Below, piece after piece: positions 1-64,000 of a DNA stretch of 64,000 bases (position 1 is the first letter of the stretch; each line of letters begins with the position of its first letter). Source of the stretch: Anaerosomatales bacterium. Its GTDB lineage: Bacteria > Actinomycetota > Coriobacteriia > Anaerosomatales > Anaerosomataceae. Location of the stretch: NCBI GenBank assembly GCA_030019445.1, contig JASEEU010000002.1:186995-250994 (forward strand), in the 5' to 3' direction. The notes under the pieces were generated by a model. The model made no database searches. It worked only from the letters and a program-made list of their open reading frames with translations, and was not told where the DNA came from. The translations under genes and the position numbers were made by a program.

Positions 1-1378
1 TCTCGGCATCAGCGATGCCCGGTCCCTCATCGGCCACCCACAGCGAGAATGACGCCCCGATCGACGCCCCGATCGTCACCGGCCCGTCGCTGTACTCAAG
101 CGCGTTGTGCACCACGTGGTGCAGCGCGCGGGCGATCTGCGTGAAGTCGAGGCGCAGCATCGGCAGGTTCTCGGGCACCGAGAAGCGCACGCGCTCACGC
201 GCCTGGCGCGGGAGGCGCGCCACGACCCACCCCACGACCTCGCCGACCTCGAAGTCGTCCGGCTTCGGCTGCCACGCCTGCGCCTCGAGTCGCGAGACGT
301 CGAGGAGGTCGGCGATCGCGCTGTCGAGGCGGTTGAGGTCCTCGACGACGTCGCGCAGCTTGTCGCCGACCGCCTCCGGGTCGCGGGGCACGTCGGGGTC
401 GAGCAGGTCGGTCACCGCCGCGGCGATCGACGCGAGCGGCGTCTTGAGCTCGTGCGAGACCGACGACACCAGCGCCGAGCGCAGACGCTCCGCTTCGTGG
501 GCGGCCGCGGCGTGCACGGCGAGCTCGTTCAGGCGGCGGCTCTCGAGGAACGCCGCGAGGAGGTGGGCGAGCGAGTCGAGGAACGACCGCTCGGACGCAT
601 CCAGCTGGCCGTGCATGTGCACCTCGAGGACGCCTTCCGCTCTGCCTGCCGAGACGAGCGGGAGCAGCAGGCAGCGGCGGCGGAGGTCGCCTTCATCGTC
701 CGCGGGGCACGCGCCCTCCTCGGCCAGCAGCTCTTCGAGCGGGACCTCGCGTTTCTCGCGCTCGGTGACGCGCCGCCACAGGTCGGCCACAGCCTGCGCG
801 CGCCGTTCCTCCGGCTCCGTCGATTCGCTCGCCGGGAGCGGCGCGAGCCGTCCGCCCTCGGCATCCGGCACCCACAGCACGGCGCTGGCGGCGCCCACGA
901 CGTGCTCGAGCTCCTCAGCGGCGGCGTCGGCCAGACCGTCCACGGACGTCTCGGACACGAGCGATCCGCTGAGCCGGTTCAGCGCGGCGGTGTGATGTTC
1001 TTCGCGGAGCGCCGCCGCCTCGCGGTCGCGCAATCGCCCGGTCTGTAGGCCGACGGCCACCGCGACGACGAGGAACACGGTGAGGTGCACCACGTCCGCG
1101 CTCTCGGCGACGTGGAACGTGTGGTACGGCGGGATGAAGAAGAAGTTCCAGCACAGGAACGCGAGGATGGCCGAGAGGACCGCGGGCCCCACGCCCGCCG
1201 TGCCCGCGATGAAGCCGAGCACGAGGAGGTAGAGCCAACCCCACTGCTCGCGCCCGAGGTAGGGCCGGAAGGGGATGAAGGCGGCCGTCGACGCCGCCGC
1301 CGCCAGGAACGCTACGACGTAGCCGTGCCGCCGGACGAGATCGCGGATCTTCTGTGCGCGCGTGACGAATGGGTTCAT
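1..1378 (-). CDS. KdpD-like sensor histidine kinase, C-terminus cut by window edge
   Basis: Membrane sensor kinase that would phosphorylate a response regulator lying to the left of the window. The ATG at 1378 opens a protein beginning MNPFVTRAQKIRDL. Residues about 18-115 form four hydrophobic helices like the DUF4118 module of KdpD, about 130-270 look like a GAF domain, and the HisKA motif SSVSHELKTPLAS puts the phospho-accepting His near residue 308. The HATPase domain shows its N box (HNALEYS) and the start of the G1 box (DEGPGIAD) before the sequence runs out. The N-terminal KdpD ATP-binding/Usp half is absent, so a potassium role should not be assumed. The frame stays open to base 1. 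Confidence 0.85.
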   Translation of the reverse strand, partial: MNPFVTRAQKIRDLVRRHGYVVAFLAAAASTAAFIPFRPYLGREQWGWLYLLVLGFIAGTAGVGPAVLSAILAFLCWNFFFIPPYHTFHVAESADVVHLTVFLVVAVAVGLQTGRLRDREAAALREEHHTAALNRLSGSLVSETSVDGLADAAAEELEHVVGAASAVLWVPDAEGGRLAPLPASESTEPEERRAQAVADLWRRVTEREKREVPLEELLAEEGACPADDEGDLRRRCLLLPLVSAGRAEGVLEVHMHGQLDASERSFLDSLAHLLAAFLESRRLNELAVHAAAAHEAERLRSALVSSVSHELKTPLASIAAAVTDLLDPDVPRDPEAVGDKLRDVVEDLNRLDSAIADLLDVSRLEAQAWQPKPDDFEVGEVVGWVVARLPRQARERVRFSVPENLPMLRLDFTQIARALHHVVHNALEYSDGPVTIGASIGASFSLWVADEGPGIADAE

Positions 1379-1437
1379 GGCTTCCACCGAAGGCGTCAGC
1401 CATCACGATAGCACTCGAAGGCGCCCGGTACCCCTCG

Positions 1438-1656
1438 TCAGAGCCGGCGCTTGCCGCCGACGCAGCGCGGGGCGGCGCAGGCGCTGCAGACGCCGACGCA
1501 GACCGGCACATGGGCGCCGCACGCGGAGCACCGCAGACGCCCGATCGGGAGGCTCGCTCCACAGCGGTCGCACGTCTCGGCGCGCGCTTCCTCGGCCCAG
1601 GTGTCCTCGAAGAGCACCGAGGCGTCGGAGACGTCGTATCGTTCATGTGCGTTCAT
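1438..1656 (-). CDS. Small cysteine-rich zinc-ribbon protein
   Basis: A 72-residue protein with an acidic N-terminus followed by three Cys pairs (CDRCGAS, CSACGAH, CVGVCSAC) and a basic Cys-containing tail (CVGGKRRL). The arrangement suggests one or two structural zinc ribbons. The ATG at 1656 is preceded by GGTGAGGG at good spacing. It lies between the kinase and the divergently transcribed DUF362 gene. I cannot name a family or substrate. Similar tiny zinc-ribbon proteins are common in anaerobic actinobacteria and may bind nucleic acid or proteins. Confidence 0.6.
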   Translation of the reverse strand: MNAHERYDVSDASVLFEDTWAEEARAETCDRCGASLPIGRLRCSACGAHVPVCVGVCSACAAPRCVGGKRRL

Positions 1657-1764
1657 GATGCCCTCACCATAGCAATCGGCGCGCCAGCGCGAACGTGGTG
1701 TGACGGATGGGCGCCGGCACGCGACCCGCGCGACAAGCGGTCTACCCGTGCTGCGCGGAGGCTC

Positions 1765-1773
1765 TGCTATGCT
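1765..1773 (+). promoter_or_regulatory. Extended -10 promoter element for the DUF362 gene
   Basis: TGC followed by TATGCT, an extended -10 hexamer, lies about 37 bases before the ATG at 1810, in the gap between divergent genes. No convincing -35 was seen, which is normal for extended -10 promoters. Predicted by eye only. Confidence 0.4.
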
Positions 1774-1809
1774 GCGGGCGTGCGCAGCCGACGCGCGGAA
1801 GGAGACCCC

Positions 1810-2949
1810 ATGGCCGCGACCGTCGCCGTCGTGCGATGCGAGACGTACGAGACCGGGGCGGTGCACGCCGCGGTCGGGCGCGCGCTCGATCTTCTCGGCG
1901 GCGCCGGGACGATCGTCGCGCCCGGCGAGCGCATCCTCCTCAAGCCCAACCTGCTCGTGCCGAGCCGGCCTGAGGATGCGGTCACCACGCATCCCGCGGT
2001 CTTCGAGGCGACCATCCGCCATCTGCTCGACGCGGGCGCGCTGCTCTCGTTCGGGGACTCTCCGGCATTCGGCGGGACGGAGGTCGCGGCGCGTCGCGCG
2101 GGTCTTACGGCGGTGGCCGAGAAGCTCGGCGTCGGGCTCGAGGTCTTCCGTGAGGGTCGCGCTGTGCCGTTTCCCGAGGGCAGGCTCATCAAGCGGTTCG
2201 AGATCGCGGATCAGGTACTGGAGGCGGACGGCCTCATCTCGCTGCCCAAGCTCAAGACGCACGCGCTCACGCGGCTGACGTGCGCCGTCAAGAACCAGTT
2301 CGGCTGTGTCCCGGGCATGCGGAAGGGCGAGTTCCACGCGAAGATGTCCGACATCCGTCGTTTCGCGCAGATGCTGGTCGACCTGAACCGTCTCATCGCG
2401 CCGCGGCTGGCGATCGTCGATGCCATCGTCGGCATGGAGGGAAACGGGCCCCGTGGCGGCGACCCCCGCGCGGTCGGCCTCATCATCGCGTCTCGTGACA
2501 TGGTCGCCGCGGACGCGGTGGCCGCGTCGGTGATCGATCTGCCCCTGGAACTCGTGGAGACGTGCGTCATCGGTCACGAGTGGGGTCTCGGCGAGGCGTA
2601 CGATATCCGCGTCGTCGGCGAGCCGATCGACGCCGTGCGCGTGGAGGGCTTCTCGGCCAACCGCAGCCGCGCCTCCACGACGCCGGGACCGAGGCCGCAC
2701 CAGGCGTTGATGAAGCGGTGGATGACCCCGCGTCCCACGATCCGGGCCGAGCGGTGCACGCGCTGCGGCACCTGCGTCACGATGTGCCCGGTCTCACCCA
2801 AGGCCGTGGACTGGCACGACGGCGACCGTTCCGGTCCCCCGTCGTACCGGTACGAGCGCTGCATCCGCTGCTACTGCTGCCAGGAGATGTGTCCCGAGCG
2901 GGCGATCGACGTGCACACGCCGCTGGCGTCTCGGCTGTTCAGGCGCTAG
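1810..2949 (+). CDS. DUF362 domain iron-sulphur protein
   Basis: A 379-residue cytoplasmic protein. Residues about 1-300 match the DUF362 fold (LLKPNLLVPSRPEDAVTTHP, FGDSPAFGG, LPKLKTHALTRLTCAVKNQFG). The C-terminus, from about residue 316, carries two ferredoxin motifs, CTRCGTCVTMCP and CIRCYCCQEMCP, so it should bind two [4Fe-4S] clusters. The second motif has an extra Cys. Such proteins are frequent in anaerobes and are thought to act in electron transfer, but no reaction is established for the family. The ATG at 1810 follows GGAGACCCC. The 3' end overlaps the convergent ABC ATPase by about 11 bases. Confidence 0.85.
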   Translation: MAATVAVVRCETYETGAVHAAVGRALDLLGGAGTIVAPGERILLKPNLLVPSRPEDAVTTHPAVFEATIRHLLDAGALLSFGDSPAFGGTEVAARRAGLTAVAEKLGVGLEVFREGRAVPFPEGRLIKRFEIADQVLEADGLISLPKLKTHALTRLTCAVKNQFGCVPGMRKGEFHAKMSDIRRFAQMLVDLNRLIAPRLAIVDAIVGMEGNGPRGGDPRAVGLIIASRDMVAADAVAASVIDLPLELVETCVIGHEWGLGEAYDIRVVGEPIDAVRVEGFSANRSRASTTPGPRPHQALMKRWMTPRPTIRAERCTRCGTCVTMCPVSPKAVDWHDGDRSGPPSYRYERCIRCYCCQEMCPERAIDVHTPLASRLFRR

Positions 2950-3751
2950 CGTCGGGACGCAGAGCGAACCACTCGCCGACCCGCTCCGCGCGCACCGGCG
3001 CGCCGAAGAGCGCGGAGAGCCGCTCGCTCGTCAGGAGCTCGTCTGTGGGGCCGTCGGCCACGACACGACCGTCAGCGAGCATCACCACGCGCTCGATCTC
3101 GGGCACGATGTCGCTCACGTGATGCGTCACCATGACGAGCATGCGCCCTTCCGCGGCGAGCTCGCGCACCGTGCCGAGGAAGCGGACCGCCGCTCCCGGG
3201 TCGAGGCCGTCGCACGGCTCGTCGAGGATGAGCGCGGGCGGGTCGTGGACGAGCGCGCGGGCGATGAGCGCCCGCCGCGCCTCACCCGTCGAGAGCGTTC
3301 CGAACGTCCGCTCGGCCAGTGCGATCAAGCCGTACCGCTCGAGCAGCGTCTCCACGCGCGCGGCCATCGCTCGCGTCACCTCTGAGCGGCGGTAGAGCCC
3401 GATGCTGCCGAAGTAGCCCGAGAGCACGACCTCGCGCACGGTGACGCGCCGGCGGTATGCGGCATGCAGCGCGGGCGAGACGATGCCGAACAGGCGACGC
3501 GCCTCGAACAGGTCCCATCGCTCGCGACCGAGGAGCCGCACGGGCGCCTCGTCGCGGGCGAGCGGAAGCACGTCGCGAGTGATGAGCCCGATCAGCGTGG
3601 ACTTCCCCGAACCGTTGGGCCCGAGCACCGCGACGTGCTCGGTGCGACGGAGCACGAGGTGCTCGATGTCGAGGATCGCTCGCCCATCGCGGACGACGGT
3701 AGCGTCGTGGAGCTCGAGCAGCGGTGTGGTCGTCTCGGCCATGCGAACCAT
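2939..3751 (-). CDS. ABC transporter ATP-binding protein, single-copy type
   Basis: An ATPase of about 270 residues with Walker A GPNGSGKST, an unusual signature LSTGEARR where LSGGQ is expected, Walker B ALILDEP and the switch His in VMVTHH. No permease gene sits beside it. The molybdate/iron-type fold with an HHVSDIVPEIE segment resembles ModF- or YlmA-like stand-alone ATPases, so the substrate is unknown. Two starts are possible, ATG at 3751 (MVRMAETT) or 3742 (MAETT). Neither has a clear ribosome binding site. It is convergent with the DUF362 gene and divergent from ytxH. Confidence 0.8.
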   Translation of the reverse strand: MVRMAETTTPLLELHDATVVRDGRAILDIEHLVLRRTEHVAVLGPNGSGKSTLIGLITRDVLPLARDEAPVRLLGRERWDLFEARRLFGIVSPALHAAYRRRVTVREVVLSGYFGSIGLYRRSEVTRAMAARVETLLERYGLIALAERTFGTLSTGEARRALIARALVHDPPALILDEPCDGLDPGAAVRFLGTVRELAAEGRMLVMVTHHVSDIVPEIERVVMLADGRVVADGPTDELLTSERLSALFGAPVRAERVGEWFALRPDASA

Positions 3752-3870
3752 GGTAGCCGAGCGTGTTCCGGGCGGCACGCTTGCATTCTCTGCCAGCGAG
3801 ATGATGGCAGCGGGGCGCACGTTGGGTAGAGACATGAAGAGAACCAGCCCCGACGTGAGGAGTGGACGCC

Positions 3871-4107
3871 ATGTCTGACAAGTGGGCCACCGCACTGGTG
3901 AGCTTCCTCATCGGCGCCGTCGCGGGCGCGCTGCTCGGGCTCTTCCTGGCGCCCATGTCAGGCCGCGAGCTCCAGACGCGCATCCGCAAGGAGGCCGAGG
4001 CCGACTGGCAGAAGGTGCGTGCCGAGTACTACAAGTCGGTCAACGAGGTGCAGAAGTCGTTCGATGACCTGAAGGGACAGATCGCCGCGCTCGCCAAGCG
4101 AGGCTAG
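3871..4107 (+). CDS. YtxH domain membrane-associated small protein
   Basis: A 78-residue protein with one N-terminal membrane segment (LVSFLIGAVAGALLGLFLAP, about 9-28) and the family-typical APMSG turn, then a charged helical tail that probably forms a coiled coil. YtxH proteins are linked to general stress in Firmicutes but have no defined biochemistry. The ATG at 3871 has a clear GTGAGGAG ribosome binding site. A GTG nine bases upstream is in frame but less well placed. Confidence 0.8.
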   Translation: MSDKWATALVSFLIGAVAGALLGLFLAPMSGRELQTRIRKEAEADWQKVRAEYYKSVNEVQKSFDDLKGQIAALAKRG

Positions 4108-4126
4108 CGCAGCGAGCGGTCGTAGG

Positions 4127-4155
4127 CGGCCGGACGGCGTGGAGCCGCCCGGCCG
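4127..4155. terminator. Bidirectional hairpin between convergent genes
   Basis: Arms 4127-4138 and 4144-4155 (CGGCCGG..CGGC against GCCG..CCGGCCG) pair around a five-base loop, with one mismatched position. The hairpin sits exactly between the ends of ytxH and the minus-strand zinc-ribbon gene. There is no T-tract, so efficiency is uncertain. Confidence 0.55.
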
Positions 4156-4163
4156 TCGCGCGT

Positions 4164-4799
4164 CTAGGCGAGGCCTGCCGAGCGGAACGCCCGCTTCGCC
4201 TGCCCGAGGTCGCCGTACATCAGCTCGAAGTCGAACTTCCCGACGCCCGTCTTGAGGACGATGCGGTCCGGGGTGGACGTCGCGCCGTCATCCACGGCAT
4301 GACCGTGCTTGAAGGAGACCTTCGTCACCTGCGCGCGGTCGATGGAGACGTTGTCCGCGTTCTCGGCCATCACCTCGTCGGGGCTCATCGCGAGGTATCG
4401 TTCCGCCCACCCCGACCACGCGCTCATCTGCGCGCCGATCTGGCCGAGAAACCCTTTGCCGCCCGCCTTGGCGGAGTCGCGGGCATCGGCCACCACCTGC
4501 TTCATCATCTCCTTGCTGATCTTGGCGACGATCACGCGGCGGTCGGTCACGACGATCGTCGCGCTCTCGCGCTTGAGAAGGCCGGCCTTCAGGTTGAGGC
4601 CGCCCACCGTCGCGACGACGCGCTCTCCCGACGCGACGGGCTGCGCCGCCGGGACGGGCGTCGGGAGGGGCGCCGGGACCGGCGTCTCCGGTGGCGCGGC
4701 CGCGGGTGCGGCGAGCGCCGCGCCGCACGAAGTACAGAAGCGTGCGCCGTTCACAGGAGCGCCGCACGAGGTGCAGAAGCGAGGTGCCTGTGTGTCCAT
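4164..4799 (-). CDS. Double zinc-ribbon protein with a PH-like domain
   Basis: A 211-residue protein. Two N-terminal CTSCGA motifs (FCTSCGAPVNGARFCTSCGAA) form a double zinc ribbon. A Pro/Ala-rich linker spans about residues 30-55. The rest is a bacterial PH-like fold (RVVATVGGLNLKAGLLKRES, then ATIVVTDRRVIVAKIS) ending in a short helix. No catalytic residues are visible. Such proteins are usually uncharacterised, and an adaptor or membrane-sensing role is a guess. The ATG at 4799 follows AAGGAGGTCGTC, a strong ribosome binding site. Confidence 0.7.
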   Translation of the reverse strand: MDTQAPRFCTSCGAPVNGARFCTSCGAALAAPAAAPPETPVPAPLPTPVPAAQPVASGERVVATVGGLNLKAGLLKRESATIVVTDRRVIVAKISKEMMKQVVADARDSAKAGGKGFLGQIGAQMSAWSGWAERYLAMSPDEVMAENADNVSIDRAQVTKVSFKHGHAVDDGATSTPDRIVLKTGVGKFDFELMYGDLGQAKRAFRSAGLA

Positions 4800-4879
4800 G
4801 ACGACCTCCTTGCGATGTGCCGCACCCCCGTGCGGACTTGGCGTAGAGTGTAGCCGAACGCCACCGTAAGGAGCATCCG

Positions 4880-5665
4880 TTGCGGCTCACCGACTTCCAC
4901 ACGCACGCCTTCCCCGACGCGCTCGCGCCGGTCGCGGTCGCGCAGCTCGCGCGGCAGGGCGGCATCCCGTACCACTACGACGGCACGGTCGCCGGTCTGC
5001 TCGGCGCGATGGCCCGCGCCGGCGTCGACCGAGCGGTCGTGGCCCCGGTGGCGACGAAGCCGTCGCAGGTCCGAACGATCAACGACTGGGTCACGTCGCT
5101 CGACGATCCCCGGCTCGTCCCCTTCGGCGCGATGCACCCCGACTTCGAGGATCCGGGGGCAGAGATCGCGCGCGCGACAGCCCTCGGGATCCGGGGGCTC
5201 AAGATGCACGGTGAGTACCAGGCGTTCGCTCCCGACGATCCGCGGATGGTCCCGATCTACGCTGCGGCCGAGCGGCACGGCCTCATCATGCTCTTCCATG
5301 CCGGCGCCGATGTCGGCCCCCAGACGGTCCGCGGGACCCCGGAGGCGTTCGCGCGCATGCTCGACGCGCACCCGACGCTCACCGTCGTGCTCGCGCACAT
5401 GGGAGGCTTCAGGCAGTGGGCCGGCGTACGGGAGCACCTCCTCGGCCGCTCCGTCTACCTGGACACGGCGTACACCCTCGGCCATCTGCCCGACGAGGAG
5501 TTCGTCGCGCTCGTTCGCGACCATGGCGTCGATCGGGTGCTGTTCGGGAGCGACGGTCCCTGGACCGACGCCGCGGTGGAGCTGGAACGGCTACGCGCGA
5601 TGCCCTTCTCGGCGAGCGAGCTCGCTGCGATCTGCGGGGGGAACGCAGCTCGACTGCTCGGCTGA
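4880..5665 (+). CDS. Amidohydrolase-family TIM-barrel metal-dependent hydrolase
   Basis: A 261-residue amidohydrolase-2 type enzyme. Putative metal ligands are visible as DFHTH near the N-terminus, KMHGEY in mid-barrel, LFHAG, LAHMGG and the late FGSDGPW aspartate. The length matches small decarboxylase/hydrolase members of the family. The substrate cannot be told from sequence. The start is TTG at 4880, chosen because AAGGAG lies eight bases upstream and the protein begins cleanly at RLTDFHTH. It stands alone, divergent from the zinc-ribbon/PH gene. Confidence 0.8.
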   Translation: MRLTDFHTHAFPDALAPVAVAQLARQGGIPYHYDGTVAGLLGAMARAGVDRAVVAPVATKPSQVRTINDWVTSLDDPRLVPFGAMHPDFEDPGAEIARATALGIRGLKMHGEYQAFAPDDPRMVPIYAAAERHGLIMLFHAGADVGPQTVRGTPEAFARMLDAHPTLTVVLAHMGGFRQWAGVREHLLGRSVYLDTAYTLGHLPDEEFVALVRDHGVDRVLFGSDGPWTDAAVELERLRAMPFSASELAAICGGNAARLLG

Positions 5666-5968
5666 GCGCTCCGGGGATCCACGCGGACGGGCTGCTACAC
5701 CCTCTCCGGGAGCGTCTGGAATCCTGGCGGGAATCCTGATAGATTGTTAAAGGCATCACGAACCATGCCGATAACAAGAGTGCGGGCGGACTGTGCCGGC
5801 AGAACCGTCACGTGCATCAGATATCCGTGATGAGCAGCACAATTCTTCGCTGAACGGCTGCGATGCGTGAGTATGGCCCTTCCTTTCCCGGCTTCATGCG
5901 TGGGCACACGCCTGCGCCGAAACGTGAGTGCAGTAACGAACTGTGGAGGAGACAGGGAGGTGATGTGA
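5666..5968. other. Intergenic region upstream of the cytochrome cluster
   Basis: About 300 bases with no credible coding frame. It is locally AT-richer than its surroundings and holds a tandem direct repeat (5718-5738), a TTGTTA hexamer at 5744-5749 that could serve as a weak -35, and no clear terminator for the preceding gene. It very likely contains the promoter and regulator sites of the cytochrome operon. Confidence 0.5.
5718..5738. repeat. Tandem direct repeat, candidate regulator site
   Basis: GGAATCCTG occurs twice, starting at 5718 and 5730, a 12-base period just upstream of the possible -35 at 5744. Direct repeats close to one helical turn apart are typical of response-regulator binding sites. 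No cognate regulator is identified. Confidence 0.45.
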
Positions 5969-6484
5969 ATGCCTGAGGAGACCGTCCAGGATGTCGAACG
6001 CGACGAGTCCGCGCCGCCACGAAAGAAGACCAAGAGGCGGTGGATCGTCGTCGGTGTCCTGGCGGCGCTGGTCGTCGTCGGAGCAGCGGCGTTCGAGTAC
6101 ACGTCGACGCCGGGGTTCTGCGAGTCGTGTCATGAGATCGCCCCGTCGGTCGAAGGATGGCGCGCGTCCGCTCACGGGCAGGAGGACGCGGCCGACTGCA
6201 TGGACTGCCATGCGGATCCCGGTTTCGTCGGAGAGCTCGTCTCGCACATCGGCGGGGTCCAGGAGGCATACGTGCACATCACGGAGAGCCCCGACGAGGG
6301 TGACATCCGTGGAGAGGTGCCCGCCGATCGGTGCGTGGCATGTCACGAGGACGCGTGGGAGGACGAGGCGTTCGCTGCCGAGCACCCCACACAGGAGGCG
6401 CCGTGCGGCGTCTGCCACCGTGACAGCGCGCACACCAATCCGAAGCCGCTGTTCGAAGCGGCCGACGCCGAGGGAGGGGAGTAG
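5969..6484 (+). CDS. NapC/NirT-like membrane-anchored tetrahaem cytochrome c
   Basis: A 171-residue protein with a basic N-terminus, one membrane anchor (about 25-45) and four CXXCH haem motifs (CESCH, CMDCH, CVACH, CGVCH). The order TPGFCESCHEIAPSVEGW right after the anchor is typical of NapC/NirT/NrfH quinol dehydrogenases, which take electrons from menaquinol to an extracytoplasmic partner. The protein would sit on the outer face of the membrane. The ATG at 5969 has a very strong GGGAGGTGAT ribosome binding site. It is followed after two bases by the multihaem gene, so quinol-to-cytochrome transfer between the two products is the natural inference. Confidence 0.88.
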   Translation: MPEETVQDVERDESAPPRKKTKRRWIVVGVLAALVVVGAAAFEYTSTPGFCESCHEIAPSVEGWRASAHGQEDAADCMDCHADPGFVGELVSHIGGVQEAYVHITESPDEGDIRGEVPADRCVACHEDAWEDEAFAAEHPTQEAPCGVCHRDSAHTNPKPLFEAADAEGGE

Positions 6485-6486
6485 CC

Positions 6487-7857
6487 ATGGGTCAGACCGT
6501 CACACGCTACCGCAGGCTCGCCGCCTTCCTCGTCGTGGCGCTGGCGTTCGGTGCGCTCATGCTCGTGACCGGCTGCAGCGCTGAGCCCATCAAGCCCGCG
6601 GAGGGCGAGATGTCGTGCATCGACTGCCACACCGACCGCGAGGCCCTGCAGGCAAGCCTGGAGGCCGATCCGCTTCCCGAGAAAGAGGTCGCGGAGAGCG
6701 AAGGCGAGGGTTGAGGCGGCTCGTTGCCTCCGTTGGAGGCCGACCTGGGCGCGCTCGTCAGCCCCGAGTTCTTCGAGACGACGCACGGCAAGATGGACTG
6801 CCGTGACTGTCACGGCGGTGTGAAGTTCGCCGCAACGAGGGCTGAGGCGCACGAGGGCATGGAGCCCCTGCCTTCCAAGTCACTGACGTACGCCGAGTCG
6901 GTGTGCCAGCCGTGTCACACGGACATCGCCGAGAACATGGCGGCGAACCTGCACGCCGAGACGCCGGCCGTGTCCGGCACCGAGGACGCGATCGTCCTCG
7001 CCCGAGCGAGCGATCCGGAGATCGTCAAAGAGGGTCTCACGAACAACTGCTCGACCTGTCACGTGTCCGGCTGTGGAGACTGCCACGTCACCCGCCCGCA
7101 GTACAACGATGGCGGCTTCGTGCGCGGTCACGTCTTCTACAAGTCGCCCAACTCCTCCCTGAACTGCATGGGCTGCCACGGCAGCCGCATCCAGAAGGAG
7201 TTCACGGGTGCGGGCGAGAGCGAGAAGTGCGAGCTCACCGCGGACGTGCACTGGAGCCCCGGCGCGATGCAGTGCGTCGACTGCCATACGGTCGAGTGGA
7301 TGCACGGTGGGGAGCCCTACGCGTCTCGCTACGAGTCGCCCACGGCGCCCAAGTGCACCGACTGCCATGCGCAGGACGCAGCGTTCACATCCGTGAGCAT
7401 GCACTCGGCTCATGGAACGGCTGATTCCGACGTCTACCTGCAGTGCCAGGTGTGCCACGCGCAGGACTACAACAACTGCACGGCATGCCACGTCGCGCTC
7501 AACGACAAGGGACTGCCGTTCTTCGAGACCGAAGAGAGCTGGTTCGATCTCAACATCGGACGCAACTACGACCAGTCCGAGGACAAGCCGTGGGACTACA
7601 TCATCGTCCGGCACGTCCCGGTGGCCGAGAGCACGTTCGACTACTACGGCGAAGGCGCGCTCGGGAACTTCGATGCGCTGCCGACGTTCAAGTACGCGAC
7701 CCCGCACACCATCAAGCGCGTGACGCGGCAGACCGAGAACGGCTGCTCCAGCTGTCACGGCAACCGGGACATCTTCCTCACCGAGGACGATCTCCAGAGG
7801 CTGTCCGCTGCCGAACAGGCAGCTAACCAAGATGTGGTCGTGACCGAGATCCCGTAG
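6487..7857 (+). CDS. Eleven-haem c-type cytochrome lipoprotein with one in-frame UGA
   Basis: Read through, this is one 456-residue secreted cytochrome. Residues 1-31 are a lipoprotein signal ending in LVTGC, then one haem motif (CIDCH) and an acidic linker. A TGA at 6712-6714 interrupts the frame (EGEG-stop-GGS). The same frame continues with ten more CXXCH motifs (CRDCH, CQPCH, CSTCH, CGDCH, CMGCH, CVDCH, CTDCH, CQVCH, CTACH, CSSCH). The downstream part has no signal peptide of its own and could not receive haem in the cytoplasm, which argues for readthrough. Alternatives are a pseudogene, a sequencing error, or re-initiation at TTG 6724. It probably accepts electrons from the tetrahaem protein and passes them to an external acceptor. 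Confidence 0.75.
6715..6740 (+). promoter_or_regulatory. bSECIS-like hairpin after the in-frame UGA
   Basis: Directly after the UGA at 6712-6714 lies a perfect six-base-pair stem, GCCTCC (6726-6731) with GGAGGC (6735-6740), closed by the loop GTT whose first base is G. The loop begins 17 bases after the UGA. From what is known of bacterial SECIS elements (short upper stem, small loop with a G in its first two positions, about 16-37 bases from UGA) this geometry fits. A six-pair hairpin can occur by chance in GC-rich DNA, so the case is suggestive only. Confidence 0.4.
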
Positions 7858-7886
7858 GGATCCGGACCGGAAACGAAGGAGGAAGC

Positions 7887-8897
7887 ATGCAGGCAAAGAA
7901 GTGGTGGGTCCTCGCGCTCGCCATGGTGCTCGCGTTCTCGATGATCGCGGTGCCTGGCTGCTCGCCGGAGGATGAGCCGGCCGAGGAGCCCGAGGCGGAG
8001 GAGCCCGCACCGGAAGAGTCGTTCGACGCCACGCAGGCGATGATCGACGCCGCGAACGAGTACTTCAAGAACGATCCCGTGCCGACGATCGCCGCGGCCG
8101 ACCTGCTCACGATCGTCCAGAGCCAGGACCCCGGCTATCAGGTCGTGGACATCCGCTCGGCGGAGCACTACGCCCTCGGCCACATCGAGGGTGCGGTGAA
8201 CATCCCGTTCAAGCAGATCTACACCGAGGAGAACCTCGCCAAGCTCGACCCCAACAAGAAGATCGTCGTGGTCTGCTACACGGGTCACACGGCCTCCGAG
8301 ACCAACATGTTCTACAACATGCTCGGCTATGACGCCCTGACCCTGAAGTTCGGCATGAGCGGCTGGGTCGCCGACGAGGCCATCGTCGGCCTCCCCATCC
8401 CCGGCAAGGCGACGGGCGAGTACCCGACGGTGACCGAGCCCGTCGAGGCCGGCACGTTCGATCTTCCCGCGATCGAAGGCTACGAGGATGTCCAGGCGGC
8501 TATCATCGGCCAGGCCGAGAAGTACTTCGCGGCCGAGCTGCCCCCGACCATCGCGGCTGAGGACGTCTTCAACATCGTGCAGTCGGCGGACCCCGGTTAC
8601 CAGATCGTCTCGGTCCGTGCCGGCGAGGACTATGCCAAGGGTCATATCGCGGGCGCGATCAACATCCCGTGGAAGGAAGCGGCTGACAACCTCGCGAAGC
8701 TCGATCCCAACAAGAAGGTCATCGTGTACTGCTACACCGGCCACACCGGTGGCGAGGTCAGCATGTTCTTCAACCTCATGGGCTACGAGACCTACAACAT
8801 GAAGTTCGGCATGTCCGGCTGGCAGTCCGATCCGGCGCTCGGCGGCAACCCCGGCTACGATCCCGCAGCCGTGACCGCCAACCCGGTCGTCCAGTAG
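7887..8897 (+). CDS. Lipoprotein with two rhodanese domains
   Basis: A 336-residue secreted lipoprotein. The signal ends in the lipobox AVPGC (Cys25), followed by an acidic Glu/Pro linker. Two rhodanese domains (about 50-165 and 200-310) are near-duplicates, each with an active-site loop CYTGHT holding the catalytic Cys, and both retain the DPGYQ(V/I)V and GMSGW segments. Rhodaneses transfer sulfane sulphur, and selenium analogues are possible. It follows the 11-haem cytochrome by 29 bases and has its own AACGAAGGAGGAAGC ribosome binding site. The pairing suggests handling of a sulphur or selenium compound at the cell surface. Rhodanese-like lipoproteins also accompany Geobacter ext cytochrome conduits. 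Confidence 0.88.
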   Translation: MQAKKWWVLALAMVLAFSMIAVPGCSPEDEPAEEPEAEEPAPEESFDATQAMIDAANEYFKNDPVPTIAAADLLTIVQSQDPGYQVVDIRSAEHYALGHIEGAVNIPFKQIYTEENLAKLDPNKKIVVVCYTGHTASETNMFYNMLGYDALTLKFGMSGWVADEAIVGLPIPGKATGEYPTVTEPVEAGTFDLPAIEGYEDVQAAIIGQAEKYFAAELPPTIAAEDVFNIVQSADPGYQIVSVRAGEDYAKGHIAGAINIPWKEAADNLAKLDPNKKVIVYCYTGHTGGEVSMFFNLMGYETYNMKFGMSGWQSDPALGGNPGYDPAAVTANPVVQ

Positions 8898-8942
8898 CAC
8901 TACCGCATCGCACATCACGCAGCGTTGCGGCACGACCACGGG

Positions 8943-8965
8943 GGCCCCGGCACGACGCCGGGGTC
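8943..8965 (+). terminator. Terminator hairpin of the cytochrome-rhodanese operon
   Basis: GGCCCCGGC and GCCGGGGTC pair around ACGAC about 45 bases after the rhodanese stop codon. The stem is strong and GC-rich, but only a weak pyrimidine tract follows. Confidence 0.6.
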
Positions 8966-9085
8966 CCTGCCGCTCGTCAGGTTGACGGCTGACGGCGTGG
9001 GGGGTATCAGCGTATCGGGGGGTAAGTAATGCTCAAGCGCTGCTATGCCCTGCGTGTCCCATGATCCCGGCAGAGGTGGTCATCG

Positions 9086-9454
9086 ATGGGTTCCAAGATC
9101 CTCCTGGTGGAAGATAACCCGCAGAACCGCTACCTGGTCACGTTCCTCCTCGAGAAGAACGGCTATGAGGTGGTCATCGCCGAGGACGGCGAGCAGGCGC
9201 TGTCGGTGGTGGAGGAGGAGGAGCCGGACCTGATCCTGATGGATGTGCAGCTCCCCAAGATGGACGGGTATGAGGCGACCCGGAGGATCAAGGCGGACGC
9301 GCGGTTCAAAGACATCCCGCTGGTCGCGCTCACGGCGCACTCGATGAAGGGCGATCGCGGAAAGGCGCTTGCGGCCGGTTGCGACGACTACATCACCAAG
9401 CCCGTGGATGCGGAAGGTCTGCTGGCGCGTCTGGCCGAGCTCCTGACCCCGTGA
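9086..9454 (+). CDS. Stand-alone receiver-domain response regulator
   Basis: A 122-residue CheY/DivK-type receiver with no output domain. The acidic pocket (VEDN), phospho-acceptor Asp53 (LMDVQLPKMDGYEA), switch Thr in ALTAHS and the KP pair in ITKPVD are all present, so it should be phosphorylated normally. The family without an output domain often relays phosphate between a hybrid kinase and a histidine phosphotransfer protein. No kinase is adjacent. The ATG at 9086 follows GAGGTGG. It sits between the cytochrome operon terminator and the SRP RNA promoter. Confidence 0.88.
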   Translation: MGSKILLVEDNPQNRYLVTFLLEKNGYEVVIAEDGEQALSVVEEEEPDLILMDVQLPKMDGYEATRRIKADARFKDIPLVALTAHSMKGDRGKALAAGCDDYITKPVDAEGLLARLAELLTP

Positions 9455-9472
9455 GGGCGTGCTCGTCCGACC

Positions 9473-9501
9473 TGGCGAGCGCGCGCGCGTATCCGTATAC
9501 T
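9473..9501 (+). promoter_or_regulatory. Promoter of the SRP RNA gene
   Basis: TGGCGA (9473-9478) and TATACT (9496-9501) are separated by exactly 17 bases and place transcription start near 9508-9514, just before the SRP RNA. The -10 is close to consensus, as expected for a highly expressed RNA. Confidence 0.65.
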
Positions 9502-9513
9502 GACGTCCTGCGT

Positions 9514-9630
9514 CGCGATGCTCGCGTCCGGGTCTCGGGCGGCGGCACGTCGTGAACCTGGTCAGATCCGGAAGGAAGCAGCCATAAGCGGCCTCTGTCG
9601 GGTGTCCGGGGCCCGGTCGCGAGCATCGGG
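9514..9630 (+). ncRNA. ffs: Signal recognition particle RNA, small 4.5S type
   Basis: The diagnostic SRP RNA domain IV is present: GAACCTGGTCAG, the tetraloop region CCGGAAGGAAGCAGCC and the closing ATAAG. The flanks close into a long helix, with CGATGCTCGCG (9516-9526) exactly complementary to CGCGAGCATCG (9618-9628). The RNA is about 115 nt with no Alu domain, the short bacterial form. It pairs with Ffh for co-translational membrane targeting. Its place just ahead of dnaX is a conserved arrangement in many bacteria. Ends are estimated from the helix, to within a few bases. Confidence 0.95.
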
Positions 9631-9637
9631 GCATGAC

Positions 9638-9675
9638 AGGGCCGGTCCGGAGTCGGACCGGCCCTGTATACTTTC
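9638..9675 (+). terminator. Rho-independent terminator of the SRP RNA
   Basis: A perfect 12-base-pair inverted repeat, AGGGCCGGTCCG (9638-9649) and CGGACCGGCCCT (9654-9665), with a GAGT loop. It is followed by GTATACTTTCT, a partial T-tract that also contains a -10-like TATACT, which might serve dnaX. Confidence 0.8.
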
Positions 9676-9720
9676 TGCGTGGGACCCAACAGCCCGGCCG
9701 GACCGGGAGAAGGACGGCAT

Positions 9721-11496
9721 ATGGCACACCAGTCGTGGTATCGGAAGTACCGCCCGCAGCGGTTCGAGCAAGTGGTCGGTCAGACGCACATCGAGCGCAC
9801 GCTGCGCAACGCGGTCGCCGAAGGGACGGTGGCGCACGCCTACCTGTTCGCCGGCCCACGGGGGACCGGCAAGACGACGACCGCGCGCATCCTGGCCAAG
9901 GCGCTCGACTGCGTCCAAGGTCCGACGCCGGAACCGGACGATACCTGCGACGACTGCATCGCCATCGCGGAAGGTCGCCACCCCGACGTGTATGAGTTGG
10001 ACGCAGCCTCCCGCACAGGGGTCGACGCCGTCCGCGAGGAGATCATCGCGCGTGTGAACTACGCGCCGACCAGGGGAACGTGGAAGGTCTATATCATCGA
10101 CGAGGTGCACATGCTGTCCTCCTCGGCGTTCAACGCGTTGCTCAAGACGCTCGAAGAGCCGCCCGCACGGACGGTCTTCGTGCTGTGCACGACGCATCCG
10201 CACAAGGTCCCCGAGACCGTCCACTCGCGCTGCCAGCGATTCGATTTCCATCGCATCAGCGTCGAGGACATCGCGGGCCGGCTGCGGCACATCGCGGATG
10301 CGGAAGGCGTCGAGGTCGCGGATGCGGCGCTCGCGCTGATCGCCAAACATGCGCTCGGCGGGATGCGCGATGCCATCACGACGCTCGAGCAGCTTGCGGC
10401 GTTCACCTCGGGACACATCGGTCTCGAGGAGGTGGAGGGGCTGCTCGGCGAGGTCGACTCCGACCTGCTCTTCGAGGTCGCCGACGTGGTGCTCCGGCGC
10501 GACGTCGCCGGCTCCTTCGCGTTCGTCGCGCGTCTCGCCGACCGCGGCGTCGACATGACCGAGTTCACCAAGGGGATGGTGCGCCACTTCCGGGACCTGT
10601 TCGTCATCGCCGCGATCGGCGACGACGGTGACGTCGTGAACGTCACGGGCGAGCAGCTCGCGAAGCTCGGGCCGCAGGCCCGGAGCTTCGGTCTCGAGCG
10701 GTTGGGTCACGTCCTCGAGGTGCTGGCGGGATTGTCGAGCGAGCTGCGGTGGGCCAGCGACCAGCGGCTCGCCGTCGAGGTCGCCCTCACACGCATGGCA
10801 CGTCCCGAGAGCGATCTCACGCTCGCCGCGCTCGCCGAGCGTGTCGCCGCACTCGAGGCTGGCGTGGGCGTCCAGCCTGTGCGCAGGGTCAAGGAGCCGT
10901 CCCCGGAGCCCACTGAGCCCGCCACGTCCCCAGGCCCCCCGGAGGGCGCGACGAGGGACGGACCGTCGGCCGCGAAGCCCGCTGCGCCGACCCCTCCTCT
11001 GGAGGAGGGCCCCGGCGGTGGTGTCCCGGCCGGGACGCTGGAGCCCGCGGCCGTCAAGCGTGCCTGGCCCGCGGTCCTTGCCGAGTTCAAGAAGCTGAAG
11101 CCCTCGCGATCGCACCTGTTCGACGGGACGGAGGCCGAGGTCGCCGGCGACGCCATCGCGATCGAGTTCCCCGCAGAGCAGCGCTTCTCGATGGAGCTGG
11201 CACGTGACGGAGACACGCTCGGTCTGCTGCGCCGCAGCGTGACAGCGGTGCTGGGCATCGAGCCGCCGCTGGAGTTCCGACTCGGTCGGGGAGGTGCCGC
11301 CCGTGCCGGGTCCGCTCCGCGCGAGCCCGTCTCCGCGGCGCCCGCCGAAGCCGCGGCGCCCGATGGCGCGACGACGACGGTCGCAGGACCGGATGCCGGC
11401 GAGGGCGCACAGGACCCCCAGGAGCTCGAACGCATGGTGATCGACGAGCTCGGCGTGGAGATCATGGCTGACGACGATGCCGAGGGCGCCTCGTAG
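9721..11496 (+). CDS. dnaX: DNA polymerase III subunit gamma/tau
   Basis: A 591-residue clamp-loader ATPase that opens and loads the beta clamp on DNA. Walker A is GPRGTGKTT (about 46-54), Walker B is VYIIDEVHML, and the SRC motif (VHSRCQRF) supplies the arginine finger. The zinc module shows only three Cys (CVQGPTPEPDDTCDDC) where E. coli has four. The C-terminal half is Pro/Ala-rich linker then a tau-like tail. No obvious slippery A-run for a gamma frameshift was seen. The ATG at 9721 has GAGAAGGAC upstream. It heads the dnaX-ybaB-recR operon. Confidence 0.95.
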   Translation: MAHQSWYRKYRPQRFEQVVGQTHIERTLRNAVAEGTVAHAYLFAGPRGTGKTTTARILAKALDCVQGPTPEPDDTCDDCIAIAEGRHPDVYELDAASRTGVDAVREEIIARVNYAPTRGTWKVYIIDEVHMLSSSAFNALLKTLEEPPARTVFVLCTTHPHKVPETVHSRCQRFDFHRISVEDIAGRLRHIADAEGVEVADAALALIAKHALGGMRDAITTLEQLAAFTSGHIGLEEVEGLLGEVDSDLLFEVADVVLRRDVAGSFAFVARLADRGVDMTEFTKGMVRHFRDLFVIAAIGDDGDVVNVTGEQLAKLGPQARSFGLERLGHVLEVLAGLSSELRWASDQRLAVEVALTRMARPESDLTLAALAERVAALEAGVGVQPVRRVKEPSPEPTEPATSPGPPEGATRDGPSAAKPAAPTPPLEEGPGGGVPAGTLEPAAVKRAWPAVLAEFKKLKPSRSHLFDGTEAEVAGDAIAIEFPAEQRFSMELARDGDTLGLLRRSVTAVLGIEPPLEFRLGRGGAARAGSAPREPVSAAPAEAAAPDGATTTVAGPDAGEGAQDPQELERMVIDELGVEIMADDDAEGAS

Positions 11497-11524
11497 GCGC
11501 GCACGGCACAGCGGAAGGAGTCGA

Positions 11525-11839
11525 ATGAAGCCCGGCAACATGGCGAACATGCTCAAGCAGGCCCAGAAGATGCAGGCCGAGATGGCGCGCGTCCAGGAGT
11601 CGCTCAAGGACGAGACCGTGGAGGCATCAGTCGGTGGCGGCGCGGTGCGGGTCGTGATGACAGGCGACATGGTCGTCCAGTCGGTGACGATCGACCCCGC
11701 CGCGGTGGACCCTGATGATGTCGCGATGCTCGAGGACCTCGTCATCGCCGCGACGAACGAGGCGTTGCGTCAGGCGCAGGATCTCGCCCAGCGCAAGATG
11801 GCTGCCGTGACCGGTGGCCTCGGCCTCCCCGGCATGTGA
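11525..11839 (+). CDS. YbaB/EbfC-family nucleoid-associated protein
   Basis: A 104-residue DNA-binding protein with the typical N-terminal helix [19 protein letters not shown], the core strand [16 protein letters not shown] and a C-terminal GLGLPGM tail. Family members form tweezer-like dimers that bind DNA non-specifically. It has the ribosome binding site GGAAGGAG and lies 28 bases after dnaX. Its stop codon overlaps the recR start (TGATG), so the two are translationally coupled, as in most bacteria. Confidence 0.92.
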
Positions 11840-12438
11840 TGCCGTTCTACGCCGCTCCCATAGCGCGACTGCTCGAAGAGCTCGAGCGGCTCCCGGGCAT
11901 CGGGCCGAAGTCCGCCCAGCGGCTCGCGTTCCACATCCTGCGCGCCGATATGGACGCTGCGACGCGCCTTGCTGAGGCGGTGCTCGAGGTCAAGCGTTCC
12001 ATCCACTTCTGCTCGATCTGCTTCAACTTCGCCGAGAACGAGTCGTGCGACATCTGCGCCGATCCGGAGCGAGACGACGCTGTCGTCTGCGTGGTCGAGG
12101 AGCCGCGCGATATCGTCGCGATCGAGCGCACCGGAGAGTTCCGGGGCCGGTACCACGTGCTGCAGGGCGCCATCTCACCGATCGACGGTATCGGTCCCGA
12201 GCAGCTGCGCATCCGCGAACTGGTGGACCGGCTCGCCCCCGGAACGGTGACCGAGATCATCATCGCTACCGACCCGGACGTCGAGGGCGAGACGACGGCC
12301 CTCTACCTTGCGCGCCTCGTCAAACCGCTCGGTATCCGCGTCACGCGCATAGCTTCGGGGCTGCCGGTGGGCGGCGATCTCGAGTACGCCGACGAGGTGA
12401 CTCTCGGCAGGGCTCTCGAGGCGCGTCGCGAGATGTAG
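11839..12438 (+). CDS. recR: Recombination mediator protein RecR
   Basis: A 199-residue protein that with RecF/RecO loads RecA at single-strand gaps. In order it shows a helix-hairpin-helix ([20 protein letters not shown]), a zinc finger ([16 protein letters not shown], about 57-72), a Toprim domain ([28 protein letters not shown]) and the C-terminal [17 protein letters not shown] motif that ends the family. The length is normal. The start is ATG 11839, overlapping the ybaB stop. The GTG three bases upstream is a possible alternative. Confidence 0.95.
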
Positions 12439-12648
12439 AAATGGCAGAAACTGGTCGCCGTTCACCGATTTTGTGACACCGCTCGGCACGCCTCCCCGCG
12501 CGACCGGGCATGGGCCCCCCGTATCCTGGTATGGCTACCGGTCCGCGCTCAGCGGTTCGGGAACCCACTTCTCAGACAGGCCCGACACGATCCCGTCGCA
12601 CAGCCCGTGGGGGCGGGCAACCGCTACGTATCCGAGGAAGGTGAGAGC

Positions 12649-13224
12649 ATGCAGCAGCTGACGGAGATCCGTTGGCACGCGCGCGCCGGCCAGGGCGCCG
12701 TGACGGCGGCGAAGCTGGTCGCCGAGACCGCGCTGGAGCTCGACCAGTACATCCAGGCGATGCCGGAGTACGGACCCGAGCGGATGGGCGCGCCCATCCA
12801 GGCGTTCACGCGCATCAGTCCGCAGCCGATCGAGATCCACTGCAACATCGAGAATCCGAACGTCGTGGTCGTGCTCGACGAGAGCTTGCTGGCCACGGTC
12901 GACGTGGCCCGCGGGGTCACCGAAGATGGCGTCGTCATCGTCAACACGTGCAAGACGCCCGGGCAGATCCGCACCGAGCTCGGTCTCGACAGCGGCAAGG
13001 TCGCGTGCATCGACGCGTCCGGGATCGCGCTCGACACGCTCAAGCGCGATATCCCGAACACACCGATGATCGGCGCGCTCGCGAAGGCCACCGGCCTCTT
13101 CGACCTGCGGCCGGTCATCGACCACCTGCAGAAGACTTTCGGCAAGAAGTTCACCCAGGACGTCATCGACGCCAACGTGGCGTGTGTGACGCGCGCGTAC
13201 GAGGAGGTGGCGATCGATGGCTAA
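12649..13224 (+). CDS. porG: Pyruvate:ferredoxin oxidoreductase, gamma subunit
   Basis: A 191-residue subunit of the four-part enzyme that oxidises pyruvate to acetyl-CoA and CO2 with reduction of ferredoxin. The family motif RWHARAGQGAVTAAK and the PEYGPERMGAPIQAF segment are both visible. The ATG at 12649 follows GAGGAAGGTGAGAGC. About 210 bases without a gene precede it and should hold the operon promoter, though I see no strong -35/-10 pair. Order is gamma-delta-alpha-beta, as in archaeal and anaerobic bacterial por loci. A related 2-oxoacid (2-ketoisovalerate) specificity cannot be excluded. Confidence 0.9.
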   Translation: MQQLTEIRWHARAGQGAVTAAKLVAETALELDQYIQAMPEYGPERMGAPIQAFTRISPQPIEIHCNIENPNVVVVLDESLLATVDVARGVTEDGVVIVNTCKTPGQIRTELGLDSGKVACIDASGIALDTLKRDIPNTPMIGALAKATGLFDLRPVIDHLQKTFGKKFTQDVIDANVACVTRAYEEVAIDG

Positions 13225-13546
13225 GTGGGACATCGAGACCATCGGCGAGTGGGACTGGCGGCAGTTCCCCCTCGGCGCGGTGATCCCCGAGTCCGGCAAT
13301 TCGCGGGACTACGTCACCGGCGGCTGGCGCAGCGAGCGGCCGGTTCGCGACAAGGAGACCTGCACGCAGTGCCTCCTGTGCTGGATCAGCTGCCCTGACT
13401 CGGCCATCTACGTCGAGGACGAGCAGCTGCCGGACGAGTCGTTCAACCTCGCCCACTGCAAGGGCTGCGGCATCTGCGCCAACGTCTGTCCCGTCGAGGC
13501 CATCACGATGGTCCCCGAGGGATGCGATCTTCCGGAGGTGAAGTAG
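13217..13546 (+). CDS. porD: Pyruvate:ferredoxin oxidoreductase, delta (ferredoxin-like) subunit
   Basis: A 109-residue subunit with two [4Fe-4S] ferredoxin motifs, CTQCLLCWISCPDSA and CKGCGICANVCPVEA. It passes electrons from the thiamine-diphosphate site to external ferredoxin. The ATG at 13217 overlaps the end of porG by eight bases, indicating translational coupling. The length and order of the two clusters are normal for PorD. Confidence 0.92.
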   Translation: MAKWDIETIGEWDWRQFPLGAVIPESGNSRDYVTGGWRSERPVRDKETCTQCLLCWISCPDSAIYVEDEQLPDESFNLAHCKGCGICANVCPVEAITMVPEGCDLPEVK

Positions 13547-14734
13547 ATGGCCGAGCAGAAGACCGTCGCCGCGACCGGCAACACCGTCGTCGCCGAGGCG
13601 ATGCGCCAGTGCAAGCCCGATGTCGTGGCGGCCTACCCGATCACACCGCAGACGACCATCGTCGAGGAGTACGCCGGCTTCGTCGCGAAAGGCCGGGTTC
13701 ACACCGAGTATGTGACCGTCGAGTCGGAGCACTCCGCGATGAGCGCCTGTATCGGCGCCTCGGCGGCGGGCGCCCGCGTGATGACCGCGACCGCCAGCCA
13801 GGGGCTCGCGCTCATGTGGGAGGAACTCCACATCGCCAGCGGCATGCGGCTTCCCATCGTCATGGCGAACGCCAACCGTGCGCTGTCAGCCCCCATCAAT
13901 ATCCACTGCGACCACGGTGACGCCATGGGCGCACGGGACGCCGGTTGGATCATGTACTTCGCCGAAAGCGCCCAGGAGGCGTACGACAACACGATCATGG
14001 CGCTCAAGGTGGCCGAGGACCCGTCCGTCCTGCTTCCTGCGATGAGCTGCCTGGACGGCTTCATCACGACGCACTCCATCGACCGGGTCGACGTCCTCGA
14101 TGACGAGTCGGTCGCCGGCTTCGTCGGAGAGTACGAGCCGGCGAACGCGCTGCTCGATACGGACGATCCGGTGAGCCACGGCGCATTCGCGGGACTCGGT
14201 GGACCGTTCTTCGAGTTCAAGCGCGCTCAGCGGGAGGCGATGGAAGCGGCTCGTCCGGTCATCACGTCCGTCGGCGAGGCGTACTCGCAGCTGTCGGGGC
14301 GCCCGTTCGACGTCATCGAGACGTTCGGCATGGAGGATGCCGAGGTCGCAGCCGTCGTCATCGGCTCCGCGTCCGGCAACGCCCGCCACATCGCGCGCCA
14401 GCTGCGCGCCCAGGGCGTGAAGGCCGGGGTCGTCAAAGTGCGCGTCTTCCGCCCGTTCCCGTACGCCGAGCTGGCCGAGGCGCTGCGCGGCGTCAAGGCT
14501 GTGGCGGTGCTCGACCGCGCGGAGTCGTTCGGCGCCGAGGGTGGTCCGCTCTTCCTCGAGGTCCGCAGCGCGCTCTACGATGCATCAGACCGGATCCCGG
14601 TCGTCAGCTACATCTACGGCCTGGGCGGCTCGGACGTCCGCCTCGAGCTCATGGAGCGCATGTTCGCCGACCTGTCCGACATCGCTGCCGGCTCGGCCCA
14701 GCCCGGCAAGCTCGTCTATCTGGGCGCCCGGTAG
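13547..14734 (+). CDS. porA: Pyruvate:ferredoxin oxidoreductase, alpha subunit
   Basis: A 395-residue subunit carrying the pyrimidine-binding half of the thiamine-diphosphate site. The hallmark VAAYPITPQTTIVEE lies near residue 26, with TVESEHSAMSACIGASAAGAR following. The C-terminal region (LGGSDVRLELMERMF) is the usual domain end. The ATG follows the porD stop with no gap (TAGATG) and has GGAGGTGAAG as ribosome binding site. Confidence 0.93.
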   Translation: MAEQKTVAATGNTVVAEAMRQCKPDVVAAYPITPQTTIVEEYAGFVAKGRVHTEYVTVESEHSAMSACIGASAAGARVMTATASQGLALMWEELHIASGMRLPIVMANANRALSAPINIHCDHGDAMGARDAGWIMYFAESAQEAYDNTIMALKVAEDPSVLLPAMSCLDGFITTHSIDRVDVLDDESVAGFVGEYEPANALLDTDDPVSHGAFAGLGGPFFEFKRAQREAMEAARPVITSVGEAYSQLSGRPFDVIETFGMEDAEVAAVVIGSASGNARHIARQLRAQGVKAGVVKVRVFRPFPYAELAEALRGVKAVAVLDRAESFGAEGGPLFLEVRSALYDASDRIPVVSYIYGLGGSDVRLELMERMFADLSDIAAGSAQPGKLVYLGAR

Positions 14735-14745
14735 GAGGGAGCAGC

Positions 14746-15678
14746 ATGGCCACACTGAAGGAACTCACGCATCGCGAGGACCGGCTTGCCGGCGGTCATC
14801 GCCTCTGCGCCGGCTGCGGCGCGTCGATCGCTGTCCGACAGGTCCTGCTTGGTGCAGGCGTCGAACCGGTGGTCGTCGGGTGCGCTACCGGCTGCCTCGA
14901 GGTCTCCACGACCATCTACCCCTACTCGTCCTGGAAGACCCCGTTCATCCACAACGCGTTCGAGAATGCCGCGGCGACCGTCTCCGGCGTGGAGTCGGCG
15001 TTCAAGGCGCTCCAACGCGCGGGCAAGATCCCGGCGGACAAGAAGATGAAGTTCGTCGCGTTCGGCGGAGACGGCGGGACGTACGATATCGGCCTGCAGT
15101 CGCTGTCCGGAGCCATGGAGCGCGGTCACGACATGGTCTACGTGTGTTACGACAACGGCGCGTACATGAACACGGGCATCCAGCGCTCCTCGGCCACCCC
15201 CAAGGGCGCGTGGGCGACCACGGCTCAGGTGGGAGCGGCGCAGCAGGGCAAGCTGCAGGGGCGCAAGGACCTGACGCAGATCATGGCGGCCCATAACATC
15301 CCGTACGTCGCGCAGGCCTCGATCTCCCACTGGAAAGACCTGACTACCAAGGCCGAGAAGGCGTTCGCGGTCGAGGGGCCGGCGTTCCTGAACGTCTTCG
15401 CGCCGTGTCCGCGCGGGTGGCGGCTGGCGTACAACAAGTCGGTCGAGATCTCCAAGATCGCGGTCCAGACAGGATTCTGGCCGCTCTACGAGGTCGAGGA
15501 CGGCGTCTGGCGGCAGACGGTCAAGGTACACAACCGCAAGCCCATCGAAGAGTTCTTGAAGCCGCAGGGTCGATTCAAGCACCTGTTCAAGCCCGAGAAC
15601 GCCGATCTGCTCGCCGAGATCCAGTCCGACGTGGATCGCGCGTGGGAGCAGCTCCAGAAACGATTCGAGACAGCGTAG
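14746..15678 (+). CDS. porB: Pyruvate:ferredoxin oxidoreductase, beta subunit
   Basis: A 310-residue catalytic subunit. It shows cluster ligands LCAGCGAS and a later Cys pair region (GCATGCLEV), the thiamine-diphosphate motif GGDGGTYDIG (about 104-113) and YDNGAYMNTG. These match PorB rather than the smaller 2-oxoglutarate enzymes. It starts 11 bases after porA with GGAGGGAGC as ribosome binding site and closes the operon before a strong terminator. Confidence 0.93.
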   Translation: MATLKELTHREDRLAGGHRLCAGCGASIAVRQVLLGAGVEPVVVGCATGCLEVSTTIYPYSSWKTPFIHNAFENAAATVSGVESAFKALQRAGKIPADKKMKFVAFGGDGGTYDIGLQSLSGAMERGHDMVYVCYDNGAYMNTGIQRSSATPKGAWATTAQVGAAQQGKLQGRKDLTQIMAAHNIPYVAQASISHWKDLTTKAEKAFAVEGPAFLNVFAPCPRGWRLAYNKSVEISKIAVQTGFWPLYEVEDGVWRQTVKVHNRKPIEEFLKPQGRFKHLFKPENADLLAEIQSDVDRAWEQLQKRFETA

Positions 15679-15705
15679 GCTTCTCGGCGATCCGTATCGT
15701 GTGAT

Positions 15706-15738
15706 GAGAGGGCCCCGGCACCGCGCCGGGGCCCTCTT
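15706..15738 (+). terminator. Terminator of the por operon
   Basis: A 14-base-pair stem, 15706-15719 with 15725-15738, closed by ACCGC and ending in CTCTT, lies 28 bases after porB. One of the strongest hairpins in the window. Confidence 0.8.
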
Positions 15739-15741
15739 CGA

Positions 15742-15750
15742 TGCTAGAAT
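15742..15750 (+). promoter_or_regulatory. Extended -10 promoter of the PstS-like/HD-GYP operon
   Basis: TGC followed by TAGAAT gives an extended -10 about 43 bases before the ATG at 15793, immediately after the por terminator. Confidence 0.5.
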
Positions 15751-15792
15751 GAACCGACATGTATACGGGGTCCGCCGCTGGAAGGTTCGCTG

Positions 15793-16647
15793 ATGAGACG
15801 GTCTGCTCGCATCTTCGCGCTCCTGCTGGTCATCGTCGCGCTCCTCGTGCTCACCGCCTGCGCTGACGGTGAGTCGGCCGCGCCGGCCGCAGTGGAGGGG
15901 GCGCAGGTGCGTGTCAGCGGCTCCGGGACCTGTCTCCCGCTGCTCCGGATCCTGAGTTCCGAGTACCTCGAGCGCCACCCGGACGCCGAGGTCGAGTTCG
16001 TGTTCCTGCCGGGTCTGCACTCGGGCGGCGGGATCAAGGGAGTGGCCAACGGCGACCTCGACCTGGGTGCCGTCTCTCGCGATCTGACCGAGGAAGAGAG
16101 CGCGCTCGGGCTCGAATACCATCTGCTCTCCCGCGACGGGCTCGTGATCGCGGTGCACCCCTCGGTCACGATCGAAGGTCTCACCACCGAGCAGGTGCGC
16201 GCGATCTACCGAGGCGATCACGCGAACTGGAGCGAGCTCGGCGGCCCTGATCTGCCGATCGTCATACTCGACCGCAATGAGGACGAGTCGGCCAAGATCA
16301 TCCTTCGCCAGTACGTGCTCGGGCCCGATCTCGAGATCACGAGCAAGGCGGTCAACCTCTACTACGAGCCCGACATGATCGACGGCCTCCAGTCGACGTC
16401 CGGCGCCATCGGCTACTTCTCGCTCGGCTACGGGATCTCGCAGGACGTGCCGGTCCGCTATCTCCGGCTCGACGGGGCGCAGGCCACGGTCGACGACATC
16501 GAGGCGGGCGCGTACGAGATGGTGCGGCCGCTCGGGATGGTGACCGGCCCCGAGGCCAGTGAAGCGCTGCGGGCGTTCGTCGAGTGGTCGTCAAGCGACG
16601 AGGCGCGTCGGATCATGGAGAGCGCAGGCTTCGCGCCCGCTGACTGA
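15793..16647 (+). CDS. PstS-like phosphate-type substrate-binding lipoprotein
   Basis: A 284-residue lipoprotein with signal and lipobox VLTAC (Cys23). The mature protein has the periplasmic-binding fold of the PstS-like superfamily: VSGSGTCLPLLRIL near the N-terminus, GVANGDLDLGAVSRDLTEEE, and STSGAIGYFSLGY near the end. No Pst permease genes are present. It is followed after one base by the HD-GYP sensor, so it probably supplies a ligand signal instead of feeding a transporter. The ligand is likely an oxyanion but is not proven. The ATG at 15793 has GGAAGG upstream. Confidence 0.8.
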   Translation: MRRSARIFALLLVIVALLVLTACADGESAAPAAVEGAQVRVSGSGTCLPLLRILSSEYLERHPDAEVEFVFLPGLHSGGGIKGVANGDLDLGAVSRDLTEEESALGLEYHLLSRDGLVIAVHPSVTIEGLTTEQVRAIYRGDHANWSELGGPDLPIVILDRNEDESAKIILRQYVLGPDLEITSKAVNLYYEPDMIDGLQSTSGAIGYFSLGYGISQDVPVRYLRLDGAQATVDDIEAGAYEMVRPLGMVTGPEASEALRAFVEWSSSDEARRIMESAGFAPAD

Positions 16648-16648
16648 C

Positions 16649-19207
16649 ATGACTCCGACGCGGACACGACTCTTCGGCAAACACCTCCACAACCAGATCG
16701 TCGTGCCGCTGCTGGTCGCCGCGATGATCGTGGGCGTCGTCGCGACGCTCGTGGCGGTGGGGCTCATCAGCCGGGTCGTGAACGAGTGGATCGATCAGAA
16801 CGCCTCGGCCACCAACGCGTCGGTCGTCGCCCGCATCGATTATGAAGCGGCCGAGATGGCCAAGGTCGCCAAGGTCGCCGCGGAAAACCCCCAGCTCGTC
16901 GATACCGTACGCACCGGAGATGTGAACGCGATCGCCGCGCACCTCGTGTTGGTGAACCAGGCATTGCGCGCCGACAACCTCGCGCTCATCGACCGGAACG
17001 GCCGCGTCGTCGCGTCCACCGGGGACCTCGAGCTGGCGTCCGGGCTGCAACCGCTCGGCCCGGGCGAGCGGGACTGGATACTGCTCTCCATGAGCCACCC
17101 GATCTTCGTCGACATCACCACCCAGCCGACGCTCACCGCGATGGAACCCGTGAAGGGCGGACAGGACGGCGACTTCACGTTGCTCGTCTCCACCGTGATC
17201 GACGAGGAGTTCATCGGCAGCATCACCGAGGGCATCGACGCCGCAGTCTGCCTGTACGACCGTTCGTTCGTGCCGATGGCGGCGAGGGCTCCCATGGCGC
17301 TCGGCGGCGAGGAGCTTGCCGCCGCGCTGCTCGACCGGACCGGCGACGTCGGCGAGCTGCTCGAGACCGCCGACACCTCCAGCGACCCCCGGCCGCTCGC
17401 CGTCGCCGGTCAGGCCTACCGTGCGGTCTCTCAGGCTATGACGTTCGAGAACGACCCCACCAACAGCACGGTGTACGTCGTCACGGTCATGGGGACACAG
17501 GTGGCCGAGGACACGCGCCGCACGACCACCAACCTCATAATGCTGTGGTCGGTGGTGGGCGTCGCAGCGCTCGTCGCGCTCAACTGGTGGGTCGCGCGTC
17601 GGGTGTCCGACCCGCTGGCGTCGCTTTCGGAGAGCGTCGGCAAGGTGGCCGAGGGTGACTTCTCGGCCAAGGTCTCGATCGAGGGCGACAACGAGGTCTC
17701 GCAGCTGGCGGACAACTTCAACCGGATGACCGATTCGCTGCGGGACCGCAGCGAGAGCCTCACCAAGAAGGTGCTCGAACTGGCGACGCTCTACGAGATG
17801 AGCCGGGCGCTCGGGTCGATGCTCGACCTGGACGTGCTGCTCGACTCCGTCCTGGACTCCGCGCTTCGCATCTTCAACGTGGAACTCGGCTACGTGACGC
17901 TGCGCGACAAGGAGACCGCCGAGCTCGAGGTGCGCGCCTGGCGGGGGGCGGCAGGCGGGAGGCCCGACGAGACGGCCGTGCGCTCATCCATGTCTGAGTG
18001 GGTCATCCGAGAAGGGCGACCGCTCATCTTCAACCCGTCTCGCGAGGCGGAGGGCAGGATCGACACGGTCTCCGGCGCGCTTGCCGCCCTCTGCGTGCCC
18101 CTGGTCTCCGCTGACGGCACGATCGGTGCGATCACCGTGGGCAGCCGTAACATGGAGCATCGGTTCACGAGCGATGACGTGCGCCTGCTGGCGACGATCG
18201 CCAACCATGTCACGATCGCCATCGGCAACATCGAGCTGTTCTCCAGCCTGCAGGACGCGTACCTCGCTACCGTCAGGGCGCTCGCCGCGGCGGTGGATGC
18301 CAAGGACCCGTTCACGCGCGGCCATTCGGACCGCGTCGCGCGCTTCGGCCTCGTGATAGCCGACGCGCTCGAGCTCTCCTCCGAGCAGCGCATCGCGCTC
18401 GAGATGGCGGCCTACCTGCACGACATCGGCAAGATCGGCATCAGCGAGGAGATCCTGCTCAAGCCGGGCAAGCTCTCAGACGACGAGATGGGCCAGATGC
18501 GCCACCATCCGCTCATCGGCGCGAACATCCTGCGGCCCGTGGCCTTCCCGTGGCCGATCGCGCCCATCGTCCGGCACCACCATGAGCACTACGACGGACG
18601 TGGCTACCCGGCCGGTCTCAAGGGAGAAGAGATTCCGATGCTCGCGCGCGTCCTGACCGTGGCCGACGCGTACGAGGCGATGATCGCCGACCGCCCCTAC
18701 CGTCGTGGCCGCTCGGAGCAGGACGCGATCATGGAGCTCAGGCGCTGCGCCGGGACCCACTTCGACCCGAAGATCGTAGACGCGTTCATTGCGGTGCTCG
18801 AGCGGGAGGCGCAGCTGGACGAGGCCGCCGCGAGCGCCTGGGACGAGCTCGGGCCCGATGAGTCCCGCGCGGTCGTCGTCGCCGTGTGCGACGGCATGGT
18901 GGCGAGTTTCCGGCGTCTCGGGGGGCCACGGCTCGCTGCGAACCTCGAGACCGACATCAACGTCTCGTTCGAGGCCGAGGGACTGCCGTACCTGTTGAGC
19001 TCGGGCCACCTCACCGTCTCGCCCGACGTGTCCGATGACGGCGATCACCATGCGGTGATGCGCCGGGCCGTACGCATCGTGGCGGAAGCGATGGAGCGGA
19101 CGTCCGGCGAGAGTCTCGTCGACCACTTCTACACCGAAGCGGTCGAGACGCTGCCGGAGCGCATGCGGCTCGTGGCCGAGCGTCTGCGCCTGCACGCGGA
19201 CGAGTAG
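16649..19207 (+). CDS. Membrane sensor with HAMP, GAF and HD-GYP c-di-GMP phosphodiesterase domains
   Basis: An 852-residue protein predicted to degrade cyclic di-GMP. It has a first membrane helix (about 20-45), a large extracellular sensor region (45-290, Cache-like), a second membrane helix near 295-315, a HAMP domain (RRVSDPLASLSESVGKVAEG), a GAF domain (about 380-540), and HD-GYP with intact HDIGKIGI, HHEHYDGRGYPAGLKGEEIP and ADAYEAM motifs. A C-terminal extension of about 140 residues after HD-GYP is unassigned. The start ATG 16649 is one base after the PstS-like stop, so the two are co-translated. The lipoprotein may present its ligand to the sensor region. Confidence 0.88.
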   Translation: MTPTRTRLFGKHLHNQIVVPLLVAAMIVGVVATLVAVGLISRVVNEWIDQNASATNASVVARIDYEAAEMAKVAKVAAENPQLVDTVRTGDVNAIAAHLVLVNQALRADNLALIDRNGRVVASTGDLELASGLQPLGPGERDWILLSMSHPIFVDITTQPTLTAMEPVKGGQDGDFTLLVSTVIDEEFIGSITEGIDAAVCLYDRSFVPMAARAPMALGGEELAAALLDRTGDVGELLETADTSSDPRPLAVAGQAYRAVSQAMTFENDPTNSTVYVVTVMGTQVAEDTRRTTTNLIMLWSVVGVAALVALNWWVARRVSDPLASLSESVGKVAEGDFSAKVSIEGDNEVSQLADNFNRMTDSLRDRSESLTKKVLELATLYEMSRALGSMLDLDVLLDSVLDSALRIFNVELGYVTLRDKETAELEVRAWRGAAGGRPDETAVRSSMSEWVIREGRPLIFNPSREAEGRIDTVSGALAALCVPLVSADGTIGAITVGSRNMEHRFTSDDVRLLATIANHVTIAIGNIELFSSLQDAYLATVRALAAAVDAKDPFTRGHSDRVARFGLVIADALELSSEQRIALEMAAYLHDIGKIGISEEILLKPGKLSDDEMGQMRHHPLIGANILRPVAFPWPIAPIVRHHHEHYDGRGYPAGLKGEEIPMLARVLTVADAYEAMIADRPYRRGRSEQDAIMELRRCAGTHFDPKIVDAFIAVLEREAQLDEAAASAWDELGPDESRAVVVAVCDGMVASFRRLGGPRLAANLETDINVSFEAEGLPYLLSSGHLTVSPDVSDDGDHHAVMRRAVRIVAEAMERTSGESLVDHFYTEAVETLPERMRLVAERLRLHADE

Positions 19208-19246
19208 CGGCAGGGTGACGACGGCTGCTGCCCGGCAGCCGATTGC

Positions 19247-19255
19247 TGGTACACT
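19247..19255 (+). promoter_or_regulatory. Extended -10 promoter of lysC-asd
   Basis: TGG followed by TACACT lies 48 bases before the lysC ATG. A small hairpin (GGCTGC..GCAGCC, 19223-19240) just upstream may end the HD-GYP transcript. Confidence 0.45.
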
Positions 19256-19302
19256 ATCTCCCAATCTCGCGGGCCGCGCACGCTCGCATCCGGGGAGGTC
19301 GG

Positions 19303-20562
19303 ATGTCCCTCATCGTTCAGAAGTACGGCGGAACGTCCGTCGGCAACACCGATCGCATCAAAGCGGTGGCCGAGCGTCTCGTCGCGGCCAAGCGGGCCGG
19401 CAACGACGTCGTGGCCGTCGTCTCGGCGATGGGTGATGTGACCGATGAGCTGCTCGACCTCGCGGCGGCCGTCAATGGCGAGCCGCCCGAGCGCGAGATG
19501 GACATGCTGCTTGCGACGGGAGAACAAGTCACGATCGCGCTCCTCGCGATGGCTATCCACGCTCTCGGTCACGAGGCGATCTCGTTCACCGGACCTCAGG
19601 TGGGCATCGTCACGGATGCCGGCCACACCAAGGCTCGCATCCAGGAGGTGCGCGCCGATTGCGTACGTGAGGCGATCGAAGCGGGGCGCATCGTCATCGT
19701 GGCGGGATTCCAGGGAACGACCCCCGACAACCAGATCACGACGCTCGGCAGAGGCGGCTCCGACACGACCGCCGTCGCCGTGGCCGCAGGCATCGGCGCG
19801 GATGTCTGCGAGATCTACACGGATGTGGACGGCGTCTACTCGGCTGACCCGCGCGTGGTGCCCTCGGCGCGCAAGATCGCGGTCATCTCCTACGAGGAGA
19901 TGCTCGAGCTGGCCGCGACCGGGGCCCGGGTGCTCCAGCTGCGCTCGGTGGAGTTCGCCCGCAACCATGGCGTCGTCATCCACGTCCGCTCGAGCTTCAA
20001 CGACCTGCCCGGCACCATCGTCAAGGAGGCTGATCCGTCGATGGAACAGGCGATGATATCCGGTGTCACGCATGACACCACCGAGGCCAAGATCACCATC
20101 CGCGACGTTCCCGACCAGCCTGGCGTGGCCGCGCAGGTCTTCTCGGGCCTTGCCGAGGCGAACGTCAACGTCGACATGATCGTGCAGAACGTCTCGGAGG
20201 CGGGAGCCACCGACATCTCGTTCACGATCCCCAAGGAGGACCTCGTCCGCGCGAAGCGGGCGGTCGAGAGCGTCGTGGAGCGCCTCGGCGCGCGCTCGTG
20301 GCTGGTGGATGAGGCGGTCGCCAAGGTCTCGCTCGTAGGCGCGGGCATGAAGACGCATCCCGGCATCGCCGCCCGCATGTTCCGCTCGCTCGCGAAGGCC
20401 GGCGTCAACATCGACATGATCTCCACGTCGTCGATCCGCGTCTCGTGCGTGATCGCACGGGAGCAGGCCGAACTTGCGGTGCGCGCGCTCCATGACGAGT
20501 TCGACCTGGCGACTGACCAGATCGCCGCTGAGATAGCCCCGAGCGCGGGAGGTGCCGAATGA
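19303..20562 (+). CDS. lysC: Aspartate kinase
   Basis: A 419-residue enzyme that phosphorylates aspartate, the first step toward lysine, threonine, methionine and diaminopimelate. The kinase motif VQKYGGTSVGNTDRI opens the protein, and TTLGRGGSDTTAVAVA and YTDVDGVYSADPR follow. Two ACT regulatory domains fill about 265-410, so feedback inhibition is expected. The ATG at 19303 has GGGGAGGTCGG upstream. Its stop overlaps the asd start (ATGA), giving the common lysC-asd operon. Confidence 0.95.
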   Translation: MSLIVQKYGGTSVGNTDRIKAVAERLVAAKRAGNDVVAVVSAMGDVTDELLDLAAAVNGEPPEREMDMLLATGEQVTIALLAMAIHALGHEAISFTGPQVGIVTDAGHTKARIQEVRADCVREAIEAGRIVIVAGFQGTTPDNQITTLGRGGSDTTAVAVAAGIGADVCEIYTDVDGVYSADPRVVPSARKIAVISYEEMLELAATGARVLQLRSVEFARNHGVVIHVRSSFNDLPGTIVKEADPSMEQAMISGVTHDTTEAKITIRDVPDQPGVAAQVFSGLAEANVNVDMIVQNVSEAGATDISFTIPKEDLVRAKRAVESVVERLGARSWLVDEAVAKVSLVGAGMKTHPGIAARMFRSLAKAGVNIDMISTSSIRVSCVIAREQAELAVRALHDEFDLATDQIAAEIAPSAGGAE

Positions 20563-21584
20563 TGTCGTGGACCAAGCCGATGTCGCCCCGCCCCGTCGTC
20601 GCCGTCGCCGGAGCCACCGGCGCGGTCGGCCGAGAGATGCTGCTCACGCTCGAGCAGCGGGGCTTCCCCGCCGCGCGCGTGCTGCCGCTCGCGTCGTCCC
20701 GCTCGGCGGGCACCAGGGTCCCGTTCGCCGGCGGCGAGCTGGTCGTAGAGGAGATGACGGCCGACAGCTTCGCGGGTGTCGACATCGCGCTCTTCTCGGC
20801 CGGCGCCTCGGTGAGCAAGGCCTTCCGCGAGGCTGTCGTCTCGGCAGGGTGCGTGATGATCGACAACTCCTCGGCGTTCCGGATGGACGACGACGTGCCC
20901 CTCGTGGTTCCCGAGGTCAACGCGGACGCGCTCGCGGATCACGCGGGCGTGATCGCCAACCCCAACTGCTCCACCATCCAGATGGTGGTCGTGCTCGACG
21001 CACTCGAACGTATCGCGCCGCTCAAGCGCGTCGTCGTCTCCACCTATCAGGCGGCGTCAGGGGCCGGTCAGGCGGCCATGGACGAGCTCTACCAGCAGAC
21101 CGGCGCGTTCCTCGAGGGGCAGGAGCTCGTGCCGGCGGCGTTCGTGCACCGGATCGCGTTCAACTGCATCCCGCAGATCGACGTGTTCCTCGACGACGGC
21201 TCCACCAAAGAAGAGTGGAAGATGATCGCCGAGACGCGCAAGATCATGGATCGCCCGGCGCTGCCCGTGCAGGCCACCTGCGTTCGGGTGCCGGTCCTGC
21301 GCTGTCACTCCGAGGCCCTGGCGCTCGAGTTCGACGCGCCCATCAGCGTGGAGGATGCGGCCGCGGTCCTCGGTGCGGCCGAGGGTGTGACGATGATGGA
21401 CGACCCCGCCGAGGCGCTCTATCCGATGCCGGGCCTGCTCGAGGGCACCGACGATGTGTACGTCGGCCGCCTGCGCCGCGACGACAGCGTGCCGCACGGC
21501 CTTGCGCTGTGGATCGTCGCCGACCAGCTCCGGAAGGGCGCCGCGCTGAACGCGGTGCAGATCGCCGAAGCGTTGCTCCCGTAG
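20559..21584 (+). CDS. asd: Aspartate-semialdehyde dehydrogenase
   Basis: A 341-residue enzyme that reduces aspartyl phosphate with NADPH. It has the nucleotide motif VAGATGAVGREML near the N-terminus, the active-site Cys in NPNCSTIQ (about residue 136), QAASGAGQAAMDEL, and the late RVPVLRCHSEALALEF segment. The start ATG 20559 overlaps the lysC stop by four bases and has GGGAGGTGCC as ribosome binding site. An alternative ATG follows immediately. Confidence 0.95.
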   Translation: MMSWTKPMSPRPVVAVAGATGAVGREMLLTLEQRGFPAARVLPLASSRSAGTRVPFAGGELVVEEMTADSFAGVDIALFSAGASVSKAFREAVVSAGCVMIDNSSAFRMDDDVPLVVPEVNADALADHAGVIANPNCSTIQMVVVLDALERIAPLKRVVVSTYQAASGAGQAAMDELYQQTGAFLEGQELVPAAFVHRIAFNCIPQIDVFLDDGSTKEEWKMIAETRKIMDRPALPVQATCVRVPVLRCHSEALALEFDAPISVEDAAAVLGAAEGVTMMDDPAEALYPMPGLLEGTDDVYVGRLRRDDSVPHGLALWIVADQLRKGAALNAVQIAEALLP

Positions 21585-21735
21585 CCGTCGACTCAGCAGA
21601 GCGCGTCGCGCCCTGCTACCGCCGGGGCACGCTCATGCCTCGCGCGCCCGGCGCTCGCCGGTGTCGTTCGCGGGCCCGTATGGGGCGTTCCCTGACGTTC
21701 TGTGAGCCTACCCGTAGCCTCGGTGAGCGGAGCGG

Positions 21736-21749
21736 CGTTAATATTAACG
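21736..21749. promoter_or_regulatory. Perfect AT-rich palindrome upstream of the response regulator
   Basis: CGTTAAT and ATTAACG form an uninterrupted 14-base palindrome 53 bases before the regulator ATG. An AT core of this kind is rare in the surrounding high-GC DNA. It could be an autoregulatory operator or overlap the promoter. Which protein binds is unknown. Confidence 0.5.
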
Positions 21750-21801
21750 TACGGGAGCCCGCGGCCGGACTCCTCCGGTCCGCATGAGGAGGGAGTCGGA
21801 C

Positions 21802-22482
21802 ATGTCCGAGGCCAACGTCCTTATCGTGGAGGACGACGCGACGATCGCGCGCTTCGTCGAGCTTGAGCTCGAGCACGCCGGATACGAGGTGTTCCGTGCG
21901 GGGGACGGTCCCGCAGCGATCGACCTGATGGACGCCGAGCCCGTCGACCTGGTGATCCTCGACCTCATGCTGCCCGGCATCGACGGCCTGGACGTGGCGA
22001 AGCATATCCGCAAGAAGGGCGACGACGTCCCCATCCTCATGCTCACCGCCCGTGCCGAGACGCACGACGTGGTGAACGGTTTCGAGGCGGGCGCCGACGA
22101 CTACCTCCGCAAGCCGTTCGAGATACCGGAGCTGCTGTCCCGAGTGCGTGCGTTGCTCAAGCGCGTGAAGGCCGCCGAGCCGAGCTCGCCGTACGAAGCC
22201 TCGGGAGTGCGTATCGACCTGGAGAAGCGCGAGGCCACGCTCGAGGGGGCGCCGCTCGACCTGACCGCCAAGGAGTTCGACCTCCTTGCCTACCTGGTCG
22301 CCAATGCAGGTCGGGTCATCTCGCGCGACGAGATCCTCGGCACGGTCTGGGGCGGGCAGCACACGACCGACAGCAACGTCATCGAGGTCTTCGTGTGCCA
22401 CCTGCGCAACAAGATCGGCGATCGCGACAACAAGATCATCCAGACCATCCGGGGCGTCGGCTACTTCTTCGCAAGGGGGTAA
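21802..22482 (+). CDS. OmpR/PhoB-family response regulator
   Basis: A 226-residue two-domain regulator. The receiver has VEDD, phospho-acceptor Asp54 (VILDLMLPGIDG), MLTARAE and the KPF switch. The DNA-binding winged helix starts near 130 (LTAKEFDLLAYLVANAGRVISRDEIL) and ends in TIRGVGYFF. All switch residues are intact. ATG 21802 was preferred to one 18 bases upstream because GAGGAGGGAG lies at normal spacing before it. The kinase gene follows directly (TAAATG). Confidence 0.93.
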   Translation: MSEANVLIVEDDATIARFVELELEHAGYEVFRAGDGPAAIDLMDAEPVDLVILDLMLPGIDGLDVAKHIRKKGDDVPILMLTARAETHDVVNGFEAGADDYLRKPFEIPELLSRVRALLKRVKAAEPSSPYEASGVRIDLEKREATLEGAPLDLTAKEFDLLAYLVANAGRVISRDEILGTVWGGQHTTDSNVIEVFVCHLRNKIGDRDNKIIQTIRGVGYFFARG

Positions 22483-23982
22483 ATGCGCCTCTCCTCGATA
22501 CGCGCGCGTGTCGTCTACCTCGCCGCCATCTTCGCATTCCTGCTCGTCGGCAGCGTGACGCTTGCCACGTACTTCTTCGTGGCGGACGGCATGGCGCGAT
22601 CCGCCGAGGACACCGCCTGGCGGTTCGCGCAGCACGCCTCACGCATGATCGCGCGATCGACCACCTCGGCCAAGCTTGCCGCGGCCGATGCCGGGCTCGA
22701 GGGCGACGAGCGGGAGCGCGAGGCGCTGCGACGCGTTCTGCGCGAGGTGCCCGACATGTTCACGACCACGGTAACGGATGACGGGGCGTACGCGCTCTAC
22801 ATCGCGAACGAGCGTGACGATCTCGAACTGGCCTGGTACAGCGGCGAAGCGGCGCTGAACGAACTGGCGCACGCGCGCACCCTTGCATTGGAGCGTCGCC
22901 AGCCGGTGCAATCCACGCCGCGAGCGCGCGACTTCCTCACGGGGATGTTCTCGGCGGCGGACCTGGGCGCACAGGTCGTGCACGTGCCCCTTCAACTGCC
23001 GGACGAGACGGCGGGCGTGCTGGACGTCGTCTACCGACCGGTCCGCGAAGAGGGCATCCTGGACTCGGCCCGCATCCCGATGTTCGTCGTGGCCGGCTTC
23101 GCGATCGTGGCAGCGGTGCTGATGATGCAGGTCATCACGAGCTGGATCCTGTCACTGCTGGATACGATGCGCAGGACGGCCGACTCCATCGAGGCGGGTC
23201 GGCTCGACGTGCGGCTGCCGGTGGAGGGTGAGCACGAGATCGCGGACCTGGCGCGCTCGTTGAATGCGCTCATCGATCGACTGGCTCGACGCGCTGATGT
23301 GCAGACGCGCTTCGTGGCGGACGCCTCGCACGAACTTGCGACGCCCGTCGCGGGCATCCGTGGATACGTGAACATCCTGCGCGATTGGGGTGCCGAGGAC
23401 CCTGAGATGCGCACCGAGGCGCTGGCCGCCATCGATCGCGAGTCGCGGCGGATGGCACGGCTGTGCGGGGATCTCCTCTCGGTCATCCGGAGCGAGGAAG
23501 CCGCCGAGATGCGTCCGGTGCGCTACGATGTCGACTCCGTCGCGCGCGAGGTCCTGGCGTCGGCGGCGACGCGCTATATGGACAAGAAGCTCGAGTTCAT
23601 CGGCCCTGATGAAGGGCCGTTGTGGATCACCGGCGACCGGGACCGCATCGAGGAGCTGCTCTCGATCCTCGTGGACAACGCGTGCAAGTACACGCCCGCC
23701 GGTGGCCGTGTCTCGGTGTCGACGCATCGCCGGCGCGACGCCGTGGTCATCAAGGTGAGCGATACCGGCGTCGGCATCCCCGCGTCGGACCTGCAGAACG
23801 TGTTCGAGCGCTTCTACCGCAGCGACGCTTCGCGGTCGAAGCAGACCGGGGGGTTCGGGCTGGGCCTCGCGATCGCGAAACACATCGTCGACATGAGCGG
23901 AGGCACGATCTCGGTGTCGAGCATCGAGAACGAAGGAACGACGTTCACCATCACGCTGCCGCGCCACCGGAAGCCGGACTGA
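22483..23982 (+). CDS. Sensor histidine kinase paired with the OmpR-type regulator
   Basis: A 499-residue membrane kinase. It has a first membrane helix (about 8-32), an extracellular sensor of about 160 residues, a second helix near 200-225, a HAMP domain, HisKA with ASHELATPVAGI (His about 283), and HATPase with DNACKYTPAGG, DTGVGIP and GFGLGLAIAKH. All catalytic boxes are intact. The signal is unknown. Downstream genes (QueT-like membrane protein, hydrogenase-like sensor, radical SAM enzyme) are contiguous, so they may be co-expressed with it. Confidence 0.93.
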   Translation: MRLSSIRARVVYLAAIFAFLLVGSVTLATYFFVADGMARSAEDTAWRFAQHASRMIARSTTSAKLAAADAGLEGDEREREALRRVLREVPDMFTTTVTDDGAYALYIANERDDLELAWYSGEAALNELAHARTLALERRQPVQSTPRARDFLTGMFSAADLGAQVVHVPLQLPDETAGVLDVVYRPVREEGILDSARIPMFVVAGFAIVAAVLMMQVITSWILSLLDTMRRTADSIEAGRLDVRLPVEGEHEIADLARSLNALIDRLARRADVQTRFVADASHELATPVAGIRGYVNILRDWGAEDPEMRTEALAAIDRESRRMARLCGDLLSVIRSEEAAEMRPVRYDVDSVAREVLASAATRYMDKKLEFIGPDEGPLWITGDRDRIEELLSILVDNACKYTPAGGRVSVSTHRRRDAVVIKVSDTGVGIPASDLQNVFERFYRSDASRSKQTGGFGLGLAIAKHIVDMSGGTISVSSIENEGTTFTITLPRHRKPD

Positions 23983-23983
23983 G

Positions 23984-24571
23984 GTGTCGCGGACGCGCTT
24001 CATAGCGCAGGCGGGTGTGATCGCGGCCGTATACGCGGTCATGACGCTGCTTGCGCTCATGATGCCGAGCCAGCTCGGCTGGGGTCTCGTGCAGTTCAGG
24101 CTCAGCGAGGCGGTCACGGTGGTCGCCTGCTTCACTCCGGCTGCGGTCCCCGGGTTGACGTTGGGCACCGTGGCCGCGAACGCGTTCATGATCACGCAGG
24201 TGGGGCCGCTGGCGCTCCTGGATATCGTCTTCGGCTCGCTCGGCTCCTTTCTCGGCGCGTGGTGGATGTGGCGCCATCGCCGCCGCCGCGTCGTCGCGCT
24301 TGCCGGCCCGGTCGTCGCCAACGCGCTCATCGTGCCCGCGTACCTGCCGCTGATGCTCGCCGGCCTCGGGCTCTACGAGGTGCCCTTCCTCGGCCTCGAC
24401 CTTGAAGGTCACTGGCTCGCGATGTACGGTTTCGGGGTCGCGGCGGTGGGCCTCGGCCAGGCGGTCGTCGTCTACGGTCTCGGCATGCCGCTCCACTCCG
24501 CGCTGCGGCGCCTGGGGCTGGCGCGACTCGCCGGAGCGTCCGGCGACCGAGCCGAAGGGGACGCACGATGA
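23984..24571 (+). CDS. QueT-like membrane protein, possible ECF transporter substrate subunit
   Basis: A 195-residue protein with about five to six membrane helices. LVQFRLSEAVTVVACF and the following hydrophobic pattern match QueT-type S-components, thought to import queuosine precursors through a shared ECF module. No ECF ATPase/T-component lies beside it; the only ECF set in the window is the nickel/cobalt one at 45-47 kb. The start is GTG 23984, two bases after the kinase stop. Its stop overlaps the next gene. The role in this operon is unexplained. Confidence 0.7.
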   Translation: MSRTRFIAQAGVIAAVYAVMTLLALMMPSQLGWGLVQFRLSEAVTVVACFTPAAVPGLTLGTVAANAFMITQVGPLALLDIVFGSLGSFLGAWWMWRHRRRRVVALAGPVVANALIVPAYLPLMLAGLGLYEVPFLGLDLEGHWLAMYGFGVAAVGLGQAVVVYGLGMPLHSALRRLGLARLAGASGDRAEGDAR

Positions 24572-26388
24572 CCGCAGGACCCGTGCATCACATGAGCTTC
24601 GCGGGGGGAGCCGGAACGCTCCGCGAACCGCTCATCCAACAGCGCCCCGAAGCCTGTCGGGAGTGCTGGGGATGCGTGCGGGTGTGCCCGGTCCGCGCGA
24701 TCCGTGTCGTGGACGGTCACTCCGAGGTCATCCAGGAGAAGTGCGTCGATTGCGGCCTGTGCGTCAACGAGTGCGGGAACCGCGGCCATGTGGTGCGCGA
24801 CGACACGGCGGTCGTGCTCGATCTGCTCCGTGCGCGGATGCCCGTGGTCGCACTGCTCGCCACCGAGTTCGCCGCCGCCCTCCACCCGTTGACGACGGCG
24901 CAGATCGAGCGTGCTCTCGAGACGCTCGGATTCCTCGGCATCGAGAGCACGCTGCTCGGCGAGGAGCTCGTCGCGCGCGAGTACGAGCGCGTGCATGCGC
25001 GCGAGGACATGCTGTTCGTGCTGCGCTCCACCTGTCCGGTGGCCAATCGGTTCGTCCAGAAGTATCACCCGGCGTTAGCCCCCGCGCTCGCTCCCGTCGT
25101 GCCGCCCTACGTCGCGCAGGCCCGCCTCATCAAGGCGACATACGAGGGCGATGTCGCCGTCGTCTACGTGAGCCCGTGCTACGCCCGCAAAGACGAGGCG
25201 TTCGACCCGCAGTTCGGCGGGGCTGTGGACGCGTGTATCGACTTCACCGAGCTGCGCTACCTGATCGAGCACGCCGACGGCTACCCGGCCCGAGGTCGCG
25301 CGACGCGCCAGTCGGCGCGCCGGCCGCGTCTGCTCAAGGAGGTCTCGCTTACCGACGGCTTCCCGCGCCATACGCTGGCGAGCCGGGACATGACCGATTC
25401 CGCGGTCCACGTCGTCCGCGGGCTTCCCGCGCTCGACCGCCTCCTGCGCGCCATGGCGGCGGGGGAGGCGGCGCCGGCGATCGTGGACATGCTGAACTGC
25501 GAGGGCTGCATCGACGGCCCGGCCGTGAACCCCGGGCTCTCGCTGTTCGCGAAGCGTAACATCGAACGGGCCGCCAACGAGATGCCCGGCACGACGCGTG
25601 TCAGCACGCGCGAGCTGCTCGGCGTCCTGCCGACGGTCGACCTCGTGCGCTCGTTCGGGGCGGCGCCGGTCGTGGAGCCTGAGCCGAGCGTCGCGGAGCT
25701 CGCGGCAGTGCTCGCTGCGGGTGGCTTCTCGGAAGACGACATGATCGACTGCGGCGCCTGCGGGTACCCGACGTGCGAGGCGCATGCGCGTGCGATCTAC
25801 CAGGGCCTGTCGACGTGGGAGATGTGCTTCCCGCTGCAGCGCTCGCGTCTGCGAGACGCCTCGGAGGCGCTCGCCGCGGCGCAGACGCTCGACCCTTCGA
25901 CCGGCATGTGGAACCGGCGGGCGTTCACCGACCGTCTCGCCCTGGAGGCGGCGCGCTTCCACCGGTACCGGACGCCGCTCTCGCTCGTGCTCGCAGACAT
26001 CGATGGCTTCTCGGCCGTCAACGACGAGCTCGGCGAGGCGGTGGGAGACGCCGTCCTGCGCGCGGTGGGCGAGCGGCTCGTCGAAGGCGCTCGCTCCACC
26101 GACATGGTGGCGCGCTACTCCGGCGACACATTCGCGCTGCTCTTGCCCGGCATCGGCAAGACGGCCGCGTTCGCGGTGGCCGAGAAGGTACGAGCGGCGT
26201 TCCGGGAGGAGCCGGTCGAGGTCGAGGTCGGCGGGTATACACACACCGTGCCCCTGACGCTCTGCGCGGGGGTCTCGACGGCGGGGCCGTCCGCGACCGA
26301 ACCGATCGAGATCGTGGAAGCCGCCGACGCGGCGCTGCGTGAGGCCGCCGGTGCGGGGAGGGACGAGGCGCGGCTGGCCCCTGGCTAG
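24568..26388 (+). CDS. Sensory [FeFe]-hydrogenase-like protein fused to a degenerate GGDEF domain
   Basis: A 606-residue cytoplasmic fusion. Two ferredoxin motifs (CRECWGCVRVCP, CVDCGLCVNECG) come first. An [FeFe]-hydrogenase H-domain follows, with variant cluster loops STCPVANR, SPCYARKDEA and NCEGCIDGP, the pattern of sensory and not catalytic groups. Next is a four-Cys iron-sulphur motif (CGACGYPTCEAHA), and last a GGDEF domain (about 455-600) whose signature reads SGDTF instead of GGDEF. H2 or redox sensing coupled to a nucleotide-binding output is the likely role. Cyclase activity is doubtful because the metal-binding Glu is Thr. It overlaps the QueT-like gene by four bases. Confidence 0.85.
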   Translation: MTAGPVHHMSFAGGAGTLREPLIQQRPEACRECWGCVRVCPVRAIRVVDGHSEVIQEKCVDCGLCVNECGNRGHVVRDDTAVVLDLLRARMPVVALLATEFAAALHPLTTAQIERALETLGFLGIESTLLGEELVAREYERVHAREDMLFVLRSTCPVANRFVQKYHPALAPALAPVVPPYVAQARLIKATYEGDVAVVYVSPCYARKDEAFDPQFGGAVDACIDFTELRYLIEHADGYPARGRATRQSARRPRLLKEVSLTDGFPRHTLASRDMTDSAVHVVRGLPALDRLLRAMAAGEAAPAIVDMLNCEGCIDGPAVNPGLSLFAKRNIERAANEMPGTTRVSTRELLGVLPTVDLVRSFGAAPVVEPEPSVAELAAVLAAGGFSEDDMIDCGACGYPTCEAHARAIYQGLSTWEMCFPLQRSRLRDASEALAAAQTLDPSTGMWNRRAFTDRLALEAARFHRYRTPLSLVLADIDGFSAVNDELGEAVGDAVLRAVGERLVEGARSTDMVARYSGDTFALLLPGIGKTAAFAVAEKVRAAFREEPVEVEVGGYTHTVPLTLCAGVSTAGPSATEPIEIVEAADAALREAAGAGRDEARLAPG

Positions 26389-26396
26389 GAGGGCCG

Positions 26397-27416
26397 ATGC
26401 ACGAAGCGATCCTGTGGGAGGCCGAAGGCGACCACGTCCACTGCCTGCTCTGCCCGCACGACTGCCGCATCGCCGAGGGGCGCACCGGCGTGTGCGGGGT
26501 GCGGGAGAACCGCGGCGGCACCCTGATCGCGCTCACGTACGGCCGGGTCTCATCGGTGGCCGTCGATCCCATCGAGAAGAAGCCGGTCTTCCACTATCTG
26601 CCCGGCACGACCGCGCTCTCGCTCGGCAGCGTCGGCTGCACGATGCGCTGTCTGCACTGCCAGAACTGGAACATCAGCCGGGCAAGGCCGGGCGACGGCT
26701 CGCTCGACTACCTGACGCCTGCCGCGGTCGTCGATCTCGCGAAGGACTATGACTGCGCGGGCGTGGCGTTCACCTACAACGAGCCCGTCATCTGGATCGA
26801 GTACGTGGCCGACGTCGCGGATGCCTGCCGGGACGCGGGGCTCTACACGGTGATGGTCACGAACGGCTACATCACCGAGGTCGGTCTCGACCACCTCGGC
26901 GAACGCATCGACGTGTGGCGGGTCGACATCAAGGCGTTCGACGACCGGACGTACCGCTCGCTGTGCAAGGTCCGGTCGGTGACGCCCGTGCTCGAGATGG
27001 CCGAGCGAGCGCGTCGTCGGTGGCTCATGCACGTGGAGGTCGTAACCAACGTCATCCCTACGATCAACGACGACGAGGACACGCTGCGCGCCATCGCAGC
27101 GTGGATCGCCAACCACCTCGGCAGCGACACGCCGTGGCACATCACGCGCTTCTTCCCCTACCTGGAGTTGTCGCACCTGCCGCCCACGCCGGTCGCCACG
27201 CTCCGGCGTGCTCGTGAGATCGGCTGGGAGGAGGGTCTCGCTCACGTCTACCTCGGCAATGTCGACGAGCAGGGCGGGGAGGACACCGTGTGCGCGGAGT
27301 GCGGGGCCGTCGCCATCAGGCGCGACCGCTACCGGATCGTCGACCGCGCGACCCGCGCGGGTGCCTGTGCCGCGTGCGGACACGATCTGAACCTCGTGGA
27401 GCGGGAGCGGACATGA
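26397..27416 (+). CDS. amrS: AmmeMemoRadiSam-system radical SAM enzyme
   Basis: A 339-residue radical SAM protein. It has an N-terminal CLLCPHDCRIAEGRTGVCGVR segment, the SAM cluster motif CTMRCLHCQNW (about 80-90), VAFTYNEPVIWIEY, and a C-terminal zinc-ribbon pair (CAECGA, CAACGH). This layout matches AmrS, related to pyruvate-formate-lyase activating enzymes. The partner genes of the AmmeMemoRadiSam system are not in view. It starts eight bases after the hydrogenase fusion with AGGAGGGCCG as ribosome binding site. The substrate is unknown. Confidence 0.85.
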   Translation: MHEAILWEAEGDHVHCLLCPHDCRIAEGRTGVCGVRENRGGTLIALTYGRVSSVAVDPIEKKPVFHYLPGTTALSLGSVGCTMRCLHCQNWNISRARPGDGSLDYLTPAAVVDLAKDYDCAGVAFTYNEPVIWIEYVADVADACRDAGLYTVMVTNGYITEVGLDHLGERIDVWRVDIKAFDDRTYRSLCKVRSVTPVLEMAERARRRWLMHVEVVTNVIPTINDDEDTLRAIAAWIANHLGSDTPWHITRFFPYLELSHLPPTPVATLRRAREIGWEEGLAHVYLGNVDEQGGEDTVCAECGAVAIRRDRYRIVDRATRAGACAACGHDLNLVERERT

Positions 27417-28102
27417 GCGGCGAGCAGACCGAACGCACGCCGCACGAGAGCCATCCAGCGCAGCCGGAGGAGCCGGTCCGCCCCCGCGTGCTCGTCTTCT
27501 TCGACTATGCCTGCCCCTTCTGCTACATCGACCAGCCGCGTTTCGATCGACTCCGAGAGGAGTACGACGCCGAGTTCGCGCTCGTGCCCTTCGAGCTTCG
27601 GCCCCGGATCCCGCGCGAGGGCATCTCGGCGGCGGAGCACGGTCTTGGCCATAGCGAGCGCGTGGAGCGACGCATGCTCGAGCTGGCCGAGGAGGCGGGC
27701 CTGCCCATGGAGTTGCGCGACCACGTGCCCAACACGCACCGCGCCATGCTCATGGCCGAGCTCTCGCGCGACCTCGGCTGGGCGCAGCACTGGCGGACGC
27801 ACATGGCGATCTTCCGGGCGTACTACGGCGACGGCCGCGACATCGGCGACGACGCCGTGCTCCTCGATGTTGCCGAGAAGAGCGGTCTCGATCCACGGGA
27901 GGTGCAGGCGAGCTGGGACGAGGGCCGCTACGAGGAGCGCTTGCACGAGTTCGGGCATGTCGCCCTGCACCTCGGCGTCACGGCCACCCCCTCGGCGCTC
28001 ATCTGCAACGAGCTGCACATCGGCTCGCGTCCATACGGGGTGTTGCGCGAGGCGGTGCAGCGCTGCCTGATCACCGAGCAGGACCTGGAAGGCGAGGAGT
28101 AG
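27413..28102 (+). CDS. DsbA-family thiol-disulfide oxidoreductase, FrnE-like
   Basis: A 229-residue protein with a thioredoxin-like fold and an inserted helical domain. The active site is FDYACPFCYID (CPFC), followed later by cis-Pro region VTATPSALI. No signal peptide is present, so it acts in the cytoplasm, as FrnE-like proteins do. The start ATG 27413 overlaps the amrS stop (ATGA). It closes the six-gene run that began with the response regulator. Confidence 0.83.
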   Translation: MSGEQTERTPHESHPAQPEEPVRPRVLVFFDYACPFCYIDQPRFDRLREEYDAEFALVPFELRPRIPREGISAAEHGLGHSERVERRMLELAEEAGLPMELRDHVPNTHRAMLMAELSRDLGWAQHWRTHMAIFRAYYGDGRDIGDDAVLLDVAEKSGLDPREVQASWDEGRYEERLHEFGHVALHLGVTATPSALICNELHIGSRPYGVLREAVQRCLITEQDLEGEE

Positions 28103-28214
28103 GCGGCCGGGTGCTGCCCCCGCCGGTGACGAGCACGCCACGAGCACGCGCCGCGTGCCATGCGAAGCGTTATCATGGCATGGTACGCGTCACGGACCTC
28201 AGAGAGGATGCCGA

Positions 28215-29456
28215 GTGTATCCCTGCGTGATCATACCGACCTTCTGGGCGCACCGCCGCTCCCGCGCGGGCCGACGGGGCGGCGCGGTGTACGACCATCC
28301 GACGCCGGTCGACCAGGACGGCACGCTTCCCGACTGCCTGCGCTCGCTCGAAGACGTCCACGGCCTCGGTCGCGTGCTCGTGATCGTCGCGTCGACCGAC
28401 TCCTCGGTCGAACATGCCGCCGAGGACCGCGTGCGCGGCATCCTGGCCGACTTCCCCGGCATCGAGGCGCTCGTCGTCGGTTCCGCCGAGATGGGATCGC
28501 TGCACCGCCGAATGGAGCAACTCGAGTTCGCCGACCTCATCAGCGGCGTGAGCCTCGAGGGCTACGGTGCCGTGCGCAATGTCGGTCTCATCGCGGCGGC
28601 CGTTCTCGGCAGCGAAGCGGTGGTCTTCGTGGACGACGACCAGATCGTCACACGTTCCGACTTCCTCACCCTCGCGATGGAAGGGATCGGCGAGTCCACC
28701 TCGGCAGGCCGCGTGATCATGGCGAAGAGCGGGTTGTACACCGACGAGGCGGGCAACAGCGTGATCGCGGACCGCCGGCCGTGGCACGATGCGTTCTGGC
28801 CGCAGATCGCACTCTACAACCAGGCCCTGGAGATGCTCGGCAGCGGGCCGCGCATACGCCCCACGCCGGTCGCCTTCGGCGGGTGCCTCGCGCTGCACAG
28901 GGACATGTACTGCAACGTGTCGTTCGATCCCTGGGTCGCGCGCGGCGAGGACATCGACTACGTGATCAACGCTCGCATGCACGGTGGCGACGTCTTCATC
29001 GACCGGGACTGGACGGTCATCCATCGGCCGCCGGCTGTGCCGAGCGAGGCCATCCAGTTCCGACAGGACGTCTATCGCTTCATCTACGAGCACCGCAAGC
29101 TGGAGTTCTCCAAGTCGCAGGTCGATCTGCGGCAGGTGACGCCCGAGTCGCTCCAGCCCTATCCCGGGCACTTCGTGGACGGCAGCATCGGCTGGCGCTC
29201 GCGCACGACTGCCGCGCTGCGCGCCATCGCGGGGCCCGAGCGCGGCGAGTACGTGCGCATCGCCCGGGGCGCGGTCTCGCACGCGGCCGACTACGCGCGC
29301 GAGAACTGCGAGCGCTACTTCCACTTCCAGCGCCGCTGGCCCCTGATGCTGGACCGGCTCTGGGAGGACGTCGCGCTCAAGTCGCTCTTCACCGGCGAGC
29401 GCCGTGTCGATCGCAGCGCGATCACCGGGCGTTTCCCTGTGATCCGTCCGGAGTGA
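28215..29456 (+). CDS. Glycosyltransferase-like protein
   Basis: A 413-residue cytoplasmic protein. The opening VIIPTFW, EGYGAVRNVGLIAAA and VVFVDDDQIV form a nucleotide-sugar-binding GT-A fold with a DDD metal site. GEDIDYVINARM resembles the later acceptor/ED motif of family 2 transferases. The C-terminal third is helical and unassigned. Donor and acceptor are unknown. The start is GTG 28215 with AGAGAGGATG before it. A TATCAT -10-like hexamer lies at 28171-28176. The stop overlaps the next gene by one base (TGATG). Confidence 0.72.
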   Translation: MYPCVIIPTFWAHRRSRAGRRGGAVYDHPTPVDQDGTLPDCLRSLEDVHGLGRVLVIVASTDSSVEHAAEDRVRGILADFPGIEALVVGSAEMGSLHRRMEQLEFADLISGVSLEGYGAVRNVGLIAAAVLGSEAVVFVDDDQIVTRSDFLTLAMEGIGESTSAGRVIMAKSGLYTDEAGNSVIADRRPWHDAFWPQIALYNQALEMLGSGPRIRPTPVAFGGCLALHRDMYCNVSFDPWVARGEDIDYVINARMHGGDVFIDRDWTVIHRPPAVPSEAIQFRQDVYRFIYEHRKLEFSKSQVDLRQVTPESLQPYPGHFVDGSIGWRSRTTAALRAIAGPERGEYVRIARGAVSHAADYARENCERYFHFQRRWPLMLDRLWEDVALKSLFTGERRVDRSAITGRFPVIRPE

Positions 29457-30274
29457 TGGACGCGCTCCTCCCGATCGTCGTCGGGCTGGTCTCGGGGCTT
29501 CTGTCAGGGCTGTTCGGGATCGGCGGCGCCGTGGTGACCACTCCCGCGATCCGCATGCTGCTCGGGTACCCGGAACTCATCGCCGTCGGCACGCCGCTCG
29601 TGGTCATCATCCCGACCGCCGTTGCGGGTGCGTTCGTCCACGTCCGACAGGGTTCGGCGGACGTTCGCACGGGGGCGCTCGTGGCGCTCGCGGGTGTTCC
29701 CGCTTCGGTCGGCGGTGCCGCGCTCACGCGGGTCGTCGGCGGCTCTGTCGTCCTGATGGTCACCGCAGTCCTCATCGCCTACATGGCAGTCGACATGCTT
29801 GTCTTGAGCGTCCGCGGCTCGCGCGTCGCTGCCGAGGGCGCCGGCGTCGAGGAGGCGGACCCCGCGCTGGCGAGCGACCGCGAGCCCGCTCGCGATCCTC
29901 GCCCCGGGCTCGGGCGTGTGGTGGCTATCGGGCTCGTCACCGGTCTCTACAGCGGCTTCCTGGGCCTCGGCGGTGGCTTCATCGTCGTGCCCGCGCTCGT
30001 CCGGTGGCTGGGCTTCCCCGTGAAGCGGGCGATCGGCACCAGCCTGGTGGCCGTCGCATTGCTCGCGGTGCCCGGCGCGATCAGCCACTACGTCCTCGGC
30101 AACATCGACCTCGCGCTCGCCGGTTCGCTCATCCTCGGCGTCGTCCCCGGCGCCCTCGCGGGCGCGCGGCTGGTGGCGGTCGCCCGGGAGCGCGTGCTCT
30201 CCACCGGTTTCGCCGTGCTCCTTCTCGTGACCGGCGCCGCGCTCGGCCTGACCGAGGCGGGGATCCTCGGATGA
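29456..30274 (+). CDS. TauE/SafE-family membrane transporter
   Basis: A 272-residue protein with about eight membrane helices in two repeats. The repeats open with the family motifs GLLSGLFGIGGAVVTTPAI and GLYSGFLGLGGGFIVVPAL. Members export sulphite, sulphoacetate or related organosulphur anions, but the substrate here is open. A charged loop of about 40 residues (about 120-155) separates the halves. The start ATG 29456 overlaps the preceding stop. Its own stop overlaps the acetyltransferase start. Confidence 0.88.
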   Translation: MDALLPIVVGLVSGLLSGLFGIGGAVVTTPAIRMLLGYPELIAVGTPLVVIIPTAVAGAFVHVRQGSADVRTGALVALAGVPASVGGAALTRVVGGSVVLMVTAVLIAYMAVDMLVLSVRGSRVAAEGAGVEEADPALASDREPARDPRPGLGRVVAIGLVTGLYSGFLGLGGGFIVVPALVRWLGFPVKRAIGTSLVAVALLAVPGAISHYVLGNIDLALAGSLILGVVPGALAGARLVAVARERVLSTGFAVLLLVTGAALGLTEAGILG

Positions 30275-31131
30275 ACGCGGTGCTGCACCCGGCCTCCACC
30301 GAGGAGCTTCAGGCGGTGTGGCCGGCGGCGCGCGCATGCGGGCTCTTCGCATCGCCCCGCGAGCTCGAGGCGTTCGCCGCCGAAGCGCCGTGGCGCGTCC
30401 AGGTGAGCGGGCGGGGCGAGGCTGCCGTGCTGTCGCGTTGGCGCGATCACCTGGGCATCTGCGCGGTCCGGGGCCTGTGGTGTTCAGAACGCCGGGTGCC
30501 GGCGATGATGCGCGCGTGCCACGCGGTCGCCCGCGCGCAGGGGTTCACCGACCTCGTGAGCCCCGTCATCACCCTCGAGGGCGCGGAGCCGTACCGCTCG
30601 GCGGGTATGCGTGTGGCGCACCGGATCGTGACGATGCGCGCCGACAAGAGCGGGCGTGACCGTGAGGAGACGCTCGCGCCGCCGCCCGGCGTCGCGCTAC
30701 GTCGTGCGCGGGCCGATGACATCCCGGCACTCATGGCCGTCGACCTGCGGTGTTTCGACGATTTCTGGCGCAGCGACGAACCCTGCGCCCGGCGCTATGT
30801 GGAGGACGGCAGGGTCGTCGTGGCCATCAAGGAGGGCGTGGTCATCGGCTATACTCAGTGCACCGCCGAGAAGGGCGAAGGCATGCTCGGCCGCCTTGCG
30901 GTCGTACCGCCCGAGCAGGGCGGCGGCGTAGGCGCCGCGCTGCTCGACGACGCGTTGGAGTATCTGTGGAGATCCGGAGCGGCCGCGGTGTCCCTGTGTA
31001 CCCAGGAGGAGAACATGCGTTCGCGGTCGCTCTACGAGCGGGCCGGGTTCCGCCAGGTGGGTGGCGTGTCGGTGTTCATGGCTTTCGGCAGCGGGCCTGA
31101 CGCCGACGGCGGGGAAGGGAAGCGAGGGTGA
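30271..31131 (+). CDS. Tandem GNAT-fold N-acetyltransferase
   Basis: A 286-residue protein. The C-terminal half (about 140-275) is a complete GNAT domain with the acetyl-CoA loop VVPPEQGGGVGAAL and RSRSLYERAGFRQVG. The N-terminal half looks like a second, degenerate GNAT fold lacking that loop (GFTDLVSPVITLEGAEPYRSAG). The substrate is unknown. The ATG overlaps the transporter stop (ATGA), and its stop overlaps the LytS-like start, so translation is coupled across four genes. Confidence 0.8.
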   Translation: MNAVLHPASTEELQAVWPAARACGLFASPRELEAFAAEAPWRVQVSGRGEAAVLSRWRDHLGICAVRGLWCSERRVPAMMRACHAVARAQGFTDLVSPVITLEGAEPYRSAGMRVAHRIVTMRADKSGRDREETLAPPPGVALRRARADDIPALMAVDLRCFDDFWRSDEPCARRYVEDGRVVVAIKEGVVIGYTQCTAEKGEGMLGRLAVVPPEQGGGVGAALLDDALEYLWRSGAAAVSLCTQEENMRSRSLYERAGFRQVGGVSVFMAFGSGPDADGGEGKRG

Positions 31132-32408
31132 ACAGGCGAGCGGTCATCGTGGATGTTGTGCTCGTGGTCGCGACGTTCATCATCGGCGTCGTCGCGCTCG
31201 CGGCGCTCGTCACTCCCGTCCCGCGTCCCGTGTTCATCACCGTCGTGGCGGGTCTCGTCATGGTCGCCCTCGGTCTGCTCCTGGCACGCCTCGTGACGCG
31301 GCCGGACCACCTGCGCGCGCTGCAGTCGCACCAGATCCTTGAGATCGCCGATCGCAGCCTGGCGTACCTGCGGCGGGGGCTCGACCGGGAGACCGCACAG
31401 GCTGTGTGCCGCCTCGCGCTCGAAGAGAGCGACGCGGCTGCGGTGGCGATCACCGACACCGAGACGGTGCTCGGGTTCGCGGGCATCGGGGAGGACCACC
31501 ACGCAGCCGGTCGGCCGATCATGACCAAGGCGACGCGCGAAGCGCTGGAGGCGAACGAGCACCGCATCCTTGCGAGCAGGGACGACATCGGTTGTCCCAA
31601 GCCCGGATGCCTGCTCCGTGCGGCTATCGTGGTGCCGTTGGAGATCCGGGGCGCGCCTGCGGGGACGTTGAAGTTCTACTACACGACGCCGCGTCTGCTC
31701 AACGAGACACAGGTGACGATGGTCGAAGGCCTGGCGAAGCTGCTGTCCACGCAACTCGAGCTCTCCGAGCTCGAGCGGCAGACCGAGCTGGCGTGCCGGA
31801 TGGAACTCAAGGCTCTGCAGGCGCAGATCAACCCGCACTTCCTCTTCAACACGATCAACACCATCGCGATGCTCATCCGCACCGACCCTGCGACGGCACG
31901 CGACCTCCTTCGCGAGTTCGCGCGCTTCTACCGTCGGCTGCTCGAGAACAACGAGGGCCTCATCTCGCTCGGCGAGGAGATCGAGCACACGCAGCGCTAT
32001 CTGATGTTCGAGAAGGCTCGTTTCGGCGAGCGACTCCAGGTGGTGTTCGACGTCCCCGAGCAGCTGCTCGACCTCCCCGTGCCGGCGTTCGTCATCCAGC
32101 CGGTCGTGGAGAACTGCGTGCAGCACGGCATCCGCACCGATGGCGCGCTGCACGTGCGGGTGTCCGGCGCCCGGGACGGCCGTACGGTGACGCTGGTCAT
32201 CGCCGACGACGGTGTCGGGATCGACCCGGAGACGCTGCCGAGAGTCAAGGAGTCCGGTTTCGGGACCGGCCTGGGCATCGCGCTCGGCAACATCGAGGAG
32301 CGCCTGAAAGGCTACTATGGTGTCGGAAGCGGGCTCGATATCGTGAGCCCGCCCGACGAGGGGACGACGGTCACGCTCACGATGGTGCTCGCGGAAGAGG
32401 AGGGCTGA
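31128..32408 (+). CDS. LytS/BtsS-type sensor histidine kinase
   Basis: A 426-residue kinase with two N-terminal membrane helices (about 5-60), a GAF domain (about 75-220) and a LytS-family HisKA_7TM-independent core: ALQAQINPHFLFNTINTI (His about 237) then HATPase with VVENCVQHGI, DDGVGI and GTGLGIALGNI. The GAF contains DDIGCPKPGC, a Cys pair that may bind metal or sense redox. The GTG at 31128 overlaps the acetyltransferase stop. The LytTR regulator follows one base later. Confidence 0.92.
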   Translation: MNRRAVIVDVVLVVATFIIGVVALAALVTPVPRPVFITVVAGLVMVALGLLLARLVTRPDHLRALQSHQILEIADRSLAYLRRGLDRETAQAVCRLALEESDAAAVAITDTETVLGFAGIGEDHHAAGRPIMTKATREALEANEHRILASRDDIGCPKPGCLLRAAIVVPLEIRGAPAGTLKFYYTTPRLLNETQVTMVEGLAKLLSTQLELSELERQTELACRMELKALQAQINPHFLFNTINTIAMLIRTDPATARDLLREFARFYRRLLENNEGLISLGEEIEHTQRYLMFEKARFGERLQVVFDVPEQLLDLPVPAFVIQPVVENCVQHGIRTDGALHVRVSGARDGRTVTLVIADDGVGIDPETLPRVKESGFGTGLGIALGNIEERLKGYYGVGSGLDIVSPPDEGTTVTLTMVLAEEEG

Positions 32409-32409
32409 C

Positions 32410-33123
32410 GTGGCAACGCTCAAAGCGCTCGTCGTCGACGACGAGGCACCCGCGCGGTCGGAGCTGCGATACCTCCTCCAGGACGCGGGTGGCGTCGAGG
32501 TCGTCGGCGAAGCGTCGAACGCCGCCGAGGCGCTCCAGTTGATCAAGGCGATCCCGTACGACGTCGTCTTCCTCGATGTCGACATGCCCGGGCTGTCGGG
32601 CATGCAGCTCGCCGAGGCGCTCGGCGCGCTCGACCGACCGCCTGCCGTGGTGTTCGTGACCGCGTACAGCGAACATGCCGTCAAGGCGTTCGAAGTCCAG
32701 GCAACCGACTACCTGGTGAAGCCCGTGGAGCTCGATCGCCTGCGCCAGGCGGTGGAGCGACTCAATCCCACCGAGGAGACCCCCGTCAAGGTGGAGCGCA
32801 TCCCCGTCGAGAAAGCGGGGAAGAAGCTGCTGCTCCAGGTCGGCGACATCTACTACGTCATGGCCAAGGACGACTACTCCTACATCTTCACCAACGAGGA
32901 GCGGTACCTCTCGACGCTGTCGCTCGCGTCGCTCGAGGAGCGGCTCGAACCCCAGGGATTCTTCCGTGTCCACCGCAGGTTCGTCGTGAACCTCGCGCAG
33001 GTGCGTGAGGTGGCTCCGATGTACGGAGGCACGATGCTGCTCACGCTCAAGGACCGGGGCGGCACGCAGATCCCCGCTTCACGGCGTCGGGTTCCGAGCC
33101 TCAAGAAGGCGCTGGGCCTCTGA
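32410..33123 (+). CDS. LytTR-family response regulator
   Basis: A 237-residue regulator. The receiver has VVDDE, Asp56 (FLDVDMPGLSG), VTAYSEHAVKAFE and TDYLVKP. The LytTR DNA-binding domain begins near residue 140 (YYVMAKDDYSYIFTNEERY, FFRVHRRFVVNLAQV). The start is GTG 32410, one base after the kinase. By analogy with BtsSR/YpdAB pairs, which respond to pyruvate and control carboxylate transporters, the sodium/solute symporter at 34.8 kb is a plausible target. That link is inference. Confidence 0.93.
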   Translation: MATLKALVVDDEAPARSELRYLLQDAGGVEVVGEASNAAEALQLIKAIPYDVVFLDVDMPGLSGMQLAEALGALDRPPAVVFVTAYSEHAVKAFEVQATDYLVKPVELDRLRQAVERLNPTEETPVKVERIPVEKAGKKLLLQVGDIYYVMAKDDYSYIFTNEERYLSTLSLASLEERLEPQGFFRVHRRFVVNLAQVREVAPMYGGTMLLTLKDRGGTQIPASRRRVPSLKKALGL

Positions 33124-33125
33124 GC

Positions 33126-33581
33126 ATGCTGATCGGGATCCTCTCCGACACGCACGGGGTGGTTCCCGCCTCGCTGCACGAGGCATTCACCGGTGTGCAG
33201 CACATCGTCCACGCCGGGGACGTCGGCGGCGATGCCGTCCTTGCCGAACTCGAGACCATCGCTCCCGTGCTGGCCGTCCGGGGCAACACCGATCGCGGCA
33301 GCCTTGGATGGCGCCTTCCCGAGCGCCTGAACGTGCGCCTCGGCGGAGTCCGCCTGCTCGTCGGACACATCGAGCAGCGGCTCCTCGACGCCGGGGTGCC
33401 CCACGATGTCGCGGTGGTCGTGACCGGTCACACCCACGTGCCGAAGGTCACACGCCGGGGAGGGGTGCTCCACGTCAACCCTGGAGCCGCAGGCGGAGCG
33501 GCACGTGGCGGCCACGGCCCCACCGCTGCCGTCCTCGATACCGCCGCTGACGGCCTGAACGTCCGCATCCTCGACCTCTAG
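33126..33581 (+). CDS. YfcE/MJ0936-family metallophosphoesterase
   Basis: A 151-residue calcineurin-like phosphodiesterase. All metal motifs are present: SDTHG, HAGDVGGD, RGNTD and TGHTHVPK, plus the closing HVNPGA. Family members hydrolyse model phosphodiesters in a Mn-dependent way, and the physiological substrate is usually unknown. It starts two bases after the LytTR gene and ends at a GCGGCCGC repeat hairpin. Confidence 0.88.
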   Translation: MLIGILSDTHGVVPASLHEAFTGVQHIVHAGDVGGDAVLAELETIAPVLAVRGNTDRGSLGWRLPERLNVRLGGVRLLVGHIEQRLLDAGVPHDVAVVVTGHTHVPKVTRRGGVLHVNPGAAGGAARGGHGPTAAVLDTAADGLNVRILDL

Positions 33582-33598
33582 CGGCCGCAGGCGGCCGC
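33581..33598 (+). terminator. Small hairpin at the end of the LytS/LytTR operon
   Basis: GCGGCCGC repeats on both sides of AG and can pair as an eight-base stem; the first copy overlaps the stop codon. Beyond it, to about 33800, lie some 200 bases of GC-rich DNA without a gene, presumably holding the usp promoter. I saw no clear hexamers. Confidence 0.35.
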
Positions 33599-33802
33599 CC
33601 GACCGTCGGCGAACGGCCGGATGCCGCCGTGAGCGGCGCTCGCAACCCCTTTCGCGCCGTCGCGCCCCGTTCACCGCGCGCTTCGCCCCTCTCGCCGAAC
33701 GCCCCACGCCGCCGACGGCGGTATCGTCGCGCAGGCCCAGCACGGCTCGTAGTGTGAGGGTGCGGGCACCGTATGCCCGCCTGTCACGAGGAGGTGAAGT
33801 TC

Positions 33803-34297
33803 ATGAAGGTCTGCATCAAGGGCGCAGCGGAGGATATCAAGCTCGGCGATATCCAGGAGGTATGCCACGCGATCGACCGCATCTTGCTGCCGACGGACGG
33901 TTCGGCGCCTGCGGTCGCGGCGACCGAGTACGCGGTCATCCTGGCCAAGACCTTCGGTGCTGCCGTGAAGGCCATCTACGTCGACACGGGCATCGAAGCG
34001 CTCGAGTACCCCGAGGAGGTCATGGACGATGACGTCTTCGAGGGTGTCCACCCGTCGGTCAAGGGCCTCGTCATCGCCAAGACGATGTGCGAGCGCAATG
34101 GCGTCGAGTGCGAGGTGGAACTCGTTCAGGGCGGTGTCGCGAAGCGGATCATCGCCGTGGCCGAGGAGTACGAGGCCGATCTCGTCGTGATAGGCGATAC
34201 CGGCCGCACCGGCATCAAGCGGATCGCGCTCGGCTCGGTGGCCGAGACGGTCGTCAAGGGCTGTGATCGGCCGACGCTCGTCGTCAAGGCCGACTAG
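33803..34297 (+). CDS. Universal stress protein, UspA family
   Basis: A 164-residue UspA-fold protein. A 30-residue leader (MKVCIKGAAEDIKLGD) precedes the usual start RILLPTDGSAPAVAATEYAV. The ATP-binding loop VIGDTGRTGIKRIALGSVAETV is close to the G-2X-G-9X-G-S/T pattern. ATG 33803 was chosen because GAGGAGGTGAAG lies just upstream. It precedes the DUF485/symporter pair by 46 bases. UspA-type proteins next to transporters are common and may modulate them, which is inferred here. Confidence 0.88.
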   Translation: MKVCIKGAAEDIKLGDIQEVCHAIDRILLPTDGSAPAVAATEYAVILAKTFGAAVKAIYVDTGIEALEYPEEVMDDDVFEGVHPSVKGLVIAKTMCERNGVECEVELVQGGVAKRIIAVAEEYEADLVVIGDTGRTGIKRIALGSVAETVVKGCDRPTLVVKAD

Positions 34298-34343
34298 CCG
34301 CAACGAAACGACACGAACACGACCGAAGGAGGTGCAGGAGGAG

Positions 34344-34751
34344 ATGACAACCCCGAATGGCGAGGCCCCGGTGGAGGTCGGGCACATCGGATCGCAGACG
34401 TATGTGCGACACGGCGATCACGTAGACACGATCGAGTCGGTGGACCTCGTGTTCAAGGCGCAGCGCAAGTTGAGCTTCACGTATGGCGCCATCTTCTTCG
34501 CCGTCACCCTCGCGGTTCCGCTCATGACGGACTTCGTCGAGGGATGGTGGAACACCGAGATCTGGGGTGGCTTCACCTGGAACTACCTGTTCATCTCGCT
34601 GCTCTACTACGTCTTCCTGTGGACCATGGCATGGACCTATTCCAAGAAGGCCGACAAGCTCGATGACCGGCTGGCAGATCTGGCCGATGCCATCACCGAG
34701 GAAGTCGCCGAGGAAGTCGTAGAGGCCCACGGGGAACCTACGGGAGCCTAG
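34344..34751 (+). CDS. DUF485-like small membrane protein, symporter partner
   Basis: A 135-residue protein with two membrane helices (about 46-66 and 82-105) in the pattern SFTYGAIFFAVTLAVP ... YLFISLLYYVFLWTMAWTYSKKAD, followed by an acidic helical tail. In many bacteria DUF485 (YjcH-like) genes sit directly before acetate-type sodium symporters, and the same holds here with a 16-base gap. Function is thought to be accessory to the transporter. The ATG at 34344 follows GCAGGAGGAG closely. Confidence 0.75.
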   Translation: MTTPNGEAPVEVGHIGSQTYVRHGDHVDTIESVDLVFKAQRKLSFTYGAIFFAVTLAVPLMTDFVEGWWNTEIWGGFTWNYLFISLLYYVFLWTMAWTYSKKADKLDDRLADLADAITEEVAEEVVEAHGEPTGA

Positions 34752-34767
34752 AAAGGAGGTTGGGAAC

Positions 34768-36663
34768 ATGGGTCTGAACACGCTCGCGATCGTCCTCGTC
34801 GTCATCCTGATCTCGATGACGATCGCCCTGTCGGTGTTCTCGCGCCGCTTCACGCGCACGACGGCCGACTTCTATCTGGCCGGTCGCAAGGTCGGCTCTT
34901 TCGCCAACGCGTCAGCGATCTCTGGCGACTACCTGTCCGCGGCCTCCTTCCTGGGCGTTGCGGCCGCGGTATATGCGTCCGGCCTGGACGGGGTGTGGTA
35001 CGCGGCAGGCTTCGCCGGCGGCTTCATCGTCGTCGTGCTCTTCATCGCCTCGCCGCTCAGGCGCTTCGGCGAGTACACGGTGCCCGACTTCGCGTTCGGG
35101 CGCTTCAACACGAACCGCATGCGCCTGGTCTCCGTCGTCGGCGTGCTTGCGACGAGCCTCTTCTACATGGCGCCGCAGATGTACGGCGCGGGTACCACGT
35201 GGAAGGTGCTCGTGGGGCGCGGTATCTTCGGGCTGGATCCGTACCAGTCCGGTGTCGTGGTCGTCGCGTTGATCATCATGATCTACGTGGCGGTGGGCGG
35301 CATGAAGGGCACCACGCTCAACCAGATCATCCAGTTCTGGTGGCTCGCGTTCGCCATGATCCTCGTCGTGATCTTCGCCACGTTCGTCGGCTTCGACGTG
35401 AACGGCGATGGTTCGATGCGCATCCGCTTCAACTATCCGGAGACGCTCGCCTCGCAGTCAGAGGAGCCCCTGCGCGACGTCAAGACGTACACGGTCGCCG
35501 AGCTCACCGCGAACGACGGCGCGCTCCTGGCCGAGGCCGAGGCCGCCATGCGTCCAGAGGCGTTCGCCGAGGTCGAGGAGGCCGTCGAGACAGGAGCGGC
35601 GACCGATTCCGTGACTGTCGCGGTCTTCGCCAAGAACAAGCTGCACACGCTCAAGAACGAGTTGCTTGGAACCGAAGACGGGGTGTTCTTCAACAAGCCG
35701 GGACACCGCTACAACGGATTCGACCAGTTCTCCATGGTGCTTGCGCTCGTGCTGGGCACGGCCGGTCTTCCCCACATCCTGAACCGGTACTACACGAACC
35801 CCTCCGGGTCCGCAGCTCGACGCTCGACGTTCTGGGTGCTCGTCTTCATCGGGGTCTTCTACATCCTGGCTCCGATGGCGGGACTCGCAGGTCGCGAGTT
35901 CATCAAGGCGGCGACCGAGGCGGGCACCGTCCCGCAGACAGCCGACTTCGTCAGCGGCCTTCTCGTGAAGTCCGATGCACTCATGCCGACGATCGCACAG
36001 ATGCTGGGCGGCGAGATCCTTATGGGCATCGTGGCGGCAGGCGCGTTCGCGGCCATGTTCTCCACCCTGGCGGGTCTCTTGATCGCGTCGGCCTCAGCGG
36101 TGGGCCATGACGTGTACGAGAAGTACATCAACAAGGACGCCACCGAGAAGCAGAAGGTCTTCGTGGGCAAGGCGTCGGTCGTCTTCTTCGCACTGCTGGC
36201 GTTGACCATCGGCCTCATCATCCCCGCGGTCGGCCTGGACAAGGCGTACCCGGCCCTCATCGCGATGATGGTGACCTGGGCGTTCGCCGTCGGCGCAGGA
36301 GCGTTCGTGCCCATGCTGCTCACCGGTATCTGGTGGAAAGGCACCACGGAGCGCGGCGCCATCGCCGGCATGATCGTCGGTGGCGGCGGCTCGGTCCTGA
36401 TCATCTTCATGAACATGTTCCGGGCGCTCGGCACGATCCCCGCGGACGCGGGCGGCATCGTCGGCTTCCTGTCGGGGCTCACGTTCCCGTCGCTGTTCAC
36501 GTTCCCGCTCGCGGTCCTCGCGATCGTCATCGTGAGCAAGATCGACGGCCAGCTGCCCAAGAACGTGGACGAGATCTGGATGCGAATCCACGGGACCGCC
36601 CACGAGCGGTACGAGCGACAGCACGGTCTGGACAAGGTCAGCGGCCTGTTCCAGAAGTCCTAG
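34768..36663 (+). CDS. Sodium/solute symporter, acetate-permease-like, with a soluble insert
   Basis: A 631-residue carrier of the SSS family with about 13 membrane helices. ADFYLAGRKVGSFANASAISGDYLSAASFLG and the later VLGTAGLPHILNRYYTNPSGSAARRS are close to ActP/YwcA-type acetate or pyruvate permeases. It is about 80 residues longer than those because of a hydrophilic, acidic insert at roughly 212-314 (AELTANDGALLAEAEAAMRP and so on). Substrate is probably a short monocarboxylate. The ribosome binding site AAAGGAGG precedes the ATG. Confidence 0.88.
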   Translation: MGLNTLAIVLVVILISMTIALSVFSRRFTRTTADFYLAGRKVGSFANASAISGDYLSAASFLGVAAAVYASGLDGVWYAAGFAGGFIVVVLFIASPLRRFGEYTVPDFAFGRFNTNRMRLVSVVGVLATSLFYMAPQMYGAGTTWKVLVGRGIFGLDPYQSGVVVVALIIMIYVAVGGMKGTTLNQIIQFWWLAFAMILVVIFATFVGFDVNGDGSMRIRFNYPETLASQSEEPLRDVKTYTVAELTANDGALLAEAEAAMRPEAFAEVEEAVETGAATDSVTVAVFAKNKLHTLKNELLGTEDGVFFNKPGHRYNGFDQFSMVLALVLGTAGLPHILNRYYTNPSGSAARRSTFWVLVFIGVFYILAPMAGLAGREFIKAATEAGTVPQTADFVSGLLVKSDALMPTIAQMLGGEILMGIVAAGAFAAMFSTLAGLLIASASAVGHDVYEKYINKDATEKQKVFVGKASVVFFALLALTIGLIIPAVGLDKAYPALIAMMVTWAFAVGAGAFVPMLLTGIWWKGTTERGAIAGMIVGGGGSVLIIFMNMFRALGTIPADAGGIVGFLSGLTFPSLFTFPLAVLAIVIVSKIDGQLPKNVDEIWMRIHGTAHERYERQHGLDKVSGLFQKS

Positions 36664-36706
36664 CCCCCGGCCGGGACCTATCCCCCAGAGGTCCCGCGGA
36701 ACCAAA

Positions 36707-36739
36707 GGCGCCGGCCCCCATCCCCCGGGGGCCGGCGCC
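36707..36739. terminator. Strong bidirectional terminator hairpin
   Basis: A perfect 13-base-pair stem (36707-36719 with 36727-36739) and seven-base loop lies between the convergent symporter and pgi genes. It can act on both strands. No long T-run follows on either side. Confidence 0.75.
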
Positions 36740-36768
36740 GGCCGTTCGGTACGGTCGGTCGTGCCCGG

Positions 36769-38415
36769 TCAGCGCGCGGCACCGGCAAGGTCGTCAGAGA
36801 GCGCCGAGATGTCGTGCAGCCCGATGCCCGGCAGGTCGAGCCGCAGCACGCGGCGCGCGTGCCGGGCGAGGGTCAGAAGATCGCCCTCGGCTTGTGCGCG
36901 ATGCAGCATCGCGAGCGTGAACTTCTTGGCGGGGATCTCGATGTCGGTCCGATCGCGAGCCGTCACGACGCAGAAGAGCCCCGTGTTCGGGCCGCCCTTG
37001 TGGAGCTGGCCGGTTGAGTGCAGGTACCGGGGCCCGAGCTCGAGGCAGACCGGGACGCCCGCTGCCCGCTCGAGCGCCGCTGCCGCAACGCGCAGCGGCA
37101 TGAGCACGGTCTCGTCATCGGGAAGGTAGGCAAGCAGCGCGATGTAGTCGCCTGGTCGCGCGGCGGCCGCCAACGAAGCCACCGCATCGGCGCGGGTGGA
37201 TGGCAGGGGTGACGGCTGGGCGAGCTCGCCCGCCCAGGTGACCCAGGTGCCGTCCAGGTCGATGGCGGCCTTAGGAACGCTCTCGCTGCCGTCGAGGATG
37301 GCGTTCGTCGCCGTCTTGGCCTCGGCGACGTTGGGCTCGTCGAACGGGTTCACCCCGAGCAGGTGTCCGAGAAGGGCGACGGCGTGCTCCCAGCGCACGA
37401 ACTCGGCACCGACGTCGTACTCGTCGGCGAGGACGATCTCGAACACGGGGTGAGCCATCGCGGTCTCGCGCGACCACGCGGTCAGCTCCGCGTCCCCGGC
37501 GAGGCGGACGACGACGACCGCGCGGTCAGGCCCGTACCCTGTCGGCTGTTCCGGCGAGTGCTCGATGACGGGGACGACGCCGCTGCCGTTCTTCCCGAGC
37601 GACTCGGCGACGAGCTGCTCGGCCCACAAGCCGAACGCCCGCAGGGCTGTCGAGCACACGAGCGTGAGCTTGTCTCGGCCCTGCTCGTGGGCATCAGCGA
37701 GCCATGCCGCGAGCAACGCGGCGGGGTTCTCGTCGCCGGGCGTCTGGCACGCCTCCTCCATCGCCGCGGCGGGCGCGATGAGCCGCTCGAGGTCGATGCC
37801 GATGAGCGCGGCGGGCGCGAGGCCGAACATGCTGAGCGCCGAGAAGCGCCCTCCCACCGTCGCCGGCGCCGACAGCGTCACGCGCATGTTCTCGCGCTGT
37901 CGCAGCTTCTCGAGCGGCGTCCCGGGGTCGGTGATGACCGCGAAGCGCCGCCCCGCAGCCGGTCGCCCGATGCCTTCGTCCATCCATGCACGGAGGATCG
38001 CGTAGAGTGACAGCGGCTCGACCGTGGTGCCGGACTTGGATGCGATCAGCACGAACACGCCGTTCGGGTCGAGCGTATCCAGCAACCGCTTGACCTGCGC
38101 GGGGGACGTCGTATCCAGGACGTGGAGCGACGGCATCTCCGGCGCCGAACCGATGACGCGCGCAAGCACGAGCGGCGTGAGGGAGGACCCACCCATGCCG
38201 AGAAGGACGATGTCGGTGACGCCCTCATCGGCCAGCGCGCTCGCCAGGTTCACGAGCAGCGGCAGGCGGCCCGGCGCTTTCTTGGCGAGGTCGGTCCATC
38301 CCAGGCGCTGCATGATGGGTATGCGGGCGTCGATGTCGTCGGTGAACAGGCTCGCGTCGCGTTCGCGCAAGCGGACGATCGCATCGGCCTCGGCCAGTCG
38401 CTTCAAAGCTTCCAT
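36769..38415 (-). CDS. pgi: Glucose-6-phosphate isomerase
   Basis: A 548-residue sugar isomerase with two SIS domains that interconverts glucose-6-phosphate and fructose-6-phosphate. Motifs: LLGMGGSSLTPLVLARV, LIASKSGTTVEPLSLY, TVGGRFSALSMFGLAPA, NPFDEPNVAEAKTATNAIL and the C-terminal RYLHSTGQLHKGGPNTGLF. It resembles the isomerase half of transaldolase/Pgi fusions more than the classical E. coli enzyme. The ATG at 38415 overlaps the stop of the EamA gene (TGATG), so it is the last gene of the minus-strand operon. Confidence 0.9.
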   Translation of the reverse strand: MEALKRLAEADAIVRLRERDASLFTDDIDARIPIMQRLGWTDLAKKAPGRLPLLVNLASALADEGVTDIVLLGMGGSSLTPLVLARVIGSAPEMPSLHVLDTTSPAQVKRLLDTLDPNGVFVLIASKSGTTVEPLSLYAILRAWMDEGIGRPAAGRRFAVITDPGTPLEKLRQRENMRVTLSAPATVGGRFSALSMFGLAPAALIGIDLERLIAPAAAMEEACQTPGDENPAALLAAWLADAHEQGRDKLTLVCSTALRAFGLWAEQLVAESLGKNGSGVVPVIEHSPEQPTGYGPDRAVVVVRLAGDAELTAWSRETAMAHPVFEIVLADEYDVGAEFVRWEHAVALLGHLLGVNPFDEPNVAEAKTATNAILDGSESVPKAAIDLDGTWVTWAGELAQPSPLPSTRADAVASLAAAARPGDYIALLAYLPDDETVLMPLRVAAAALERAAGVPVCLELGPRYLHSTGQLHKGGPNTGLFCVVTARDRTDIEIPAKKFTLAMLHRAQAEGDLLTLARHARRVLRLDLPGIGLHDISALSDDLAGAAR

Positions 38416-39356
38416 CACGCGCCTCCCTCGGGTGCCTCGTCCGGGACGAGGCTGGGCGTCTCGATCGCAGGCGTCGGTTCCATTCTAGCGACTAGGACGC
38501 CGCCCGCGACCACGAGCAGCCCTCCAGCGATGACGAGCGGCGTGAGAGCCTGGCCGAGGAAGAGGGCCCCGAACAGGACGCCGCTCACCGGCTCGGCGTA
38601 GGTAAGGATCGCTCCGTGGTCGGCCCGCACCCGCCTGAGGCCGGAGAGGAACAGGAAGCCGGTGAGCACCGTGTGCACCACGGCCAGGGTGGCGAGGGCG
38701 CCCCACTCCCTCGGCGTCGAGGGTCCCGGCAGCCAGAGCAGCGCCGGCGCGAGGAGGATGGCCGCGACGACGTCTTCCACCAGCATGAGGACGATGGGCT
38801 TCACGCCCGTCAGCAGCCGCTTCGCGTTGAGGATCAGGATCGAGTAGGTGACCGACGACGCGAACGCGGACGCCGCGCCGACCAGGACCGACGTGCCCTG
38901 CTCGTGCCCGGCCGTCGCCAGGAGCACGGCGATGGTGCCGCCGAGCGCGAGCGCGAGCGGCAGGATGACACGGCGGTCGAAGCGCTCGCGCAGCACGATC
39001 GGCATGAGCGCGGCCACCCAGACCGGCCCGGTGTAGCCGAGGATCTCGCCGATGGCGACGCCCGCCAGGCGCAAGCCCAGGAAGAAGAGCACCCAGTTCA
39101 GCGCGAGCAGCGCGCCGTTGGCGGCGAGCCCGAGCCACGTCCGGCGGTCGAGCGCGCGGACGTCGGCCCACATGCCCGAGACGCTCCCGATCATCGCGAT
39201 GACGATGGCCGAGATGCCCACCCGGTAGAAGACCGCGACGACGGGGTGCACGCCCGCTGCCGCATCGAGCAGCAGCGGGATGGTCCCCCATGTCACGCCG
39301 GCCGTCGCGATGAGCGCCAGGCCCGTCGCGGTGTCGGAGCGAGCGGTGCGGACCAT
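38415..39356 (-). CDS. EamA/DMT-family transporter
   Basis: A 313-residue protein with ten membrane helices in two EamA repeats (ATAGVTWGTIPLLLDAAAG ... and ASSVTYSILILNAKRLL ...). The second repeat ends in the typical EPVSGVLFGALFLGQALTPLVIAGGLLV. Members export amino acids, nucleosides or other metabolites, and the substrate is unknown. The ATG at 39356 lies five bases after the hypE stop. Placing it between hypE and pgi seems incidental to hydrogenase maturation. Confidence 0.85.
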   Translation of the reverse strand: MVRTARSDTATGLALIATAGVTWGTIPLLLDAAAGVHPVVAVFYRVGISAIVIAMIGSVSGMWADVRALDRRTWLGLAANGALLALNWVLFFLGLRLAGVAIGEILGYTGPVWVAALMPIVLRERFDRRVILPLALALGGTIAVLLATAGHEQGTSVLVGAASAFASSVTYSILILNAKRLLTGVKPIVLMLVEDVVAAILLAPALLWLPGPSTPREWGALATLAVVHTVLTGFLFLSGLRRVRADHGAILTYAEPVSGVLFGALFLGQALTPLVIAGGLLVVAGGVLVARMEPTPAIETPSLVPDEAPEGGA

Positions 39357-39361
39357 CGTCG

Positions 39362-40372
39362 TCAGCAGATCCGGGGCAGCTGCTCGCCCACGAGCATGTC
39401 CATGATGCGCGTCGCGCCGAACGCGGTCTTGACGTACACCTTGCCGGCGGGCGACGCGGCGACCGTGCCGATGATGGCAGCCTCGGCCCCGTACGGCGTC
39501 GAGCGCATGGCGGCCAGCGCGGCGTCGGCCTGCGTGGCGGGGACCACGGTGACCATCTTGCCTTCGTTCGCCACCTGGTAGACATCGTAGCCGAGCATCT
39601 CGCACGCGCCGCGGACCTGATCACGCACGGGGACGTCCGGCTCGTTGACGGTGATCGCCACGCCCGACGCTCCGGCCAGCTCGTTCAGCGTGGAGGCGAG
39701 CCCGCCGCGGGTCGGGTCCCGGAAGCAGCGTGCGTCCGGTGCGGCCTCGAGCACGGCCGCGACGAGCGAGGCAAGCGGCGCCGCGTCCGTGCGGATATCG
39801 GTCGAGAACGAGAGGCCCTCGCGCGTCGACATCACCGCGATGCCGTGATCGCCGAGCGTGCCCGAGAGGAGCACGACGTCCCCCTCGCGGCAGTGCGACC
39901 CGGACAGGTCGACGCCGTCGGGCAGGACGCCGACGCCGGCGGTGTTGATGTAGCAGCCATCGCCGTGTCCCTTCTCGACGACCTTGGTGTCACCGGTGAC
40001 GATGCGCACGCCGGCCTCGGCAGCCGCTTCGCGCATCGAGACGAGGATGCGTCGCAGGTCCGCCACGGGCATGCCCTCCTCGAGGATGAAGCCCACCGAG
40101 AGGTAGAGCGGTCGTGCGCCCGAGGTGGCGATGTCGTTCACCGTGCCGCAGACTGCGAGGCGACCGATGTCGCCGCCCGGGAAGAAGAGCGGGTTCACGA
40201 CGTAGGTGTCGGTGGAGAGCGCGACGCGCCCGCCGGGGAAGTCGAGGGCGGCGGCATCGTCCATGCGCCGCAGGGCGTCGTCGTCGAAGCCGTCAACGAA
40301 GACCTCCTCGATGAGGTCTCGCATCATGGTCCCGCCGCTCCCGTGAGCCAGCAGTATGCGGTCTTGGCGCAT
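39362..40372 (-). CDS. hypE: Hydrogenase maturation protein HypE
   Basis: A 336-residue enzyme that dehydrates the thiocarbamate on its own C-terminal Cys to a thiocyanate, the source of the CN ligands of NiFe hydrogenases. The N-terminus RILLAHGSGGTMMRDLI and the essential C-terminal tetrapeptide PRIC are both present. The start at 40372 is preferred because GGAGGGACT lies directly upstream and because family members begin near the LAHGSGG motif. An ATG 18 bases upstream is also in frame. The gene follows hypD in a hypF-hypC-hypD-hypE order. Confidence 0.95.
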   Translation of the reverse strand: MRQDRILLAHGSGGTMMRDLIEEVFVDGFDDDALRRMDDAAALDFPGGRVALSTDTYVVNPLFFPGGDIGRLAVCGTVNDIATSGARPLYLSVGFILEEGMPVADLRRILVSMREAAAEAGVRIVTGDTKVVEKGHGDGCYINTAGVGVLPDGVDLSGSHCREGDVVLLSGTLGDHGIAVMSTREGLSFSTDIRTDAAPLASLVAAVLEAAPDARCFRDPTRGGLASTLNELAGASGVAITVNEPDVPVRDQVRGACEMLGYDVYQVANEGKMVTVVPATQADAALAAMRSTPYGAEAAIIGTVAASPAGKVYVKTAFGATRIMDMLVGEQLPRIC

Positions 40373-40407
40373 AGTCCCTCCCTCGGCCATGCAGACTGAG
40401 AGTCGCG

Positions 40408-41511
40408 TTACTCAGTCTTGCCGTAGTCGGTGTAGCGGTAGTACGCGGCGCAGGAGCCCTCCGAGGAGACCATGCACGGGCCGATCGGATGCTCGGGCGT
40501 GCAGGCGCGCGCGAAGAGCGTGCACTCGAATGGCAGCACGACGCCGCGCAGGACGTCGCCGCACTGGCAGCCGCGGATCTCTCGCGGCTCCGGTGGCGTG
40601 ACCGGCACGCGCGTCCGGGTGTCGTACCCGGCGAACTCGGCGCGCAGCGCGAGGCCGGTGCCGGGGATGACGCCGATCCCGCGCCACTCGGCGTCGCACG
40701 GCTCGAAGACCTCCTCGATCGCGCGCAGCGCCTCGGGATTGCCCCCGGGCATGACCGCGCGCTTGTAGGCGATCTCCACCTCGGCGCGACCATCGGCCAG
40801 CTGGCGCGCGAGCATGAGCACGCCCTGGAGCACGTCGACCGGCTCGAATCCGGTGATGACGCTCGGCACGCCGTACTCCTCGGCAAGGAAGCGATACGGC
40901 TCGATGCCGATGATGGTGGAGACGTGGCCGGGGAGGATGAAGCCGTTCACGCGCACGTCGGGGTCGTTGACGAGCGCGCGCAGCGCCTCGGGCACCGTCT
41001 TGTGCAGCGAGAGCGCGCTCCAGTTGGAGAGCCCGCGCCGCGCCGCCTCGCGGATGGTGAGCGCGACGGTGGGAGCGGTGGTCTCGAAGCCGACGCCGAG
41101 GAAGACGACGTGGCGCTCCGGCTCCTTCTCGGCGATGGCGAGCGAATCGAGCGGCGAATAGACGACGCGCACGTCGCGGCCGTCGGCCTTCTCGGCCGCA
41201 AGCGACGAGTACGAGCCGGGGACCTTCATCATGTCGCCGAAGGTGGCGAGCACCACGCCGGGCTGGCGCGCGACCTCGATGGCCAGGTCGATGTCGGGGT
41301 TGGCGGTCACGCACACGGGGCAGCCGGGGCCGGAGAGCAGCGTGACCGCTCCGGGCATCACGTCGCGCAGGCCGTGCTTGGCGATCGCCATGGTGTGCGT
41401 GCCGCAGACCTCCATGAGCTTGGCCGGGACGGTGGCGGTCTCGTGGATGGCCGAGACGAGCGTGCGCGCGATCTCGGGGTCGCGGAAGCCGGCGAGGACG
41501 TCGGTGCTCAC
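40408..41511 (-). CDS. hypD: Hydrogenase maturation protein HypD
   Basis: A 367-residue iron-sulphur scaffold on which, together with HypC, the Fe(CN)2CO unit is built. Conserved cysteine motifs are MEVCGTHT, LLSGPGCPVCVT and the late CQCGDVLRG region, followed by the [4Fe-4S] ligands near the C-terminus (GPCMVSSEGSCAAYYRY). The start is GTG 41511, overlapping the hypC stop (GTGA), with GGAGG in the hypC end as ribosome binding site. Confidence 0.95.
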   Translation of the reverse strand: MSTDVLAGFRDPEIARTLVSAIHETATVPAKLMEVCGTHTMAIAKHGLRDVMPGAVTLLSGPGCPVCVTANPDIDLAIEVARQPGVVLATFGDMMKVPGSYSSLAAEKADGRDVRVVYSPLDSLAIAEKEPERHVVFLGVGFETTAPTVALTIREAARRGLSNWSALSLHKTVPEALRALVNDPDVRVNGFILPGHVSTIIGIEPYRFLAEEYGVPSVITGFEPVDVLQGVLMLARQLADGRAEVEIAYKRAVMPGGNPEALRAIEEVFEPCDAEWRGIGVIPGTGLALRAEFAGYDTRTRVPVTPPEPREIRGCQCGDVLRGVVLPFECTLFARACTPEHPIGPCMVSSEGSCAAYYRYTDYGKTE

Positions 41512-41771
41512 GACGCTTCGACCTCCGCGTCCGGCGCGGGCACTTCGTCGATCGGCACCTCGCCCTCGCGCAGCAGCTCGAGCGTCTCTTCGGCGAACTC
41601 CTCGTCGACGACCTCGATCGCGAAGCCGGCGTGGACGAGCACGTAGTCGCCGTGCTTGGCGGCGGGCGTCATCATGACGCTCACCCAGCGGCGCACGCCG
41701 AGGATGTCCACCTCGGCCATCTGGTTGTCGTTGATCTCACCGACGATCTGCGCGGGAATGGCAAGACACAT
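41508..41771 (-). CDS. hypC: Hydrogenase maturation chaperone HypC
   Basis: An 87-residue chaperone of the HypC/HybG family. The N-terminal MCLAIPAQI supplies the essential Cys2 that holds the iron unit, and VLVHAGFAIEVVDEEFAEETLELL is the family signature. An acidic tail of about 12 residues extends the C-terminus. The ATG follows GGAGGGTTTGCTCC in the gap after hypF. It is translationally coupled to hypD. Confidence 0.95.
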   Translation of the reverse strand: MCLAIPAQIVGEINDNQMAEVDILGVRRWVSVMMTPAAKHGDYVLVHAGFAIEVVDEEFAEETLELLREGEVPIDEVPAPDAEVEAS

Positions 41772-41792
41772 GGAGCAAACCCTCCGTTCGGA

Positions 41793-44129
41793 TCACACTT
41801 CGTGCCGGCGCGCCCAGGCGACGACGGCCTGGCCGAACGACACGCCGCCGTCGTTGGCGGGAAGTCGGACGTGCGTGAGCGGCGTCATGTCCGCCTCGGC
41901 AAGACCACGCACAGCGCCTTCACAGACGAGCCGGTTCATGAACACGCCCCCGGCGAGCGCGACGGTCCGCACGCCGGTGCGCTCCCGGGCCCGGGCGCAC
42001 GCGTCAACTATAGCCGCTCCCACGGCACGGTGGAAGCGAGCCGAGATGGCCGAGACGGGCACGCCCGCCGCGATGTCGTCGAGCACCGCCTCGAGCACCG
42101 GAGCGCTCTCGATCACGCCCGGAGCGCCCTCCGTATAGCCGAAGGCGTACGCGCCGCCGGCCGCCGGATCGGCGATCGCTTCGAGCTCGATGGCGGCCTG
42201 GCCCTCGTACAGGGCGTCGTCGCGCACGCCCGCGAGCGCCGCCACGGCGTCGAAGAGCCGTCCCGCCGAGGAGGTCGGCGGGGTGTTGATGCCCTGCGTG
42301 ATCATCGCGCGCAGCGTGGACTCCTCGCCCTCGGCCAGGCGCGATCGGAGCGGCGTCGCGCCGGGATGCTCGAGGAGCCCCGTCGCCTCCAGCGCGCCGA
42401 GCGCCATGCGCGCCGGTCGCCGGATGGCGGCCGCGCCGCCGGGCAGCGGCAGCTCGGCGAGGTGCGCGAAACGCTCGAACGACGTCCAGTCGCCGAGCAG
42501 GACCTCACCGCCCCAGATGTGGCCGTCGGTCCCGTAGCCGGTGCCGTCGAGTGCCACGCCTATGACGGTCCCGGACACGCCGTGCTCGGCCGTCACGCTC
42601 GCGATGTGCGCGTGGTGGTGCTGCACGCCCACCATCGGCAGACCGAGGTCGAGCGCCAGCTTGGTGGAGAGGTACTCGGGGTGGAGGTCGTAGGCGACAA
42701 GCTCGGGCCGCACGCGGAAGAGCCGCTCGTAGAGCGCGAGGGTGGTCTCGAAGTGCTCGAGCGTCTCGGCGTTCTCCATGTCGCCGATGTGCTGGGAGAC
42801 GAACGCGTAGTCGTCGCGCACGAGCGTGAACGTGTTCTTCTGCTCGGGGCCCGCTGCGAGGATGTGGATGTCGCTCGTGAAGGGAAGCTTGAGCGGGAAC
42901 GGCGCGAAGCCTCGCGCGCGGCGGACAGGCGCCTCGGCCCCGGCGACGACGCGGGTGACGGAGTCGTCGTAGCGCGAGAGGATGCCGCGGTCATGCAGGA
43001 GGAACGCGTCCGCGATCGCGGCGAGCCGCTCGATGGCCTCGGCGTTCTCCATCGCGATGGGCTCCTCCGAGAGGTTGCCGCTCGTCATCACGAGCGGTCG
43101 CCCGACCGCCTCGAGCAGCAGGCGGTGCAGCGGGGTGTACGGCAGCATGACGCCGAGCTCGGCGAGACCCGGCGCCACCGACGGCGCGAGCGTCTCGGGC
43201 CGCTCCCGCAGACGAAGGAGGACGATGGGTCGTCGCGTGCCGGTCAGCAACGCCTCCTCGGCGTCAGAGACGTGGCAGAACGCGCGCGCGGCGTCGACGT
43301 CGGGCACCATGACCGCCAGCGGCTTGCCCCAGCGTCGCTTGCGCTCGCGCAGGGAGGCGACGCCGCGCTCGTCGGTGGCGTCGCACGCGAGCTGGAAGCC
43401 CCCGAGCCCCTTCACGGCGACGATCGACCCGTCGCGCAGCAGCTCCGCGGTCCGGGCGAGGATCGCGTCGCTGCGCTTGCGTTCGGCCTCGCGGTCGCGG
43501 TGCGGGCGCGGCGTCGCCTCGCGATCGGGCGTCCAGCGCCACTCCGCGGGCGCGTCCGGGGCGTTCAGGTAGAGGCGCGGACCGCACACGAAGCACGCGT
43601 CCGGCTGTGCGTGGAAGCGGCGGTCGGCGGGGTCGGCGTACTCGGCGGCGCACTCGGGACACATGGGGAAGTCGCGCATCGACGTCATCGGCCGGTCGTA
43701 GGGGACGTCGCCGATGATCGTGAAGCGCGGGCCGCAGTTCGTGCAGTTGATGAACGGGTAGCGGTAGCGCCGATCGCCGGGCTCGCCGAGCTCCTCCTCA
43801 CAGGACGCGCACGTCGCGATGTCGGGGGAGACGAGCGTCATGGCGTCGGGCGCGGCCGCCGAGGACGCGATCGTGAACTCCTCGTGCCCCTCGGGATCGA
43901 CCTCCTCGGCGATGACCGCCTCCACGACGGCCATCGGCGGCGCATCGTCTCTGATGCGGCGGACGAACGCGTCGACGGCGTCGGGGTCCCCCTCGGCCAG
44001 GCAGAACACGCCCTCGGAGGTGTTGCGCACCCAACCGCGGATGCCGAGCGAGCGGGCGAGGTTGTACACGAAGGGACGGAAGCCCACACCCTGGACGACG
44101 CCCGTGACGTGCAGCGATACCGCCTTCAT
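41793..44129 (-). CDS. hypF: Carbamoyltransferase HypF
   Basis: A 778-residue enzyme that transfers the carbamoyl group from carbamoyl phosphate to HypE. Domains in order: acylphosphatase (GVVQGVGFRPFVYNLA, residues about 5-90), two zinc fingers (CASCEEEL..CTNCGPRF and CPECAAEY..CFVCGPRL, about 105-185), YrdC-like (VAVKGLGGFQLACDAT), and Kae1-like nucleotide-binding (QHHHAHIASVTAEHG, ALDGTGYGTDG, LAGGVFMN). All catalytic segments are present and the length is normal. No hypA or hypB accompanies it in the window. Confidence 0.96.
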   Translation of the reverse strand: MKAVSLHVTGVVQGVGFRPFVYNLARSLGIRGWVRNTSEGVFCLAEGDPDAVDAFVRRIRDDAPPMAVVEAVIAEEVDPEGHEEFTIASSAAAPDAMTLVSPDIATCASCEEELGEPGDRRYRYPFINCTNCGPRFTIIGDVPYDRPMTSMRDFPMCPECAAEYADPADRRFHAQPDACFVCGPRLYLNAPDAPAEWRWTPDREATPRPHRDREAERKRSDAILARTAELLRDGSIVAVKGLGGFQLACDATDERGVASLRERKRRWGKPLAVMVPDVDAARAFCHVSDAEEALLTGTRRPIVLLRLRERPETLAPSVAPGLAELGVMLPYTPLHRLLLEAVGRPLVMTSGNLSEEPIAMENAEAIERLAAIADAFLLHDRGILSRYDDSVTRVVAGAEAPVRRARGFAPFPLKLPFTSDIHILAAGPEQKNTFTLVRDDYAFVSQHIGDMENAETLEHFETTLALYERLFRVRPELVAYDLHPEYLSTKLALDLGLPMVGVQHHHAHIASVTAEHGVSGTVIGVALDGTGYGTDGHIWGGEVLLGDWTSFERFAHLAELPLPGGAAAIRRPARMALGALEATGLLEHPGATPLRSRLAEGEESTLRAMITQGINTPPTSSAGRLFDAVAALAGVRDDALYEGQAAIELEAIADPAAGGAYAFGYTEGAPGVIESAPVLEAVLDDIAAGVPVSAISARFHRAVGAAIVDACARARERTGVRTVALAGGVFMNRLVCEGAVRGLAEADMTPLTHVRLPANDGGVSFGQAVVAWARRHEV

Positions 44130-44136
44130 CGCGGCG

Positions 44137-44767
44137 TCATCCGGTGTGCGCGCCGTCGGCGACGAAGCGGTTGCTCATGAGCACGAACAGCCGGTACGCC
44201 TGGTCGAGCAGCTCCATCGCCTCGCTGGCCATCGCCTGGTCGATCGTCTCGCGCGCGCCGTTGAACGGCGAGTCGTGGATGAACGCGTTGCGCGCCTCGC
44301 GCATCGTGCGCCAGCGTCGCGGGAACTCGCGGTAGCCGAGCTCGGAGGCGGCATCCTCGAACTCCTCGCCGGTGAGCGTCGGGAAGACCTTGCCGATGCG
44401 CAGCCCGATCGAGCGCTGCGTGTCCATGACCATGCGCCGCATGTACAGGTCCGCGCCGTGGGCATCCATGATGCGGTCGAGGATGTCTTCAAGGATCGCC
44501 TCGAGGAACGTGGCCACCAGGATGACGACGATCTCGCCGTCGCCGTCGGCGTGATAGGCGCGGATGCGCGCGTCGAGCCGCCGGATGCGGTCGGTGGGGA
44601 AGCGTCGCCGCTCTTCGCCGCCGGAAGCCCCACAGATCGGGCAGGGATGCTCGGCGTCGAGGAATGCGGGGTCCCCCGAGAGGAACCCGCACTCGGGGCA
44701 CTCCCAGTACACGGGCGCCTCTCCGACGGCCTCGGCGAAGACGGTCTTGTGGTATGGCTTCTTGTGC

Positions 44768-44775
<8 letters not shown>
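44137..44775 (-). CDS. Zinc-ribbon protein with a HEPN-like helical domain
   Basis: A 212-residue protein of no known family. The N-terminus has a rubredoxin-like zinc ribbon (CPECGFLSGDPAFLDAEHPCPICGA). The rest is all-helical, and its REARNAFIHDSPF segment contains R-x4-H, the core motif of HEPN RNases. Whether that motif is functional cannot be judged. It lies eight bases upstream of hypF and overlaps the end of the ECF ATPase gene by eight bases, so it is embedded in the nickel/hydrogenase operon. A role in the regulation or assembly of this pathway is inference from position only. Confidence 0.65.
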
Positions 44776-45544
<769 letters not shown>

Positions 45545-46405
45545 TCAGGTGATCGCCACGGCGAGTGCGCCGAGGCAGGCGGTCAGCAGGAGCAGGATGT
45601 CGGAGGCGCCCATCACCGGGCGCGCCGCGGTCGGCAGCGTCCCGTCGAACCCGCGGGAGAGCATCGCCGCGTGGACGCGCTCGCCGCGCTCGTACGCCCG
45701 GACGAAGAGGTTGCCCGCGAGGTTGCCGTAGACGCGCAGCAGCGCGAGACCCCGCAGGTGGGGCGCCCGGCTTGCGATGGCCGTGCGCAGGGCGTGGAGC
45801 TGCCGCCCCATCACGCCGACGTAGCGATAGATGAACGCGAGCAGCAGCACGAACACGTGCGGCAAGCGCAGGCGCTTGAGCGCGAGGAGCAGGTCGGCGG
45901 GCGGCGTCGTAGCTGCAAGCAGGATGACGAACGCGGTGCATACCCACGCTCGTCCGATCAGGCCGCCCATGAGCGCAAGGCCTTCCGCCGAGAGAAGCGA
46001 CAGCCCTTCGCGCAGCGGTGAGAGCAGTGCGATGCCACCCGCGAACGGCACGACAAGCAAGCTGCGTCCCGCGACCGATCGCAGCGGAAGCCGTGCCATC
46101 GCCGTGACGGCGAGGAAGAGCGCCACGAGCAGCGCGAACTCGAGCCCGGTGAGCGGGGGTGCGAGGACGACGCCGAGCACGAGGGCGAGGCACGCGAGCA
46201 CCTTCGCCCGCGGCTCGCGTCGTCGCAGCGGGGAGTCTATGTAGGTGAGGCGCTCGAACGAGCGCGGATGCGGATGAGCGTGCGAGAGCGAGGGCTCCGC
46301 CGCATGGTGATGCGGGTGCCGATGCGGCGCCTCGCCGGGATGTCGGTGCGGATGATGGTGCAGCCCGTCGCCCGGTACGGGGGGCCGCTCGCTCTCGCGG
46401 CTCAT
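45545..46405 (-). CDS. cbiQ: ECF nickel/cobalt transporter T-component with a His-rich N-terminus
   Basis: A 286-residue membrane protein of the CbiQ/NikQ family. About 50 N-terminal residues are exceptionally His-rich (HHHPHRHPGEAPHRHPHHH), a likely metal store or capture tail. Five to six membrane helices follow, and the coupling segments RAPHLRGLALLRVYGNL and RAYERGERVHAAMLSRGF match the T-component signatures. The stop is directly adjacent to the cbiO start. The His tail supports nickel or cobalt as the substrate. Confidence 0.92.
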   Translation of the reverse strand: MSRESERPPVPGDGLHHHPHRHPGEAPHRHPHHHAAEPSLSHAHPHPRSFERLTYIDSPLRRREPRAKVLACLALVLGVVLAPPLTGLEFALLVALFLAVTAMARLPLRSVAGRSLLVVPFAGGIALLSPLREGLSLLSAEGLALMGGLIGRAWVCTAFVILLAATTPPADLLLALKRLRLPHVFVLLLAFIYRYVGVMGRQLHALRTAIASRAPHLRGLALLRVYGNLAGNLFVRAYERGERVHAAMLSRGFDGTLPTAARPVMGASDILLLLTACLGALAVAIT

Positions 46406-46409
46406 GGCG

Positions 46410-47336
46410 TCATGCCCGCCGCGCCTTGAGCGCCTGGGCGAGCGCGTAGAGCAGACCGCCGGTGACGATCACACCCACGATGCCGGCAAGGACGCCCGCG
46501 AGCGTCTCGTTGCCCAGGCCGGGCACGACGTAATCGGGCATCGGACTCGAGAGCAGCGCGATCTCGCCGAACGGGCGGCCGAGGTGCTCGTAGACGTGTT
46601 CAAGCCCGTCGGGACTGGCGGACGCCAGGAAAGACAACGCCGCGGCCGCGATGGCCACCGCTCCGAGCGTCAGAGCCGGCCCGCGCACGGCCTGCGTATC
46701 CGCCTCGCGGCTCTCGGCCAGCAGGTCGGGTCTGACGGCGTGAAGGTAGCCGACAAGCCCTGCGGTGATGACGCCTTCGCCGACGCCGATGATCGCGTGC
46801 CAGAAGCCCATGGCCCCCGCGACCGGCAGGAGATCCGCCCGCCCCGAGACCCACAACATGACCGCCGCGACCAGGGCGGCCGAGGTGCACGCCGTCCAGG
46901 CGGCGGCGAACGCCCCGACAAGCCGCGTCCCGCGCCGGTCGCTCACGCTCGTGAACCAGCGATAGATGATCCAGCCGACCAACGGGGAAACGATGCCCAT
47001 CGTGAGGGCGTTGGCGCCGAACGCGGTGATGCCTCCGTCCGCGAAGAAGATCGCCTGGACGCCGAGCACCGACGCCATCACGATCGCCGCCGGCCACGGG
47101 CCGAGGACGATCGCCGCGGCCGCTCCGCCGGCGAAGTGGCCGGACGTCCCTCCGGCGACGGGGAAGTTGAGCATCTGGAGCGCGAAGATGAGCGCGGCGA
47201 GGACCGCCATGAGAACGACCCGCGCATCGGTCAGGCGTCGCCTGACTTCACGGGCCGCGAATCCGAGGATGCCCGCCGAGCCGATCCAGGCGGTCACCCA
47301 GGTCTTGGTGTCGAGCATTCCATCAGGGATGTGCAC
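46410..47336 (-). CDS. cbiM: ECF nickel/cobalt S-component CbiM fused to a CbiN/NikN-like C-terminus
   Basis: A 308-residue membrane protein. The substrate-binding CbiM/NikM part ends near residue 205, and a further two-helix unit with SPDGLEHVYEHLG corresponds to the PDGLE domain of NikN. The start is GTG 47336, which makes the mature protein begin Met-His-Ile-Pro-Asp-Gly; this N-terminal Met-His is a metal ligand in the family. GGGAGGG lies seven bases upstream. An ATG at 47351 would add five residues and bury the His, so it is less likely. No cobalamin riboswitch precedes it. Confidence 0.92.
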   Translation of the reverse strand: MHIPDGMLDTKTWVTAWIGSAGILGFAAREVRRRLTDARVVLMAVLAALIFALQMLNFPVAGGTSGHFAGGAAAAIVLGPWPAAIVMASVLGVQAIFFADGGITAFGANALTMGIVSPLVGWIIYRWFTSVSDRRGTRLVGAFAAAWTACTSAALVAAVMLWVSGRADLLPVAGAMGFWHAIIGVGEGVITAGLVGYLHAVRPDLLAESREADTQAVRGPALTLGAVAIAAAALSFLASASPDGLEHVYEHLGRPFGEIALLSSPMPDYVVPGLGNETLAGVLAGIVGVIVTGGLLYALAQALKARRA

Positions 47337-47428
47337 GATGAACCCTCCCACTTCAACGGCATGACGGGTCTCTATCGTGCGTCCCTTCGTGGGAGCGCGC
47401 TGTCGGCCCTTCGATGGGCCGGTAAGGG

Positions 47429-47674
47429 TCAGACTCGCTCGATGCTGATGTCGTCGTCCATGACATCGAGCTGGCTCGCGGCGCTTTCGAGCTTCTCGCG
47501 CGCCTCGCCGAGCATGACGGTCACCTGCGCGAGCTCCGCGCTCGAGACGGGGCGATGCCCCTGATCCGCGAGGTGGTGGAGCTGTTCAAGCCACTGCTGA
47601 GCGAGCGCCAGGGAGTCGTTCACCATGGCGACCGCGAACTTCATCTGTCCGGTGTTGATGCCGCCTTCACACAT
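47429..47674 (-). CDS. Small helical protein beginning Met-Cys-Glu
   Basis: An 81-residue protein of unknown family (MCEGGINTGQMKFAVAMVND ...), predicted to be mostly alpha-helical with a possible coiled coil (LGEAREKLESAASQLDVMDD). The start at 47674 is chosen because AAAGGAGG lies seven bases upstream; an ATG six bases earlier sits too close to that site. It lies between the CooT-like gene and the nickel transporter. Its N-terminal Cys, shared with CooT and HypC, hints at metal binding, but this is speculative. Confidence 0.6.
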   Translation of the reverse strand: MCEGGINTGQMKFAVAMVNDSLALAQQWLEQLHHLADQGHRPVSSAELAQVTVMLGEAREKLESAASQLDVMDDDISIERV

Positions 47675-47709
47675 AGCCATCCCTCCTTTCGGCACGGATC
47701 ATGGTCTTC

Positions 47710-47907
47710 CTACGCTTCGGCGGCAGAAAGGACCACGGTGTGGTCGAGCAGACGGACCTCCTTGAGGCTCGCCTCGACCGTGCGGTGTCCCCCGTAGAGA
47801 TCGAACAGCTTCAGGCGTCCGTCCTCGGGGACGATGGTGGTGACGTCTTCGATGGCCTCGATCAGCGACCCGTCGGCGTCCTGGATCACGACTCGGGCTT
47901 CACACAT
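47710..47907 (-). CDS. CooT-family nickel-binding protein
   Basis: A 65-residue beta-rich protein. MCEARVVIQDADG, DVTTIVPEDGRLKLFDLYG and the closing VRLLDHTVVL follow the pattern of the CooT family, small dimers that bind one Ni(II) through the N-terminal Cys. In Rhodospirillum CooT assists CO dehydrogenase nickel loading. Here the context is nickel uptake and hydrogenase maturation. AAGGAGGTG is an excellent ribosome binding site. Confidence 0.8.
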   Translation of the reverse strand: MCEARVVIQDADGSLIEAIEDVTTIVPEDGRLKLFDLYGGHRTVEASLKEVRLLDHTVVLSAAEA

Positions 47908-47911
47908 GTGC

Positions 47912-48340
47912 CTACACCTCCTTGCCGATGATGGAGGCCACCAGCGCGATGGCCTCCTCCATGAGATGGGGGAGCGGGCTCTTCGTGATCCCTACCAGGT
48001 CGATCCTGGGATTCGTCAAAGGCAAGAGTACCTTGCGGGCGCTGCTGAGCGCGAGCGCCTCGGCCATGAGCGGCGTGACCTCGCCCATCATGGAATCGGG
48101 GATGAGGATCGAGAGCGGCCCGATAAGGACGTCGGCCTCGCGCACCGTCACCCGCATCGCGTTCTCGCCGGTCGCGCCGCGATTGGCGCCGGCTTTCATC
48201 ATCGTTGCCGTGGCAGTGGAGTTCGTCCCCACCGCCAACAGCTCGATGTCCTCGCCGAACACGGTTCGAAGCCGGGATACGATCTCCTGACCGATCCGGC
48301 CGCCCATGCCGTCGACGACCATGATGCGCGCACTCGCCAC
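47912..48340 (-). CDS. DUF3842 family protein
   Basis: A 142-residue protein with a Rossmann-like opening (RIMVVDGMGGRIGQEIVSRL) and MVKAG-like segments, matching DUF3842. These proteins have no known activity and are found mostly in anaerobes. MVVDGMGGRIG suggests nucleotide binding. The start appears to be GTG 48340; the Shine-Dalgarno signal is weak. It ends four bases before the CooT start, indicating co-transcription with the nickel genes. Confidence 0.75.
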   Translation of the reverse strand: MASARIMVVDGMGGRIGQEIVSRLRTVFGEDIELLAVGTNSTATATMMKAGANRGATGENAMRVTVREADVLIGPLSILIPDSMMGEVTPLMAEALALSSARKVLLPLTNPRIDLVGITKSPLPHLMEEAIALVASIIGKEV

Positions 48341-48360
48341 CGTGGGCCCCCGGGCGTCGG

Positions 48361-48687
48361 CTAGATCCAGTCGGACAGCTCTTCGACGAGCCGCTTCTTG
48401 GGCATGGCGCCGATGAGCTTCTTCGCGACCTCGCCGTCTTTGAAGACGAGCAGCGTCGGGATCGAGAGGACATCGAACTTGGTCGCGATCGTGGGGTTCT
48501 CATCCACGTTGAGCTTCGCCACGACGATCTTGTCGCCGTACTCCGCGGCGACCTCTTCGAGCACCGGCTCCATCATGCGGCAGGGACCGCACCACGGCGC
48601 CCAGAAGTCCAGCACCACGGGCTTGTCGCTTGAGACGACGTCCGCCTCGAAGCTGTCGTCGGTGACGTGCTTGAGATTCTCGCTCAT
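48361..48687 (-). CDS. trxA: Thioredoxin
   Basis: A 108-residue thioredoxin with the classical active site FWAPWCGPCRMMEP (Cys about 31 and 34), cis-Pro in SIPTLLVFK and normal length. It reduces protein disulphides using TrxB. The start ATG 48687 follows AAAGGAG. It is the gene after trxB on the minus strand, 26 bases apart, so the two form an operon. Confidence 0.96.
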   Translation of the reverse strand: MSENLKHVTDDSFEADVVSSDKPVVLDFWAPWCGPCRMMEPVLEEVAAEYGDKIVVAKLNVDENPTIATKFDVLSIPTLLVFKDGEVAKKLIGAMPKKRLVEELSDWI

Positions 48688-48713
48688 CGGTGGGGCTCCT
48701 TTCACGGGGTCGC

Positions 48714-49649
48714 TCAGATGGAGCAGAGCCTCTGGTCAAGATACCGCAATGCCTCGAACGCTGCAGACGCGCCCTGCGCGGCCGCGGTCACGACCTGCTT
48801 GAGGTCGCCGCTCGTGACGTCGCCTGCGGCGTAGATACCCGGATAGGACGTGAGGCCGTTGACGTCGACCTTCACGAATCCCGCCTCGTCGAGGTCGCAG
48901 AGCTCGGCCACGAGCGAGCTCTTGGCGTCCACACCGACGAACTCGAAGATGCCGTCCAGTGGAAGGTGCTCGTCGGGCTCGCCGTTCGTCGCCGCGAGAT
49001 CGATGCCGACGACTCTGCCTTCCTCACCCCGGACGGCCGTGACGACGCGGCTCCAGCGGACCTCGATCTTCTCGTTGGCGAAGCACTGTTCCTGGATGCA
49101 CTTCGTCGCGCGCAGTTCGTCCCGGCGATGTATCAGGTGGACCTTGCGCGCGAACTTCGTCAGGAACATGGCCTCCTCGACGGCGGCATCTCCGCCGCCG
49201 ATGACGGCGACGACCTTGTCGCGGAAGAGCGCGCCGTCGCACGTCGCGCACCAGGACACGCCGCGCCCGGTGTACTCGGCCTCGCCGGGTACGCCGAGCT
49301 TCTTGGGCACCGCTCCGGTCGCGAGGATGACGATCTTGGCCAGATGCGCCTGACCGTCGGCCGTGACCACGAAGTCGAGTCCCTCGGGCTCGATGGACTC
49401 CACCTCGGCGAACGTACGGAACTCGGCACCGAACCGCTCGGCCTGACGCAGCATCAGATCGCCGATCTCCGCTCCCGAGATCCCCTCGGGGAACCCGGGA
49501 TAGTTCTCGACCCAGTCGGTGGTGACGATCTGACCGCCCGGCATGGCGCTCTCGAAGACGACCGTCTTGGCCCGGGCACGGGCGGCGTACAGCGCCGCGG
49601 TGAGGCCGGCGGGTCCGCCGCCGATCACCGCGATATCGATCTCTTCCAT
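48714..49649 (-). CDS. trxB: Thioredoxin reductase
   Basis: A 311-residue flavoprotein. It has the FAD motif AVIGGGPAGLTAALYAARA, redox pair SWCATCDGALF (about 133-141), NAD(P)H motif VAVIGGGDAAVEEAMFL and the C-terminal FAD segment IYAAGDVTSGDLKQVVTAAAQGA. The electron donor may be NADPH or a ferredoxin system; the HRRDELRATK segment retains the basic residues usual for NADPH. The stop of the PIN-TPR gene is immediately adjacent upstream. Confidence 0.95.
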   Translation of the reverse strand: MEEIDIAVIGGGPAGLTAALYAARARAKTVVFESAMPGGQIVTTDWVENYPGFPEGISGAEIGDLMLRQAERFGAEFRTFAEVESIEPEGLDFVVTADGQAHLAKIVILATGAVPKKLGVPGEAEYTGRGVSWCATCDGALFRDKVVAVIGGGDAAVEEAMFLTKFARKVHLIHRRDELRATKCIQEQCFANEKIEVRWSRVVTAVRGEEGRVVGIDLAATNGEPDEHLPLDGIFEFVGVDAKSSLVAELCDLDEAGFVKVDVNGLTSYPGIYAAGDVTSGDLKQVVTAAAQGASAAFEALRYLDQRLCSI

Positions 49650-50792
49650 CTAGATGGTCCCTCCGTCGATCTCGATGGGTTGTCCGGCCTCTTCCGCTTC
49701 CTGGCGGACGGCTTCAAGGTTGCTCTTGGCGTCCTCGTACACAAGGAGGTCGTGCCCCGAGCTGCCCTCGGTGAGGCCGATGACCTTGGAGAACTGCTGT
49801 GCCGCCGCCTGGTAGTCCTGGCGGCCGCGCCAGTAGAAGATACCCAGGTTGAAGTTGGCCTGCACGTGGTCCGGATCGGCCTGCAGGACCGTGGTGGTCT
49901 CCTGAATGGCCTGGTCCGTCGCTCCCGTGTAGAAGAGCAGCGTCGCGAGGTCGGTGCGCACATCGGTGTCGTCCGACCGCTCGTCGAGGTATCGCTCGTA
50001 GTACTCGATCCCGAGACGCGCGAAGCGGACGTCGCCCGACGCGTCGTGCAGGTTGTAGTACGCATTCCCGACCTGCGCCAGCGTGTCGGGATCGTTCGGC
50101 TCGCTCTGGAGCGTCACGAGGCCATCGAGCAACTGGCGCTCATTGTCGTTCAGCAGGTCGCGGAACTCGGCCGGTACGCCGGTGGTGGTCTGCTGCGGTG
50201 CGACGAGGTTCGACGAGTAGACCGCGAACGCGACGACCCCGGCGAAGACGGCCACCGACATCGCGAGGATGCCGAGCGGGACCTTGTAGCGCTGGAAGGG
50301 CCGGACGATGTAGCGCCGCGCGAAGCTGCCGTCGGCCGCGTCTTCCCGCCGCTCGACGTCGATGCCGAGGGCCTGCGCCTTGAGCAGCATATTGAGGTCG
50401 TTCGTCACGAGCGTCAGGTCATCGCAGCCGTCGCGACAGGTGGAGTACGCAGCAGCGAGGATGCGGTCGTCCGCATTCCGGCTCGAGAGTCCCTCGGGAT
50501 ACTCGATGTCCGAGTCGCGGCTACGGATGCGCAGCCGGGCTCCGTTCTCGAGCTCGACGCCTTCGAGAAGGTTGCCTTGCTCGGACAGCTCGAACAGCAT
50601 CCGGCTCACCTCGCGGCCGCGGAAGCGGAGCTCCGGGTCGACGCGGCTGAGCTTGAGCTTGTCGATCTCTCCGAGGACGGTCTCGGGCAGCACGATCTCG
50701 GCGTCGGGATATGCGAAGAGCACGCCGGGGTCGGCGAGGAGGACGTTGGTGTCGAGAACGATGGTTCGCATGTGCGGCTCGCTTGGTGTCAT
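49650..50792 (-). CDS. Membrane-anchored PIN-domain protein with extracytoplasmic TPR repeats
   Basis: A 380-residue fusion. Residues about 8-150 form a PIN nuclease domain of the PhoH-associated type with its acidic residues (VLDTNVLL, VLGEIDKL, SSRNADDRILA, VTNDLN). A membrane helix follows at about 172-193 (VPLGILAMSVAVFAGVVAFAV), then three or so TPR motifs (about 240-350). By the positive-inside pattern the PIN domain is cytoplasmic and the TPR part outside. The start ATG 50792 overlaps the upstream gene stop. PIN domains usually cut RNA, but its target here is unknown. Confidence 0.78.
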   Translation of the reverse strand: MTPSEPHMRTIVLDTNVLLADPGVLFAYPDAEIVLPETVLGEIDKLKLSRVDPELRFRGREVSRMLFELSEQGNLLEGVELENGARLRIRSRDSDIEYPEGLSSRNADDRILAAAYSTCRDGCDDLTLVTNDLNMLLKAQALGIDVERREDAADGSFARRYIVRPFQRYKVPLGILAMSVAVFAGVVAFAVYSSNLVAPQQTTTGVPAEFRDLLNDNERQLLDGLVTLQSEPNDPDTLAQVGNAYYNLHDASGDVRFARLGIEYYERYLDERSDDTDVRTDLATLLFYTGATDQAIQETTTVLQADPDHVQANFNLGIFYWRGRQDYQAAAQQFSKVIGLTEGSSGHDLLVYEDAKSNLEAVRQEAEEAGQPIEIDGGTI

Positions 50793-52783
50793 GCGGTCGC
50801 GTCGTCGCGCGTCCCGCTATCGGCGTCACCTGGCATAGTAGCAGCACTCCCCGCGTCGGGTCGCCCGTTCCTGCCGTTGGGGGCGGCTGCCGACACGCGC
50901 CTCCGGATGAAGACGAGCAGCCCGATGAGCACCAGGATGACCATCCCGACCATCGCGAGGCGGTCGAGGTACGATGCGCGGACCGTGACGGTCGATTCGG
51001 CGATCTTGAGGTCACCCGCCCACACGGACACGCGCACGTCGTCAGCGACCGCGCGACCCAAGTCGACGGGGACGGTGAGGTAGTTGTCCGAGGGGGCCAA
51101 CGTCAGCGTCGCCTCGAACGAGCGCGGCTGCACCTCCGCCGCGTTCACGCGCACGGTCACCGAGAGCTCCCGCTCGGAGGCGTTGAGCACCGCGAGCGGC
51201 ATCTCCCCGGTGCGGTCGGCGAGCGTGACGTCGCGCGCGTCGAGCGTGACCGCCGAGAAGACCCGGTCCGCCGCCTCCCGAGCCGTTGCGGCGTACGACC
51301 GCCCGCGCTCCCAGGTGCCGTCGGTGCCCTGCCACAACCCGCTCTCGGCGATGAGCAGCGAGCGGGTCGCCTCGGCCAGCACCGGGTCAGTGGCGCTCAC
51401 GGCAGCCCTGAGGGCCTGGAGCCGGCGGCGGACGCCGGCGATCTCGTCCCAGTAGCCGGTGGGGGCGGAGGTGGCTCCCGCCTCGTCGTCGAGCGTGACG
51501 GTGGCCGCCCCGCGGAGGACTGATGCCTCCTCGGCGGTCACCGGCTCTGTCCAAGGCAGCGCCTGGACCGCGTCGAGGAGGGCGATCGCGTCGGCCGCGG
51601 TCGTGTCGGACCCGAGTTCGATGAGGACCACAGCAGCCGCGGGGCGAACCGCGTCCCCGGCGGGGAACGCGAGGTCGAAGAGGCGGTCCTCGATGGCGCG
51701 CTCGCCGCCGGTCACTGCCGCGGCGAGGTCGGCGTCGGTGATGAGCGCGGTGAGCCCGGTGTCCTCGATGGCGACCGGGCCGACGAGCGGCGCCTCGCCG
51801 GTGGCCCGGACGGCGTCTCCGTGCACAACCACGTGCGTGACGCCGGCCGCCTCGGCAGGAGCGACCGCCTGCGGCGTCAGCACGCCGCCGAACGCGGCGC
51901 CCGCCGAGGGTGCGAGCCCGAGCGCAGCGGTGAAGGTGGCCTCCCCGAGCGCAAGATGGTCGGCGAGGTCGGCGGTCGCGTCGATGCTCGCCAGACCTGC
52001 GAGGTCGGGCTCCGCGTAGGGCACGTCGAGCAACTGCATGCGGCCCGTCCCGGCCGCCTCTGAGACCGCCTCGAGCGTAGTGGCGTAGCGCAGCGACGCC
52101 TCGTCCTCGGGTCCCACCGCCTGGGCGGCCGCCGACTCGGTGGTCTCGTAGCCGTCGACGGCGCGGGACCACTCCTCGAGCGTGATCGGCGCGAGCGCAA
52201 GCGAACAGCGTGCGCCGGGTCGCTGGAGCACATAGGCTGAGAGCGCCGCGGCGGCGTCGGGGGCCTGACGCGCGGCGGGGTCGATCGCGAAGCGGCCGTC
52301 CGGGTCGAGGCCGGGCGTCTCGGCGATGCGTACGACGACCGCCACCGGCAACGGCGGCACGTCTGGGTCGAGCACGAGCATCCGGCCCTCGACGGTCGTG
52401 GGCTCCGAGCCGGACGCGAGGATGCGGGCCTCGAGCGGGTACCGGCCCGGCGTCAGGGAGAGCTCGGCGAGCTCGCGCGAGAAGGCGATCTCGACGGCGC
52501 CGGCCCCGACGTCGTGGCGCACCTCGGTCTTCTGGTAGAGGAGGCGTCCGTCGGGGCGGAACGCGCGCAGGCGGACCTCGAAGTACTCCGCCGGCTGCGA
52601 GAGCGTGGTCCTCACCGTGACGCCGAGCGCCCCCGCGGGGGTGACCGCCACCGCCGTCTGGCGCAGCGTGATATCGACGTGCTGAGCGTTCGGTTGCGCC
52701 GCGGCGGGGGCAAGGCTGCCGAGAAGCACCGCGACGCAGAGGAGCGTCGCGATGGTCGCGTGTGCGGCTGTCTGTCTCGGCAC
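50789..52783 (-). CDS. Secreted, C-terminally anchored DUF6049-like protein
   Basis: A 664-residue protein with a signal peptide (residues 1-29, ending APAAAQ), a large extracytoplasmic region, and a single C-terminal membrane helix (about 610-632) followed by a basic cytoplasmic tail. The layout (beta-rich N-terminus, polysaccharide-deacetylase-like middle lacking clear catalytic residues, late beta-sandwich) recalls actinobacterial DUF6049 proteins, which lie near cell-envelope export genes. Function is unknown. It overlaps the PIN-TPR gene by four bases. Confidence 0.65.
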   Translation of the reverse strand: MPRQTAAHATIATLLCVAVLLGSLAPAAAQPNAQHVDITLRQTAVAVTPAGALGVTVRTTLSQPAEYFEVRLRAFRPDGRLLYQKTEVRHDVGAGAVEIAFSRELAELSLTPGRYPLEARILASGSEPTTVEGRMLVLDPDVPPLPVAVVVRIAETPGLDPDGRFAIDPAARQAPDAAAALSAYVLQRPGARCSLALAPITLEEWSRAVDGYETTESAAAQAVGPEDEASLRYATTLEAVSEAAGTGRMQLLDVPYAEPDLAGLASIDATADLADHLALGEATFTAALGLAPSAGAAFGGVLTPQAVAPAEAAGVTHVVVHGDAVRATGEAPLVGPVAIEDTGLTALITDADLAAAVTGGERAIEDRLFDLAFPAGDAVRPAAAVVLIELGSDTTAADAIALLDAVQALPWTEPVTAEEASVLRGAATVTLDDEAGATSAPTGYWDEIAGVRRRLQALRAAVSATDPVLAEATRSLLIAESGLWQGTDGTWERGRSYAATAREAADRVFSAVTLDARDVTLADRTGEMPLAVLNASERELSVTVRVNAAEVQPRSFEATLTLAPSDNYLTVPVDLGRAVADDVRVSVWAGDLKIAESTVTVRASYLDRLAMVGMVILVLIGLLVFIRRRVSAAAPNGRNGRPDAGSAATMPGDADSGTRDDATA

Positions 52784-52906
52784 GGTGGATCGGCTCCCGT
52801 CGGTGACGTGTCCCCCCAGCGGAGCAGGTGCGTTCGTGTACGATAGAGAACTTACGGGGAGAGATTATCTCACGAGCCGGGGGGCTGGACGAAGGGACGT
52901 TACCGG

Positions 52907-55270
52907 ATGTCGACACGCGATACGGACAGCAGCATACCGACGGTCCTCCCGCTGATCCCGCTGCGCGACCTCATCATCTTCCCCAACCTCGTGGTACCCC
53001 TCTTCGTCGGGCGCGAGCGCTCCATCAACGCGCTCGAAGAGGCGATGCGCACGGACCACATCGTTGCGCTCGTCACGCAGAAGACCGCCGAGACGCAGAA
53101 CCCCGAAGCCGACGACCTCTACGAGATCGGATGCGCGGTCACGATCCTGCAGGAGCTCAAGCTGCCCGACGGCACCGCCAAGGCGCTCGTCGAGGGCCAG
53201 CAGCGCTTCCGGATCCTCGAGTTCATCGAGATGGACCCGTATATGAAGGTGCGCGTCGAGCTGATCGACGAGGCCGAGGAGGCCGACGTCGAGACGCAGG
53301 CGCTCATGCGCACGCTGCTCGCCGACTTCGAGCACGCGTCCGAGCTCGGCAAGCCGATCCCGCAGGAGGTCCTCGTCGCCGCTTCGGGCATCGACGAGCC
53401 CGGAAGACTCGCGGACTTCGTCGCATTCCACCTCGCGCTCAAGGTCGAAGAGAAGCAGCAGATCCTCGAAGCGGTGGAGGCCAAGGAGCGGCTCCAGAAG
53501 ACCGCCGGCTTCCTGCGCAAGGAGATCGAGATCCTGGAGATCGGCTCCAAGATCCAGAACCGCGTCAAAGAGCAGATGTCCAAGACGCAGCGCGAGTACT
53601 TCCTCCGCGAGCAGATGAAGGCGATCCAGCAGGAGCTCGGCCAGTACGACGAGGTGCAGGCCGAGATGGACGAGTACCGCGAGAAGATCGCGGCGGCCGG
53701 CATGCCCGAGGATGTCGAGGAGAAGGCCCTCAAGGAGCTCGGCAGGCTGGAGAAGATGCCGCAGGCGGCTGCCGAGACGAGCGTGATCCGCACGTACCTC
53801 GACTGGCTTATCGGGCTCCCGTGGCAGGCGGAGGACGAGGAGAAGCTCGACCTCGTCGCCGCGCAGGAGATCCTCGACGAGGACCACTACGGCCTCGAGA
53901 AGGTCAAGGAGCGCGTGCTGGAGTACCTGGCGGTGCACAAGCTCACCGACCACATGCGCGGCCCGATCCTCTGCTTCGTCGGCCCGCCCGGCGTCGGCAA
54001 GACGTCTATCGGCAAGTCCATCGCGCGCGCGCTCGGCCGCAAGTTCATCCGTATGTCTCTGGGCGGCGTCCGCGACGAGGCCGAGATACGCGGCCATCGG
54101 CGTACGTACGTCGGCGCGCTGCCGGGGCGCATCATCCAGTCGATCAACCAGGTCGGGACGAAGAACCCGGTCTTCATGATGGACGAGGTCGACAAGGTCG
54201 GGGCGGACTTCCGCGGCGACCCGACCTCGGCGCTCCTCGAGGTGCTCGACCCCGAGCAGAACAACTCCTTCCAGGACCACTATCTCGAGGCGCCGTTCGA
54301 TCTCTCCAACGTCATGTTCATCACGACCGCCAACCTGCTCGATCCGATCCCACCCGCGCTGCGCGACCGCATGGAGGTCATCCACTTCCCGGGCTACACC
54401 GAGGACGAGAAGCTCCACATCGCGCGGCAGTACCTCATCCCCAAGCAGCTGACCGAGCATGGCCTCTCGGCCGGCAAGCTTGACATCAAGGACGACGCCA
54501 TCCGCGAGATCGTGCGCCGGTACACGCGTGAGGCCGGCGTCCGGAACCTGGAGCGCAACATCGCGGCGATCTGCCGCCAGGTGGCCCGCAAGGTGGTCGA
54601 AGGCAAGAAGGGTAAGACGACCGTCAGCATGCGCACCGTCGGCAAGTACCTCGGGCCGGCGAAGTTCAGCTTCGGGCTTGCCGAGAAGGACGATGAGGTC
54701 GGTGTCGCGACCGGGCTGGTCTGGACCGAGGTCGGCGGCGACGTGATCTTCATCGAGGCGACCAAGATGTCGGGCAAGGGCAAGCTGATCCTGACGGGGC
54801 AGCTCGGCGACGTCATGCGCGAGTCCGCGCAGGCCGCCGTCAGCTACATCCGGGCGCGCGCCGCGGACCTGGACGTCCCGGAGGACTTCAACGAGCAGTT
54901 CGACCTGCACATCCACGTGCCTGCAGCCGCCATACCCAAGGACGGCCCCTCGGCGGGTATCACCATGGCGGTCGCACTCACGTCGGTGCTCACCGGGACG
55001 CGCGTGCGGCGCGACGTTGCGATGACGGGTGAGATCACCCTGCGCGGCCGCGTCTTGCCCATCGGCGGCCTCAAGGAGAAGCTCCTTGCCGCGCACCGCG
55101 CCGGCATCAAGACGGTGCTCATACCCGCCGAGAACGAGCGCGATCTCGAGCTCGTGCCCGAGCACGTCCGGGATGAGATGGAGATCGTCCCGGTCGACCA
55201 CATGGACGCTGTCCTCCAGCGTGCCCTCGTCACCCCCTCCAAGCCCAAGAAGCGCACGCGCTCGTCCTGA
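52907..55270 (+). CDS. lon: ATP-dependent endopeptidase Lon
   Basis: A 787-residue LonA protease that degrades misfolded and regulatory proteins. It has an N-terminal substrate domain ([20 protein letters not shown]), a coiled region, AAA+ with Walker [10 protein letters not shown] (about 359) and Walker [11 protein letters not shown], and a protease domain with catalytic Ser in KDGPSAGI (about 682) and Lys in [13 protein letters not shown]. The ATG at 52907 follows GAAGGGACG. The promoter should lie in the 120 bases divergent from the DUF6049-like gene; TACGAT near 52839 is a candidate -10. Confidence 0.97.
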
Positions 55271-55604
55271 CCGTCCCTTGATAGCTGCCGGTGCCAGCCG
55301 CCCGCGCGATCGGGTCCCTGCGCGGCCCGGCCGCCGCGGCATGCTGCCGCCTGTCTGACGGATGCTTCCCGGGCGTTACGCCCCCACTGTGACGGGTATC
55401 ACACTTCTTGAGACGAGCGCACGGACAGGCGCTCCCATAGGGCAGATGTCGAGAACGCAACGGGACACGCTGATCCATCACCTGAAGCGACGGTCACCGG
55501 GGTGATGGGGAGTGAGCGGTGAGACCGGCCCACGCGGGGCCGGTCTTTGTTTTTGCCCGTTCGCTGCGGCGCTATCGACAGACCGCCGAGGAGGTGGAGG
55601 GACG
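55271..55604. other. Long leader/intergenic region between lon and the surface-protein gene
   Basis: About 330 bases without a gene. Within 55380-55520 several segments can pair (CCATCACC with GGTGATGG, for example), and a strong terminator hairpin with a T-run closes the region 60 bases before the next ATG. It could be simply the lon terminator with a promoter beyond it, or a structured leader with attenuation. I could not match it to a known riboswitch class. Confidence 0.45.
55522..55555 (+). terminator. Rho-independent terminator or attenuator before the surface-protein gene
   Basis: A ten-base-pair perfect stem, AGACCGGCCC (55522-55531) with GGGCCGGTCT (55537-55546), is followed by TTGTTTTT, the best T-tract of any hairpin in the window. 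Being 250 bases after lon and only 50 before the next ATG, it is better placed as an attenuator than as a lon terminator. Confidence 0.75.
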
Positions 55605-58094
55605 ATGGCACGGATGATGAAGAGGAGGACCCGCTCGGTCCGGTTCTTCGCCACGTGGCTGACCATCGCATTGGTCGTCGCGATCGTGGCTCCGGGCTCA
55701 GTGGTCCTCGCGGACGATGGAGGACAGACCGCCGATGTCGGTGTAGCCGAGAAGGTCATCGACGAAGGCGCGGTCGACGGGGAGGAGAAGGCAGCCCCCG
55801 AACCCGAAGCGCCGGTCGATGCGGCGCCACCTGCGGAGGAGCCCCCGGCGGACGCGCCAGACGACACCGTCGAGCCAGTGCTGGTCGAGGCATCGGCCGA
55901 GTCGGCGCCTGTGACGGCCCAGGGTGAAACCGTCTCGCTCGGTGCAGGCGGTTCTCCGCCGACGGATCCGGGTGGGAATCCGCCACTGTGTGATCCCGGT
56001 GTTCGAATCGAGGGCGCGTCGGCGACCGAGCCCGGTGGGCCGACAGACGTCGAGAGCGGAACGTACACTGCTTCGAGCTCGCGGACCCATGCGAGCCCGA
56101 GCGCGCCCGCGGACTACGAGATCACCATCACCGTTCACAATAGCGAGTCCACTGGACCGTGGTTCGACTGGGTCTCCAACTACCCAGTCATGAAGGTCGT
56201 CGTGAAGGGTGGAAACGACTTCGCCACGTACCTGTACGATCCTGCCGCCTACTCCGGCACAGGGCTTCATGCTCCGACCAACCCCGCGAACGGGAAGTGG
56301 TACGGGCTCAGCCACATCGACTTCTGCTTCGGGGAGTGCGAGGAACCCGAGACAGGCTCGATCACTGCATGGAAGTGGGAGGACTTGAATGGCGACGGCG
56401 TGTGGCAGTCCGACGAGGAGCCCTTCGAGCCGCCGATCGCTGGATGGTCCATGACCATCAAAGACGGCGAAGACGATGTCGCTTCCGGGCTCACTGACGC
56501 CGACGGCAAGGTCGTCTTCAGCGGTCTGGATCTGGAAACGGAGTACACCGTCGTAGAGGGTAGCGACACCGATTTCTACCCGACGACGCCAGCGACGCAG
56601 TCGGTGTACGCGCAGAGCGACGGTGTCGATGTCTTCTTCGGCAACGCCGAGTACGCGATGATCGTCGTGACCAAGTTCCACGACCTGAACGGCGACGGCG
56701 TGTGGCAGTCCGATGAGGAGCCCTTCGAGCCCCCACTCGAGGGCTGGGAGTATGAGCTGTACGACGCCGAGGAGAGCTTGCTGGCGACCGGCACGACGGA
56801 CGTGGTAGGCGAGTTGGTCTTCGCCGGTCTTGAGGTCGGGAGCTATTCAGTCACAGAGGTCGTCAAGCCGGGGTGGGCACTTACCACGCCGAACGATGTC
56901 GATGTCACGTTGATGTCGGGTGAGACGGCTGACGTGCTGTTCGGCAACGGGGAAGTCCTGTACGTGAAGACGTTCGAGTTCACCTATCCGGACAAGCCGG
57001 CCGGCGTCGACCTTAAGGTGACGTTCGACCTCAACGGTGAGCCGGAGAGCCTGTGGCTGACCGGCGAGGGTCCGGTGTACTCCGCCGAGATCGATGTGCC
57101 GTACCCGTATGAGATCGCCAACGTGGTCTGGTGGGCGGATGGACCTGACGGTCTCGTTGCGCTCGGCGAGACGCCGGGCGAGACGCTCGAGGGTGACCTC
57201 ACCAACGAGTTCGAGTACGATCCGTCGCTCTCCGGTCATAAGTTCAACGACTACAGCGAGGACGGCATCTGGGATGGCGATGAGCCGCCGATCGAGGGAT
57301 GGACGATCTTCCTGTATCGGGTCATCCCGCAAGACGTGGAGCTCTATGCCGTTCCCCCGCTGATCCCGGGCCTTGAGTTCGTGGCGAGCACGCTCACGGA
57401 CGAGAACGGCTACTACGAGTTCTCGGGCATGCTGCCTGGTCTGTACGTCCTGATAGAGGATCTGCCTGTAGGCTGGACGCAGTCAGTGGCGCCGGAAGGG
57501 CCGTTCCTGGTGGAGCATGGCACCGCGCTCGAGGATCTCGATTTCGGGAACTACGAGCCGTTCGTGCCCTTCACCGAGCTGGATCTGGCGATCCTGAAGG
57601 AGGCCAGCGCGGACGAGGCGGACCCGGGCGACACGGTCGACTACACCCTGACGTACTGGAACAACGGCGAGCTGCCGGCCACCGACTTCACGATCACCGA
57701 TGATTTCGACGAGCGGTACGTGGAGGAGGTCTTCGACGTCAGCGATGGCGGCGTGGTGGACATGGTCAACGGCACCATCACGTGGGACCTGGCGGGACCG
57801 CTCGCGATGGAGGACGGCGAGAAGACGCTTACCTACTCGGTGCGTCTGATCGAGGACATGCCGGAAGATGAGACCAACGTCGACAACGTCGTCGTCATCG
57901 AGCACCCGCGCGACACGGATCCGAGCAACAACACCGATGACTGGCGTGTCGTGGTGGACAACCCGGCGCTTCCGTTCACCGAGGAAGAGCCGTTCCTGCC
58001 GTTCACCGGCGGTAGCCTTGCGATGCTCATCGGTGCCGCGCTTGCGAGCGCCGGCATCGGTGTCGCGCTGCGACGTCGTCGTAGGGATGCGTGA
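55605..58094 (+). CDS. LPFTG-anchored surface protein with SdrD B-like repeats
   Basis: An 829-residue wall protein. It has a signal peptide (about 1-36), an acidic Pro/Glu-rich stalk, an unassigned domain (about 125-255), three SdrD/Cna-B-like units (two nearly identical WQSDEEPFEPP copies and DGIWDGDEPPIEGW) with Ca-binding-like DLNGDGVW loops, a DUF11 domain (about 660-780), and a sortase signal LPFTGG followed by a helix and a tail of five Arg. Such proteins mediate adhesion. A second LPFT lies a few residues upstream. The ribosome binding site is GAGGAGGTGGAGG. Confidence 0.88.
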   Translation: MARMMKRRTRSVRFFATWLTIALVVAIVAPGSVVLADDGGQTADVGVAEKVIDEGAVDGEEKAAPEPEAPVDAAPPAEEPPADAPDDTVEPVLVEASAESAPVTAQGETVSLGAGGSPPTDPGGNPPLCDPGVRIEGASATEPGGPTDVESGTYTASSSRTHASPSAPADYEITITVHNSESTGPWFDWVSNYPVMKVVVKGGNDFATYLYDPAAYSGTGLHAPTNPANGKWYGLSHIDFCFGECEEPETGSITAWKWEDLNGDGVWQSDEEPFEPPIAGWSMTIKDGEDDVASGLTDADGKVVFSGLDLETEYTVVEGSDTDFYPTTPATQSVYAQSDGVDVFFGNAEYAMIVVTKFHDLNGDGVWQSDEEPFEPPLEGWEYELYDAEESLLATGTTDVVGELVFAGLEVGSYSVTEVVKPGWALTTPNDVDVTLMSGETADVLFGNGEVLYVKTFEFTYPDKPAGVDLKVTFDLNGEPESLWLTGEGPVYSAEIDVPYPYEIANVVWWADGPDGLVALGETPGETLEGDLTNEFEYDPSLSGHKFNDYSEDGIWDGDEPPIEGWTIFLYRVIPQDVELYAVPPLIPGLEFVASTLTDENGYYEFSGMLPGLYVLIEDLPVGWTQSVAPEGPFLVEHGTALEDLDFGNYEPFVPFTELDLAILKEASADEADPGDTVDYTLTYWNNGELPATDFTITDDFDERYVEEVFDVSDGGVVDMVNGTITWDLAGPLAMEDGEKTLTYSVRLIEDMPEDETNVDNVVVIEHPRDTDPSNNTDDWRVVVDNPALPFTEEEPFLPFTGGSLAMLIGAALASAGIGVALRRRRRDA
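56391..56431 (+). repeat. Repeat unit in the surface-protein gene, copy 1
   Basis: A 41-base stretch that recurs exactly 300 bases later (56691-56731) with a single silent change (GAC to GAT). It encodes GDGVWQSDEEPFEP. Recent duplication or gene conversion of a B-like repeat is implied. Confidence 0.8.
56691..56731 (+). repeat. Repeat unit in the surface-protein gene, copy 2
   Basis: The second copy of the 41-base stretch at 56391-56431. Recombination between copies would delete or add one 100-residue repeat unit in frame. Confidence 0.8.
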
Positions 58095-58118
58095 TCCCGA
58101 CAGTCCGTCACCAACGGG

Positions 58119-58142
58119 ACGGGGCCGCGCGAGCGGCCCCGT
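58119..58142 (+). terminator. Terminator of the surface-protein gene
   Basis: ACGGGGCCGC and GCGGCCCCGT form a perfect ten-base-pair stem around GCGA, followed by TCT, 25 bases after the stop codon. Confidence 0.7.
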
Positions 58143-58154
58143 TCTGCATATGAC

Positions 58155-58183
58155 GAAGCCCCGGGAGGGAGGACCGGGGCTTC
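58155..58183. terminator. Hairpin between convergent genes
   Basis: GAAGCCCCGG and CCGGGGCTTC pair perfectly around nine bases. It follows the previous hairpin and precedes the end of the minus-strand gene, so it probably ends that transcript. Confidence 0.6.
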
Positions 58184-58209
58184 ATCCGTTCGGCTCGTGG
58201 TGCTCGGTC

Positions 58210-58773
58210 TCAGTTGGGCGGTACGTTCTCGCCCCAGTCGATGACGCCGTTGTCACGCCAGTCGATGATGTGCCAGATCTCGTGGCCGATGATGCGCTCC
58301 AGGCTGGCGGTGTGGCTCGGGCTGATGACGATGCGGCCTGACTTGTAGTAGCAGATCGCCTGGTAGCCGCGCGCGTCGCCGAAGCTCACCGTGCTGCCCT
58401 TGAGGATCGGGTACTTCGCGATGTAGCCGGCGAGGATCGATTGCGCGCGCGAGAGCTCGCTCGTGGACGAGGAGCTCGAACTCGTGCTCGTGGACGTGCG
58501 CGCTGCCGTCCAGCTCTTGGTGACCGTCGAGACCCGCTTGACCGGCGTCGCGGTCTTCGCCGCGGCGGCGGCGCGGAGGACGGTGCGCGAGTCGGAGAGG
58601 ATCTTGACCGGCTCCGCGTCGAGCGTCGCCAGCTTGGCCGAGACGGTCACACGCTGGGCCGCGGACGCGCTCTGCGGCGCGGAGGCCACGCCGAGCGTGA
58701 GCAGCGCGACGAGCGCAAGCGCGAGCAGCCCTGCGGTGGCGGTGCGCGCCGGTCGGTTCCTGAGTGACTTCAT
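58210..58773 (-). CDS. Secreted HExxH protein, putative zinc metallopeptidase under c-di-GMP control
   Basis: A 187-residue exported protein. A signal peptide covers about 1-40 (LLALALVALLTLGVASAPQSASA). A low-complexity Ser/Thr linker near 92-106 precedes a compact C-terminal domain containing GHEIWHIID (residues 163-171), a zinc-binding HExxH motif followed by an Asp that could be the third ligand. No family was recognised. The transcript begins with a c-di-GMP-I riboswitch, and the neighbours are a wall-anchored surface protein and a sortase. The ATG follows AAGGGGCGATCCAC. Confidence 0.7.
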   Translation of the reverse strand: MKSLRNRPARTATAGLLALALVALLTLGVASAPQSASAAQRVTVSAKLATLDAEPVKILSDSRTVLRAAAAAKTATPVKRVSTVTKSWTAARTSTSTSSSSSSTSELSRAQSILAGYIAKYPILKGSTVSFGDARGYQAICYYKSGRIVISPSHTASLERIIGHEIWHIIDWRDNGVIDWGENVPPN

Positions 58774-58805
58774 GTGGATCGCCCCTTGTCGATGCTGAGC
58801 GACAT

Positions 58806-58847
58806 ACGGCCCGACTCCCCCGCAAACAGCGCCGGGATGTCGGGCCG
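58806..58847 (-). promoter_or_regulatory. Expression platform hairpin of the riboswitch
   Basis: On the minus strand CGGCCCGAC and GTCGGGCCG form a nine-base-pair stem, extendable by TCCC/GGGGA. The 3' arm, CGGGCCGT (58813-58806), is also complementary to ACGGCCCG inside the aptamer (58947-58940), so the two structures could exclude each other. No U-tract follows, so translational control or a weak terminator are both possible. Confidence 0.5.
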
Positions 58848-58859
58848 ATACACGTGTCG

Positions 58860-58960
58860 ACTCAACCTCGGCAGTCCGGCTGTCGTAGGAGGCCTTCTGC
58901 CTCCGGTAGACCCGTGACTTTGCGAAGCGCGCCTTTCGGCGGGCCGTGCCTTTTTCGGGG
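58860..58960 (-). promoter_or_regulatory. Cyclic di-GMP-I (GEMM-I) riboswitch aptamer
   Basis: Read on the minus strand, the leader contains the landmarks of the c-di-GMP-I class: AAAAAGGCACGG, a hairpin CGCC-GAAA-GGCG with GAAA tetraloop, CGCAAAGTCACGGGTCTACC, a receptor hairpin GGAGGC..GCCTCC, then TACGACAGCCGGACTGCCGAGG. The CGCAAAG..ACGGGTCTA and TACGACAGCCGG segments are close to consensus. The switch lies about 90 bases upstream of the secreted HExxH gene. Confidence 0.85.
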
Positions 58961-59100
58961 AGCGGTTCCGATGTTCGCTTGTCAAACGCCGTACACTGTC
59001 ACTATCGGCATCGGGCGCGTGCTCCTTTACCGTTGGCGTGTAACGGATGTCACAACACCCGGTGATCGCTGTCACAGACTGGAAGCACGAGGTGGGCTCG

Positions 59101-59781
59101 ATGGCCGAACGGCGCACGACTATACCTGTCAGCGCTGTGGCGGGCAATGTCTTTCTCGGGATCGCAATCGGTCTTCTCGGCTACTACGCGCTCACGAGCG
59201 GACTGGCGTGGCTCGAGCAGCGCCAGCTGCGGGGAGAGCTCGAACCGCTCGGCGCCGTCGCGCGGGCACAGAGCTCGGAGATAGCGGTAGAGAGCGGACC
59301 GCGCCTCGACTTCGAGGGATGGGAAGGCGAGGACCGCGCGTACTGGGAGGCGTTGCCGGACGGGGGCGTCTTCGGGAGGATCGTCATCGAGCGGATGGAA
59401 CTCGATGCGGTCGTGGTGAAGGGCGTCGGAACCGAGGAGCTGAAGCGCGGGCCCGGGTGGATCGACTGGACCCAGGTGCCTGGCCCGGAGGGGACGTTCG
59501 GCGTCGCGGGCCACCGAACCACGTACGGCGCGCCGTTCCGTGACCTCGACAGGCTGGTCGAAGGCGACGTCATCACGTTCCTCTCACCGTACCGGCGGTA
59601 CGTCTACATCGTGTCAGGGACCGAGATCGTGACGCCGGACCGCGGGGACGTGCTCTTCCCGGGAGACGAGCCGATGCTCGGGCTCTCCGCGTGTCACCCT
59701 CCGTACAGTGCGGCGTACCGCTACATCGTCCATGCGAGATTGGCCGAGGTCCGTCGAATCAGCGACGGGCCGGAAGGGTAG
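59101..59781 (+). CDS. Class E-like sortase
   Basis: A 226-residue membrane transpeptidase that joins surface proteins to peptidoglycan. It has one N-terminal membrane helix (about 12-35) and catalytic residues His in VAGHRTTYGAPF, Cys in LSACHPPYSAAYRYIV and the following Arg. The ACHPPYS pattern is that of class E, whose known substrates carry LAxTG; the nearby surface protein has LPFTG. ATG 59101 is preferred to one 54 bases upstream because GAGGTGGG precedes it. Confidence 0.87.
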   Translation: MAERRTTIPVSAVAGNVFLGIAIGLLGYYALTSGLAWLEQRQLRGELEPLGAVARAQSSEIAVESGPRLDFEGWEGEDRAYWEALPDGGVFGRIVIERMELDAVVVKGVGTEELKRGPGWIDWTQVPGPEGTFGVAGHRTTYGAPFRDLDRLVEGDVITFLSPYRRYVYIVSGTEIVTPDRGDVLFPGDEPMLGLSACHPPYSAAYRYIVHARLAEVRRISDGPEG

Positions 59782-59787
59782 GGCTGC

Positions 59788-60738
59788 ATGCGCGTGCTCG
59801 TTACCGGAGGAGCCGGATTCATCGGCTCGAACCTCGTCGAGGCTCTGCTGGAGCGGGGCGATACGGTGGGCGTCATCGACGACCTCTCGACGGGACACGC
59901 AGAGAACGTGCCCGAGGCCGTCTGGTTCGCGCGCCTCGACATCACAGGCGAAGATCTCGCCTCCGCTGTTGCGGAGTTCGCCCCTGAAGCGTTGGTGCAC
60001 CTCGCCGCGCAGACGAGCGTCCCGCTCTCGGTAGCGGATCCCGAGCGAGACCGGCTGGTGAACCTCGCCGGGACGCGCGCCGTCGCCGCTGCCGCGGTCG
60101 CCGCGGGCGTCACGCGCGTGCTCTCGGCATCCTCGGCCGCCGTCTACGGCACGCCGCGCGGCCCCCTGCCGCTGTCGGAAGACGCCGAAACCGTTCCCGA
60201 GAACCCCTACGGCGAGTCGAAGCTTGCGGCTGAGTCAGCGCTCTCCGAGGTGCTCGTGCCGGCGGGCGTCGACTTCGCGTCGCTGCGCTTCGCGAACGTC
60301 TACGGGCCGCGTCAGGACTGGCAGGGGGAGGGCGGCGTCGTGGCCATCGTGAGCGCGCGGATGCTCGGCGGCGAGACGCCGGTCGTCTACGGCACCGGGC
60401 GGCAGACGCGGGATTTCATCTACGTCGGCGACGTCGTCGGTGCGATCCTGCACGCTCTCATGCGACCGGGTGCGCTGGCGAGCGGTGGCGGCGGGCGCAC
60501 CGGCGCCGCATACAACATCTCGACGGGCAGAGAGACATCGGTGAACGACCTCGTCGCGGGGTTGGCGGCCGCGTGCGGCTACGAAGGGGACGTACGCTGC
60601 GAGCCGGCGCGGGTCGGCGACATCGAGCGCAGCGCGCTCGACCCGGCTCGTGCGCGCGCGGCGTTCGACTGGCAGGCTCGCGTGTCCCTGGACGAGGGGC
60701 TCGCGGTCACCGCCGAGTGGTTCTCGCGGGCGCGATGA
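59788..60738 (+). CDS. NAD-dependent epimerase/dehydratase, UDP-glucose 4-epimerase-like
   Basis: A 316-residue extended short-chain dehydrogenase. It has the NAD motif VTGGAGFIGSNLVEALL at the N-terminus, IDDLSTG, the catalytic Ser/Tyr-Lys (SSAAVYG and NPYGESKLAAE, YxxxK), and RFANVYGPRQD. These fit GalE-type sugar-nucleotide epimerases. It probably makes a sugar for cell-envelope glycans. It begins six bases after the sortase and overlaps the next gene (ATGA). Confidence 0.88.
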   Translation: MRVLVTGGAGFIGSNLVEALLERGDTVGVIDDLSTGHAENVPEAVWFARLDITGEDLASAVAEFAPEALVHLAAQTSVPLSVADPERDRLVNLAGTRAVAAAAVAAGVTRVLSASSAAVYGTPRGPLPLSEDAETVPENPYGESKLAAESALSEVLVPAGVDFASLRFANVYGPRQDWQGEGGVVAIVSARMLGGETPVVYGTGRQTRDFIYVGDVVGAILHALMRPGALASGGGGRTGAAYNISTGRETSVNDLVAGLAAACGYEGDVRCEPARVGDIERSALDPARARAAFDWQARVSLDEGLAVTAEWFSRAR

Positions 60739-61265
60739 ACGACGGGCCGGACACGCGCGCTCTCGTCGAGGCGGTGCGCGCCAAGGCGATGAGCGAGGCC
60801 GCTGCGGCCGATGCGCTCCTGGACGGCGTGACGGTGTCCGTGGGCGGTGTGATCCCCGCGCCCACGCTGCTCGTCTCGGCTCGACCCTCCGCGACTGGAT
60901 CGGCGGCGGGCTCGGCGTTGGCGGGCGCGGCCGGTGAGGCGGCCGGCAAGGCGCTCGCCGGGCTCGGCCTGCCGCCGGAATGGGCCGCGGTCGTATCCCG
61001 GCAGGGCGACGCCGAGCTCACGGTGATGCGCGAGCGCCTCGGGCTGCTCGTCGAAGCCGTCGACCCCGATGTCGTGATAGCGCTTGACGCGGAGGCCGCC
61101 GAGGACGTCGCCGCGGCGCTGGGGACGCCGCCGTTGCGGTTCGGTGATCCGGTGACCATCGGCGGAAGGCGTGTGCTGGCAGTCGACGGGTTCGAGGCGT
61201 CGCTCGCCGATGAGGCGCGGAAGCGGCGGGTGTGGCGACAGCTCACGGCGCTGCGCGAGCCCTAG
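60735..61265 (+). CDS. Conserved hypothetical protein, uracil-DNA-glycosylase-like fragment possible
   Basis: A 176-residue protein with Ala-rich helices (GSAAGSALAGAAGEAAGKALAGLGLP) and a strand-rich second half (LLVEAVDPDVVIALDAEAAEDVAAALG, FGDPVTIGGRRVLAVDGFEASLADEARKRRVW). The latter resembles the end region of family-4-type uracil-DNA glycosylase folds, but no catalytic or cluster residues are visible, so this is only a resemblance. The ATG overlaps the epimerase stop. Confidence 0.5.
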   Translation: MNDGPDTRALVEAVRAKAMSEAAAADALLDGVTVSVGGVIPAPTLLVSARPSATGSAAGSALAGAAGEAAGKALAGLGLPPEWAAVVSRQGDAELTVMRERLGLLVEAVDPDVVIALDAEAAEDVAAALGTPPLRFGDPVTIGGRRVLAVDGFEASLADEARKRRVWRQLTALREP

Positions 61266-61271
61266 GAGCAT

Positions 61272-61297
61272 GAAGGGCGCTTCGCAAGGCGCCCTTC
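61272..61297. terminator. Bidirectional terminator hairpin
   Basis: GAAGGGCGC and GCGCCCTTC pair perfectly across eight bases between the convergent hypothetical gene and the ferredoxin gene. Confidence 0.7.
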
Positions 61298-61325
61298 CAT
61301 GCCACACGGCCGATGGTCGGCCGAG

Positions 61326-61514
61326 CTAGTCTTCTTCGATCTCCTCGATCGCCCCCATCGGGCACTCCTCCATGCAGGTGGCGCACGCGGTGCACGCGTC
61401 GTCGTTCACCGGTTCGGCGACATCGTCGACGAGTTCGAGCACTCCCTCGGGACATGCATCCACGCATATACCGCAGCCTGAGCACTCGTCTTCGTTGATG
61501 ATCGGACGGGGCAT
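61326..61514 (-). CDS. Two-cluster [4Fe-4S] ferredoxin
   Basis: A 62-residue acidic ferredoxin with both cluster motifs, CSGCGICVDACPEGV and CTACATCMEECPMGA. It is a soluble low-potential electron carrier and could serve the pyruvate oxidoreductase or the hydrogenase-related proteins of this region. The start ATG 61514 is chosen from AAGGAGAG upstream. It is transcribed away from dnaK. Confidence 0.95.
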   Translation of the reverse strand: MPRPIINEDECSGCGICVDACPEGVLELVDDVAEPVNDDACTACATCMEECPMGAIEEIEED

Positions 61515-61835
61515 CGATCTCTCCTTCTGCGTCGCACGCCGGCACCGATGTCGTGCCGGCGGTGGTCGGTTCTGGGGCCGTACCATACATGACGCATAGG
61601 GGGGTGTAAAGCGGCAGTCGCCGGGGATCCTGAAGCACGTCAGGGCGGGTCGACGGTGCCGAGTTTTCGGCATCAGCGAGCCGGGTATATTGAACAGGTA
61701 CTGTCAACAAAGTTGACATGACCACACTCAGATATTAGTCTGAGATGCGCGTCGCGGTCGGGCGGGGTGCCCGCGTGCGGCGTCCACACATGCCACGGAA
61801 CCTCGTCAGAGGTCTTGAGGAAGGAGCACGGGACC
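61515..61835. other. Divergent promoter region of ferredoxin and dnaK
   Basis: About 320 bases without a gene. The right half carries the dnaK promoter and two inverted repeats. The region 61600-61690 is GC-rich with no feature I recognise. CIRCE (TTAGCACTC..GAGTGCTAA) is absent. Confidence 0.5.
61702..61744 (+). promoter_or_regulatory. dnaK promoter with two inverted repeats
   Basis: TGTCAAC-AAA-GTTGACA (61702-61718) is a perfect inverted repeat whose right arm contains a consensus -35, TTGACA. Seventeen bases on is TAGTCT, a fair -10, which lies inside a second inverted repeat CTCAGA-TATTAG-TCTGAG (61727-61744). Binding of a repressor to either would occlude the promoter. Neither repeat matches CIRCE or HAIR. 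Confidence 0.6.
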
Positions 61836-63731
61836 ATGGGCAAGATCATCGGTATCGACCTGGGCACGACCAACTCGGCCGTTGCCGTCCTCGAGGGCGG
61901 CGAGCCCACCATCATCGTCAACTCGGAGGGCGACCGGACGACCCCGTCCGTGGTGGCGTTCCGCAAGGACGGCGAGCGCATCGTCGGCAAGGCCGCGAAG
62001 AACCAGGCCATCACGAACCCCGAGAACACCATCAAGTCCATCAAGCGCTTCATCGGCCGTCGGTTCGAAGAGACCGAGTCGGAACGCAAGACCGTCTCCT
62101 ACAACGTCGTGAAAGGCAAGGACGGCCGGGCCGTCGTGGAGGTCGAGGGCACGAGGTATACGCCCGAGGAGATCTCGGCGATGATCCTCCAGAAGATGAA
62201 GGCAGACGCGGAGGCGTATCTCGGCGAGAAGGTCACCGAGGCGGTCATAACCGTTCCCGCGTACTTCAACGACTCGCAGCGACAGGCGACGAAGGACGCC
62301 GGTAAGGTCGCCGGTCTCGAAGTGAAGCGCATCATCAACGAGCCCACCGCGGCTGCGCTCGCGTACGGGCTCGACAAGGGCCACGAGGACCAGACGATCC
62401 TCGTCTTCGACCTGGGGGGCGGCACCTTCGACGTGTCGATCCTCGAAATGGGCGAGGGTGTCTTCGAGGTGAAGTCGACCTCCGGCGACAACCATCTCGG
62501 TGGCGATGACTGGGACCAGCGCGTCATGGACTGGCTGGCCGACAAGTTCAAGGCCGATCACGGCATCGACCTGCGCGCCGACAAGATGGCGCTGCAGCGG
62601 CTCAAGGAGGCCGCTGAGAAGGCAAAGATGGAGCTCTCCACGATGCAGACGACCCAGATCAACCTGCCGTTCATCACGGCGGACGCCTCCGGGCCGAAGC
62701 ACCTGGACTACACGCTGACCCGTGCCGAGTTCCAGAAGGTGACGAGCGACCTGCTCGATCGCTGCAAGAAGCCGGTCGAGAACGCCATCAAGGATGCCGG
62801 CATCAAGGCGGCGGACATCGACCACGTCATCCTCGTGGGCGGCTCGACCCGCATGCCGGCGGTCCAGGAGCTGGTCAAGGGCATCACCGGCAAGGATCCG
62901 CACAAGGGTGTCAACCCCGATGAGGTCGTCGCCATCGGCGCGGCCATCCAGGGCGGTGTGCTCGGCGGAGACGTGAAGGACATCCTGCTGCTCGACGTGA
63001 CCCCGCTCTCGCTGGGCGTGGAGACGCTCGGCGGCGTCATGACCAAGATGATCGAGCGCAACACCACCATTCCCACGCGCAAGACCGAGGTCTACACGAC
63101 CGCGGCCGATGGACAGACGTCGGTCGAGATCCACGTGCTGCAGGGCGAGCGCGAGATGGCGGCGGACAACAAGACGCTCGGCAAGTTCCACCTCATGAAC
63201 ATCCCGCCGGCACCGCGCGGCGTACCGCAGATCGAGGTCACGTTCGATATCGACGCCAACGGCATCGTGAACGTCTCGGCGAAGGACCGGGGCACCGGGC
63301 AGGAGCAGAAGATCACCATCTCCGGCTCCACCGCGCTCTCCGACGAAGAAGTCGAGCGCATGGTCATGGATGCTGAGGCGCATGCCGAGGAGGACCGCAA
63401 GCGCAAGGAGCAGGCCGAGATCCGGAACACGGCGGACTCGCTCGTGTATACGACCGAGAAGACGCTCTCCGACCTCGGTGACAAGGTTCCCGAGGAGACG
63501 AAGGCTGCGTGCGAGGCGGCCGCGGAGAAGGTCAAGAAGGCGCTCGAAGGCGACGACGCCGATGAGATCAAGTCGGCGACCGAGGAACTCCAGCAGGCGA
63601 GCTACAAGCTGGCTGAGATCGTCTATCAGGAGAGCCAGGCGGCGGCCGCCGAAGGCGGAGAGCCCGCCGAGACGCCGACCGACGAGGAAGAGGTCGTGGA
63701 AGCGGACTACGAGGTCGTCGACGAGGAGTAG
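61836..63731 (+). CDS. dnaK: Molecular chaperone DnaK (Hsp70)
   Basis: A 631-residue chaperone. It has the ATPase signature [12 protein letters not shown] at the N-terminus, [28 protein letters not shown], the substrate-binding domain ([14 protein letters not shown]) and an acidic tail ending EVVDEE. Length and motif order are normal. The ATG at 61836 follows GAGGAAGGAGC. grpE begins three bases after the stop, the usual dnaK-grpE order in actinobacteria. Confidence 0.97.
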
Positions 63732-63734
63732 CGC

Positions 63735-64000
63735 ATGGACCGGAAGAGGCACACAGACCCCGCGGGGCCCGGTGCGACCGATCCCACGCTGGAAGAGGAC
63801 CTCGGTGCTGAGTTCGCCCTACGTGGCGACCAGCTCGAGCACGACCTCGAGCAGGCACGGCGCGAGGCGGCTCAGCACCTGGAGGCCGCACAGCGCATCC
63901 AGGCGGAGTTCGACAACTACCGCAAGCGTGTGGCCCGTGAGGCCGAGGACATCAGGCGCCGGGCCGGGCAGCGGATCGTGGAAGAGCTGCTGCCCGTGCT
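63735..64000 (+). CDS. grpE: Nucleotide exchange factor GrpE, cut by the right edge
   Basis: The first 88 residues of GrpE. A charged N-terminus (MDRKRHTDPAGPG) is followed by the long coiled helix and AEFDNYRKRVAREAED, the family hallmark, then VEELLPVL. It releases ADP from DnaK. The start ATG lies three bases after dnaK. The C-terminal domain lies outside the window. Confidence 0.92.
   Translation, partial: MDRKRHTDPAGPGATDPTLEEDLGAEFALRGDQLEHDLEQARREAAQHLEAAQRIQAEFDNYRKRVAREAEDIRRRAGQRIVEELLPV

Follow-up and report, generated by a model that had tools for sequence, protein, structure and literature searches.

Organization of the locus

The window, that is, the whole stretch of 64,000 nucleotides analysed here, is part of contig C16 of a 2.09-Mb genome of an Anaerosomatales bacterium (97.6% complete). 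On its forward strand, positions 6487..7857 form a single reading frame that is broken by one TGA only, located at 6712..6714. The part upstream of the TGA begins with an ATG behind a purine-rich ribosome site and encodes a lipoprotein signal peptide (6487..6576, lipobox LVTG-Cys30, read from the sequence) and one CXXCH haem motif. The part downstream of the TGA (6715..7854) encodes ten CXXCH motifs, ends at a normal TAG stop and matches PF14522 (E=3e-13) and, distantly, the ExtN model NF040967 (E=1.4e-10). With several CXXCH motifs and an export signal, the frame as a whole has the features of an exported multihaem c-type cytochrome. Read with selenocysteine (Sec) at the TGA, the product would be a lipoprotein of 456 amino acid residues with 11 CXXCH motifs and Sec76 in the motif GEG-U-GG, and we refer to the gene as the selenocytochrome gene. 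A preliminary description of this DNA had reported the lipoprotein signal and one haem motif in 6487..6714, ten further motifs up to 7857, a TTG at 6724 and a Gly-rich linker around the TGA between haem 1 and the rest, all of which we confirmed. It had also stated that the downstream part has no signal peptide; this holds, so that part alone could not be haem-loaded outside.

The gene is flanked by two others on the same strand. The upstream one (5969..6484) encodes a NapC/NirT (NrfH)-type tetrahaem membrane cytochrome of 171 amino acid residues (PF03264, E=9e-15), whose stop codon lies 2 bases ahead of the selenocytochrome start. This protein scored 64 bits against the NrfH model TIGR03153, below the cut-off, and is the probable quinol dehydrogenase partner. 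The downstream gene (7887..8897) encodes a lipoprotein with two rhodanese domains (PF00581, E=1e-35, over two stretches), each with the active-site loop CYTGHT. A tandem rhodanese lipoprotein with both loops intact adjoins the selenocytochrome gene in the same orientation in families f1 (the window, L034, L036 and L091), f3 (L090), f57 (L081), f111 (L082) and f114 (L083 and L084); next to the f5 gene, none was observed. The cassette consists of the NapC-type, cytochrome and rhodanese genes only, and its flanking genes vary between genomes: dnaX and recR follow in the window and in L036, others in L034. Genes of an ext-type conduit operon (ExtI porin, ExtM, Rieske/cytochrome b) were not found near the cassette, and no other ORF with two or more CXXCH motifs was found in the 64-kb window.

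Conservation of the UGA and of the frame around it

With the read-through protein as query, the gene was recovered from 9 other genomes of the order (50-72% identity), each with one TGA at the same site. A further 11 genomes, again all with TGA, came from profile searches that covered the class, the phylum and two other classes. The gene is thus present in 20 further genomes of several classes, with identity as low as about 36%, and three of these genomes were matched to named public assemblies. Its distribution at the order level is patchy (10 of 69 genomes). Altogether, there are 22 copies that include the site, from 21 genomes in 9 families; the codon is TGA in every one of them and never UAA or UAG. 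The residues G-U-G-G are invariant across the 22 copies, those directly 3' of the TGA, ahead of any start codon, are conserved like those 5' of it, and conservation of the protein is continuous across the UGA. All full-length homologues have the UGA, and their haem motifs are invariant (11/11 CXXCH in 19/19 copies). An in-frame UGA with conserved coding sequence on either side is a mark of bacterial selenoproteins.

In the tree, the copies fall into three groups, namely the window's own order, f54, and f55/57/111/114, the deep forks being resolved only in part. What lies upstream of the UGA differs among families. In f1, f16, f55, f57, f111 and f114 it is a lipoprotein; in f3 and f5 it is a membrane cytochrome of the NapC/NirT type, joined in frame; and in f54 it is a surface protein with SLH and two rhodanese domains. 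Behind all three N-terminal architectures, haem 1 is retained and the frame continues across the TGA. The copy in G005 has a second in-frame stop (TAG), which is the end of the upstream NapC gene, in frame by chance. Searches of plasmid and viral collections gave no relative of the selenocytochrome.

Two minor observations were made on individual copies. In f54 (L054, L065, L067 and L068), one ORF of ~1070 residues comprises S-layer anchor domains, a pair of rhodanese domains and the selenocytochrome, and the first rhodanese domain is without the active-site Cys. G068 has two near-identical gene copies on short contigs (L027 and L033), which are either strain variants or a real duplication.

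A Cys homologue was found in one fragment, L056 (G554), where TGT replaces TGA in the motif AGG-C-GGTAP. Its layout is that of the selenocytochrome: a lipoprotein signal, CXXCH, AGG-C-GG and further CXXCH motifs. L056 is a single incomplete fragment on an AT-rich contig (38% GC), and that contig is probably mis-binned in G554, an assembly without selA. Cys at the Sec position, here in one incomplete contig, is another mark of bacterial selenoproteins. The preliminary description had proposed to align homologues at 6712..6714, and the alignment gave UGA in 22/22 copies and Cys in this one homologue. We also considered L045 (G322, a genome with selA), a distant relative on a long branch and unsure in its tree place, which keeps haem 1. 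It was rejected both as a Cys homologue and as a counter-example, the Sec segment being absent altogether; its layout suggests that the Sec loop is a separable module.

A bSECIS hairpin downstream of the UGA

A hairpin, GCCUCC-GUU-GGAGGC, is located at 6726..6740 of the forward strand, its first base being the twelfth past the TGA. The perfect stem and the G-first three-base loop described previously were found at these positions, and the likeness to bacterial SECIS elements stands up against published rules. These rules ask for a loop of 3-9 nt, a stem of 4-16 bp, a G at loop position 1 or 2, a distance of 16-37 nt from the UGA and an MFE of -7.5 kcal/mol or lower (PMC13188914). The window hairpin has a loop of 3 nt (GUU) and a stem of 6 bp, its apical loop lies 17 nt past the UGA, and it folds alone at -9.1 kcal/mol. 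No known RNA family of Rfam was matched at the site.

All 22 copies have such a hairpin, with 5-9 bp, the loop 16-18 nt past the UGA and a G in the first two loop positions (loops GUU, GGU, AGUU, AGUUG, AGGUA, GUUC and CGUGCC). Pair +12 occurs as G-C and U-A, pair +13 as C-G and G-C, pair +14 as C-G and U-A, and pair +15 as U-A, C-G, G-C, A-U and U-G. As loop lengths differ, the registers behind these counts were set by hand for each sequence, and the counts therefore lean towards structure. In the ungapped alignment of the window's own order, where a single register was applied throughout, both bases change in two of the pairs, and its covariation score was reached by only 2 of 500 shuffles.

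When synonymous codons were randomized, an equally large stem with a G at loop position 1 or 2 arose in 19% of sequences if its position was free, and in 2% if the loop start was fixed at 17-19 nt past the UGA. By itself, the window hairpin was not significant in the loose, position-free test. The combined P was about 3e-12 for 13 sequences treated as independent, a value that is overstated because the sequences are related. The hairpin is significant because every homologue keeps it and its pairs covary. In L027 and L028 the automatic pick was another stem slightly upstream, and RNAfold draws the AGUU hairpin for both; that of L028 alone has -6.2 kcal/mol, weaker than the -7.5 of the model. 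In L030 and L053 the whole 45-nt segment folds otherwise, and the hairpin alone is stable.

Selenocysteine machinery and probable decoding of the UGA

The preliminary description had made the selenoprotein reading depend on the presence of selA, selB, selC and selD, and the host encodes all four. They lie within 6.3 kb on contig C16, with scores of 366 bits for selD, 608 bits for selA, 388 bits for selB and 73.9 bits for tRNA-Sec (selC), the last confirmed by ARAGORN. Among the UGA-bearing genomes tested, 13 of 15 have selA and the remaining two are 85-86% complete; in G798 and G801 the selenocytochrome gene is located a few kb from selA-selB. The host selD carries one in-frame TGA of its own. 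This selD (L018:1531, region of G000:C16:287738, outside the window) is a selenoprotein with the motif KSG-U-AAKW and a hairpin 3' of the UGA, and may be viewed as an internal positive control. TGA also ends ordinary genes here, namely a YbaB-like gene in the window, selA and selB. UGA is thus an ordinary stop in this host, and the code is standard plus Sec, not changed.

We are highly confident that the UGA at 6712..6714 is decoded as selenocysteine. Strong comparative evidence carries the selenoprotein reading, and from it we infer the recoding. SelB and tRNA-Sec would decode the UGA as directed by the bSECIS at 6726..6740, and the result would be one exported 11-haem lipoprotein.

The locus could otherwise hold two genes, a one-haem lipoprotein that ends at the UGA and a decahaem cytochrome whose translation starts anew, either at TTG 6724 or at the TTG or GTG seven codons past the UGA. 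In its favour, such a TTG or GTG is present in 11/11 copies checked; however, the last G of this codon is a base of the hairpin stem or closes the hairpin, which explains its conservation. Moreover, a separate decahaem product would have no signal peptide, the residues just past the UGA are invariant ahead of any start codon, the frame is kept in all copies, even behind NapC or SLH-rhodanese, and the Cys homologue is uninterrupted. A conserved stop between two separate genes, which the preliminary description had named as an outcome against recoding, was not seen, one frame crossing the UGA in all homologues. We consider two genes very unlikely. It is highly improbable, too, that the UGA is read as an ordinary residue (Trp or a near-cognate one) or that the code is changed. 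Such readthrough would agree with the occurrence of UGA alone at the site and with the kept context GGU/GGC-UGA-GG, but it does not agree with UGA ending ordinary genes in the host, with the co-occurrence of the Sec machinery and the gene, with a hairpin that fits the SECIS model or with Cys as the alternative residue. A pseudogene or an assembly error, for which nothing speaks beyond the in-frame stop itself, has a negligible probability and is excluded by the recurrence of the open frame, the UGA and its flanks in 20 other genomes, separately deposited public assemblies among them, and by haem motifs intact in all 19 full-length copies; the UGA is accordingly no sequencing artefact, a possibility raised previously.

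Under standard annotation, the gene is split into a lipoprotein cut short and a cytochrome that could not be exported, and its respiratory role would be missed.

Comparison with known systems

The best-known counterpart is ExtKL of Geobacter (GSU2937-2936), a predicted cytochrome-c selenoprotein (PMC1914089, PMC5877670, PMC6148476). Like the selenocytochrome, it is exported, multihaem and interrupted by an in-frame UGA in a host with Sec machinery, and its cluster also has a rhodanese lipoprotein (PMC6148476). However, five haems precede Sec in ExtKL and none has been reported behind it, whereas the selenocytochrome has one before and ten after. In 2007, neither a SECIS nor a Cys homologue was found for ExtKL (PMC1914089), and in this the selenocytochrome, which has both, differs from that account. 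Membership in ExtKL (NF040886) was rejected at 17.2 bits against a cut-off of 250, the match being a generic CXXCH stretch 3' of the UGA.

ExtN (NF040967), a decahaem protein of the ext selenite/tellurite operon, was the best NCBIfam match, at 40.6 bits against a cut-off of 200 and thus short of membership. Its ten haem motifs align over residues 96-441, which suggests a distant relationship of the decahaem part. The match starts after the Sec segment and haem 1, and this part therefore appears to be absent from ExtN. Sequence searches of the PDB returned nothing or short haem-stretch matches only; solved multihaem reductases are related to the selenocytochrome only via such stretches, and the selenocytochrome carries Sec. 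NrfH/NapC-dependent multihaem reductases likewise have a NapC/NirT-type quinol dehydrogenase beside or fused to a multihaem partner.

An inventory of 2026 with 119 prokaryotic selenoprotein families and subfamilies lists ExtKL and an octahaem cytochrome and none like the selenocytochrome (PMC13188914). The latter entry is the octahaem tetrathionate reductase family cytochrome (TIGR04315), given as Sec-containing (PMC13188914), and this model was not among the NCBIfam matches of the selenocytochrome at E<=0.1. On paper, a GUxG motif is common to the selenocytochrome and the 'hypothetical protein DG' (NF049953), whose model was unmatched at E<=0.1. The main text of the deep-Sep paper has no cytochrome candidate. 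The selenocytochrome has no NCBIfam model of its own, and the family may so far be unlisted in the open-access literature, a description elsewhere being possible. With it, the prokaryotic selenoproteome would gain a well-supported family among multihaem cytochromes, in which Sec is rare and unexplained. In contrast to the account of ExtKL, this family, here in Actinobacteriota, has a SECIS that covaries, a counterpart with Cys and a compact cassette. The earlier reading did not include the partner genes, the distant relationship to ExtN or the wide occurrence of the family.

Haem ligands and possible function

Outside the haem motifs, eight His residues are invariant in the 19 full-length copies and a ninth is conserved in the window's own order. 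With 11 invariant haem motifs, a distal His is thus not conserved for at least two haems. Apart from Sec, no other chalcogen residue outside the motifs is invariant. This ligand pattern fits a catalytic rather than a purely conductive cytochrome, and ExtN homologues of cable bacteria have been classed as potentially catalytic, with a five-coordinate haem (PMC11976967). That Sec is an axial ligand of one haem, or lies over its open face, as a selenolate-haem site for chalcogen reduction, seems unlikely to us. An AlphaFold2 model from four sequences had a pLDDT of 31 and a pTM of 0.17, too low to be of use.

Our best guess is that the protein, driven by quinol and dependent on Sec, reduces a chalcogen species (sulfane sulfur or perhaps selenite) in concert with the tandem rhodanese; reduction of sulfur or selenium species as such has, in our judgement, about an even chance of being the function. 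Electrons would pass from menaquinol to the NapC/NirT-type tetrahaem protein and on to the eleven haems, the selenocytochrome serving as the catalytic or terminal component of a small electron chain anchored in the membrane. The Cys of the tandem rhodanese at the surface would carry a persulfide (or perselenide) and act as a carrier. Sec76, in the conserved Gly loop between haems 1 and 2, would be the nucleophile and attack a chalcogen bond, either delivered by the rhodanese or in free polysulfide, thiosulfate, sulfur or selenite/tellurite. The haems would then give electrons, by which HS- or HSe- would be released and the selenolate regenerated. Respiration of thiosulfate, sulfur or Fe(III) occurs in cultured OPB41 relatives (PMC9686372), which suits chalcogen reduction, these isolates being compared by physiology alone. 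Such a coupling to rhodanese would be a direct and testable tie of selenocysteine to extracytoplasmic sulfur (or selenium) respiration.

A tandem-domain rhodanese with two active domains is reportedly present in Desulfitobacterium hafniense, an anaerobic respirer (cited in PMC6148476). It is likened to ours by description only, and here the partner is a selenocytochrome.

It is also quite possible, if somewhat short of probable, that recoding is right and the protein, instead of reducing sulfane sulfur, acts as a conduit in the reduction of extracellular Fe(III) or of selenite/tellurite, with a separate role for the rhodanese. The remote similarity to ExtN/ExtM in the ext cluster of Geobacter points this way, as do the impaired selenite and tellurite reduction of an extI deletion (PMC5877670), the rhodanese lipoprotein of that cluster (PMC6148476), SLH anchoring to the cell surface in f54 and respiration of Fe(III) by an OPB41 isolate (PMC9686372). 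However, Sec-free multihaem conduits are common, so a wire alone would leave the invariant Sec and the intact rhodanese sites unexplained.

One observation concerns the ext models themselves. The NCBIfam model NF040968 (FeS_ExtO, 416 positions) hits the CXXCH stretch that the ExtN model (415 positions) also matches, both in 6487..7854 and in L054. ExtO has been described as a 14.1 kDa Rieske protein (PMC5877670), and NF040968 looks mislabelled.

Follow-up and report, generated by a model that had tools for sequence, protein, structure and literature searches.

The window, a 64,000-nucleotide stretch of an Anaerosomatales bacterium contig, contains every part named in the original prediction: a wall-anchored LPFTG protein, a secreted HExxH protein with a c-di-GMP-I riboswitch, and a sortase. 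The surface-protein and HExxH genes lie tail to tail, with the only sortase of the genome alongside. The surface protein is a putative adhesin of 829 aa (ATG 55605 to stop 58094, plus strand) with three SdrD_B, SpaA and DUF11 domains; the SdrD_B model matches three stretches at 82.4 bits. It ends in EPFLPFTGG, a hydrophobic stretch and RRRRRDA, and its LPFTG sorting motif (57996-58010, plus strand) stands in an EPFLPFTG context that orthologs repeat. Generic wall-anchor models score slightly under their cut-offs on this protein (PF00746, 11.9 vs 20; TIGR01167, 14.9 vs 15.9). By eye the predicted sorting signal is nonetheless clear, orthologs repeat it, and the combination of SdrD_B domains, LPxTG motif, hydrophobic stretch and positive tail places the protein among LPXTG wall-anchored SdrD_B proteins. 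The HExxH protein (58210-58773, minus strand) has 187 aa, a signal peptide and the predicted structure of a minimal zincin. The sortase (59047-59781, plus strand) matches PF04203 with 98 bits (cut-off 26.6) and scores 113 bits against the 160 required by NCBIfam for sortase class E. The same genome encodes 15 GGDEF domains.

The locus has a second riboswitch that the original prediction had missed. A c-di-GMP-II-GAG aptamer (RF03169; 55454-55538, plus strand) lies directly 5' of the surface-protein gene; it scores 57.2 bits with the covariance model, over the curated cut-off of 40, and has the GAG core GGTGAGACC. It is overlapped by an intrinsic terminator hairpin of 11 pairs followed by TGTTTTT (55521-55547, plus strand). 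As the 5' arm of this terminator, GAGACCGGCCC, is also the 3' strand of the aptamer, a ligand-bound aptamer would exclude the terminator. Judged by this anatomy, ligand should therefore turn the adhesin mRNA ON by antitermination. A hairpin with a T-rich tail likewise overlaps the aptamer at 26 of the 33 c-di-GMP-II sites.

The leader of the HExxH gene appears to be built differently. Its c-di-GMP-I aptamer (58867-58960, minus strand), the sole copy in the genome, is assigned to RF01051 with 57.8 bits against a curated cut-off of 35. Between the aptamer and the Shine-Dalgarno sequence AAGGGG (58782-58787, minus strand) lies an expression platform (58788-58866, minus strand) comprising an extension stem and a hairpin, CGGCCCGAC/GTCGGGCCG, with arms at 58847-58839 and 58815-58807. 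Leader pairing analysis indicates that the Shine-Dalgarno is masked by the aptamer 5' flank (58957-58977, minus strand): the proximal CTCCCC (58962-58957) pairs with the Shine-Dalgarno, and the distal half (58977-58968) pairs with the right flank of the hairpin. The mask duplex has an energy of -17.0 kcal/mol with native partners compared to -14.0 with partners swapped between species (0 of 5000 permutations), a comparison that still includes shared ancestry. Swap tests of the competing helix and the extension stem also favour native partners, shared ancestry again being included. For the competing helix, the tally of pairs with two-sided changes falls within the shuffled expectation, whereas the tally of cells with such changes falls outside it. 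Coevolution shows the leader as a translational two-state switch, in which the 5' flank would mask the Shine-Dalgarno and the competing helix would free it. A leader peptide (MSLSIDKGRST) with a stop overlapping the HExxH start was rejected as it is not conserved, and no conserved terminator was seen 3' of the aptamer among the aligned leaders of the order.

For the class I switch of this order, we lean towards OFF. Constrained folding was discarded as an arbiter of polarity: the Shine-Dalgarno came out about 75% paired both with the aptamer enforced and without, and the folding had blocked an inner stem of the aptamer instead of the closing P1. Under the opposite polarity, protease and adhesin would both be made at high c-di-GMP, and the enzyme would mature or trim the adhesin without shedding it. 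There is precedent for class I ON switches, such as that of Bacillus thuringiensis cap (PMC6366702). The 5' CUCCCC could instead close P1 with the 3' flank, freeing the ribosome site on ligand binding, and such closure appears possible by eye in the sequences of distant relatives. In this order, however, P1 is without coevolution support (z +2.4) and forms in 0/40 sequences in the alternative state, and was rejected. The platforms of distant relatives also argue against co-induction: a terminator lies 3' of the class I aptamer in 4/5, and a platform segment complementary to the aptamer 5' strand, a putative antiterminator, is present in 5/5. These platforms fit the logic of an OFF switch, mostly via terminators. 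Joint induction is rated unlikely. Inverse control would follow if the leader of this order is OFF as well: the adhesin is predicted to be ON from its anatomy, and the protease fits OFF in distant relatives.

The original prediction depended on conservation of the locus beyond its own genome, and it is kept far across the order (Anaerosomatales, as named in sequence records). A c-di-GMP-I aptamer is directly 5' of 45 of the 55 HExxH homologs in the order. Among assessable loci, an LPxTG gene faces the HExxH stop, convergent and adjacent, in 34/38 with c-di-GMP-I and in 0/7 without (p=7e-6); the class I switch and the adhesin thus come and go together. In all 28 loci with a c-di-GMP-II-GAG aptamer within 10 kb of the HExxH gene, the aptamer is downstream on the opposite strand. 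Outside the class, c-di-GMP-I or its -GGC variant precedes HExxH homologs in 5/9 genomes; LPxTG-type proteins face three of these homologs, with a sortase in one. The arrangement conserved across the order is that of the window: a wall-anchored protein with a -GAG switch, encoded tail to tail with a secreted, class I-controlled minimal zincin next to the only sortase of the genome. Such conservation excludes chance co-location.

The two genes could nonetheless belong to a shared c-di-GMP surface regulon in which the zincin targets other surface proteins, the matrix or host polymers and has no enzyme-substrate tie to its neighbour. At least seven loci have an HExxH gene without an adjacent adhesin, and some genomes have neither adjacent adhesin nor switch. 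Other secreted-protein genes of the order are also preceded by c-di-GMP-I, and the candidate substrate adhesins showed no conserved cleavage motif, Pro-Pro or other. Against this, riboswitch and adjacent adhesin co-occur as described above, and the tail-to-tail arrangement is retained, in three loci even across classes. On balance, we also regard an uncoupled regulon as improbable.

The preferred reading is that adhesin, zincin and sortase form a conserved module for attachment, controlled by riboswitches of the cyclic-di-GMP type, with the zincin releasing the adhesin at low c-di-GMP. At high ligand, the adhesin would be made, anchored by the sortase and retained. At low c-di-GMP, the secreted zincin would be made; it would cut the anchored adhesin, probably in its C-terminal stalk, and release it. 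Such a circuit would work as CD2831/PPEP-1 does in C. difficile, but with a protease of another family and, in this order, another class I expression platform. We put the probability of this whole explanation at roughly 0.5.

It is also conceivable, but rather doubtful, that the circuit reads two signals, with the class I aptamer sensing c-di-GMP and the -GAG class II variant another cyclic dinucleotide. The adhesin aptamers carry CGGUCACC/GGUGAGACC; at the same place, the genome's two canonical c-di-GMP-II aptamers read UGGGCACC/GGUGCAACC. The class I aptamers retain GG within the GGCA motif in 40/40 sequences, the position that decides between c-di-GMP and cGAMP. The -GAG variant, reportedly described in a 2017 paper, may simply be another c-di-GMP binder; the literature searched contained no binding data that would assign it a ligand.

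The HExxH protein matches no Pfam family, and its assignment comes from predicted structure and homologs. As the original prediction had supposed, structure prediction and Foldseek point to a metalloprotease fold. The HEIWH zinc-binding motif (residues 164-168; 58270-58284, minus strand) lies inside the active-site helix of an alpha-beta3-alpha core, backed by helix and sheet (pLDDT about 97). The best PDB matches are selecase and the minigluzincins (proabylysin, projannalysin; PDB 4jiu, 4jix, 4qhi), with probabilities of 0.96-1.00 and a best E-value of only 0.019. They share a minimal zincin core of about 70 residues (2.1-2.7 Å in the closest), and the prediction places the window protein nearest to them, as a minimal zincin. 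Unlike the window protein, however, these proteins are archaeal; identity is about 15-19%, and the window protein has both a signal peptide and a low-complexity linker, with very little sequence at its C-terminal end. A pseudo-enzyme or metal-binding protein would be in keeping with so short a domain, with a third zinc ligand represented by candidates only (D171 and E182, distant homologs having D at the position aligned to E182) and with weak Foldseek E-values, but is very unlikely in view of the high-confidence core and of H, E, H, D171 and E182, which do not vary among the order's 53 homologs.

The original prediction that this protein is not an obvious PPEP homologue was borne out. Neither the single protein nor a 53-sequence profile matched a PPEP sequence in the PDB up to E=10. 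PPEP-3 ranks only 29th among the Foldseek matches (E=1.6, TM 0.26), reflecting general zincin similarity only. The C-terminal subdomain of PPEP-3 carries the catalytic Tyr190 and third-ligand Glu197 beyond His157 (PMC12828418). With 187 residues in all, the window protein stops 19 residues past its second zinc histidine (His168), which leaves no room for such a subdomain; it is therefore not a PPEP.

One element of the original prediction did not hold. Pro-Pro does occur in all three B-like repeats of the window's surface protein (FEPPI, FEPPL, DEPPI), as had been noted. As a substrate signature, it was rejected on enrichment and repeat counts: adhesins of the order contain 152 Pro-Pro compared to 182 expected, and only 5 of the 73 B-like repeats of the family contain one, three of these five belonging to the window's protein. 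The loops of orthologous B repeats are mostly EPGL, EKGL or ENGL. In C. difficile, PPEP cuts within a group of sites immediately ahead of the sorting motif and not in B repeats (PMC4591827); the window adhesin lacks such a cluster before its anchor, and its cleavage is inferred.

In the published C. difficile circuit, genes with these two roles carry the matching riboswitch classes (PMC4591827, PMC11477304, PMC6366702). In both CD2830 (PPEP-1/ZmpI)-CD2831 of Clostridioides difficile and the window, the gene of a secreted HExxH protein adjoins that of a sortase-anchored surface protein, with a class I riboswitch for the protease and a class II riboswitch, of ON logic, for the adhesin. The parallel originally drawn with this switch is hence supported. 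The loci differ in that the window genes are tail to tail with a sortase alongside, the class I leader of this order is translational rather than terminator-based, and the class II aptamer is a -GAG variant. Unlike PPEP-1, the window protease is truncated at its C-terminus; its lack of sequence relationship to PPEP favours the proposal of independent assembly. In Pseudomonas, LapG/LapA provides another case in which c-di-GMP governs retention versus cutting of a large surface adhesin. LapG is a periplasmic cysteine protease under the c-di-GMP receptor protein LapD and involves no riboswitches; the window locus would set the same choice through riboswitches. Likewise, the cap collagen adhesin of B. 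thuringiensis is under a c-di-GMP-type riboswitch (Bc2; PMC4933901), in this case with a class I aptamer, unlike the window adhesin, and no protease partner was found described. No dual-riboswitch adhesin/protease circuit outside C. difficile was found in the literature searched, which covered few subscription journals.

A wider, more tentative proposal is that a stick-and-shed c-di-GMP switch evolved twice. An undescribed Actinomycetota family of minimal zincins, class I-controlled in several lineages of the phylum, would shed riboswitch-controlled wall-anchored adhesins, here through a translational two-helix switch and possibly with two dinucleotide signals. If an order of environmental Actinomycetota, most of them uncultured, does combine this wiring with an unrelated protease, the logic was assembled more than once and is not specific to pathogenesis. 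The zincins would then also form a new protease family, with a substrate predicted to be encoded next door. The -GAG aptamer gains a clear gene context, useful for finding its ligand.

Both control regions additionally contain CRP/FNR-like palindromes: TGTGACGGGTATCACA (55388-55403, plus strand) 5' of the adhesin riboswitch and TGTGACATCCGTTACA (59039-59054, minus strand) between the HExxH and sortase genes. The pattern TGT-N-A-N6-T-N-ACA precedes 14 of the 33 c-di-GMP-II sites and 22 of the 45 c-di-GMP-I sites, where shuffled sequence gives expectations of about 0.05 and 0.1, respectively.

The adhesin gene (window 55605-58094, +), which encodes an LPFTG wall-anchored surface protein, lies between lon (52907-55270, +) and a convergent gene for a secreted HExxH protein (58773-58210, -), with a sortase gene (59047-59781, +) and epimerase-like and dnaK-like genes also present at the locus. 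Rfam models identify two riboswitches here: a c-di-GMP-II-GAG riboswitch before the adhesin gene (class II; 55454-55538, +) and a c-di-GMP-I riboswitch before the HExxH gene (class I; 58960-58867, -). The original prediction had recognized the class I riboswitch and overlooked the other. In the C. difficile circuit, the protease gene adjoins the adhesin gene, a class I OFF switch controls the protease gene and a class II ON switch the adhesin gene, and low c-di-GMP leads to proteolytic release (PMC4591827, PMC6366702, PMC11477304). The window locus assigns the riboswitch classes to the same gene roles, but differs in its unrelated protease family, its gene arrangement and its class I platform. 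We propose with moderate confidence that it works like the C. difficile circuit, with cleavage of the adhesin by the HExxH protein being putative. The genome encodes 15 GGDEF domains and a single c-di-GMP-I riboswitch, indicating that c-di-GMP signalling is present. As it contains only one sortase, the window enzyme is the sole candidate for anchoring the LPFTG protein.

The locus is not a PPEP system. As originally suspected, the HExxH protein is no obvious PPEP homologue: Pfam searches found nothing, NCBIfam matches all stayed below cut-off, and hits among PDB sequences were no better than chance. In PPEP-3 the third ligand lies 40 residues past the second histidine (PMC12828418); the HExxH protein has just 19 residues beyond its own second histidine, so it cannot contain the PPEP C-terminal subdomain. 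A zincin-type core is predicted. Residues 100-175 of the AlphaFold2 model, preceded by a low-confidence linker, form a helix, three strands and the helix that bears HExxH; block-mean pLDDT is 96-98 between residues 111 and 170. The leading Foldseek matches are selecase and minigluzincins (probability 0.96-1.00, E from 0.019), with other zincins behind them; PPEP-3 stands 29th (E=1.6), and anthrax lethal factor is 38th. Across 53 sequences, H164, E165, H168, D171, W180, E182 and P185 never vary.

The neighbourhood is conserved beyond this genome. HExxH homologs were found in 50 of the 99 genomes searched (own genome counted), all from Anaerosomatales, which NCBI places in Coriobacteriia; none turned up in the 30 genomes searched from other parts of the class, and a separate scan of public genomes returned matches only from the Anaerosomatales group. 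Synteny of the whole block, in the order lon, adhesin, HExxH, sortase, epimerase and dnaK, is widespread among relatives. A class I riboswitch lies upstream on the same strand in 45 of 55 homologous genes (93-502 bases from the matched segment), and in all 28 loci with a c-di-GMP-II-GAG riboswitch within 10 kb of the HExxH gene, this is downstream and on the opposite strand. Among loci with both flanks visible, excluding those truncated by contig ends, an LPxTG sorting signal faces the HExxH stop in 34/38 with the class I switch versus 0/7 without (Fisher p=7e-6). Paralogs elsewhere in three genomes (L142, L147, L148 of G038, G015, G023) have neither riboswitch nor adjacent LPxTG protein. Other c-di-GMP-I sites in the order (L041, L042, L050-L055, L059, L060) precede predicted secreted proteins; the L041 and L042 products each contain an HExxH motif but were not assigned to the present HExxH family.

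A profile search of 296 Actinomycetota added nine remoter homologs, all from other classes. Class I switches precede five of these genes, in two cases as the -GGC variant; the loci yielded no class II switch. LPxTG-type ORFs face the HExxH gene in L201, L205 and L208, and in L205 the adjoining genes encode a sortase and an LPYTG protein with SdrD_B. Terminators occur in 4/5 of the distant class I leaders, and all five carry a platform segment complementary to the aptamer 5' strand, a predicted antiterminator that is excluded by the folded aptamer.

In Anaerosomatales, no terminator was seen after the class I aptamer. Instead, its 5' flank can mask the Shine-Dalgarno region of the HExxH gene: the duplex averages -17.0 kcal/mol, compared with -14.0 once partners are exchanged across species (0/5000 permutations as low). 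The extension stem and a competing helix (distal 5' flank with hairpin right flank) give the same signal (z about -7); these swap tests are inflated by shared ancestry and hence supportive rather than proof. In the competing helix, 18 alignment cells are changed on both sides versus 6.3 when shuffled (0/500), but the number of pairs with two-sided changes is unexceptional. Because this helix crosses both the extension stem and the mask, the leader resembles a translational switch with two states. Folding does not distinguish the ligand-favoured state. We lean towards OFF, given that mask and folded aptamer can coexist, that P1 lacks support in Anaerosomatales, and that the distant leaders have terminators and antiterminator segments. 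A TTGA-N-A element just upstream of the aptamer (window 58985-58980, -) is nearly invariant across 40 relatives; no -10 could be recognised at the usual distance from it.

In the adhesin leader, GAGACCGGCCC serves both as the 5' arm of the terminator and as the 3' strand of the aptamer (pseudoknot and P1). Bound aptamer and terminator are thus mutually exclusive, and ligand should therefore turn the adhesin gene ON, as class II does in C. difficile (PMC11477304). At 26/33 c-di-GMP-II sites a hairpin followed by a T-rich tail overlaps the aptamer in this way. Tandem c-di-GMP-II-GAG aptamers, spaced by about 530 bases, precede the adhesin at two loci (L139, L141 of G052, G044); the first of each pair has no overlapping terminator.

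The earlier argument that Pro-Pro in the B-like repeats marks cleavage sites fails at family level. Pro-Pro is not enriched in adhesins of the order (152 observed versus 182 expected) and occurs in 5 of 73 B-like repeats, as located by a simple regular expression, three of them in the window protein; the reading is thus not transferable to the family. By analogy with C. difficile, whose cleavage sites are grouped immediately before the sorting motif (PMC4591827), the short stalk preceding the anchor is the candidate region. Ortholog lengths run from 225 to more than 2000 aa (contig ends cut some of them short), and the proteins share a C-terminal DUF11-like segment ending EPFLPFTGG. An (L/V)PFT element is doubled just before the true LPFTG in L115, L125, L136, L121 and the window (57961-58010), for example EPFLPFTEPFLPFTG and NPALPFTEEEPFLPFTG.

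CRP/FNR-like palindromes, TGTGA-N6-T(C/T)ACA, lie upstream of both riboswitches (window 55388-55403, +; 59054-59039, -). They recur at 22/45 class I and 14/33 class II sites in relatives, against about 0.1 expected, and are a predicted second control layer common to both genes.

In addition to the adhesin's -GAG variant, the genome has two canonical c-di-GMP-II riboswitches (RF01786) on contig C21 (L095:6020-6103, 71.2 bits; L095:10781-10864, 62.9 bits), which suggests that extracellular electron transfer is also under riboswitch control. They precede multiheme cytochrome genes with products of 1510 and 367 aa, the larger having MtrC/MtrF-like and cytochrome c7 domains.
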